This document shows positions 1 to 32,054 of a stretch of DNA of 32,054 bases, piece by piece. The notes below the pieces were generated by a model. The model was not told the DNA's origin, did not search any database, and was given only the letters and a program-made list of their open reading frames with translations. Location: IMG/VR virus record IMGVR_UViG_3300044623_000563, positions 1 to 32,054 of that record. The stretch is one strand, 5' to 3'. Made by a program: the position numbers and the translations under genes. The DNA is from a virus. Numbering within the stretch: position 1 is the stretch's first letter; every line of letters begins with the position of its first letter.

Positions 1-92
1 TCCCAAGTCCAACCTATATCTTTGCCTCTTTCAACTCCATTTGTTCTGAAATGGTCTAATTCGGTCTTTACGTTTTCAAGTCTTTTATACAT
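1..92 (-). CDS. replicative helicase, N-terminal fragment cut by the window edge
   Basis: The ATG at 90-92 opens the first 30 residues of the same protein that is complete at 31008-32003. It is split only because the circular genome was opened inside the gene. The start overlaps the TGA of the replication gene at 92-94 (ATGA), so the two are translationally coupled. Residue 23 (Lys) is AAA here and AAG in the right-hand copy, a synonymous change. It is not a separate gene. Confidence 0.9.
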   Translation of the reverse strand, partial: MYKRLENVKTELDHFRTNGVERGKDIGWTW

Positions 93-143
93 CAGTCAAT
101 TATTCTATTGTGAAATGCATAAATAATTTTCTCTTCAGGAGCG
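1..143. repeat. terminal direct repeat, left copy
   Basis: Bases 1-143 match 31912-32054 at a constant offset of 31911, with substitutions at left positions 21, 131, 140 and 143 and no indels. This is what a circular or circularly permuted genome looks like when an assembly runs past its own start. All four differences are third codon positions of the two genes that cross the junction, so the two ends probably come from slightly different genomes. It is not an inverted terminal repeat. Confidence 0.93.
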
Positions 144-727
144 GAAATTTCATCGTTCCAACACTTACCGTTTAACCAAGTTAATGGATTTTTACGGTAT
201 TGAATATCTGTATTTGATTTAACATACAATTTTGCTTGTGATAAAATAAATGGTATTTCTTCCATTTTTATTTTTCTCCATACTTTTAAACATTTTTCCT
301 TATCAATTTTTTTATTATAAATATTCCAAAATAAATCAAAATCTAAAGCGATAGCGTTAGTTAATTCTTTATGTTTATTACTTAATACTTTATTCTTTAT
401 TATTAGCTGCAAGGGTTCCTTAAAGCCCCCTTCAAGTACCCCTTCAAGGGTATCGTTGTTAACTTGTTGTTTTTCAGCTTTTATCATTGCACCCTCTTTA
501 CCTTTCGCTTTAGAATCAATAATAAAATCCATCGTCTTTTTGTAGTTATTGAAATATTTTGCAACAATTTTAGTTTTTGGTACAATAATATTGTCTTGAT
601 AATACTCAGAAATGCAAAAAAGCCATTCGATATAATGCTTTTCATTTTCGAAGAAATCTTTTGCAAATTGCAAGTCTTCAAAATTTACCTTAAAAAAAGG
701 TTTTACTATTTTAATTGGTTTATCCAT
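92..727 (-). CDS. replication initiation / helicase-loader-like protein
   Basis: A 211-residue protein starting at the ATG at 725-727; the frame extends to 751 but only with a TTG. The N-terminal half (about 1-90) looks like a compact winged-helix-type domain. The C-terminal third carries a pattern common in phage replisome organisers and O/DnaT-like proteins: an F-W-x-I-Y segment, basic helices, then NPLTWLNGKCWNDE near the end. This family brings the replicative helicase to the origin. Context agrees: its stop overlaps the start of the RecA-fold helicase by 4 nt. The start codon lies inside a small hairpin of an unusual leader (726-830). A promoter-like box lies at 835-842. The family call is by pattern only; an unrelated DNA-binding protein is possible. 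Confidence 0.6.
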   Translation of the reverse strand: MDKPIKIVKPFFKVNFEDLQFAKDFFENEKHYIEWLFCISEYYQDNIIVPKTKIVAKYFNNYKKTMDFIIDSKAKGKEGAMIKAEKQQVNNDTLEGVLEGGFKEPLQLIIKNKVLSNKHKELTNAIALDFDLFWNIYNKKIDKEKCLKVWRKIKMEEIPFILSQAKLYVKSNTDIQYRKNPLTWLNGKCWNDEISAPEEKIIYAFHNRIID

Positions 728-830
728 AATCTGTCCATTATTAAATGACAAAACCCCTTTAAACTTTCGAGGGACAGCTCTACTAATTCAAAAGGGTTTT
801 AAATAATTTCTTTTATAACCTGTCCGTTAT
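726..830 (-). promoter_or_regulatory. structured leader: two GGACAG-loop hairpins around a CTGTCC-loop hairpin
   Basis: On the minus strand 830-815 reads ATAAC-GGACAG-GTTAT and 741-726 reads ATAAT-GGACAG-ATTAT. Both are 5-bp stems around the same six-base loop, and the one differing pair (C-G against T-A) keeps the pairing. Between them AAAACCC at 800-794 pairs with GGGTTTT at 756-750. That longer hairpin contains GAG-CTGTCC-CTC (780-769), whose loop is the exact complement of GGACAG. The downstream small hairpin includes the first two bases of the start codon at 727. The long hairpin could also be a weak terminator. Role unknown; regulation of the replication gene is inference. Confidence 0.5.
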
Positions 831-834
831 GCCA

Positions 835-842
835 CAAATATA
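835..842 (-). promoter_or_regulatory. possible promoter (TATATTTG -7 box)
   Basis: The minus strand reads TATATTTG, which fits the Bacteroidetes -7 consensus TAnnTTTG. It sits just past the end of the homing endonuclease gene and just before the structured leader. I see no TTG at the usual -33 distance, so the call is weak. Confidence 0.35.
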
Positions 843-856
843 CAAATAATATCTAA

Positions 857-1396
857 TTACTCGCTTTGTTTTAAAATTATTTGATTTAATGCTTTTACAT
901 AGGCTAAATGTGCTTCATATTCATCTGTGAATCTGCCTAAAAATACAGTTTTACCGTTAATATGTATTGAAGATTGCCAGTTCTGTAATGGCTTATAAAA
1001 ACAAACACCTCTATATTTTGATGAATCGTTATTGTTTTTAGTTTTTTTAGTGTTAAACCTATTTGTTACAATTTGTAAATTTTCAACTCTATTATCAGTT
1101 TTAATATCATTAATATGGTCAACAACTAATTTTAACCCACAAGGCTTGTGATTCAAAAAACTTTCAGCAACTAATTGATGTACTAATCTTTTTTTTCTAA
1201 TGCCATTAACGCATAAATGAACTTTAAAATAACCTTTTTCACTTATTGATTGTGACAATAATTTTCCCTCATGACAAACAATTGCATTTGACCTTCCCGT
1301 AATCCAGCATCTAGGATATGAATAAACCAAACCTGAATTTGATATTTGATAAATTCCCTCATAACCTAAAACATCCTTAAAAATTTCTATTTCCAT
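857..1396 (-). CDS. HNH homing endonuclease (NUMOD4 + HNH + AP2-like)
   Basis: A 179-residue protein with three recognisable parts. A NUMOD4-type N-terminus (about 3-50) has the YEGIYQISNSG pattern. An HNH nuclease core (about 90-115) has VDHINDIKTDNRVENLQIV, with the metal-binding His-Asn type residues. An AP2/ERF-like DNA-binding segment (about 126-175) has YRGVCFY, a tryptophan and FLGRFTDEYEAHLAY. Such enzymes nick or cut a specific site and spread into phage genomes that lack them. It starts 10 nt inside the end of the upstream gene and is followed by a non-coding leader, so it looks free-standing in the early operon. I see no intron halves in the flanking genes. Confidence 0.88.
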   Translation of the reverse strand: MEIEIFKDVLGYEGIYQISNSGLVYSYPRCWITGRSNAIVCHEGKLLSQSISEKGYFKVHLCVNGIRKKRLVHQLVAESFLNHKPCGLKLVVDHINDIKTDNRVENLQIVTNRFNTKKTKNNNDSSKYRGVCFYKPLQNWQSSIHINGKTVFLGRFTDEYEAHLAYVKALNQIILKQSE

Positions 1397-1671
1397 AATA
1401 TTTGATTATTAATTAAAATTATTTGTGTTAATATCTTTCCGTTAAGACCAACACAATGATAAAATCCTTTTTCAGATGTTGATAAGTACGAAATAGTATC
1501 GAAATTATAAATCGTAATACCTTTCATTTTGCTCACACCATCGTTTTTAACGTAGCCATAAAATTCAAATTTTCTAACGTTGTTAGGGAAATTGATAAGT
1601 TGAACTTCTAAAGTCCGGTATCGGTTGATTTCTCGTCTTAATGTTCTCATATTCTTAGTTATTATCTTCAT
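1387..1671 (-). CDS. conserved-looking hypothetical protein (94 aa)
   Basis: A 94-residue basic protein with an ATG at 1669-1671 after the A-rich leader AATTAATT. The N-terminus is rich in Arg and Lys (MRTLRREINRYRTL); the rest looks like a small beta-rich fold with several Tyr and Phe. No motif I recognise. It overlaps the stop of the DnaA-domain protein upstream by 17 nt and the start of the HNH endonuclease by 10 nt, so it is part of the tightly packed early operon. The overlap into the HNH gene suggests the endonuclease arrived without breaking this frame, or altered its last few codons. Confidence 0.6.
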   Translation of the reverse strand: MKIITKNMRTLRREINRYRTLEVQLINFPNNVRKFEFYGYVKNDGVSKMKGITIYNFDTISYLSTSEKGFYHCVGLNGKILTQIILINNQILWK

Positions 1672-2044
1672 AATTAATTGATTTTACCTTTAACCTGGGA
1701 CTTCTAAAATAATTAATTCTGCGGATAGTTGACAAAGGGCGTTTAGTGTAAACAATAGTTACTTTCTCGCAGTTGTTGAGCTGAGCTTCAATGCTTTTAA
1801 TGTTCCATAAGAAGATTTCGTCTTTTTCTTTAACGAAATAATAGTACACTTTTAAGGCGTGTAATACCGTTGCGTGGTCTTTATTGAATAACTCACCTAT
1901 TGCAGTTAAAGAAAGCTCCGTGTTTTGTCTAATAAAGTTAAATGCTGCTGCGCGTGCGTATACCGTTTCCCTTTTACGAGATGGTTTTATTAACCCGTTG
2001 CGCTCGCAAATGTAAACCACTTTTTTTAAATCAATTTGTTTCAT
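1655..2044 (-). CDS. stand-alone DnaA domain IV-like DNA-binding protein
   Basis: About 129 residues from the ATG at 2044; an in-frame ATG at 2068 gives 137. Residues about 24-70 carry the DnaA C-terminal helix-turn-helix pattern: RxxxxxxRAAAFNFIR, then SLTAIGELFNKDHATVLHALK. KDHATVLHA corresponds to the (R)DHTTVLHA signature that contacts the DnaA box. There is no AAA+ ATPase part, so it cannot be a full initiator. The basic tail (about 95-129, many Arg and Lys) may add DNA affinity. The gene sits two genes before the replication initiator-like gene, so it may bind the phage origin, act as a regulator, or compete with host DnaA. The domain call is strong; the role is inference. Confidence 0.75.
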   Translation of the reverse strand: MKQIDLKKVVYICERNGLIKPSRKRETVYARAAAFNFIRQNTELSLTAIGELFNKDHATVLHALKVYYYFVKEKDEIFLWNIKSIEAQLNNCEKVTIVYTKRPLSTIRRINYFRSPRLKVKSINYEDNN

Positions 2045-2285
2045 CTGTAATATCTTTAAATTGTTCATCTAACCACCCTAAAAACGCTCTTTGTATATCG
2101 TTTTGTTGAATTATCGTTTCCTTATCTGCTATATCCATAAAATGCTTGTCCTGATTTCTTATCGTTCTCACTACTTCATTTTGTAGCTGTTTCGCCTTGA
2201 ATCTGAACGGAAAATCTTCAAGTTTATCGGCAACGCTTGGAAGTATTGACATTATAACGGTTAGGTTAAATTGTTCTTTTGTCAT
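2031..2285 (-). CDS. hypothetical protein (84 aa)
   Basis: An 84-residue, mostly helical acidic/basic protein with no motif I recognise. The ATG (2283-2285) overlaps the stop of the 53-aa gene upstream (ATGA). Its own end overlaps the start of the DnaA-domain protein by 14 nt if that gene starts at 2044, or 38 nt if at 2068. Position and coupling suggest an early function related to replication or host takeover, but the sequence itself gives no function. Confidence 0.65.
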   Translation of the reverse strand: MTKEQFNLTVIMSILPSVADKLEDFPFRFKAKQLQNEVVRTIRNQDKHFMDIADKETIIQQNDIQRAFLGWLDEQFKDITDETN

Positions 2286-2443
2286 TTCGCTACTTGTTGG
2301 TTAATAACTTCTAAATAATCAAGGTAAAGAGTTACGTTAAAACTTCCGCCTTTGTCATTCTCGGACTTTTGACCTCTCCAGTGTCTTACCATCTGCGCAA
2401 GGTTTGGAGTTAATTTTATAAATGTGTTAATTTTAGTTTTCAT
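2282..2443 (-). CDS. small hypothetical protein (53 aa)
   Basis: ATG at 2441-2443, TGA at 2282-2284, 53 codons: starts MKTKINTFIKLTPNLAQMV and ends in INQQVAK. It is supported by ATGA overlaps at both ends (2440-2443 with the upstream gene, 2282-2285 with the downstream one), which fills an otherwise empty 150-nt gap in a packed operon. Its RHWRGQKSE segment is basic. No family recognised. Confidence 0.7.
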   Translation of the reverse strand: MKTKINTFIKLTPNLAQMVRHWRGQKSENDKGGSFNVTLYLDYLEVINQQVAK

Positions 2444-2685
2444 CGTTCCGCTATTTTTGTTATTACTCTAATTTTTTGTGAATCTTCCAGGTCGTAATCT
2501 TCAACTACTTCTAAAATCTCGGTTAAATTCTTTTCTAAAAATGCAACTTTTTTGGCACATTCACGTTCATTTGTCAAGTCGTTAACTAATACTTCTATTG
2601 AGCGTTCAAGTTGCTTAGATGGGTTGTTTTCGTATGCATCAATCATTATACACAACGTGACTAAGGTATCTTTTAATTCTTTCAT
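2440..2685 (-). CDS. hypothetical helical protein (81 aa)
   Basis: An 81-residue protein predicted by eye to be almost wholly alpha-helical, with alternating Glu/Lys and Leu/Val spacing that could form a coiled coil (about 20-75). It starts four bases inside the previous stop (ATGA) and ends the same way. No function can be assigned. Confidence 0.65.
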   Translation of the reverse strand: MKELKDTLVTLCIMIDAYENNPSKQLERSIEVLVNDLTNERECAKKVAFLEKNLTEILEVVEDYDLEDSQKIRVITKIAER

Positions 2686-2701
2686 AATTCTAAAATTTGT
2701 G
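2682..2701. repeat. 20-bp exact repeat at a gene junction, copy 1
   Basis: The sequence TCATAATTCTAAAATTTGTG occurs here and again at 2885-2904. Each copy encodes the last residues (QILEL) and stop of one small gene and the ATG of the next, so the junction itself is duplicated. Confidence 0.9.
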
Positions 2702-2888
2702 ATTTAACATCTCTCCAATAAATTGCTCTTTCGTAATTCTGTGCCTGGACCATTTCTGTACGTATATTCTCAGCTGCAAGTAACGCGCATTGTTTTGTAT
2801 AATTCAATGTATAATGGTGTTCGCCTCTTTGAACTAAAATCTGAAAAATATTATCCACTAATTCTTCGGCTTTCTCTTTTGGTGTCAT
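2682..2888 (-). CDS. hypothetical protein (68 aa), Bacteroidetes phage type
   Basis: A 68-residue protein beginning MTPKEKAEELVDNIFQIL with a central TKQCALLAAENI segment. This arrangement resembles a small helical protein I have seen repeatedly in Bacteroidetes phages and prophages, whose function is unknown. It overlaps its neighbours by 4 nt on both sides. Its last six residues (SQILEL) nearly equal the end of the next gene upstream (AQILEL), part of an exact 20-bp junction repeat. Confidence 0.72.
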   Translation of the reverse strand: MTPKEKAEELVDNIFQILVQRGEHHYTLNYTKQCALLAAENIRTEMVQAQNYERAIYWRDVKSQILEL

Positions 2889-2904
2889 AATTCTAAAATT
2901 TGTG
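2885..2904. repeat. 20-bp exact repeat at a gene junction, copy 2
   Basis: Second copy of the 2682-2701 repeat, 203 bp away. It covers the stop of the 70-aa gene and the start of the 68-aa gene. Confidence 0.9.
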
Positions 2905-3097
2905 CTAATGTTTTTTGATAACTGTATTTTAAACGTTTTATTCCTGCTTCAACTATTTCAGTGTCTTTTAAAGTGAACCCGTTTGCCCCTGCGAGACGAT
3001 TGTAAGCCTTCATAGTGTTTAAACGTTCAATCATACCTTCGTACATATTTAAATAGTCTGAGGCTCTTAAATGAAGTGTTTGTATTTTTTCTAACAT
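2885..3097 (-). CDS. hypothetical helical protein (70 aa)
   Basis: A 70-residue, mainly helical protein (MLEKIQTLHLRASDYLNMYE at the start). Its stop overlaps the next ATG. It begins 3 nt after the stop of the first gene of the operon with the leader TAAATTATG. It shares the QILEL ending with the following gene but is otherwise unlike it, so a duplication of the whole gene is not visible. Function unknown. Confidence 0.65.
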   Translation of the reverse strand: MLEKIQTLHLRASDYLNMYEGMIERLNTMKAYNRLAGANGFTLKDTEIVEAGIKRLKYSYQKTLAQILEL

Positions 3098-3100
3098 AAT

Positions 3101-3412
3101 TTAAAGTTTTGCAAATCCTGCGTTAAATTCTATTCTATCTAATTTATCATTCAAAAATAAATCGTAAAAAACTTCTGCTGTTCCATACGCTTTACCATTG
3201 TATTGTAATTCCTTGTCAAATACTGATGTTATAGTCATACTAGTAAATTTTCTTTTTTCAAGTTCTAAAATGTTAACTCCAAAACTTTTTAAATTGTCGT
3301 GTGAAGCTGTTCCTTTACTTGTTTGGATTCTCAAAGATTGAACTTTTTTAAGTTCGTTTTTGTGATTAACACACCACGCTTTGAATTCTGATATTGACAT
3401 TTCTAAATACAT
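3101..3412 (-). CDS. hypothetical protein, first gene of the early operon (103 aa)
   Basis: I place the start at the ATG at 3410-3412, giving 103 residues from MYLEMSISEFKAW; the open frame continues upstream to 3472 but that stretch holds the promoter box (3432-3439). The protein is mixed alpha/beta with no motif I know. A Ser/Thr-rich basic middle segment is followed by an aromatic C-terminus (NGKAYGTAEVFYDLFL). Being first after the operator-like repeats and promoter, it may be one of the earliest expressed proteins of this operon. Confidence 0.65.
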   Translation of the reverse strand: MYLEMSISEFKAWCVNHKNELKKVQSLRIQTSKGTASHDNLKSFGVNILELEKRKFTSMTITSVFDKELQYNGKAYGTAEVFYDLFLNDKLDRIEFNAGFAKL

Positions 3413-3431
3413 ATTGTTTTGTTTTGTCTTA

Positions 3432-3464
3432 CAAATATATATAAACTTTTCTTTTATATAACAA
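3432..3464 (-). promoter_or_regulatory. early promoter P1 (TTG / TATATTTG)
   Basis: The minus strand has TTG at 3464-3462, a 22-nt spacer and TATATTTG at 3439-3432, then an A-rich 19-nt stretch to the ATG at 3412. The box fits the Bacteroidetes TAnnTTTG consensus. The surrounding 40-odd bases are nearly the same as at 30130-30159, which supports both as real promoters. Confidence 0.65.
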
Positions 3465-3487
3465 TAAATCACAAAATAAGTTGAAAA

Positions 3488-3528
3488 ATACGTAGAACTA
3501 CGTAGATAAACTAAGTAGAACTACGTAG
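3488..3528. repeat. array of four CTACGTAG-like palindromes (operator candidate)
   Basis: The plus strand contains TACGTA at 3489-3494 and the 8-bp palindromes CTACGTAG at 3498-3505 and 3521-3528, plus the near-copy CTAAGTAG at 3511-3518. Centres are spaced 10, 13 and 10 bp. The block AACTACGTAG recurs exactly (3496-3505, 3519-3528). It lies between the endolysin stop and promoter P1, so a repressor or activator site is the simplest reading. The same palindromes could fold into a hairpin that ends late transcription. Confidence 0.7.
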
Positions 3529-3537
3529 AAAAATGCA

Positions 3538-4002
3538 TTAAAATAGTAGATTAGAATTCTCTTCGTAAGGTAAATAAGAAGTTTTACCGTTCTTTTTTAC
3601 AGCAATTAATGCTTGCTTTCTGTTTCTCCCTTTTTTATAAGATATGTGGAACCAACTTGCTTTGCCATTTATCGGAAATTCTGCAATCATTTGGTCAAAC
3701 ACAACATTTTCAATTATCCAATCGAATAACTCTTTATCGTGCAAATCAACGTCCATCGCCTCACCTTTACAATGCTGACTTGAAACAGCCCCTCCAATGC
3801 GAGAATTCACACGCAGCGAGCGAAACCCACTACTTATATTAATAGGTCGTTTGATGTGCTCTCGGATAGGCTCGAATACATTTTCACACAATTGTATAGC
3901 AGCTTCTTTTTCAGTAAATCCCATCTTATTAGATATGCCGTGTTTCACCGCAGTAGATGAACGCTCGAATTCTTCAATGGTGACGTGTTTCGATAGTATC
4001 AT
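3538..4002 (-). CDS. endolysin, peptidase M15 family (zinc D,D/L,D-carboxypeptidase type)
   Basis: A 154-residue protein with the M15A zinc-peptidase signature: SSGFRSLRVN, then SSQHCKGEAMDVDL (His77 and Asp84 as zinc ligands) and WFHISY (His119). The family cuts peptide stems or cross-links of peptidoglycan; as the last gene of the late operon, next to a holin-like gene, it is the likely lysis enzyme. There is no signal peptide, which fits release through a holin. It is the size of a single catalytic domain with no separate wall-binding module. It starts 4 nt inside the stop of the holin-like gene. Confidence 0.88.
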   Translation of the reverse strand: MILSKHVTIEEFERSSTAVKHGISNKMGFTEKEAAIQLCENVFEPIREHIKRPINISSGFRSLRVNSRIGGAVSSQHCKGEAMDVDLHDKELFDWIIENVVFDQMIAEFPINGKASWFHISYKKGRNRKQALIAVKKNGKTSYLPYEENSNLLF

Positions 4003-4202
4003 TTTACTACTTTTTGAGCGTGAAATAATGCCTTGCCGCCAAATATAGCAGCACCAACTGACAATAAAGTGATTCCAAGCGGAGCCGTAACAACTCCTAA
4101 TGTTAGAATGGTTGCACAGGCAACACCGATAGCCGTTGCAATTTTACCTTTTTTACGGTCTGATAAAGGCGTTCTTGTCTTAATTCGTTCGATTAAATTC
4201 AT
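3999..4202 (-). CDS. holin-like membrane protein (67 aa)
   Basis: A 67-residue protein with a basic N-terminus (IERIKTRTPLSDRKKGK), two hydrophobic segments (about 21-39 and 41-57) separated by a Pro-Leu-Gly turn, and a short basic tail ending KVVK. Small size, two membrane spans and position directly before the endolysin with a 4-nt overlap fit a class II-type holin. No sequence family is recognised, so the call rests on topology and context. A general membrane protein of lysis control is the alternative. Confidence 0.6.
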   Translation of the reverse strand: MNLIERIKTRTPLSDRKKGKIATAIGVACATILTLGVVTAPLGITLLSVGAAIFGGKALFHAQKVVK

Positions 4203-4432
4203 GTTTTTTTTATTTTTACGGTTAATTTTTCGGGAATAATAGCAAATAAATGTGAAGGTGATTCCGTTTTATTTTCGCTTTTTTGTTGGTTACGGATTTC
4301 ATACATCCTATCACTCCAGCAATCCTCAAGTTTCGTTTCTAAGTTATTCACTCGTATAGTAGTAATCGAGAGCCAAGCGCACAACACTCCCGTCACTCCG
4401 TATTTTTTAGTAATTTCTGCTATTTCATTCAT
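4199..4432 (-). CDS. membrane-anchored lysis-cassette protein (77 aa)
   Basis: A 77-residue protein with one hydrophobic segment near the N-terminus (about 11-26, VTGVLCAWLSITTI), then a helical charged stretch (NNLETKLEDCWSDRMYEIRNQQ) and a beta-like tail. This layout resembles an inner-membrane spanin subunit or a holin partner, but no matching outer-membrane lipoprotein gene is visible. It overlaps the holin-like start by 4 nt, so it belongs to the lysis cassette. Confidence 0.55.
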   Translation of the reverse strand: MNEIAEITKKYGVTGVLCAWLSITTIRVNNLETKLEDCWSDRMYEIRNQQKSENKTESPSHLFAIIPEKLTVKIKKT

Positions 4433-4458
4433 TATATCTTATGGTTTCAGCTTCAAAG

Positions 4459-5637
4459 TTAATAAAAAGTACGTTGACTCTTGAATTTATCCGCTACTTT
4501 ACATTTTAAAACCGCTTTTCTGCTGAAATCTTTGTACTCAACTTCTGGACTTTCCGATACGATAACGGGCAAATCTAAATATCTATACGAGTGATTGTGA
4601 GCGTTATAATCGGATATGAATAACTCATTTTCCGAGATAAAAAACAGCTCTAATAACGGGCGTAAAATACATTCGTTTTCAGGGTCTGTTATAATTTCGT
4701 AGTCGTTTAGATTTTCTCTGATTACTCGCTTCATTTCTCTATTGTCGTAGATAATATTGTCGATTGCCATATTAGGTTGTCTGTTTCCTAAGTAACCGTA
4801 AAATCTATGCGTACTTTCCACGTTTGAATTTGTGAAATCTATTCCGTCAATAGTTTGTTTACCGTTGAATATAGCACGCACTCGAGCCGTTTTAAGAGCA
4901 TTATGTATGCTATAAGGTAATAGTTTATAATCACCCCATAATAACGTCCCTGATAAGCCCGAAATACTATATTCAATAGCAAGTGTATAGTTGCCTTGAC
5001 CGTATGTAGTTAGAATTTCGTTCCAATCGCACGTTGCATAGAAAGCATTGATTTCATTTGGGAAAGTATTAATCTCGAAAGTGCCTAAAACGTTTGCATC
5101 ACAATCTAATATCTGAAATTCTGCGGTATCTGCATCCGAAGATAGTTTTATCCAAAAAGACGTAAGGTCATTTTTCCAACTTTCCGCACTTGAGCCTAAA
5201 ACAAGTTGCTCACAACAACAATCTTTTATCCCTCTATCTTGTTCAGTGAATGACTGCGGCAATTTAATAGCAATGTATTCTCTAAATATACGGTCTTCAA
5301 TACCACAATTAAGAATGATAGGTATACAATCAGCTGTAGTAAACTCGTCGAATATTGCGCCCATCTGAGTCCATACCGGCATACTTCCCAAAGGCGGACA
5401 AGGCGGCTCAGAATCTTTCCAAGCCGTTGCAACTGGAAAAGCAGGCGAGCCTAAGCCTCCATAAGTAACTTCCCATTGACCACCCGATGTATTATAATAC
5501 AGATAATAATCTACACCTAAATAAGTCCAAGTGTAATAATTCTCGCTGTTATAAGTGCCTGCAATGTCTAACTCTACAACTGTAGAAGTTAGCTCGTCAA
5601 GGAGTCGAAATTCTATACGTATACATTCGCACGCCAT
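4459..5637 (-). CDS. probable virion tip/fibre-associated protein (392 aa)
   Basis: A 392-residue, beta-rich protein with many aromatic residues (YYTWTYLGVDYYLYYNTSGG near 34-53) and an unusual number of cysteines (CEC at 3-5, three adjacent Cys near 142, several more). The N-terminal 100 residues look like an adhesion-type beta domain; the C-terminal 140 residues are a second, more charged domain. It lies after the tail fibre and before the lysis genes, where receptor-binding or tip proteins are often found. No family recognised, so function comes from position only. Confidence 0.5.
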   Translation of the reverse strand: MACECIRIEFRLLDELTSTVVELDIAGTYNSENYYTWTYLGVDYYLYYNTSGGQWEVTYGGLGSPAFPVATAWKDSEPPCPPLGSMPVWTQMGAIFDEFTTADCIPIILNCGIEDRIFREYIAIKLPQSFTEQDRGIKDCCCEQLVLGSSAESWKNDLTSFWIKLSSDADTAEFQILDCDANVLGTFEINTFPNEINAFYATCDWNEILTTYGQGNYTLAIEYSISGLSGTLLWGDYKLLPYSIHNALKTARVRAIFNGKQTIDGIDFTNSNVESTHRFYGYLGNRQPNMAIDNIIYDNREMKRVIRENLNDYEIITDPENECILRPLLELFFISENELFISDYNAHNHSYRYLDLPVIVSESPEVEYKDFSRKAVLKCKVADKFKSQRTFY

Positions 5638-5639
5638 AA

Positions 5640-5945
5640 TTATAGTATCTCAGTTGTATAGCCTAGTTGCTCAAATGCTAAACTTGCGTACTTGTTAGCT
5701 GCATTAATGTCTTGTAATTCAGTTGGTAATATTTCGACTGTGAAATTACCTTGCTGAACATCTGTAAAGATAGGTTGGTTACTTTCATAAGTAGTTCTAC
5801 TTGCGTATGTTACAACTGCTATTTCAAGCGTTTTACCGTCTGCTCTAGCAGCGAATTCAAGCCTTGCATAGATGCTTTCTAAATTCAATTCAGTACCTAA
5901 AATTGTGATACTCTTGTCTTTGTTTGCTTTTATTAAAATTGCCAT
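5640..5945 (-). CDS. hypothetical tail-region protein (101 aa)
   Basis: A 101-residue protein whose start has the typical leader TAATTATG. The sequence looks like alternating beta strands (ITILGTELNLESIYARLEF and TLEIAVVTYASR) followed by a C-terminal helix. It sits between the fibre and the 392-aa protein with 2-nt and 15-nt gaps, so it is probably a minor virion protein or a fibre chaperone. Nothing in the sequence settles this. Confidence 0.55.
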   Translation of the reverse strand: MAILIKANKDKSITILGTELNLESIYARLEFAARADGKTLEIAVVTYASRTTYESNQPIFTDVQQGNFTVEILPTELQDINAANKYASLAFEQLGYTTEIL

Positions 5946-5960
5946 AATTATGTTTATTTT

Positions 5961-8036
5961 TTATGCTAAAATACCTAAATTTCTTAATGCCTTTACCATT
6001 TGTTGTATAGTGTATCCGTCAATAGTATCTGTACTTGTTAATGGTGTACCTAAATTGCTTGTTAAAGTAGCTGCTGTTATTGCTGTTGTTTCTTGGTAAA
6101 GTTTTATAATATTACCGTTTTCAGTTCTAAAATGAGGGGCTGCGTTTCCTGCAACAATGTCATTTGAGTATAGACCAAAAGTATCAGCTACAAGGGTAGT
6201 TGGCGCAGTTCCATTTTGAGTGTAAAATACTCCCCTTGCGTTTAAATCATAATTTGTAGAGTTAGGTAATACTCCACCAATACCTAAATTATTCTGATGC
6301 ATTGATATAAATGGTGAACCAAGTGTTGACCTTACACCAAAGAAAATAGTATCATTAATGGTAACAGCGTTTGATAAAGTTAAAAAATTACCAATTGTAA
6401 ATGCAGAGCTTCCATGACCATTCGCCACAGATATACTATTGTTATTACCAAATACATTTGAAGTTCCTGCATTAGAATTTCCAAAAGTATTTCCTGCTTT
6501 ATTTAAATTAGAATTTCCAAATATATTACTATTACAATTTGTATTATTATAGCCAGCAATTATTCCATTTCCATTTGAACTATTTGAGTTGTTATTTCCA
6601 AATATATACATATTGACGTTTGCATTCATAGTATTACTATGACCTACAACCATTCCATTTTCATAACCTCCAAAATCTCCCTTAGAAACAGTATTTAAAC
6701 TACCAATTACAGATGTTTTAAAATGGAATGAATTATTTACTCTTGTTTCAATGTGTCCTAAAGCATTTGATGCTAATATAGTAATTGTATCAGCAGTATT
6801 TCTAACTCTTAACGCTAAATCAGTTGATAATGTACCATGTCCTAGTATGTCTAACCTTACATTTGTTGCGGGTGTTGCCCCTACTCCAAGTCTTTTATTT
6901 GTATTATCCCAAAACAACCCCGAATCTGCTCCAAATGCGCCTGCATTATTAAACTGAATTTGTCCCGTTGTTCCTGCAGGAGTGCCTCCGCTTGCCGTTG
7001 GAATATTTAAAGTATCTGCTATAAATGTAGCCGCACCACTTCCCGTTGTAGTTAGCGTTATTTGGTTTTGTTTACCGTTAAAAGTACTCCAATTTGCACT
7101 ACTTAAAGCACCTCTATTCGTTGCGCTTGCTGTTGGTAAATTGAAAGTGTGTGTATCTGTTACTGAATTAATCGCAAAATCTGTTCCTGACGTTCCTACT
7201 GCAAGGTATTGCGTTTGCTCAGTCAAGCCGTTAATAGAAGATACCCCACTTGAAAAAGTCGTTATAATTTGGCAAAGGTGTGAATTCTGAGTATGGTTAA
7301 TAATTGTTCGTCCCAAAACAGAATCAACTATGTACACTCTTAAAGCTATTCTATCAGTAGTTAACATAGTAGTTAAAGGTACCGCCACGCTCGTCAAATA
7401 TAAATCAATAGCCGTCCCGCTTGTTATTGGCTCTGGAACTAAAGAATTATCCGCAATCGTTGTGAATGTTGCCCCGTCATATTTTAATATTTCTATGTAA
7501 AATTTAGGCACTCCACCGCTTGAACTAGCACTGAAATACATCTCAAAGTTCCAATTTCCTGACGGAATTTCTGTAACATTTGGGTCTGAAACATCTGTAA
7601 GCCATTGACTAATTAAGCCGTTACCCGCAAGCGAGAAATCTACACCCGTGCCAATAACAGCCGTTTTACTCATTTGGTAGTAAGTTGCTACACTGGCAGC
7701 CGTACCACCATTTAGATAATAATTTACACTATTTCCACCGCCTCCACTCGTTGGAAAGGTTGCAAGTGTTCCATCACCTCGAATATATTGATTAGCAAGT
7801 CCCGCAGCCGTTAATGTAAGTGTTCCCGTTCCATCTGTTGGACTTCCGCCCACAATAAACGCACTCGGAGCTGTTAAACTTATCGCAATGCCTGACAACA
7901 TAGCAGCCTTAATTGTTGAGCCTAATATCTTTGCCGTTTGATAAACTAAGCCGTCCCAATAATCGATGTCGTAGTAGTCGTCATCACCATAAACAAAACG
8001 TTCTAAAGGATATTCGTGTATTTTTTGATTTGCCAT
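5961..8036 (-). CDS. tail fibre with Asn/Gly-rich beta repeats (691 aa)
   Basis: A 691-residue Gly/Ser/Thr/Asn-rich protein. The N-terminus (about 1-50, many Asp and Tyr) probably anchors to the tail. A Gly-rich hinge and jelly-roll-like region follow. From about 440 to 560 there are irregular repeats of FGNNN / GNSN type, like the left-handed beta-roll of trimeric adhesin heads. The C-terminus (HFRTENGNIIKLYQET to YTIQQMVKALRNLGILA) is a form I know from the ends of Bacteroidetes phage fibres. It is likely a trimeric fibre that contacts the host surface. The Asn-rich repeats are coded by low-complexity AT-rich DNA that could expand or shrink. Confidence 0.72.
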   Translation of the reverse strand: MANQKIHEYPLERFVYGDDDYYDIDYWDGLVYQTAKILGSTIKAAMLSGIAISLTAPSAFIVGGSPTDGTGTLTLTAAGLANQYIRGDGTLATFPTSGGGGNSVNYYLNGGTAASVATYYQMSKTAVIGTGVDFSLAGNGLISQWLTDVSDPNVTEIPSGNWNFEMYFSASSSGGVPKFYIEILKYDGATFTTIADNSLVPEPITSGTAIDLYLTSVAVPLTTMLTTDRIALRVYIVDSVLGRTIINHTQNSHLCQIITTFSSGVSSINGLTEQTQYLAVGTSGTDFAINSVTDTHTFNLPTASATNRGALSSANWSTFNGKQNQITLTTTGSGAATFIADTLNIPTASGGTPAGTTGQIQFNNAGAFGADSGLFWDNTNKRLGVGATPATNVRLDILGHGTLSTDLALRVRNTADTITILASNALGHIETRVNNSFHFKTSVIGSLNTVSKGDFGGYENGMVVGHSNTMNANVNMYIFGNNNSNSSNGNGIIAGYNNTNCNSNIFGNSNLNKAGNTFGNSNAGTSNVFGNNNSISVANGHGSSAFTIGNFLTLSNAVTINDTIFFGVRSTLGSPFISMHQNNLGIGGVLPNSTNYDLNARGVFYTQNGTAPTTLVADTFGLYSNDIVAGNAAPHFRTENGNIIKLYQETTAITAATLTSNLGTPLTSTDTIDGYTIQQMVKALRNLGILA

Positions 8037-8038
8037 AA

Positions 8039-10300
8039 TTACGCTATAATTTTATTATCATCATCAGTTGTCAATTTATCTAAATCTGTTGTAGTTATTT
8101 TAAACATCGGGCTTTCAAGCGAACAACCTTTGATTTTAGTTGTGAATTTGACACCGTTTGAAAGGTTAATTAAATCGGGGTTGAAAAAACACTCCATCTT
8201 TGCAAGTGTTGGAGTTGGAAAAGTAAGTTTACATTTCGTTTCACCAACTAAAGGAATAAGCGGATTGCTTGGATTGTTATCGTAATCAATTACAGTACTT
8301 GAAATAAATCTTGGGTTGCTTTCCGTTGGTTCAACTGTTATCATTCCCCAGGTTACAGCATCGTCCCAAACTTCCCCACTAATAAGTGAATGAGTTGCAA
8401 TAACTCGCATTAATTGACCTTCTGTAACTATGCCTACGTTCGTATTAGTTGCATCGATGTACAATTCTATGTTTTGAACAATTAAAGGCTCAGAATCGTA
8501 GTCTTTATCAAGTACCGTATCTTCAAAAATGTACGCCAATCCGTCTTTTACTAACTCAATATTTAGTCTTAACTCCCAATCACCTAAGTTATTGAAGTTA
8601 AACCAATTTTTAGTTTGCTCATTAGGGTAAAAATCTGCATCAGCATTGAGTTGCTGTAACCAATACTCCCAACGTAATAAGAATGGAAAATATACCTTAA
8701 TACCGTATTCGGTTAAAGTGTCAATTGTAGGCTCTAGAACAAGTGTAGCAATACGTTTATTGCTTGTTGTTGGTAACGTGTTTTGAACTGTGTTAGATTG
8801 ATTAATTATGTACTGACCGCCAACAAAAGGTATCGTTGAAATGTTAAAGAAACAAGTATTTAAATCAAAACTTTCTAACGTTGTAGGGTTGTAAGCTACT
8901 ATTCGGTATTCCATTGAATCATATGAAGCACCATTTTCAAGTAAGAACTTACCACAAAATGCAAGGTCATCTTCCGTGTTTGCCTCGTAACTCAAAGCAG
9001 AATCAACCGATTCTGTTGTGTTATCTGAATGGTCAATAAATATGTTTTGAACAGGAATTAATGGACCTCCAACGGGCGGTGATTTGCTAAGTTGGTCGTT
9101 AAATACTAATAGGTTAAGATTGCCGAATTTTACCCATAATTTGAACAATCTGTCGCCATCTTCCAAGCCATCAAAAAACGTTGTAAATGAGGCTATTGGC
9201 GTGAATGTAATATTCAAAGTATTGACCGTTCCAACCGTTGTTATCGAGTTTAAAGTAAGCGTGTATTTCGCTCCGAATTCATTCGTTGCAGATGGATAAT
9301 TAAATGAAATAGTAGGTATCGTTGTACCTAAAGCCATCGAAATATCAGTCTGTGAGTAAGGTCTATTTTTATAATAGTCTACGTTAACTGAATCGTAAGC
9401 CGCACCGAAACCATAATCAGAACTTGTCGAATCGATAATTACATCAAATGTAGTTGGTAAAGACCAATCCAAAGTATTTACGCCTTGAACAAGTGTAGCA
9501 TCAACAACTCCAGTATTAAATGGTTGGTCAAAATAACCAGTGTCGCCAGCTTCATTTAATAAACTTACTGACTTTGCGAACGGTTCGCCTGCCAAAGAAG
9601 CCCATTCTAACTTAACGTATGCTTTTAAACATTCAGCTGTGAAAAACCAACCCGAATTCCGTATACCACTTTGAATAAATTCTAACTCAAGCAAAAAAGA
9701 ACTTTCATTTGCAGAATAATCAGCTTGTCTTGTCAATTTACTACTTGTCAAATATTGACCTGACTTGTTAATTATCTCGACTCCATTAATTACACCCGCA
9801 ACAGCAAGCGTATCCGTTCCTTCAAACTTCATTCGAGTACTTTCACCATCAATAAGCGAGAAAGGCATTCCTGCAGTTGAATTCAAAACGTGATTAAGTA
9901 ACACTTCTAACGTTGCTCTTCGTCTTGAAGTGACCGAAATGGTTACAAATTGTTGAGCTGTATTGTCGTACCAATAAGTAGCCGCACTAAGCGTACAAAT
10001 ACTTCCATCTACATAGGTAATAGTTGCTGTAAACGTGTTAAACAGTATACCATTGACATCGTAAATAATTATAGTTACAGTGTCGCCTGCTCTGAAACCC
10101 TCTTCAATCCAACTTTGTGAAGCAGAAGTAATTGTGTTTGTTGTCCAATCTAAAAATAATGGGTTTGTAAGCGAAGTAAACCTAATTGTAGTGTGCAAAG
10201 TTAGCGCAAGTTTTACCTTGTCGCCTGCATTCATTCTGTAATATCCAAGCGAATTTCCGAATATATCAGTGTAAGATTTATTGAATATTTGTACTGGCAT
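8039..10300 (-). CDS. large baseplate / tail structural protein (753 aa)
   Basis: A 753-residue beta-rich protein with no enzymatic motif. The first 150 residues look like a beta-sandwich (DKVKLALTLHTTIRF, FRAGDTVTIIIYDVNG); the middle has repeated strand-rich blocks with many Thr/Ser/Asn; the end is a further sandwich. In this genome order (tape measure, hub, this gene, fibre) it corresponds to baseplate wedge or upper fibre proteins. Start and stop are 2-3 nt from neighbours, except for a 23-nt overlap with the small coiled-coil gene upstream. The exact role is not readable from sequence. Confidence 0.6.
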   Translation of the reverse strand: MPVQIFNKSYTDIFGNSLGYYRMNAGDKVKLALTLHTTIRFTSLTNPLFLDWTTNTITSASQSWIEEGFRAGDTVTIIIYDVNGILFNTFTATITYVDGSICTLSAATYWYDNTAQQFVTISVTSRRRATLEVLLNHVLNSTAGMPFSLIDGESTRMKFEGTDTLAVAGVINGVEIINKSGQYLTSSKLTRQADYSANESSFLLELEFIQSGIRNSGWFFTAECLKAYVKLEWASLAGEPFAKSVSLLNEAGDTGYFDQPFNTGVVDATLVQGVNTLDWSLPTTFDVIIDSTSSDYGFGAAYDSVNVDYYKNRPYSQTDISMALGTTIPTISFNYPSATNEFGAKYTLTLNSITTVGTVNTLNITFTPIASFTTFFDGLEDGDRLFKLWVKFGNLNLLVFNDQLSKSPPVGGPLIPVQNIFIDHSDNTTESVDSALSYEANTEDDLAFCGKFLLENGASYDSMEYRIVAYNPTTLESFDLNTCFFNISTIPFVGGQYIINQSNTVQNTLPTTSNKRIATLVLEPTIDTLTEYGIKVYFPFLLRWEYWLQQLNADADFYPNEQTKNWFNFNNLGDWELRLNIELVKDGLAYIFEDTVLDKDYDSEPLIVQNIELYIDATNTNVGIVTEGQLMRVIATHSLISGEVWDDAVTWGMITVEPTESNPRFISSTVIDYDNNPSNPLIPLVGETKCKLTFPTPTLAKMECFFNPDLINLSNGVKFTTKIKGCSLESPMFKITTTDLDKLTTDDDNKIIA

Positions 10301-10499
10301 ATTTGTTTTGAATTTCGTTTAGTGCTAATATATTTCCGTCTTTTGCTGCTTTTAACGCCGCATTTATATCATTTTGAATAGGCAATACAGCTTTTTGCTG
10401 CTCTTCGGTCAAGTCTTTCAACAAATTTTTGTTTAAATCGAGAAGTTTTTTAAGCGAATCACTCAAATTTTTATTCAATTCTTTAAATTGTTCTTCCAT
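10278..10499 (-). CDS. small coiled-coil protein (73 aa)
   Basis: A 73-residue, strongly helical protein with heptad-like Leu spacing (FKELNKNLSDSLKKLLDL and on), rich in Lys, Asn and Glu. It lies between the hub and the large baseplate protein and overlaps the latter by 23 nt. Such small coiled coils may act as tail assembly factors or bind a fibre. No family recognised. Confidence 0.55.
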   Translation of the reverse strand: MEEQFKELNKNLSDSLKKLLDLNKNLLKDLTEEQQKAVLPIQNDINAALKAAKDGNILALNEIQNKYASTNIQ

Positions 10500-10500
10500 A

Positions 10501-12219
10501 TTAAGCGTTTATTGTTAGTGTTGTTACCTTACCACTAGCATAATTATCAGGTATTCTGTACGTAATCGTTGCAAGGCTCTTTTCATCTATCCATTCAAGT
10601 TGAAGAATCTCACAATTCACGCCATCAATCTCTGCATAATTATTATTTAGCAAAGTTACGAAATCTTCCTCCATTATTCTCAGTCTGACTGAACTTTTAA
10701 TTTTCCAACTGTTTAACTGAATTTGATTGATGTAGTGGTACTTATCCCAAAGTGATTTTGCACTTACAAAAGTCTTGAAATTAGCGGGTTGTTTTCCTGC
10801 AACCGTATAGAGTAATTTAGTAACCGAAAAGAAGTTTTGGCTAATAACCATAACACCAACTCTCGCATCAATTTTGGGTGCTAAATTAGTACCTCCTCCA
10901 AACACTCCGCTCACTTCGTCAATTAATTCAAACAAAGTCTTTGCTTGCTTTTCAAGCCAGTTAAGTTCGTCTTTTCGTTGTCCTAAAGAAAAGGGAGGTG
11001 ATACGTCTTGAAGTCCCTTAATCGTTACCAAATCAGCATTAACAATGTTTACGGGCTCAGTTGAAAATTCGGCATCGTGAATATCATACAATTCATCCAT
11101 CGTGTTTAAATCCATTGAATCCAAATTATAATGAATATAATATCTTTTCCAAACGTCCTCCGCATTGTAGCTGAATTCGTCTTGTCTATCCGCTTGAATA
11201 ACCATAGCAGGGACAACGTTCATCGAAGTAACATCTTGCCAAAAGTCCCTACGTTCGATTTGAACAACGCCATCAACAACCTTTGTGCGTGCGTTAAATG
11301 TAGTTTCAACAGCCGTTATAAGGCTTCCTAACGTGCTTACAGTGTCACTTGAACTCGGAACACCTTTATTAAATGGAGCGACCAAATCATCAGAAACGAA
11401 TTTGAATATTCCTTTACGACCTCTAACCAAAGGAACAGGAACAATAGTAAAATTTGTACTTGATAATAGAGTTGAATCAAGCGTAAATCCTAAAAAATTA
11501 ACGCCTTTTTCGATTAAATCTTTGACTTTGCACGCTCCCAAATAACGAATTTTAGGGAAAATAAGATTGAACATTTGAAGCCCAAGATTAGTGACCGCCA
11601 CCAATAAAGCTGCTATGTAAATCACTTGCGCTAATATGTTAAGCACGTAGCTTATAATGTCGCCAAGTCCAATAACGGGACCAGTTGCACCAACGGACGG
11701 AGTGCCTGCCTGAACGCCTTGCGATACCGTTGTCGCCAAATCTTTGATTGCAGAAATTAACGCCTGAGTCATTGTATAAAGCCCCAACGCTAAACTAATT
11801 GCCAACTCCGCTTGATTGTCCTTTATAACTAAATACGGCACTTGAAAACGAGGGAAAACAACGCCTTTTTTCAACATTAACTCAAAGGAAGTACCATTTG
11901 CATCTTCAAAGAATTTATCTGCTGATTGTCTACGTAGTATTTTTAACTCACATTCGTAACTGCGGAAAATTGGCGCACTTGTCAAATCAACATAATAGTT
12001 TAAACTAATTCCGTTTGCCATCTGAACTCTATAAGGAATTCCCTCAAATAAACCTAACGTTGCGATATGGTCTTTTACGATTCCGTACGCTTCACGGGGC
12101 AAAATTATAGTATCCACATTGATTTTAAGCACTTCGGGGTTATCTGTAAAGTCAGAAATTACTCCGATTTCTTCACGGTTGCGAGGCGTTATTTCAATCT
12201 CATTTAAAAAGTGTCTCAT
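10501..12219 (-). CDS. tail hub/baseplate protein with hydrophobic helices (572 aa)
   Basis: A 572-residue protein directly after the tape measure (ATGA overlap), the place of the distal tail or hub protein in siphophages. The first 130 residues are beta-rich (distal-tail-like). Residues about 138-165 and 185-220 form long hydrophobic helices (LAQVIYIAALLVAVTNLG), unusual for a soluble baseplate part. The last 340 residues are mixed alpha/beta, with repeated DxxD-type acidic turns. The hydrophobic helices might pack inside the hub or enter the host membrane during DNA ejection. No peptidase or lysozyme motif is seen. Confidence 0.6.
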   Translation of the reverse strand: MRHFLNEIEITPRNREEIGVISDFTDNPEVLKINVDTIILPREAYGIVKDHIATLGLFEGIPYRVQMANGISLNYYVDLTSAPIFRSYECELKILRRQSADKFFEDANGTSFELMLKKGVVFPRFQVPYLVIKDNQAELAISLALGLYTMTQALISAIKDLATTVSQGVQAGTPSVGATGPVIGLGDIISYVLNILAQVIYIAALLVAVTNLGLQMFNLIFPKIRYLGACKVKDLIEKGVNFLGFTLDSTLLSSTNFTIVPVPLVRGRKGIFKFVSDDLVAPFNKGVPSSSDTVSTLGSLITAVETTFNARTKVVDGVVQIERRDFWQDVTSMNVVPAMVIQADRQDEFSYNAEDVWKRYYIHYNLDSMDLNTMDELYDIHDAEFSTEPVNIVNADLVTIKGLQDVSPPFSLGQRKDELNWLEKQAKTLFELIDEVSGVFGGGTNLAPKIDARVGVMVISQNFFSVTKLLYTVAGKQPANFKTFVSAKSLWDKYHYINQIQLNSWKIKSSVRLRIMEEDFVTLLNNNYAEIDGVNCEILQLEWIDEKSLATITYRIPDNYASGKVTTLTINA

Positions 12220-15200
12220 CTTCTAACTTTATAACGGTTGTAAGTTGTTGTGTTTCCTTGTTTTGTGCTCTTTACGATTTCCATAACTGATTGCGTAATT
12301 TCGCCTATTCCTATATTTGTTTCGGGCTTCATTTTAATAGCATTTGTAAGCTCATCAATTTTACCAACAAGTATTGCCGTGTCAAAAGAGCTGCCTATCT
12401 GACTGTTTGAGCGTATGATTTTACCGTTTTGGTATTCATTCGCCATCTTTGCAAGTGCCTCATTTGATAAACCTCCGATTTGTTCGTTTAAACTCTTCGG
12501 AACTACTCGTTCGTTCGGGTGTAATATTGCGTGAAATCCGCCTTTGCCATCTATTCCGTTGCCATTCTTTCCAGTGTCCTCAGTACCATCGTGAAAAGTA
12601 GGCAAACTTGCGATAAACTGCTGTAATAACATAGTGTCTTTAATAGTGTCAAGTAATGGGTGTTCAGAATTTGCAGCCACTTTTGCATTGTAAGTTGAGT
12701 AAACCGATTCAGCTAACTTAATTCTTTGCTGTTTCTTTAACTCTTTTGCTTTCTGTGCATTGGCTTCATTTATGATTTTCTGCTGTTCTGCGAGACTTTC
12801 TTTTGCGTTAATATTACCGTTTGCTGCGAGCGTTTGAAGTGTCGTATATTGCGTATTTGCCGCTGCTATCTCCTTGTCAATTTGCTCTATCTTTTTGTTT
12901 GATTGTGCAATAAAGAAATCAGTCGCCGCCTTTACTAAATCGTCTTGTGTTTTTTGATTTTTCTGTTGTTGAGCTAATAAATCCGCTTCATCTTTTGCCT
13001 TTTTATCCGCTGCATCTGACTCCTCTTTCGCTCTCTTTTGTGCTAAATCGTATTCCTGGCGTTGCTCGTCTATTATTTCTTCTTCTAATCTCCGCGCTTC
13101 GGCATCTTTTTCAATCTGTAAATCAATAGCATCTAATGCCTCTTTTTCAGCAACTTCACGAGCATATTGCTGTTCTGCTCTTAATTCTTGTAATGCAATT
13201 TCATCCTCAACCGCTTTGTTTAAATCTTTGGTTTTATCTGTTTGCTCCTTTAATTTATCTGAATTTTTAGCTCTATCATCTGTGTTTTCTTGAATCTTTT
13301 CATCAACAGCTAAATTATCAATAGATTTTTTTTGAGCGTATAGTTTGCTTAAAACCTCATTTGACTGTCGTAATTCTTCTTGTGCTGCTTCAAATCTTGC
13401 AATAACAGTAAGTTGTTCATCTGAACGAAAAACAGACATTGTAGCCATTGCAGCATCATAGTATTTTTTCAAGCCTTTAATTGTTTTATTGGCTTTTGCT
13501 TTTTCCTCTTTTTCGATTTGCATCTCCCATTTTATTCGCCCTAATCTTAGTTCTTTTAAGTTCTGCAATTCTTGTTTATACTGAGTTTCTGTTAATTTTC
13601 CTTGTGATTTTTTTAAGTCTAAATTACGCTTGCTTTTTTCATAATCTTCATCAATAGTTTTGTTTAATGAATCTCCAAATTTCTGACCATCTGAAATAGC
13701 ATCATTCAATCCCTTTTGCGCTCTCGCTGCATCATCTGCACCCGAAGCCATTTTATAAAACGCCAATCCTAATTCAACAACAACCGCTATAATTGCCATC
13801 CAAGGAACAGCCGTCATTGCTTTACCTGCTTTGGAAACACCCTCTCCCGCTACTTTTGCACCTTCTCCAGCTTGTTTACCAGCTTTAAAAACGTCCATCA
13901 TTCCACTTGCAACGGTCTTTAAACCGCCCGTAGTAACGAAATTAACAGCTTGAATAGATTTCTGAACAACAATATAAGCAGTCCACGCAAGCGCAGCTTT
14001 GCCAACAACTGAAATTATTGTGCTTAGATTTTTAGCAATAAAACTTAAACCATCAACTAAAATAGCACTTGTACCCTCACCACTTGAAAGGCTTAATACT
14101 AAAGCGTTCCAACTTTCTTTTAATTCATTAAAGGCAAATGATAATGTTTTTGTTCTATCCTCCGCCTGCTTGCTCGCTGTGCCTTGTGCGCTCATTCCTT
14201 TAGTTAATTCCTTAACTCGGTCTGTATTCGCTATTAAATTTGTCGCTGAAACAGTATTTTCCATTCCAAAGACTTTTACCATTGCGGCATTATCTTTTAA
14301 TAATGGTTTTAACAATGCTAATTTATCAGCCATTGAAGTAGCTGGATTTTTTAAATCTGCAAATGATATTCCTAATGCTTGTAATCGTTCTTGTGCCTCT
14401 CTTGGTAAAGCATCAGGAGCGGAAATCTTTAACATCACATTTCTTAATGCTGTTCCTGCCTCTGCTCCTTTAAGACCTTTTTCCGCAAGTGTTTCTATTA
14501 AACCAACAGACTCCTCAACTGAAACATTAGAAGATTTTGCTACGGCACCAAATTTTAACAGTGCCTCGGTTACTTGTGGGATTTCCGCACTACCCAATAA
14601 CGCTCCATTTGCTAAGGCATCAATAAACTGTCCCGCTTTTTCAGCAGGCGCACCGAACTGATTCATCGCATCTGTTAAAGCAGTAGCAGCATCTGGCAAA
14701 GTCATTCCACTTGCTTGACTCAAAGTAATTGCAGATTGAGTAACAGCATCTAAAGCCTTTGCATTTGCTAATAATTCGGGTTTTGCCGAACCGATTAACT
14801 TATAAGCCTCAATAACCGCACCCGCTCCACCTTGAACGCCTTTACCCATTTCAATGGCTTGCTGCTTATAAAAAGCAAGGTCTTTACCACCCGCACCCGT
14901 AATAGATACTAAATCGGCTATTTTTTGGTCAAATTCAACTATTGTTTGCCCTGCTCCTTTTACAATCGAGCCAATACCAAACGCTAATCCAAGTTGCCCT
15001 AAGCCATTTCTTAATCTATCAACTCCTTTAGTATAATTCCCTACATTTCTGAAATTATCCCCTACTGTGCCGTCAATTTTCTTTAGCTGTGCATCACCTT
15101 CCTTTGCAGCAACCGTTACTGTTTTGTAAGTTTTTGCGAGGTCTCTATATTCTTTTGAGTTTTTGCGCCCGTTTTGTTCTAAATGTAGCATTTCAGCAGC

Positions 15201-15683
15201 CAACATTTTAGACTCATTTTTAAGGTCACGCGTAGAATTTGATAGTTGTTTATAAGCGTTAGACTCATCAACAGCGGCTTTTGCTGCCTTTTCAGTCGCT
15301 TTGGCTTTATCGTTTTCCGTCTTTGCAATAGCGTTATTTGTACGTATTGTTTCCTGCGCTAACTTTTGTTTCTTAATTTCAACTTCAATAAGAGCCTTAT
15401 CAGCTGCAATTACTTCCTTTTTAGCTTGTCCGACAACCTTATCAACAGCAACGGCATCTTTTTGCGCTTTAGTAGCCTTTTGAGTAGCAGCAACAAAGTT
15501 GTTTATGCCTTTTGTGTTGCCAAAATCAGCACCACCAATATCCTTTTTTAGATTTTCAGCAGTTTTTTTTAATGCAGCATCAATTTCAGTAAACTTTTTT
15601 ATCGTTTCCTCAGCACTTTCTTTTATACCTTTAAATATATCCTCCTCTTGAAATATATCACTTGCGCTTATTTTCTTTGCCAT
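12216..15683 (-). CDS. tail tape measure protein (1155 aa)
   Basis: The longest gene. Residues 1-230 are a Lys/Ala-rich coiled coil; about 230-530 match the PhageMin_Tail-type tape-measure core (QASGMTLPDAATALTDAM, EKGLKGAEAGTALRNVMLKI); two hydrophobic segments lie at about 552-573 and 626-645; about 680-1010 is another long coiled coil. The C-terminus carries the GGFHAILHPNERVVP block common in Bacteroidetes tape measures. The protein sets tail length: at roughly 0.15 nm per residue, about 170 nm, so a long non-contractile tail is expected. It follows the tail-assembly genes, overlapping them by 26 nt. Confidence 0.93.
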   Translation of the reverse strand: MAKKISASDIFQEEDIFKGIKESAEETIKKFTEIDAALKKTAENLKKDIGGADFGNTKGINNFVAATQKATKAQKDAVAVDKVVGQAKKEVIAADKALIEVEIKKQKLAQETIRTNNAIAKTENDKAKATEKAAKAAVDESNAYKQLSNSTRDLKNESKMLAAEMLHLEQNGRKNSKEYRDLAKTYKTVTVAAKEGDAQLKKIDGTVGDNFRNVGNYTKGVDRLRNGLGQLGLAFGIGSIVKGAGQTIVEFDQKIADLVSITGAGGKDLAFYKQQAIEMGKGVQGGAGAVIEAYKLIGSAKPELLANAKALDAVTQSAITLSQASGMTLPDAATALTDAMNQFGAPAEKAGQFIDALANGALLGSAEIPQVTEALLKFGAVAKSSNVSVEESVGLIETLAEKGLKGAEAGTALRNVMLKISAPDALPREAQERLQALGISFADLKNPATSMADKLALLKPLLKDNAAMVKVFGMENTVSATNLIANTDRVKELTKGMSAQGTASKQAEDRTKTLSFAFNELKESWNALVLSLSSGEGTSAILVDGLSFIAKNLSTIISVVGKAALAWTAYIVVQKSIQAVNFVTTGGLKTVASGMMDVFKAGKQAGEGAKVAGEGVSKAGKAMTAVPWMAIIAVVVELGLAFYKMASGADDAARAQKGLNDAISDGQKFGDSLNKTIDEDYEKSKRNLDLKKSQGKLTETQYKQELQNLKELRLGRIKWEMQIEKEEKAKANKTIKGLKKYYDAAMATMSVFRSDEQLTVIARFEAAQEELRQSNEVLSKLYAQKKSIDNLAVDEKIQENTDDRAKNSDKLKEQTDKTKDLNKAVEDEIALQELRAEQQYAREVAEKEALDAIDLQIEKDAEARRLEEEIIDEQRQEYDLAQKRAKEESDAADKKAKDEADLLAQQQKNQKTQDDLVKAATDFFIAQSNKKIEQIDKEIAAANTQYTTLQTLAANGNINAKESLAEQQKIINEANAQKAKELKKQQRIKLAESVYSTYNAKVAANSEHPLLDTIKDTMLLQQFIASLPTFHDGTEDTGKNGNGIDGKGGFHAILHPNERVVPKSLNEQIGGLSNEALAKMANEYQNGKIIRSNSQIGSSFDTAILVGKIDELTNAIKMKPETNIGIGEITQSVMEIVKSTKQGNTTTYNRYKVRR

Positions 15684-16206
15684 ATTCTTCTATCAAATTA
15701 AAATATTCCTTTGTTGTAATTGCTTTTACATTTATCCAACTTCCTAACCATTTACTCAGATGAATTAACGATTGTTCTATTGTCACTCCACTACCTTTAT
15801 TATTCAGCATAGCGTCTAAATTCGCTATCTGCATTTCAATTTCTGTCAATTTAAAACGTTCTCTTGTCACAATATAATCAACTTCTAACAACGCTTTTTT
15901 CTTCATAGCGTTTAACAGCTTTTTGTACATATCTGAAAGTCCATATTCTGAAATATAACTATCATAAATCCTTTGCCACGCTTCAACATCTTCCTCTTCT
16001 GTGCCTTTTTTATCTCTTCTAACGTACTGTAATTCGTTCGATGTACATTTTATCCAATTATGCAACGGGAGTTCGTCAATAGCCTCGTAATAATCTGAGA
16101 CTTTCGGTATAGTATTTTTCTTTGAGCTCTTTGATAAGTTTGATTTTACTCTCGTCAGTAAGCCCGAGAATTTTGTCCGTAAATCTTTCAAGTAAATCCG
16201 TGCCAT
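15658..16206 (-). CDS. tail assembly protein, downstream frame (possible frameshift product)
   Basis: Open from an ATG at 16204-16206 (182 aa), but 131 nt of that overlap the end of the previous gene in another frame. The first 30 residues look like a shadow of it: very basic and low in complexity. From about residue 33 (IPKVSDYYEAIDELPLHNW) the sequence looks like a genuine protein, helical and charged, ending just inside the tape measure gene. Its place matches the G/GT or gp13/gp14 tail chaperones, which are often joined by a programmed frameshift. This frame is +1 (or -2) to the upstream one. Whether it starts alone or is fused cannot be decided here. Confidence 0.6.
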   Translation of the reverse strand: MARIYLKDLRTKFSGLLTRVKSNLSKSSKKNTIPKVSDYYEAIDELPLHNWIKCTSNELQYVRRDKKGTEEEDVEAWQRIYDSYISEYGLSDMYKKLLNAMKKKALLEVDYIVTRERFKLTEIEMQIANLDAMLNNKGSGVTIEQSLIHLSKWLGSWINVKAITTKEYFNLIEEYGKENKRK

Positions 16207-16534
16207 CGTCTTTTATTCCGTCTGCATTAATAATTATCCCGTCAGGCAAAACCTCCATCATAAATGATTTATAGAAGTCGCCAGTGTCTTTAAGTGTATA
16301 AGGTGTATTGGCTACCTTTTCGGGGTTAAATTCCATCTGTGTACGTACTGAATAAACACCGATAACTTGATTATCTTCGTTAACTCCTTGTTCAAAAAGT
16401 TGGTCAATACGTATAAAATCGAGTACTTTTGTCTTGAATTTCATATCTGAAAACACGTAAAACCATATCTCACGCTGAGAAATGTGCATTGTTCGCTCCA
16501 TCAAATCACCCAAAACCGTGTCCATTAACCCCAT
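16076..16534 (-). CDS. tail assembly/virion protein, upstream frame (152 aa)
   Basis: 152 residues from the ATG at 16532-16534 (149 from the ATG at 16525); the frame reaches 16576 only with a GTG inside a terminator, so that is rejected. The middle has TLKDTGDFYKSFMMEVLPDG, and later DLLERFTDKILGLTDES. I know this pattern from Bacteroidetes phage proteins coded just before the tape measure. The last 43 codons overlap the next frame. It could be the tail-assembly chaperone's first half or a minor structural protein. It begins 5 nt after a TAACTTTG promoter-like box, so its mRNA may be nearly leaderless. Confidence 0.68.
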   Translation of the reverse strand: MGLMDTVLGDLMERTMHISQREIWFYVFSDMKFKTKVLDFIRIDQLFEQGVNEDNQVIGVYSVRTQMEFNPEKVANTPYTLKDTGDFYKSFMMEVLPDGIIINADGIKDDGTDLLERFTDKILGLTDESKIKLIKELKEKYYTESLRLLRGY

Positions 16535-16539
16535 TAGCA

Positions 16540-16566
16540 CAAAGTTACAATAAAAAAAGGGTGCAA
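16540..16566 (-). promoter_or_regulatory. promoter overlapping a terminator (TTG / TAACTTTG)
   Basis: On the minus strand TTG at 16566-16564, a 16-nt spacer and TAACTTTG at 16547-16540. It fits TAnnTTTG with a slightly short spacer. The TTG lies in the terminator hairpin and the spacer covers its T-run. The ATG at 16534 is 5 nt after the box. Confidence 0.45.
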
Positions 16567-16581
16567 CCGTAGCCACACCCT
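16552..16581 (-). terminator. rho-independent terminator after the tail-tube operon
   Basis: Minus strand AGGGTG (16581-16576), a 12-nt loop, CACCCT (16563-16558) and then six more T (seven T in all). It lies between the 53-aa gene and the tail assembly gene, so it separates head/tube genes from the tape-measure operon. Confidence 0.7.
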
Positions 16582-16606
16582 AATTTATCCTTTCTAAAGA
16601 TAGTTA

Positions 16607-16768
16607 TCACTTCTTAGTTGAACGCTTTTTAACACCTTTATTAGCCAATTCAAACGCTACCTTAACCACGTTGGGCTTGATGTGTTTGAACAACAAATAA
16701 GCATCTTTCAACGATTTGTCAGTCAATTGCTCAACTGCAAATTGTGTGCTCCCTACTTGAACGTACAT
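16607..16768 (-). CDS. small protein after the tail tube gene (53 aa)
   Basis: ATG at 16766-16768, TGA at 16607-16609, 53 codons: MYVQVGSTQFAVEQLTDKSL and ending KKRSTKK. Its A shares a base with the tube gene's TAA (TAATG), so it is translated by coupling. The C-terminal 20 residues are strongly basic. It is followed by a terminator, so it ends the operon. Function unknown; a small tail-assembly helper would fit the position. Confidence 0.65.
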   Translation of the reverse strand: MYVQVGSTQFAVEQLTDKSLKDAYLLFKHIKPNVVKVAFELANKGVKKRSTKK

Positions 16769-17670
16769 TATACTTCAGTGTAAGATACTTCACCGTCAAA
16801 ACCTGCCTTAGATACGCTTAAAAGCATTGCATCACCAGTTCCAGGAGTTGTATAAGTAGCAACATATTCACCGATTGTACTCAAACTTTCAGTAACCGTT
16901 AAAGGCGTTACAGCAACCCCATTAGCCGTTAAAGTCCAATCAATAGACAAAGCACCGCTGTATGTAATCGGGTTTAAAGCCGTTCCATAATCAAGTGCAG
17001 CTGTGAAAGTCAAAGAACCTGCAGCAATAGTAACAGCTGTTAAATTCACATCAATAAGACCTGTTAAGTCATTGAAGTTAATACCCGCTTCAGTTGGCGT
17101 AATCATATACATTGTAGACTCATCGAATAAACGGTCAAAGTCAAATCCTAACATAATTTTTTGCGTAGTTGAATCTGTAGCAAATGTGAATGTTGGGTTA
17201 AATGAAGGGTTATCAACAGCAATAGGGTACAAAGAATCACCAACTTTTGAACCTACTAAATTTCCGTTAATGTCAACGATATAAACACCGAAATCAACAC
17301 AACGATTGTTTTGAAGTTTACCCAATAATGTTGGAGTTGAATCATCAGCCCAAAGTTCACCTGCAAAACTTCTCTTTCCTTGACGTAAAAATACCATTCT
17401 ACCACTGTTTGCCTCTTCAAATTGAGAATCAGCTTTAGGCATTTCAACATTTTCAAAGTTTGGTAATGGAAACCAACGCTTAGTTGCATCTACTTCGTTG
17501 ATTAAACTAGTCCAATTTGGAAGTGGTGAAGTCAAATCTATAAAATTTGCTGTTCCGTCAGCTCCAAACAATGGAACCATTATTAACTTACTTGTTACGC
17601 TTTGTAACGGTACGCAATTTGGTCTCCCAGTGTTGCTTAAGCCGCTTGCGCAATTACATCCTATACTCAT
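16768..17670 (-). CDS. major tail (tube) protein with Ig-like C-terminus (300 aa)
   Basis: A 300-residue protein. The N-terminus carries several cysteines (GCNCASGLSNTGRPNC), seen in Bacteroidetes phage tube proteins. Residues about 25-200 look like the beta-sandwich tube fold. The last 90 residues (from LIDVNLTAVTIAAGSLTF) look like an Ig-like or BIG-type beta domain, a common decoration on the outside of tail tubes. Position after the connectors and before tail assembly and tape measure genes supports the call. Codon use looks regular, as expected for an abundant protein. Confidence 0.72.
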   Translation of the reverse strand: MSIGCNCASGLSNTGRPNCVPLQSVTSKLIMVPLFGADGTANFIDLTSPLPNWTSLINEVDATKRWFPLPNFENVEMPKADSQFEEANSGRMVFLRQGKRSFAGELWADDSTPTLLGKLQNNRCVDFGVYIVDINGNLVGSKVGDSLYPIAVDNPSFNPTFTFATDSTTQKIMLGFDFDRLFDESTMYMITPTEAGINFNDLTGLIDVNLTAVTIAAGSLTFTAALDYGTALNPITYSGALSIDWTLTANGVAVTPLTVTESLSTIGEYVATYTTPGTGDAMLLSVSKAGFDGEVSYTEV

Positions 17671-17691
17671 AATTTTTGTTTTTTTAATTAA

Positions 17692-18366
17692 TTAACATTT
17701 ACAATTTTCCTTATACTTTGTGAGCGTAATTCTTAACTCTACCCCTGATAAATTTGCGTCTAAAATGTTTTGAAACATTCCGTTTTCTTGTTCAACACCG
17801 AACCTCGTAAATTCGATAATCTCCCAATCTTCAATGGTTTTAAAATTTCTATTTCTGTTTATGGTCTCAATAAACTCTTTTGCTAGCTGCTCCATTGGGT
17901 AAACAACTTGCGTAATGTGGTCCGCAGTGTAGTAATTAGCGACATCGGTCTCATCTAAAAAGAAGATACGCACTGAACTTTCAATGTCAATAGTGCTTTC
18001 ACGCCCAAATTGTTTGTAATTCAAAGAACCAAGCAGCCAAATAATTGGCGTTTTTGCCGTGACATCGTTACTTAAGATAGTCCATTCTCTGTTAGTTGCC
18101 TTTTTGGTTCCGTGAATAAAAAACGGTTGCGGCAAATTAATTACACCGTCTAGTGCTATTGAATCAATGTTTTCGCCAATTATAAACGTATCAAAATCAA
18201 CCTCTGTTAATAGAAATTCGTCTCCAATTACATTAGTAACTTTTTTCCCTACTCTAGCCCATTTACTATTACAAGTGAACGTCTTTGGGTCACTATAAGT
18301 GCCATCAATAGTTGAATCCATCTGAGAAACAACATTAGCAATAATAGTTGATAGTTCATTAATCAT
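17692..18366 (-). CDS. head-tail joining / tail terminator protein (224 aa)
   Basis: The start is the ATG at 18364-18366, which overlaps the previous TGA (ATGA); the frame reaches 18372 only with a TTG. The 224-residue protein is mixed alpha/beta: an N-terminal helix, a middle of strands (NVIGDEFLLTEVDFDTFIIG) and a long helix (MEQLAKEFIETINRNR) before a final strand. That order resembles tail-terminator proteins that cap the tube and join it to the head. The tail ends in CKC. Family not recognised with certainty. Confidence 0.55.
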   Translation of the reverse strand: MINELSTIIANVVSQMDSTIDGTYSDPKTFTCNSKWARVGKKVTNVIGDEFLLTEVDFDTFIIGENIDSIALDGVINLPQPFFIHGTKKATNREWTILSNDVTAKTPIIWLLGSLNYKQFGRESTIDIESSVRIFFLDETDVANYYTADHITQVVYPMEQLAKEFIETINRNRNFKTIEDWEIIEFTRFGVEQENGMFQNILDANLSGVELRITLTKYKENCKC

Positions 18367-19109
18367 ATCCAATAAGCTGTTTGTTTCTGAAAACCGTTAA
18401 AAGTATTGAAATGACCTTTTCCAATATACGTTACCGTAAACGTTCCAAGACCATCACCACCCGTAACCGTTACCACTTCGTTAAGTTGATAATTGCTGCC
18501 TGCTGCGTTAACTTTTCCTGACTCTATTAAACTACCATCTGTCAGAATATCAAGCGTTAAACCACTACCAAACGTAGCAGTCGTTGGAACATTTAAAGCA
18601 TCTACATACGTTGTTCCTGCATTCAATAAGCTAATCGTTACCACTTGACCCGTTATAGCATTCATATTCACTTGTATGTACGTTTGAATAGCCTTATAAC
18701 TTCGAATAGCTTCGTTGTAACGTGCATAAATCATTGAATACAGCGTGCTTACTGGCTCTGAATTTTCACTTATTGGTCGAACATTTCCGTAAGGAGTCAT
18801 TTGGTTAATTAAATCTTTCGAGTATTCAAAGTAAATAAATCCCTTAAGCATCTCTTTTATACCATCTGAAATAATTAACTGTCTAAACGTTAAATTCTCG
18901 TAAAACGGTTTGAACACCTTTAGAAAGTTAGGTGATTGAGGCACGTTTGCCAACAAGTCAGAATCAAATTCAGTGTATAAATTAGCCCCGAATAGTTCGA
19001 TTAAATAACGCTTTTCGTACTTGTCGATGTAGTCCTGCAATTTAACAGTATCATACATCCCCGTACTTAGTTGATATTTGCCAGTAAAGTCAGAAATAGT
19101 TACAATCAT
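18363..19109 (-). CDS. head-tail connector (DUF6712-like) with a C-terminal beta domain (248 aa)
   Basis: Residues 1-150 are helical: starts MIVTISDFTGKYQLST, then LQDYIDKYEKRYLIELFGANLY, as in the gp6-type or DUF6712 head-tail adaptors of Bacteroidetes phages, which bind below the portal. Residues about 150-240 are different: two Gly-rich beta repeats (LLNAGTTYVDALNVPTTATF and NAAGSNYQLNEVVTVTGGDG), a module found in other virion proteins. The module probably points to the outside of the neck. The pairing is an unusual but plausible fusion. Confidence 0.62.
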   Translation of the reverse strand: MIVTISDFTGKYQLSTGMYDTVKLQDYIDKYEKRYLIELFGANLYTEFDSDLLANVPQSPNFLKVFKPFYENLTFRQLIISDGIKEMLKGFIYFEYSKDLINQMTPYGNVRPISENSEPVSTLYSMIYARYNEAIRSYKAIQTYIQVNMNAITGQVVTISLLNAGTTYVDALNVPTTATFGSGLTLDILTDGSLIESGKVNAAGSNYQLNEVVTVTGGDGLGTFTVTYIGKGHFNTFNGFQKQTAYWI

Positions 19110-19112
19110 TAC

Positions 19113-19415
19113 TTATTTTTTTAGTTTTCCGAAACCTCTCTTTAGAAATTGCTTAAGCATCTCACCGCTAATTTTGAATAAAACGCCCTTAGGCAAGTGC
19201 TTAGATTGTCCGTTACCTTCAAATTCATAAATCACTTTATCATCAAATTCAATAGTTGCTCTAACACCTTCACTATCCTTTTCATAATGCACGTCAATAA
19301 TTCGAGTATCCAGGTCTATTTCTACACCTTCAATATCTCTTTTCACTGTTATTTCGGCATCGTTAACGTTTAATTTAACGTTTAAATCCTTTTTTTTACG
19401 AGTTTTCTTTTCCAT
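19113..19415 (-). CDS. small basic protein after the capsid gene (100 aa)
   Basis: A 100-residue protein with a run of basic residues at the start (EKKTRKKKDLNVKL) and the end (FLKRGFGKLKK) around an acidic beta-rich centre. It lies between the capsid and connector genes, after the capsid terminator, and its ATG is only 4 nt past a TAAATTTG box. It could be a capsid cement or DNA-binding head protein; no family is recognised. Confidence 0.55.
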   Translation of the reverse strand: MEKKTRKKKDLNVKLNVNDAEITVKRDIEGVEIDLDTRIIDVHYEKDSEGVRATIEFDDKVIYEFEGNGQSKHLPKGVLFKISGEMLKQFLKRGFGKLKK

Positions 19416-19419
19416 TGTG

Positions 19420-19448
19420 CAAATTTAAAAGGGGGGCTAAGAACTCAA
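19420..19448 (-). promoter_or_regulatory. promoter overlapping the capsid terminator (TTG / TAAATTTG)
   Basis: Minus strand TTG at 19448-19446, an 18-nt spacer and TAAATTTG at 19427-19420. It matches the Bacteroidetes consensus and spacing. The TTG is in the loop of the terminator, and the ATG at 19415 follows after 4 nt, so a transcript would be leaderless or nearly so. Confidence 0.5.
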
Positions 19449-19453
19449 CCCCC
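19427..19453 (-). terminator. rho-independent terminator after the major capsid gene
   Basis: Minus strand GGGGG (19453-19449), a 12-13-nt loop, CCCCC(C) (19436-19431) and TTTT. It begins 11 nt after the capsid stop, so it can raise capsid mRNA over the downstream genes. Confidence 0.75.
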
Positions 19454-19464
19454 ATTAATTTTTA

Positions 19465-20658
19465 TTATACAGCTAAAGCAGCAATTGCAGTAGCGATATT
19501 CCCGTCAACGAATGCAGGATAATCGTTCTCCTTAACATATTGAACTAAACGAGCTTCAGCAAGAATTGTCACCATATTACGTTGGAAATCGTCGTTTACA
19601 TAACCAACTTGTACATTCATTGCCTCACGCATTCTTACGTTTGATTTAGTGAAATCACCTACCAAGAAAGTACCTGCAACCATATTAGTAGTTGAAACAA
19701 CAACAAGGTTTGCCACTCTATTAACGTCCATCAAGAACATAGGGTAAGTATACTCACCTGTAGCAGTCTTCGTCAATTGCATTGCAGCAACATCAGCAGG
19801 ATTTAAAACAACGTGTGTTGGTTCGAAATTAGCATTTTGTATTTGTGAAATAGCCACTCTAATAACATCTGAGATGTTTGGAGTAACAACCGTTCCTGCA
19901 AATGTACCAGCTGAGAAAGTAACTGAATTAGTCAAGATACCATTGATTCCACCTACTGCACCATTCAATAAAGCATCTTCGATAGCTTGGTCAATAGAAG
20001 CCATCAAGTCAGTATTGATTTCCGATTGAACGAATGACAAATCAGCAAGCATTTCCTTAGAAATCTTAACTGTTCCTGCGATTTTCTTAACCTCTTCTGA
20101 GATTTCTTCGTAAGAAGGTTGTCCCGAAATTTTGATTCCTGCTTCATCAACCCATTCAGAAACAGTTTGAACTTTTTGAGAGATATAAGTAACGAACTTA
20201 GAGTTAGTGATACCCATATTAACGATGTCACGTATCTTAATGATAGGACGAGCAATTTTAGATACTCCCGCCTCCAATGTAGATAATGCGATGTTACCAG
20301 TGTAATCACCATCGATAGTCGTATCGTACAACGCTTTAGTCTCAAGACTCATCATACCGCCTTTTTCAGCAGTTTCCTTAATTTTGTCAATGTTAGAAAC
20401 ATACGCTTGAGAGATTGCCTCACCTAATGAACGTGGCTTACGCTCAGATTTGAATCCTTTTTCTGAGATAGCCTCCATTTTACCCTCGAAACGTGCTATT
20501 GCTTTCTCGATTTCTTGAGACTTAACCTCTAATGCTTTTAGAGCGTCTACATCATTCTTAAGACCGTCAAAGTCTCCTTTAGTTGGCATTGTAGCCAAAG
20601 TTTCATTGAACTTAGTGTTGATTTTTTCAACTACTTGTTCTGGTGTTAAATTTTCCAT
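19465..20658 (-). CDS. major capsid protein, HK97 fold (397 aa)
   Basis: A 397-residue protein with the normal HK97-type layout. Residues 1-85 are a coiled-coil scaffold (delta) domain (VEKINTKFNETLATM, IEKAIARFEGKMEAI) that the protease next door should remove. The mature shell starts near 90-110 (N-arm with SLGEAISQAYVSN). Later the E-loop/P-domain pattern appears (SEWVDEAGIKISGQPSYEEI, KISKEMLADLS) and the A-domain (ANFEPTHVVLNPADVAAMQL). Gene order portal, protease, capsid supports it. A terminator follows directly. Confidence 0.92.
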   Translation of the reverse strand: MENLTPEQVVEKINTKFNETLATMPTKGDFDGLKNDVDALKALEVKSQEIEKAIARFEGKMEAISEKGFKSERKPRSLGEAISQAYVSNIDKIKETAEKGGMMSLETKALYDTTIDGDYTGNIALSTLEAGVSKIARPIIKIRDIVNMGITNSKFVTYISQKVQTVSEWVDEAGIKISGQPSYEEISEEVKKIAGTVKISKEMLADLSFVQSEINTDLMASIDQAIEDALLNGAVGGINGILTNSVTFSAGTFAGTVVTPNISDVIRVAISQIQNANFEPTHVVLNPADVAAMQLTKTATGEYTYPMFLMDVNRVANLVVVSTTNMVAGTFLVGDFTKSNVRMREAMNVQVGYVNDDFQRNMVTILAEARLVQYVKENDYPAFVDGNIATAIAALAV

Positions 20659-20676
20659 TTTTAATTGTTTTTTTAG

Positions 20677-21426
20677 TTAAAATTTGTTTATTACTTCACT
20701 CCAATCAAATAGTTTCGGTGCTGTTATTGGCTCGATAATTGGCGAATGTTCTTTTACAAACGGTTCACTTTTTGCGAGTATAAGCATTTGACTATTCAAA
20801 TATTTTAATTTCATTTCCATTTCGTAAAGGCGTTCATCACTTCCCTTACCATTTGCGAGACCTTTTATAAGCAAATCAATATCATTTGAGATTTTAACCG
20901 CCTTTTCTACCTTATCTTCGCTCTTCATTACATCTACTACATACGTTTCGCTATTCGCTCCAAACGTAACCGCAGAACCTTCGTATAATTTTAGTTCCGA
21001 TATTTGATAGTAACCTTGAGAAGGTAATGTGCTGTCATCTATCCACTTCATTTTATCTTGAATGTATTGAAAACCGATTGAATGTTCACGTATAATACCA
21101 TCGTTATAATCGTTCCAAGCGTCCTCTCCAATTGTTGAATTACCAAGTTGACCAACAGCATAAAGACCTATTTCATCCTCTCCTATTTGATTGAATTTAC
21201 CTATTTGTTTTTCCCAATCGTGCCATCTTAAGAATGCTATTTTACGGTTACTTGTTGAATCGGGACCTCGTTCTAATATAGACTTGGTAAACGCACCCTT
21301 CTTAATCATATCGTTATCTGAGTCGATATTATCGAACTTAGCTAGGTATATTGCTACTTGTCTCTTATCTGAGCTTATATCCTTTATTTCGGCTGCTCCT
21401 TTTGTTTGGTAGTTAGTTGATTTCAT
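20677..21426 (-). CDS. prohead maturation protease, HK97/U35 family (249 aa)
   Basis: A 249-residue serine protease of the herpes/HK97 fold. The catalytic His is in FLRWHDWEKQIGKF (His69) and the Ser in REHSIGFQ (Ser116). The early beta strand VAIYLAKFDNIDSDND is also typical. It cleaves the capsid scaffold domain during head maturation. The last 90 residues are a helical, charged tail that may act as an internal scaffold. It sits between portal and capsid with a 2-nt gap to the portal. Confidence 0.88.
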   Translation of the reverse strand: MKSTNYQTKGAAEIKDISSDKRQVAIYLAKFDNIDSDNDMIKKGAFTKSILERGPDSTSNRKIAFLRWHDWEKQIGKFNQIGEDEIGLYAVGQLGNSTIGEDAWNDYNDGIIREHSIGFQYIQDKMKWIDDSTLPSQGYYQISELKLYEGSAVTFGANSETYVVDVMKSEDKVEKAVKISNDIDLLIKGLANGKGSDERLYEMEMKLKYLNSQMLILAKSEPFVKEHSPIIEPITAPKLFDWSEVINKF

Positions 21427-21428
21427 AG

Positions 21429-22871
21429 TTAAAACGTTTGTGGTGTTTGAGGTGTTTCGGGAGTTGCCGTTATCATTGATGCAGCAACAATACGGTCATA
21501 TCCATAATAATTTACTAAGGTATTAACCGCTATTTCATTCGTCATTTGTCCCGTTGCAACCGCTGTATTAAGTGCGATTATACCGTTCAAACCACCTACT
21601 GTGCCTCTAAGTTCTGTTTGCGCTTGGATAAGTCCGTTTTGTTGCGCTTGAGCCTTATCAATAGGTTCTAAAGTATATCCAAATTCAGCTGCATATTGCT
21701 CTTTAGTTATAACGCCATCAGTTAATAATAGGTTATAAGCCGTCACTTTCTCCGTTAATGCTTGATATTCTGCTAACTCATCATCTTGAAGTACTGGCAA
21801 ATGGTCGAAACACGCTTCTATACGTATGCCTTCTTTATCCAATCCTAATTGGTGACAAATTGAGTCATACATTTGCTGCGTTTCAGGAATAATTGTATCT
21901 GTATAAACCATACGAATAGAATCCTTAACGTTGCTAAACGTACTACCTTTCTCACTTGAGAATAAGTTAGCGTTCATTCCGTAAGCATCTATAATAGCCA
22001 TTTTGTCAGCTGTAAGCTCTTCAAATAACATCAAGTCACGTGTAGGGTAACTCATCGACTGCCAATTAACTTGACTTTCAGTGATTATTATTTCGTCTTT
22101 TGAACGGTTGTACCAATCCTTTTGTATTTCTCTCTTTTCTTCGGGAGTCATTGGAATAGCACCACCGATATCTGAGTTCTGAGCCGATAAAATACCTATT
22201 GCTCCGATGTTTTCTAACAGTACGTTACGCTTGTGGTAACTTGCTTTAATGTTTGATAGTGGATATTTCAGTGCATCGATTCTACTTGTAGGTTTAATGA
22301 TGTTCATACCGTCAGTAGTTGTTAAATAAATAACATCTTCAATTGGCAAAGTTTCAATTTCGTTGTCATCATACTCGAATTTATAACCGTCAATAAGACC
22401 GTTCACGTCCATTTGTTTAAGCGTTTTGCCGCTCGTTTGTATCTGAATCTTATTACTAGGTAACGGGACGAACAAATTACGTTGATTGAATGCTCTTAAT
22501 GGACAATATCCGAATGCATTTGAGTATAAAGCATCATTAACCGATAGTGAATAAACAATATCTGACCAACTTTGAACGGGATTTGGTCGATTAACCATAT
22601 CTAAAAACCAATGCTCCGTGATTTCAACGTTATTTTTATCGTATAACTTCGGTATGTTGCTGCTCATCATAGAGGCACGCTTGTCGATTACGGCTCTGAA
22701 CTCTGGAATAGTTAAAAACCACTCCCAAGCGTTATTAGTGTCAATCCAAATGGCGTTTTTTACACCCCATACTTGGTTTTGTATAGGTCTTAGTCTATTG
22801 AATTGGTTTATGAATCTGTTCTGTTGACCGCTGTTAACGCCAAAAAACGATTCCCAAAAATTTATCTCCAT
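21429..22871 (-). CDS. portal protein, HK97 family (480 aa)
   Basis: A 480-residue protein with the portal pattern: N-terminal IPEFRAVIDKRASMMSSNIP, RPNPVQSWSDIVYSLSVNDAL, and a middle stem/clip region with IGAIGILSAQN and an NLFSSEKGSTFSNVKDS loop. These are characteristic of the HK97-type portal family, which forms the 12-fold ring through which DNA enters the head. The C-terminal 80 residues are Gln/Ala/Thr-rich. The order terminase, portal, protease, capsid confirms it. Confidence 0.9.
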   Translation of the reverse strand: MEINFWESFFGVNSGQQNRFINQFNRLRPIQNQVWGVKNAIWIDTNNAWEWFLTIPEFRAVIDKRASMMSSNIPKLYDKNNVEITEHWFLDMVNRPNPVQSWSDIVYSLSVNDALYSNAFGYCPLRAFNQRNLFVPLPSNKIQIQTSGKTLKQMDVNGLIDGYKFEYDDNEIETLPIEDVIYLTTTDGMNIIKPTSRIDALKYPLSNIKASYHKRNVLLENIGAIGILSAQNSDIGGAIPMTPEEKREIQKDWYNRSKDEIIITESQVNWQSMSYPTRDLMLFEELTADKMAIIDAYGMNANLFSSEKGSTFSNVKDSIRMVYTDTIIPETQQMYDSICHQLGLDKEGIRIEACFDHLPVLQDDELAEYQALTEKVTAYNLLLTDGVITKEQYAAEFGYTLEPIDKAQAQQNGLIQAQTELRGTVGGLNGIIALNTAVATGQMTNEIAVNTLVNYYGYDRIVAASMITATPETPQTPQTF

Positions 22872-22897
22872 CTGAATTGATTAGAATTTAAGCAAAG

Positions 22898-24256
22898 TTA
22901 AGACAATTTTTTAAACATTGATTGAACAAATATAGATAATCCACTTAAGCAGTCAGGAGCATCGTCGTTTTTGTTCTTCCCTTCCTTACTAAAACTTAGT
23001 ACATTTTGGATAAATAGCTCGGATTGATTGTCACCATTGCGTATAAATATCATAGAATTCATTATGTGAGCGCTCGCCATTATTATGCGTGTTATTTTGT
23101 TTTGCGTGTTATGTACTTGTAGTGTTTTCGTCCTTGTTAGCGTTCTAAGTTGACGTTCAAACATTGCGCCCATACTATTCGATTCAACCCTACAATAACT
23201 GACGTTCCATTTATCCAACATTGCAGCCGTTTGAGGTATCGTTATATCGGTATTATCTCTAGTCATTAAATAGTCAACAATAAACAGCTGTTTCTTCACA
23301 ATTGCACAAATTGCAACAGACGTATAATCAGTGCCTTGGTCACTAACGTCCACGTAGCCAAGACAACCTTCAATAGGGTTCGATTTCGTTATTTCGGAAA
23401 ACTCCTCTTTTGATAAGAAATTAAGGTTATTAAACAACCGTCCTTTCATATCTACTGGCTGCTGTTGGTATTCCGCTTCCCATATTTCGGGTGCTGTACG
23501 TTTCTTTTTTTCGATATATTCAGCTGTTGTCAATACGTCCTCACAAAATGACTCACCTTGGTCATTCATAGCACTAACAATAATTGATTTGTCGTATATC
23601 TTTGACTCAATATTACGTCCTATAACATCGTTAAGGCTCCATCTAGTGCCTATATCAATCCTTGCACAACCGCTTTCAAATCGTGAATCGTGTGTACTTT
23701 CTTTCCATTGATTGATTCTATCGTTTACAGTGTCACTTAATGCGTCTTCAATGCCTCGGTATAAATCATCTGTTATAGCCACGTTTGACGCTCCGAACCC
23801 GATAATAGTACCACCAACGCCAGCACCGAAGTACCCTACTTGCTTACTTGTATTGGTATTCCATCCTTGAAGATTTGATTTATCATCTGATAGGCTTACA
23901 TTGGGAAATATTGAGCGGTATTTATCCGATTTAACGATTGCTCTAACGTCATAACTGAACTTTAAGAACAATGTAGCTGTACAAGTGTTACGCATTACAC
24001 TCTTAGTCGGATTTTTTCCGATTGTCCACGCACAAAATAAAGACGTGATATACGATTTACCCGCTCTTGGTGGCATTGAAACGCTTAAACTTTTGATTGT
24101 TTTCTCTTCAATTTCTTGGAAAGCGTCCGCTATTTCTTTAAGGAACGGTCTATTTACGAAAAAAGTACGGTCATAAGCCAAACAAAACTCCCAGAGTGAA
24201 CGTCTTGAAAGCTCATTTCTAAGCATTCGTTTAGCGTATTCCTTACGTTCATTCAT
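22898..24256 (-). CDS. terL: terminase large subunit (452 aa)
   Basis: A 452-residue packaging motor. The ATPase half has Walker A in VSMPPRAGKSY (Lys67), Walker B VAITDD (159-164) and a coupling motif GTRWS (203-207). The RNase H-type nuclease half has the acidic triad in YVDVSDQG (Asp303), VESNSMG (Glu358) and DDAPDCLSG (Asp431/432 or 435). Length is usual for the family. It starts 8 nt inside the end of the small subunit gene. The packaging type (cos or headful) cannot be read by eye, but a permuted assembly favours headful. Confidence 0.93.
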   Translation of the reverse strand: MNERKEYAKRMLRNELSRRSLWEFCLAYDRTFFVNRPFLKEIADAFQEIEEKTIKSLSVSMPPRAGKSYITSLFCAWTIGKNPTKSVMRNTCTATLFLKFSYDVRAIVKSDKYRSIFPNVSLSDDKSNLQGWNTNTSKQVGYFGAGVGGTIIGFGASNVAITDDLYRGIEDALSDTVNDRINQWKESTHDSRFESGCARIDIGTRWSLNDVIGRNIESKIYDKSIIVSAMNDQGESFCEDVLTTAEYIEKKKRTAPEIWEAEYQQQPVDMKGRLFNNLNFLSKEEFSEITKSNPIEGCLGYVDVSDQGTDYTSVAICAIVKKQLFIVDYLMTRDNTDITIPQTAAMLDKWNVSYCRVESNSMGAMFERQLRTLTRTKTLQVHNTQNKITRIIMASAHIMNSMIFIRNGDNQSELFIQNVLSFSKEGKNKNDDAPDCLSGLSIFVQSMFKKLS

Positions 24257-24593
24257 CTTCGTTTAATAAGTCCCTTAATTCGTCTGTGGTGAGGTTGGAT
24301 AGGTCTATTTCGGTGTTCGTTTGTTCTATTTGTTGAATAGGTGCGCCATATCCTGAATCCATCAATGCCTTGTATGCGTTTGTGTCTCCATCTCTCGCTT
24401 TTTTTATCAGTGCTAAGGTCATCAAATCCTCTTGGCTCATCGTTTCATTCTCACCAGTCAATGGGTTTTTAAGCGACTGATTTACTTCAAGCCATTTGCG
24501 TGCTATTGTAGCTCTTCCCTTTGCTCCCTTTGGTCTACCGCTTGGATTTCCGCTTTCGCCTTGCTTAAATGGTATTAAATCTTCTTTACTCAT
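24249..24593 (-). CDS. terminase small subunit-like (DUF5681-type, 114 aa)
   Basis: A 114-residue protein starting MSKEDLIPFKQGESGNPSGR, the FKxGxSGNPxGRPKG motif of DUF5681-type proteins that often stand where the small terminase is coded. The middle is helical (EDLMTLALIKKARDGDTNAY) and the end acidic (DELRDLLNEDE). It should recognise the packaging start and hand DNA to the large subunit, whose gene overlaps by 8 nt. The assignment is from the motif plus position. Confidence 0.75.
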   Translation of the reverse strand: MSKEDLIPFKQGESGNPSGRPKGAKGRATIARKWLEVNQSLKNPLTGENETMSQEDLMTLALIKKARDGDTNAYKALMDSGYGAPIQQIEQTNTEIDLSNLTTDELRDLLNEDE

Positions 24594-24608
24594 TCTGTTT
24601 TTGTTCTG

Positions 24609-25823
24609 TTAATTTAATATTTCGCCGTTGCGTTTAATTTCAAGTGTTGGGTCAAGTTTTTTCATTCGGTCAATTATTACTTGGCAATATTTAGGGTCTA
24701 ATTCCATACCGTAGCATTTTCTTTTAAGTTGGTGTGATGCTACCATTGTTGAACCAGAACCTAAGAAGAAATCAAATACTAAGCTATTTTCGTTTGAACT
24801 AATCTTCATTTCATTTGCAATTAATTCTATTGGCTTCATTGTTGGATGCAATCCACTTTCTCTACCAAATTCCAAACATCTTGAATAATTTACATCCTTT
24901 AATCCGTTGTTCCAAATTGCAGACTTTCTAAATAAAAGCAAATATTCTATATCTGGTCTATGTGAATCTCCTATTGGAATGGCATTTGGCTTTTTCCATA
25001 TTAACACATTAAATGAATAACCACTATCCCTTGCCCATACTAAATAATCTGGCAAAAGTTCCTTATTGCAAAATATGTAAGCGTTCAATTTGTTTTTTTC
25101 AAATATTAATGGCAATACTTGTAAAAATTCAGTTGGTTCAAAGTTTGCTATAAATTCTATATCTTTTCCTTGCTTTCTCAATCCTTGCCCAATATTTCCC
25201 TTACATCCTCCTTCAGTTTCTATTTTATATGGTGGGTCTGTAAATACCATATCTGCCTTTTGTCCGTTCATTAACTTTGCTACTTGGTCGCTATCCGTAC
25301 TATCCCCACAAAGTAATCTATGTTCTCCTATCTCAAACAAATCTCCTAATACAATATCCGTTTCAGTTCCGCCATCAGGTACTGCAAAGTCATCTTCTTC
25401 GGCTTCAAGTTCTTCAACTGTTAAATCAATCGGCAAATCCAATCCCCAATCCTCTAATTTTTCGGTGTCCCATTCATTCGCTAGTTCACTCCAATCGTGT
25501 TCACCAAAAGAAACATTATCCTTTATTGTGTACGATTTTAGTTTTTCAACACTTGTATTTACTGGTAATATTTTTGTAGGTACTTCTTTAATTCCTAATT
25601 CTTTACAGGCTTTCAGGCGCATATTTCCACAAATAACAACTAATTCACCATTATTATCGTAAGCAATAACCTCACGTAGTTCCAGCATTTCAGGGTCGTC
25701 TTGTAATGATTTTTTTAATTTAATAAATTTATCATCTTTCAAAAAACGAGGATTTTTAGGTAAACCTAATATTTGCCCCATATTGTTTTTTAAGTCTTTT
25801 ATTTTAATTAATTGTGTTTGCAT
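24609..25823 (-). CDS. ParB-domain DNA methyltransferase (beta class, N6-A or N4-C; 404 aa)
   Basis: Two parts. Residues about 1-110 form a ParB/Srx-like domain with VVICGNMRLKACKELGIKEV, the GxxR motif of that fold. Residues about 150-395 are an SAM-dependent amino-methyltransferase: TDPPYK (DPPY at 196-199) comes before FDFFLGSGST (353-359), the order of the beta class, with HPTMKP (326-331) between. It methylates an amino group of A or C in a target not predictable here. There is no matching restriction subunit, so it is an orphan enzyme, likely for protection against host restriction. Its start lies 20 nt inside the HNH gene. Confidence 0.88.
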   Translation of the reverse strand: MQTQLIKIKDLKNNMGQILGLPKNPRFLKDDKFIKLKKSLQDDPEMLELREVIAYDNNGELVVICGNMRLKACKELGIKEVPTKILPVNTSVEKLKSYTIKDNVSFGEHDWSELANEWDTEKLEDWGLDLPIDLTVEELEAEEDDFAVPDGGTETDIVLGDLFEIGEHRLLCGDSTDSDQVAKLMNGQKADMVFTDPPYKIETEGGCKGNIGQGLRKQGKDIEFIANFEPTEFLQVLPLIFEKNKLNAYIFCNKELLPDYLVWARDSGYSFNVLIWKKPNAIPIGDSHRPDIEYLLLFRKSAIWNNGLKDVNYSRCLEFGRESGLHPTMKPIELIANEMKISSNENSLVFDFFLGSGSTMVASHQLKRKCYGMELDPKYCQVIIDRMKKLDPTLEIKRNGEILN

Positions 25824-26337
25824 ATTTTAACATTTTACCTCCGTAAGTTTCTGTTTTGTAATGGCATTCAACACATAGTGTTCTACCATTTGTCAATTTA
25901 TATCTTAAATGTTTGTGCGTTGAAAATGGTTTTATATGGTCAGCTTGTATTTTGCATCCTATTTTTCTACATTCAACACAAGTATAATTATCTCGTTCAA
26001 ACACATTTTTTCGCCATTCTTTATATTGGGCTGATTTTCTATCTAATTCATTTTGTGTTGATACCCCACCTCTCCAAAAATGGCATTTATCTCCTGACCT
26101 TTCAGGAAATTTCATTCCTTTTGTACCTCTTGGATGTTCTTTTCCTTCCCACATTTTTACGCCTTTATTCCAAACTGGCTTTCCAATTTTAGCAAGTGAC
26201 ATTTTTTCTTTTATTTCTGGAAGTGCTACATTATAAATAGCTGAACATTTTTTACTGCAAAACTTTGGTATTCTTGATTTACAACCTTTATTGCTTTCAA
26301 ATTCACTATTACAATTCTTGCAATTATATTTTTTCAT
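25804..26337 (-). CDS. HNH endonuclease with Zn-ribbon and NUMOD3-like repeat (177 aa)
   Basis: Start at the ATG at 26335-26337; the frame reaches 26343 only with a TTG. Residues 6-31 hold two CxxC-type pairs (CKNC, CSKKC). About 50-90 has NUMOD3-like stretches (GKPVWNKG, MKFPERSGDK), which contact DNA in homing enzymes. About 112-165 is the HNH core: YTCVECRKIGCKIQADHIKP, then LCVECHYK. It overlaps the methyltransferase gene by 20 nt. It is either a free-standing homing nuclease or, less likely, a restriction partner of the methyltransferase. Confidence 0.85.
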   Translation of the reverse strand: MKKYNCKNCNSEFESNKGCKSRIPKFCSKKCSAIYNVALPEIKEKMSLAKIGKPVWNKGVKMWEGKEHPRGTKGMKFPERSGDKCHFWRGGVSTQNELDRKSAQYKEWRKNVFERDNYTCVECRKIGCKIQADHIKPFSTHKHLRYKLTNGRTLCVECHYKTETYGGKMLKYANTIN

Positions 26338-26398
26338 AACCAAATATACAAAATAAATACCATTTATTAGCTAAAATTTACGTTTACTTTTTCGGTCT

Positions 26399-26563
26399 TC
26401 ATTTTTTCGTGTTTCTGTACGGTACTATTTTATTCAATAAATCCTTTCGTTTTCCGCAGTTGCACGTTTTAATAACGCTCTTAACTACTTTGGCTATTCC
26501 TGTTGATTCAAGTATGTTCTCTACTGTGTCACCAAGCCCGATTGGATTCTTATTCAACCCCAT
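26399..26563 (-). CDS. small protein with a CNCGKRK motif (54 aa)
   Basis: ATG at 26561-26563, TGA at 26399-26401, 54 codons: MGLNKNPIGLGDTVENILES, then VVKSVIKTCNCGKRKDLLNK. It starts one base after the stop of the membrane protein gene, which points to coupling. The CxC with basic residues could bind a metal or nucleic acid, though one CxC is not enough for a zinc finger. Similar short proteins with CxCGKRR endings occur in Bacteroidetes phages; function unknown. A 55-nt gap leads to the HNH gene. Confidence 0.65.
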   Translation of the reverse strand: MGLNKNPIGLGDTVENILESTGIAKVVKSVIKTCNCGKRKDLLNKIVPYRNTKK

Positions 26564-26564
26564 T

Positions 26565-26786
26565 TTAGATAAATAATCTAACAGTCCAATAAATGCCTAA
26601 TATCACTCCTAATGATAACACACGTGTAAATGAACTTGCCATTTCTTTTTGACCCTCAAACCAAGTGGTAATTTTAGACTGTTGTAACCACGGTAAAAAG
26701 AATAACATTGCTCTATCAATAAAGAAGATTATTCCGAATATTGGTAGTAGGCTTATTCCTAACGCTACTTTTAGCTTTTTGTTCAT
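26565..26786 (-). CDS. small membrane protein (73 aa)
   Basis: The true start is the ATG at 26784-26786 (MNKKLKVALGISLLPIFGII); the frame reaches 26819 only with a TTG inside a hairpin. Hydrophobic segments at about 7-22, 25-35 and 55-72 suggest two or three membrane spans with a polar loop (QQSKITTWFEGQKEMAS). It could be a second holin, an entry-exclusion protein or an inner-membrane anchor; its distance from the lysis cassette makes the holin idea weaker. Confidence 0.6.
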   Translation of the reverse strand: MNKKLKVALGISLLPIFGIIFFIDRAMLFFLPWLQQSKITTWFEGQKEMASSFTRVLSLGVILGIYWTVRLFI

Positions 26787-26805
26787 AATTGTTCGTTTTA
26801 ATGTT

Positions 26806-26846
26806 AAAAATACGCACAAAGGTTATATCTCTACTCCCCTTGTGCG
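26806..26846 (-). terminator. hairpin with T-run between a promoter box and the membrane gene
   Basis: Minus strand CGCACAAGG (26846-26838), a 15-nt loop and CCTTTGTGCG (26822-26813) with one bulged base, then TATTTTT. It is shaped like an intrinsic terminator and lies between the box at 26873-26880 and the ATG at 26786, so it could end the upstream transcript or act as an attenuator. Confidence 0.6.
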
Positions 26847-26872
26847 CTACAAAACCTAAACACTAGTCAATG

Positions 26873-26880
26873 CAAAGGTA
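26873..26880 (-). promoter_or_regulatory. possible promoter (TACCTTTGCA)
   Basis: The minus strand reads TACCTTTG followed by CA, the typical Bacteroidetes -7 form. No clear TTG is seen at -33. It would feed the membrane, HNH and methyltransferase genes and possibly the packaging genes. Confidence 0.4.
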
Positions 26881-27219
26881 TTAATTTTCATTTGAATAAC
26901 GTAAAAAATAAATGTAGTGCAAATGTCCTATTGATTTTGTTGTTAAAATTCCTATTTCGTGTTTTCGTAGTTCCTGCTTTAATTTCCAAATGTTAATACT
27001 TTTTTGAACGCAAATCGTTGGTATAGCATCCGTTTTAAAGCCTATTGAATAACCTATCAAGGCTTCTTTATACTTTACGGTTATTATCGTTGCTAGCCAC
27101 TCTTCGGTTGGTATTCCATTTAGATATTTAGCGCACTTTTCCACGTGTTTTTTTCGAAAGATAATGTTTTTTATTAAAAAATCAAATTGCTTTTTACTTT
27201 TGCTAAATTTAATTTTCAA
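26881..27219 (-). CDS. hypothetical protein without an ATG start (112 aa)
   Basis: Open for 112 codons but containing no methionine codon at all; the only upstream starts are TTG at 27219 and CTG at 27234 before an in-frame TGA at 27241-27243. The sequence (CAKYLNGIPTEEWLATIITV, ALIGYSIGFKTDAIPTICV) looks like a folded alpha/beta protein, rich in Lys and Ile. It may use a TTG start, or be the remnant of a longer gene cut off by the repeat array. No family recognised. Confidence 0.45.
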   Translation of the reverse strand: MKIKFSKSKKQFDFLIKNIIFRKKHVEKCAKYLNGIPTEEWLATIITVKYKEALIGYSIGFKTDAIPTICVQKSINIWKLKQELRKHEIGILTTKSIGHLHYIYFLRYSNEN

Positions 27220-27267
27220 AACCCCTATAAACAGGGCGTTTCAGAGCGTTCAAAAAGTTTTTATTTC

Positions 27268-27610
27268 AAAGTATAAACTTTACTCAACCACTTTGAAAAA
27301 ACGAAAGTATAAATTGAAAGTACACACTTCATCTTATCACTTTACAAAAACACTTTTTAATTTTGAAAGTATAAAGTCAAAGCATACACTTTACAAAATG
27401 ACTTTTCAATTTTCAAAGTATAAACATAAAGTACTGGCTTTACAAAATGACTTTTGATTTTCTAAAGTATAAAGTCAAAGTACTAACTTTTGAATTGCAC
27501 TTTTTATTTTACAAAGTATAAAACCAAAGTGTTGACTTTAGTAAATGACTTTCAAAATTTAAAAGTAAAAACTCAAAGTATAAAGTTCATCAACACACTT
27601 TGTAAAAATG
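27268..27610. repeat. seven 49-bp units with internal dyads of AAAGT/ACTTT boxes
   Basis: Units start at 27268, 27317, 27366, 27415, 27464, 27513 and 27562, an exact 49-bp period without one indel. A full unit has AAAGT at offsets 1 and 14 and ACTTT at 23 and 36, a two-fold dyad centred on offset 20.5. The units at 27464 and 27513 have all four boxes exactly; those at 27366 and 27415 have one base off in one box; the outer units are more worn. The period is not a multiple of three, so coding is excluded. Spacers vary, so it is not CRISPR. It looks like an array of binding sites: replication origin, partition site or operator. Confidence 0.9.
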
Positions 27611-27763
27611 AAAAATTCACTTTTTAAGAAGCCCATAAACAGTGACTTGTAGCGTGTTGTTTTTTCTGTTTTCTTGAATTATAAAAAGTAATTTGATTTT
27701 TAATGATTTTTCAATAACAAAGCATAAGCGAAATTAAAACTTTGCCTATACGGATGTTATAAA
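27611..27763. other. rest of the 544-bp non-coding region
   Basis: The non-coding stretch is 27220-27763. Outside the array it holds a fading eighth unit (27611-27628), the element CCATAAACAG at 27632-27641 with a degenerate partner (CTATAAACAG, 27225-27234) on the other side of the array, and AT-rich sequence that could melt easily. I see no gene, tRNA or clear terminator in it. Confidence 0.6.
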
Positions 27764-27973
27764 TCATTTCGATTCTAAATAATTGTAGTACCTCCTCTTC
27801 CCGTTACTTAGGCTTTTATCGTTTGCTGAGTCGATAGGGTCTAAATAGTAGTACACCTTCTTTTCTATCCGTGTTTTCGTCACCTTCTTTTCGGGCTTCA
27901 ATATCCAAAATACAGCGAATACTTGCGCACAAATTACGATGAAAACTCCTATTTTAAATATTGCTATTTTCAT
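27764..27973 (-). CDS. small single-span membrane protein (69 aa)
   Basis: A 69-residue protein with one hydrophobic N-terminal helix (about 3-26, FKIGVFIVICAQVFAVFWIL), then a charged basic tail with several tyrosines (KVYYYLDPIDSAN, KRRYYNYLESK). The helix is too uninterrupted to be a cleaved signal peptide, so an inner-membrane anchor with the tail in one compartment is likely. It starts 20 nt inside the HTH gene and is the last gene before the repeat array. Function unknown. Confidence 0.6.
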   Translation of the reverse strand: MKIAIFKIGVFIVICAQVFAVFWILKPEKKVTKTRIEKKVYYYLDPIDSANDKSLSNGKRRYYNYLESK

Positions 27974-28181
27974 AATCTAATAGATATTTGCCGATTTTCT
28001 CTAGTGTTGTTGTGTGAAGTCCTTTAGTCGTATTTTCAGCGTTTAAATATAGCCAAATTTGATTCTGACTCAATCCTGCATCTCTGGAAAACTTCGCTAA
28101 TGTGATATTCTCAGTAAGCAAATGATGTTGTATCATTTCCCTTGCTAAACTGTTTACTTTAGATAGTTGTTTTGCTGTCAT
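27954..28181 (-). CDS. small HTH DNA-binding protein (75 aa)
   Basis: A 75-residue protein with a Cro/XRE-like helix-turn-helix: ITLAKFSRDAGLSQNQIWLYLNAE (about 26-49), followed by TTLEKIGKYLLDYE, the usual next helix. The family binds operators as dimers. It is the only clear small regulator seen, coded just before the 49-bp array. The CTACGTAG palindromes at 3488-3528 or the AAAGT dyads might be its sites, but nothing shows which. It is too short for a CI-type repressor with a cleavable C-terminal domain. Confidence 0.65.
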   Translation of the reverse strand: MTAKQLSKVNSLAREMIQHHLLTENITLAKFSRDAGLSQNQIWLYLNAENTTKGLHTTTLEKIGKYLLDYENSNI

Positions 28182-28354
28182 TTTATTGTGTTTTTAAAGG
28201 TTTCGTTGTAGTATTGCTTATCTTTTGCCTCTCCAGCTAAATAAGCACTTTCCATCTGTTGCTTCTCCATTTCTTTGGCTTGTTCAATATCTCCCTTTGT
28301 GAACTTACCAAGTTTGTTAAAAAGTTGTTGTTCTAACCATTCTACTGCTGTCAT
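28178..28354 (-). CDS. small helical protein (58 aa)
   Basis: ATG at 28352-28354, TGA at 28178-28180, 58 codons: MTAVEWLEQQLFNKLGKFTK, then DIEQAKEMEKQQMESAYLAG. This matches a short acidic helical protein I know as frequent in Bacteroidetes phages, always of unknown function. The stop overlaps the HTH gene's ATG (ATGA), so both are expressed together. Confidence 0.75.
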   Translation of the reverse strand: MTAVEWLEQQLFNKLGKFTKGDIEQAKEMEKQQMESAYLAGEAKDKQYYNETFKNTIK

Positions 28355-28363
28355 AATTTTAGT

Positions 28364-28450
28364 TTAAATAATTACACAAATACTAATTACCAATGAAATA
28401 ATAGATATTACTAATGAAACTACATAAATAATAAATTGTTTATCTGTCAT
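28364..28450 (-). CDS. 28-residue membrane microprotein
   Basis: ATG at 28448-28450, TAA at 28364-28366: MTDKQFIIYVVSLVISIISL and eight more residues, ending CVII. Apart from the first five residues it is one hydrophobic helix of Ile, Val, Leu and Ser. It has the same AAAATTATGAC start context as the next gene, 9 nt on. Very short, so the gene call is moderate; it may be a membrane-active peptide. Confidence 0.5.
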   Translation of the reverse strand: MTDKQFIIYVVSLVISIISLVISICVII

Positions 28451-28463
28451 AATTTTATTTTTT

Positions 28464-28485
28464 AAAGGGGGGTTTTTACGCCCCT
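28464..28485 (-). terminator. possible weak terminator after the SSB-like gene
   Basis: Minus strand AGGGG (28485-28481), a loop, CCCC and TTT, then A/T-rich sequence. It lies 8 nt after the SSB-like stop. The T-run is short, so it may only reduce transcription of the microprotein genes. Confidence 0.5.
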
Positions 28486-28492
28486 ATTGTTA

Positions 28493-28837
28493 TCAAAAAG
28501 GTAAATCCTGGTTTTCTTCAAATTCATTTTGAATAGGCACGTTTGTCACAGCGTTATTCAAATCTAAAACGTCCAACTTCCAACCTTCCAAAGTATTAAA
28601 ACAAGTTTCAACACCTGCTGCATTCGTCCATAAACGCCCTTTAATATTGATTTCTATACCTACCTTATTACCTACTGCTAAATTCTGTAGTAAGGCGCAC
28701 TTATCATTCACAAATTGAATTGATAAATATTGCTTGTATGGTCCTTCATCAACTTCTAAAATTACATCCTGCTTAGTGAATTTCTCACTCTTAACCTCTT
28801 TTGTGCCAATTTTGTACACTAACCCTTCAATTTTCAT
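28493..28837 (-). CDS. SSB-like OB-fold protein (DUF3127-type, 114 aa)
   Basis: A 114-residue protein that looks like a Bacteroidetes DUF3127 OB-fold: IEGLVYKIGTKEVKSEKFTK, EGPYKQYLSIQFVNDKC, VGIEINIKGRLWTNAAG. The C-terminus is acidic and ends in ENQDLPF, close to the DDIPF tip by which bacterial SSB binds partner proteins. It should coat single-stranded DNA made by the exonuclease for annealing by ERF. It is coupled to the exonuclease (ATGA overlap). Confidence 0.75.
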   Translation of the reverse strand: MKIEGLVYKIGTKEVKSEKFTKQDVILEVDEGPYKQYLSIQFVNDKCALLQNLAVGNKVGIEINIKGRLWTNAAGVETCFNTLEGWKLDVLDLNNAVTNVPIQNEFEENQDLPF

Positions 28838-29517
28838 AATAATCTATTTTTTAACTGTTGATAATAATCACGTGCAACCTCTACACGCTCTTTAATTTTT
28901 TCTTGTGCGGCTTCGTCTTTTTCTACGATAAAACGTTTTACCCTTAATTCATCCGGTATGTGGTCGAAATTGTGCATTTTCTGAATAACGTCTCGAACTT
29001 CTAAATCCTCTTCGATTAAATTCAATTTCCAATGCTGGCGACGTATTTCATCTTCTACTATCTGTAAGGGCGTATTCATCAAACAGTATACAAGTTCGCT
29101 TGTATCGTGTCCTGTAAGCATCAAATAACCTTGCAATTGCCAATAGTAATCTTTGTTCTTTAACGTTTCGTCGAATAAAGGAAACGTACTACCGTTCCAA
29201 CTGCATTTTATATCAGCAAGTAAGGAATCCGTGTTAATGTCAGGCTCGCCCGTTATCCAATCGTTGTTAAACCTCGTCTCATTCTTAACTACAAAATCCC
29301 AATTTAAGACCTCTGAGGCAAACTGAATAGCTTCGTCCTCCATCTCCAAGCCTTTATCAGTGTAACGGCTCGAAAACTCCTTATAAATACCAAGTTCACG
29401 CTCCTTAAATAAGTCTTGAATATAACTTTTTGCCGTTTCTGACAATGTTTCTGACTTGCTTCGTGAGTCCGTCATCAGCTTTCCTAGCGAACTGCATCTA
29501 AATAGTAAATCTTTCAT
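28834..29517 (-). CDS. YqaJ/lambda-exonuclease-like PD-(D/E)XK nuclease (227 aa)
   Basis: A 227-residue recombination exonuclease. The PD-(D/E)XK core shows in WITGEPDINTDSLLADIKCSW: Asp93, then Asp102-x-Lys104. Upstream KGLEMEDEAIQFA supplies the first acidic residue, and YYWQLQGYLMLTG (Gln127) is the motif typical of YqaJ and RecB-type nucleases. It chews one strand from a DNA end so that ERF can anneal the other. It is coupled at both ends (ATGA) to ERF and to the SSB-like gene. Confidence 0.85.
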   Translation of the reverse strand: MKDLLFRCSSLGKLMTDSRSKSETLSETAKSYIQDLFKERELGIYKEFSSRYTDKGLEMEDEAIQFASEVLNWDFVVKNETRFNNDWITGEPDINTDSLLADIKCSWNGSTFPLFDETLKNKDYYWQLQGYLMLTGHDTSELVYCLMNTPLQIVEDEIRRQHWKLNLIEEDLEVRDVIQKMHNFDHIPDELRVKRFIVEKDEAAQEKIKERVEVARDYYQQLKNRLL

Positions 29518-30104
29518 AATAATTGTAATGCTGACTTTTGCAAATCGGTTAACTGAAATTTAAATAAATCTTCTTTTTTTGCCTTTCCGTCATTTACTGC
29601 GATAATAGCCTTCTCAAAACGTTCGTTCGATATCGGTTGTTTATTCACGTGTTTAGCTACTTCGTTACCATCATCATCCTGCATTGATAAACTCAAAAGT
29701 GACTGAATAGAATAACGTCTAAAATACGAAATACACCCACCTAATTTCTGAGGGTCTGTAATTTCTGGTAGTTTAATTTCAGATACTATTTCAGTTCCCG
29801 TTTCAATATCAATCACTACGCTTTGCACTAACCCACTTTTAATCGGTTGTAAGAGTATTAAACCGTATTTATGTAGTATCGGCTCAACGACATCTAAAAT
29901 AGTGTTTAAATCAGCGTATTTTTTTTTGAAGAATGGATTATCCGCAGATTTGTTAATTTTTCCTATTTCTTGCTTAGCTAAATGCAGCTTGTGGTAAATT
30001 CCGCTTGCTTTTGGTAAATCAATTAAGTTATCTACTTCCTTAACTGCGTTTTGATTTGAGATTTCCAAGTAATCATCAAAACTTAATTTTTCTTCTGTAC
30101 TCAT
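29514..30104 (-). CDS. erf: ERF family single-strand annealing protein (196 aa)
   Basis: A 196-residue recombinase of the ERF family: IYHKLHLAKQEIGKINKSA, NPFFKKKYADLNTILDVVEP and the ERF hallmark LGGCISYFRRYSIQSLLSLS (122-141), followed by QDDDGNEVAK. These proteins form rings that anneal complementary single strands, used for repair, concatemer formation and genome circularisation. First gene after promoter P2, coupled to the exonuclease and SSB-like genes: a complete Red-like set. Confidence 0.9.
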   Translation of the reverse strand: MSTEEKLSFDDYLEISNQNAVKEVDNLIDLPKASGIYHKLHLAKQEIGKINKSADNPFFKKKYADLNTILDVVEPILHKYGLILLQPIKSGLVQSVVIDIETGTEIVSEIKLPEITDPQKLGGCISYFRRYSIQSLLSLSMQDDDGNEVAKHVNKQPISNERFEKAIIAVNDGKAKKEDLFKFQLTDLQKSALQLL

Positions 30105-30129
30105 AATGACTTGTTTTAGTTTTGTTCTA

Positions 30130-30159
30130 CAAATATAAACTTTCTTTTTATATAAACAA
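30130..30159 (-). promoter_or_regulatory. early promoter P2 (TTG / TATATTTG)
   Basis: Minus strand TTG at 30159-30157, a 19-nt spacer and TATATTTG at 30137-30130, 26 nt before the ERF ATG. It fits the Bacteroidetes consensus. The region is a near-copy of P1 (3432-3464): both have ATTGTT, TATATAAAA, GAAA, GTTTATA, the TTTGTA box and ACAAAAC in the same order. Confidence 0.68.
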
Positions 30160-30162
30160 TAC

Positions 30163-30708
30163 TTATTTTAATTTATTTTTATAAATGTTGATTATTTCTT
30201 TTAGCTCATCAATGCTGTACTTTTTTTCAGCGTGTGCAATACTATCTAAATATTCTAGTTTTGCTATTCCGTATTTTCGTATGAATCCAATTCTGTAATT
30301 ATTCGGGTCTCCGCTTAAATCTTTGTTACAAGGTCTAGAACATTGACTATTTACATTAAGTTCATTAAATCGCACGTTTGCGTGTCCTCCTGCACTCCAT
30401 AGGTGACCTGCGTCACAATTACCCTCTTTAATTGCTTTACCACAGCTTATACAATTCAATCCTTCATCTCTTTGTCTTATCCACTTATTAAAAACTTGTT
30501 GAGCAATTTTAAGATAGTCTTGTAAAGTAAGCATATCTTTTTTCAGCTTTGATTTTCTTTCGCTCCATTCCTTTGAATCGTTTTTTTTCTTTTGTTCGAG
30601 TTTTTGTAGGGCTTCAATTAGCTTACAGTCGCTGTTCCAACAATATTTTTCTAAAGTTGAAAATCTCGGTTCAAATGGTTGTCTACATTCCTTGCATTTT
30701 TTACTCAT
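30163..30708 (-). CDS. ninG: NinG/Rap-like recombination nuclease (181 aa)
   Basis: A 181-residue protein matching lambda NinG (Rap). The N-terminus has a zinc pair (KCKECRQPFEP, later YCWNSDC). The middle is a coiled Lys-rich stretch. The C-terminal nuclease has LNCISCGKAIKEGNCDAGHL, then NSQCSRPCNKDLSG. Rap cuts branched recombination intermediates (Holliday or D-loops), which fits its place beside the ERF/exonuclease/SSB genes. ATGA-coupled to the coiled-coil gene upstream; promoter P2 begins 4 nt before its stop in the non-coding gap. Confidence 0.85.
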   Translation of the reverse strand: MSKKCKECRQPFEPRFSTLEKYCWNSDCKLIEALQKLEQKKKNDSKEWSERKSKLKKDMLTLQDYLKIAQQVFNKWIRQRDEGLNCISCGKAIKEGNCDAGHLWSAGGHANVRFNELNVNSQCSRPCNKDLSGDPNNYRIGFIRKYGIAKLEYLDSIAHAEKKYSIDELKEIINIYKNKLK

Positions 30709-30998
30709 ATTCCATTTATTAAATTCGTGTTTTGTTCCTTTAATTTTTCAATTTCAAATCTTAACTCCATATTTTCCTTATGAAAGTTGAAATTCATCTT
30801 CTGCAAGGTATCGAATTCTTTGCTTTGTTGTTTAAATATTAAAAATGTTTCATTCATTTGGCGAAGGTGTTTTTCCATTCCTTGAATAAATACTTTTCGT
30901 TCAGGGTTCTTTTCCCTCAATTCATCAACAGTAAATTTCAATGATTCGATTATCGCCAGGATATTTGTTTGTGCGTTTATTATATCTAAATATTCCAT
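30705..30998 (-). CDS. coiled-coil protein of the replication operon (97 aa)
   Basis: A 97-residue, wholly helical protein with a strong heptad pattern toward the C-terminus (LRFEIEKLKEQNTNLI). It lies between the helicase and NinG with a 9-nt gap and an ATGA overlap. A helicase accessory factor is possible, but no family is recognised. Confidence 0.6.
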   Translation of the reverse strand: MEYLDIINAQTNILAIIESLKFTVDELREKNPERKVFIQGMEKHLRQMNETFLIFKQQSKEFDTLQKMNFNFHKENMELRFEIEKLKEQNTNLINGI

Positions 30999-31007
30999 AA
31001 TTTTTAT

Positions 31008-32003
31008 TTAAAAAGGTAAATTTTGATTGTTTAAAGTGTGATAAGACTCTGAAAAATTCTTTAATTCAGTGACTGCTTTTTGATTGTGGTTTTTTCTATC
31101 TGCATAAATTTCTTTGTTTGAATAGTCTTTAATGTAATATTGGTATTTTTCAATATTAAGAAACATTTTGTAAGTTCCGTTTTTACTCACTCCTTTTGGT
31201 TTGGATTTCGCTATCCTAACGTGAAGTTCATTCTCAGCAAAATAACCGCTCTCATTCTCTGCTATTCCTGCAGGTGGTCTCCAAAGTGTTATCATTAATA
31301 AACCTTTTCTAAACCATACTTGACCTCCTGCTAAATCTCTTGCGCTTGGTGGTGGGTAATATGTTACTCCGTCTTTTGTTACGGGTTGCTGGTCCCTAAC
31401 GTGCGTTATAATACAATTATGTCGGTTCTTTTTTCGGGCGTTTTTACGTGCATATCCTAAAATTCTGCTCAAATATTTATCTTCACGTCCCAAATCATTC
31501 GGTTCAAATTGCTCTGCTAGTTCATTCCAAGGGTCAATTGTCGTTGTGTGAATCGTTATATTCAAATCATTTTCGATATTATCAACTATTTTATAAAATT
31601 CTGTTACGGTTAAATCTTCATCTATTGGGTCAATAACTATAAAATGTTCGTTTATAAAATATTCTGCACGTGTTCTTTCGCTTTCACTCATCGAATTTTC
31701 ACCGTTAACATACTTTTTTCCTATGTATTTATGACAAAGTTCTGAAAATATATCTTTAGAATCGCCAGTCTCAGGAGAATAAACTACGTGGTTCCATCCG
31801 TGCAAACAACTTAAATTGATTAATATTTCAAACCACCATTCCGTTTTACCACTCGCAGGAGCTGCTCCAATAAAAGTAGTACATTTTAGTTTTATAGTCA
31901 GTGGTAATTGTTCCCAAGTCCAACCTATATCCTTGCCTCTTTCAACTCCATTTGTTCTGAAATGGTCTAATTCGGTCTTTACGTTTTCAAGTCTTTTATA
32001 CAT
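31008..32003 (-). CDS. RecA-fold replicative helicase/ATPase (DnaB C-terminal type, 331 aa)
   Basis: A 331-residue ATPase. Walker A is GAAPASGKTEWW (Lys53), followed by the PETG loop (HVVYSPETGD), a Walker B-like TTIDPWNE (154-161) and IITHVRDQ (198-205), then ARDLAGGQVWFRKG, all in the order of DnaB/T7 gp4-type helicase domains. There is no N-terminal primase or DnaB collar domain: the first 40 residues are a short linker. So it may be a helicase that needs the loader-like gene upstream, with which it is coupled (ATGA). The gene crosses the junction of the circular genome. Confidence 0.8.
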   Translation of the reverse strand: MYKRLENVKTELDHFRTNGVERGKDIGWTWEQLPLTIKLKCTTFIGAAPASGKTEWWFEILINLSCLHGWNHVVYSPETGDSKDIFSELCHKYIGKKYVNGENSMSESERTRAEYFINEHFIVIDPIDEDLTVTEFYKIVDNIENDLNITIHTTTIDPWNELAEQFEPNDLGREDKYLSRILGYARKNARKKNRHNCIITHVRDQQPVTKDGVTYYPPPSARDLAGGQVWFRKGLLMITLWRPPAGIAENESGYFAENELHVRIAKSKPKGVSKNGTYKMFLNIEKYQYYIKDYSNKEIYADRKNHNQKAVTELKNFSESYHTLNNQNLPF

Positions 32004-32054
32004 CAGTCAATTATTCTATTGTGAAATGCATAAATAATTTTTTCTTCAGGTGCC
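31912..32054. repeat. terminal direct repeat, right copy
   Basis: Right copy of the repeat at 1-143 (offset 31911). Differences are C for T at 31932, T for C at 32042, T for A at 32051 and C for G at 32054. It covers the start of the helicase gene and the end of the replication gene. Confidence 0.93.
32003..32054 (-). CDS. replication protein, C-terminal fragment cut by the window edge
   Basis: The last 16 residues (APEEKIIYAFHNRIID) and TGA (32003-32005) of the protein that is complete at 92-727. GAA and GCA here replace GAG and GCT of the left copy, with the same amino acids. Not a separate gene. Confidence 0.88.
   Translation of the reverse strand, partial: APEEKIIYAFHNRIID

Follow-up and report, generated by a model that had tools for sequence, protein, structure and literature searches.

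An array of 49-bp units between two dyads as the probable core of an accessory, horizontally exchanged cis-element in Bacteroidetes-type phages

Judging from sequence comparison, the array of AAAGT and ACTTT boxes described here is probably the core of an accessory, non-coding, protein-binding cis-element that is exchanged horizontally among Bacteroidetes-type phages. The array lies in IMG/VR virus record IMGVR_UViG_3300044623_000563, of which the whole stretch analyzed (positions 1 to 32,054) is called the window. In the element, two 27-bp dyads bracket 350 to 500 bp of 47- to 49-bp tandem units with AAAGT-type boxes in both orientations. Its geometry, the selection on its boxes, its dispensability, its exchange and the same architecture in unrelated phages were observed. 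The parts of the element and its borders in the window are as follows (coordinates, strand, feature).

26881..27219, minus strand, flanking gene with no assigned function; 87-aa core at 26881-27144; its 112-aa frame enters the element
27155..27186, minus strand, candidate promoter TTTG-19-TATCTTTCG, Bacteroidetes type by eye, predicted from sequence, just downstream of the element
27177..27196, plus strand, outer inverted repeat, arm 1, 20 bp, 95% complementary to 27682-27701
about 27219..27243, minus strand, canonical dyad A, a 27-bp dyad of type TGAAACGCCCTGTTTATAGGGGTTTCA (window copy TGAAACGCCCTGTTTATAGGGGTTT)
27254..27623, no strand assigned, array of AAAGT (F) and ACTTT (R) boxes in the frame F-13-F-9-R-13-R-14, which makes 49 bp
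about 27625..27652, minus strand, degenerate dyad B CTACAAGTCACTGTTTATGGGCTTCTTA, in direct orientation to A, kept in L014, L023 and L082
27682..27701, minus strand, outer inverted repeat, arm 2, 20 bp
27715..27759, minus strand, attC-like palindrome TAAC...GTTA at the element edge; the same palindrome ends small gene cassettes in L006, L008, L011 and L082
27764..27973, minus strand, flanking 69-aa ORF; in sister phages the variable site has its fixed left edge at the end of this ORF

The candidate promoter coincides with the junction between shared and exchanged DNA. As a single strand, the dyad consensus TGAAACGCCCTGTTTATAGGGGTTTCA folds with -11.8 kcal/mol (z -3.7); hairpin folding of dyad B was no better than that of shuffles. 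A preliminary description had delimited the feature to the repeats at 27268-27610. The real feature is larger and takes in the dyads at about 27219-27243 and about 27625-27652 as well as the 20-bp outer inverted repeats. The array had been placed in the largest non-coding region, which is accurate, as it lies within 27220-27763, the largest gap without coding-strand ORFs; it had also been placed beside a small HTH gene, from which the 69-aa ORF separates it.

The 49-bp period of the array stands far above chance. Within 27254-27623, 29 AAAGT/ACTTT boxes were counted against a mean of 6.05 and a maximum of 14 in 2000 dinucleotide shuffles, and pairs at the spacings first described numbered 36 (mean of 0.12 and maximum of 2 in dinucleotide shuffles). 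Autocorrelation was maximal at 49 bp (z 11.7) and 98 bp (z 10.6), and a tandem repeat check of period and phase with TRF called 27339-27583 with periods of 49 and 98. Seven units at 49-bp steps without indel had been described. The AAAGT starts do follow at exact 49-bp steps (27268, 27317, 27366, 27415, 27464, 27513 and 27562), but the box-order frame slips by 13 bp: the first two four-box units in frame are at 27255 and 27304 and the later five at 27366, 27415, 27464, 27513 and 27562, with one 62-bp step between 27304 and 27366. The 49-bp grid masks this slip because a box still lands on the grid. The full unit with exact boxes at offsets 1, 14, 23 and 36 exists in units 27464 and 27513 only, and most of the others hold three boxes. 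Measured from F to R and then from R to F, the distances are 22+27 for the window array and 21+27 for that of L175. Elsewhere in the window, a 23-bp tandem repeat of 2.2 copies (AAAAATAAGTAGAACTACGTAGA) lies between two ORFs at 3484-3533.

The array was aligned with that of L014, a phage with about 84% DNA identity that carries the same element. Differences fell on 4 of 120 box positions versus 41 of 182 spacer positions (Fisher p=1.7e-6), and by this measure the boxes are under selection while the spacers drift. Since the boxes are kept and the spacers diverge, the comparison supports a sequence-specific reading of the boxes. The array of L082 is shorter by 98 bp, which is exactly two units, and its register is intact. 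The box/spacer contrast and this in-phase loss of two units both argue for the initial proposal that the array reflects protein binding rather than recent duplication.

Among the 80 terminase relatives kept, the array was found in only L002, L014 and L023, many of the rest being fragments. The preliminary description, which had proposed the array as a candidate origin, partition site or master operator, had itself named relatives with both flanks and no array as evidence against such roles, and this is the situation in L007, L008 and L011, where both flanks remain at 92-95% DNA identity. Window positions 27166 and 27773 are only 115 bp apart in L007, and small ORFs with attC-like palindromes occupy the place of the array in L008 and L011. 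The 33.3-kb contig of L011 (G004) lacks the array, although its proteins are highly similar to those of the window (TerS, 92%; TerL, 98%; HTH, 97%; DnaA-IV, 95%; and the loader-like protein, 97%); it contains no dyad at up to 5 mismatches and no substitute large non-coding gap. On this genomic evidence the array is accessory and dispensable in sister phages. Consequently, the array is unlikely to be an essential origin, a centromere or a master operator, since the sisters keep flanks and proteins without it.

The same comparison bears on the binder. The DnaA-IV, loader-like and HTH proteins had been put forward as candidates, and all three are 95-97% identical in the array-less G004. A ParB-like/methylase protein (24609-25823) was also rejected, as in the array-bearing L023 the terminase region and the conserved block that follows leave no room for the gene between them, and G004 carries a distant version yet no array. 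Window 24609-25823 lies in a strongly variable stretch and encodes a DNA methylase (N6_N4_Mtase) whose N-terminal part looks ParB-like by eye; in relatives this methylase is either absent or only 43-47% identical. With no phage protein following the presence of the array, its binder is probably encoded by the host or tolerant of sequence change.

The element is nearly identical between the window and L023 (548/549) and between the window and L082 (450/451), whereas the L023 terminase region is 81% identical to that of the window and the flanking gene beside the exchanged element gives a 67% match (L018-type allele), being a different allele of about 55% at the protein level. The element is near-identical while the adjoining gene and the terminase region are far less so, which means that it was exchanged recently as a unit. 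The array's place is a hypervariable cassette site, where an attC-like palindrome adjoins it; in L082 the element ends a run of small ORFs split by TAAC...GTTA palindromes resembling integron attC sites. A mechanical rule picked out 14 such palindromes in variable sites totalling about 11 kb, against 4 from 52 kb of control DNA; the window's own palindrome misses the strict rule, and its fold is not significant (z -0.35). Canonical attC boxes (GTTRRRY) were not recognized by eye. No tyrosine recombinase (PF00589) was found in 19 records, with a search that gave a match in 14/14 control genomes. CALINs, which are integron cassette arrays without an integrase, have been reported in virulent phages (PMC9892861). 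The variable sites resemble them because no PF00589 recombinase was found in the 19 records; the neighboring variable site likewise combines small ORFs and attC-like palindromes with no integrase. Unlike CALINs, the array element is free of ORFs, and the window copy has an attC-like site at only one of its sides. Candidate CALINs of these virulent-type phages, hypervariable and with no integrase, were noted at L082 1280-4450, L008 3400-4300, L006 1-1060, L011 6850-7520 and window 27715-27759, and several attC-like palindromes of the hypervariable site carry the loop CGTTTTAATG.

Viral contigs were also searched with dyad A alone, with no array information in the query. These dyad-only searches retrieved five phage contigs of at least three other backbones (L139, L142, L144, L153 and L175), all with an AT-rich array between two dyads and a period of 47-48 bp (z 7 to 12). 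Over 1.7 Mb of fetched DNA, identity at lags 46-50 was bimodal, with 0.54-0.70 for dyad-bracketed arrays and at most 0.46 for everything else. Unit sequences differ among carriers; AAAGT or AAAGTA is enriched in the window, L014, L139, L153 and L175, and AAAGT enrichment is weak in L142 and L144. The dyads are in direct orientation in the window, L139, L144 and L153 and inverted in L142 and L175. The elements of L139 (G407) and L153 (G408) are non-coding and 79% identical over 676 nt, and the two contigs show no other DNA match and a sole protein match in TerL (27%). Between L139 and L144, element identity is 67% over 524 nt. As read from these matches, the element is exchanged horizontally between otherwise unrelated phages. 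Distinct groups are the window, L139/L153, L142/L144 and L175, and since L139/L153 and L142/L144 are related elements, the independent instances are fewer than the contigs.

Among 19 isolated Bacteroides phages with TerL identity of at least 98%, the motif search found 15, and direct inspection of the remaining four revealed a recognizable dyad variant. In the B. ovatus phages a single dyad precedes terS by about 100 bp, and the 600-bp gap around it holds phage-specific boxes of the GATGTAAAG, GATGGAAAG or TTGACATCG type. Since the 48-bp period is absent upstream of their terS, they share only the dyad and phage-specific boxes. Around the dyad in the 600 bp upstream of terS in the B. ovatus/kribbi phages L148, L149, L151, L156, L157, L158 and L163, the boxes (GATGTAAAG versus GATGGAAAG versus TTGACATCG) change together, as if tracking a fast-evolving binding protein. 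In Phocaeicola phage BV57P1 (L162, 895-1440), GGAACAC/GTGTTCC boxes are numerous in the gap that precedes the terminase genes, a further phage-specific set in a similar location. The phage represented by L154 (1150-1650) and L155 (700-1150) carries a repressor-like gene as well as a transposase-like ORF with an integrase core; the dyad is near the repressor, and the repeated boxes of the two contigs differ in concert (TTGGGGTGACA versus TTGGGTGTGCA). Matches to the dyad pattern in L172-L174 and L176 (GC 0.42-0.57), L140, L143 and L146 have no array, some being within ORFs, and were set aside as probable chance matches or ordinary hairpins.

Beyond these contigs, no such array was present in the cultured Flavobacterium phages lotta8-1, snusmum9-1 and FPSV-S1, and the four-box pattern gave five single matches in 257 Gb of genomes, which were terminator-like hairpins with no array. 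Against 395 Bacteroidota genomes, the element had only AT-rich matches of 25-54 nt, and the dyad at up to 2 mismatches had one match, apparently within a coding gene. A comparison with 50,697 phage and 72,556 plasmid records gave no DNA match to the array, and the L139, L144 and L175 elements have no meaningful DNA match in phage and plasmid records. No description of the motif or of such arrays was found in the open-licence PMC papers searched.

Within the accessory-element reading, we tentatively place packaging or handling of phage DNA first, the element possibly serving as a pac-like terminase-loading or bending site, with regulation, a mobile element, a decoy and an origin behind it. A packaging role is suggested by the location of most copies near terminase or portal genes: in the window, the array precedes TerS by about 2.7 kb, the L139 and L175 elements are just 3' of TerL and that of L153 is upstream of TerS, the L142 element adjoins portal/connector genes and the L145 copy is beside the TerL start. 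The role is weakened because the sisters with TerS and TerL at 92% and 98% identity lack the element. Moreover, a near-identical array occurs beside a TerS of only 56% identity, and a pac or cos site would be required in every phage sharing the terminase, whereas G004 has no array. The terminase families also differ, being Terminase_6C/T7-type with DUF5681 in the window and Terminase_3 in L139, L153 and the B. ovatus phages. The element resembles pac and cos sites (SPP1/SF6 pac and lambda cosB-cosN) in its repeat boxes, which in most copies are near terminase or portal genes, in its AT-tracts and, as proposed, in bending and in a dyad-like cut site beside an oligomer-binding region. On the contrary, this element is dispensable in sisters with near-identical terminases, spans terminase families, and has a 47-49-bp tandem pitch and usually two dyads. 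For SPP1, a small terminase is reported that wraps bent pac DNA and has little sequence specificity (PMC4737164, PMC4856287), and small-terminase rings on bent DNA would fit the positions and AT-tracts observed here.

Other functions of a box array were considered against the same evidence. Iteron-type origins such as P4 ori/crr have short boxes of alternating orientation in multi-copy units. The array shares this trait, is AT-rich and single copy, and DnaA-IV, a possible phage initiator binding such iterons, is present in the window, G005, G009 and L175. However, sisters with the same replication proteins have neither the array nor a substitute large gap, the array-bearing G407 gave no DnaA-IV match, the initiator at window 92-751 was not found in the other array carriers tested, and the GC skew cumulates one way, with no turning point at the array. 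An accessory array with neither a co-occurring initiator nor skew evidence differs from iteron origins, and we consider this early proposal decidedly improbable. The gene at 92-751, which is replication-initiation-like, was not found in the closest sisters G002, G004 and G005 and is 56% identical in G006; by this distribution the replication module is swapped. Partition sites (parC/parS) are regularly spaced box arrays, and the array resembles them in its spacing. Its pitch is unlike that of known parC iterons, no partner NTPase was recognized in the window, and a scan of neighboring proteins recognized only HTH, ERF, exonuclease, HNH and DNA methylase, with no partition family, so that, with the array-less sisters, the centromere-like proposal was abandoned. 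Control of the promoter near 27155-27186, and of the genes that follow it, by an operator or enhancer array is unlikely: the promoter-like sequence is at most about 70 bp from the array and the boxes are under selection, yet array-less phages keep the downstream gene and promoter region, and the element adjoins other genes in L139 and L175.

It is also unlikely that the element is mobile but non-autonomous, MITE-like or a non-coding cassette of the integron type, with boxes as recombinase-binding sites. The outer inverted repeats, the dyads on both sides, the adjoining attC-like palindrome and the different locations in L139 and L153 would agree with it; however, there is one copy per genome throughout and a single fixed site across the window family, the 19 records have no PF00589 recombinase, and TTAT occurs on both flanks with no clean empty site or target duplication seen. 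A decoy or sponge titrating a host or competitor DNA-binding protein seems quite unlikely. Such a function would suit a dense, mobile and accessory array that no phage protein tracks, but would not need an exact pitch and paired dyads, and no host protein was identified. The least probable reading, which we regard as very remote, is a repeat RNA bounded by terminator hairpins, for example a mimic of a type III antitoxin as in phage PhiTE, where the mimic is a repeat RNA. The period is within the range of type III antitoxin repeats and the consensus dyad folds well, but the spacers diverge freely, the element has no Rfam match, and structured RNA units are not supported by folding, as single units fold no better than shuffles (9 of 10 with z of -0.4 to -1.5; one of -2.4).

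For the preferred accessory, protein-binding element, an oligomeric DNA-binding protein would assemble cooperatively, unit after unit, at a pitch of about 48 bp, like beads, and the dyads would serve as boundary or cut/anchor sites. In a weaker step, the element might then act in the packaging or handling of phage DNA. With somewhat less than even confidence, we propose that these arrays may form an undescribed class of horizontally mobile non-coding nucleoprotein-assembly elements. Such elements would combine paired 27-bp dyads with a 47-49-bp pitch that persists as the sequence diverges, and would serve unrelated phages with different terminase types through a binder that is encoded by the host or tolerates sequence change. 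The host of the window phage is likely Flavobacterium-like, since its nearest cultured relatives infect Flavobacterium (capsid 35%). The dyad offers a short searchable signature for culturable carriers, and natural sister pairs in which only one member has the array (window versus G004 or G002) are a ready control. A fixed-pitch non-coding element that moves between unrelated virulent phages would point to a shared protein machine in the hosts or in phage assembly, which annotation pipelines would miss because they look at genes.
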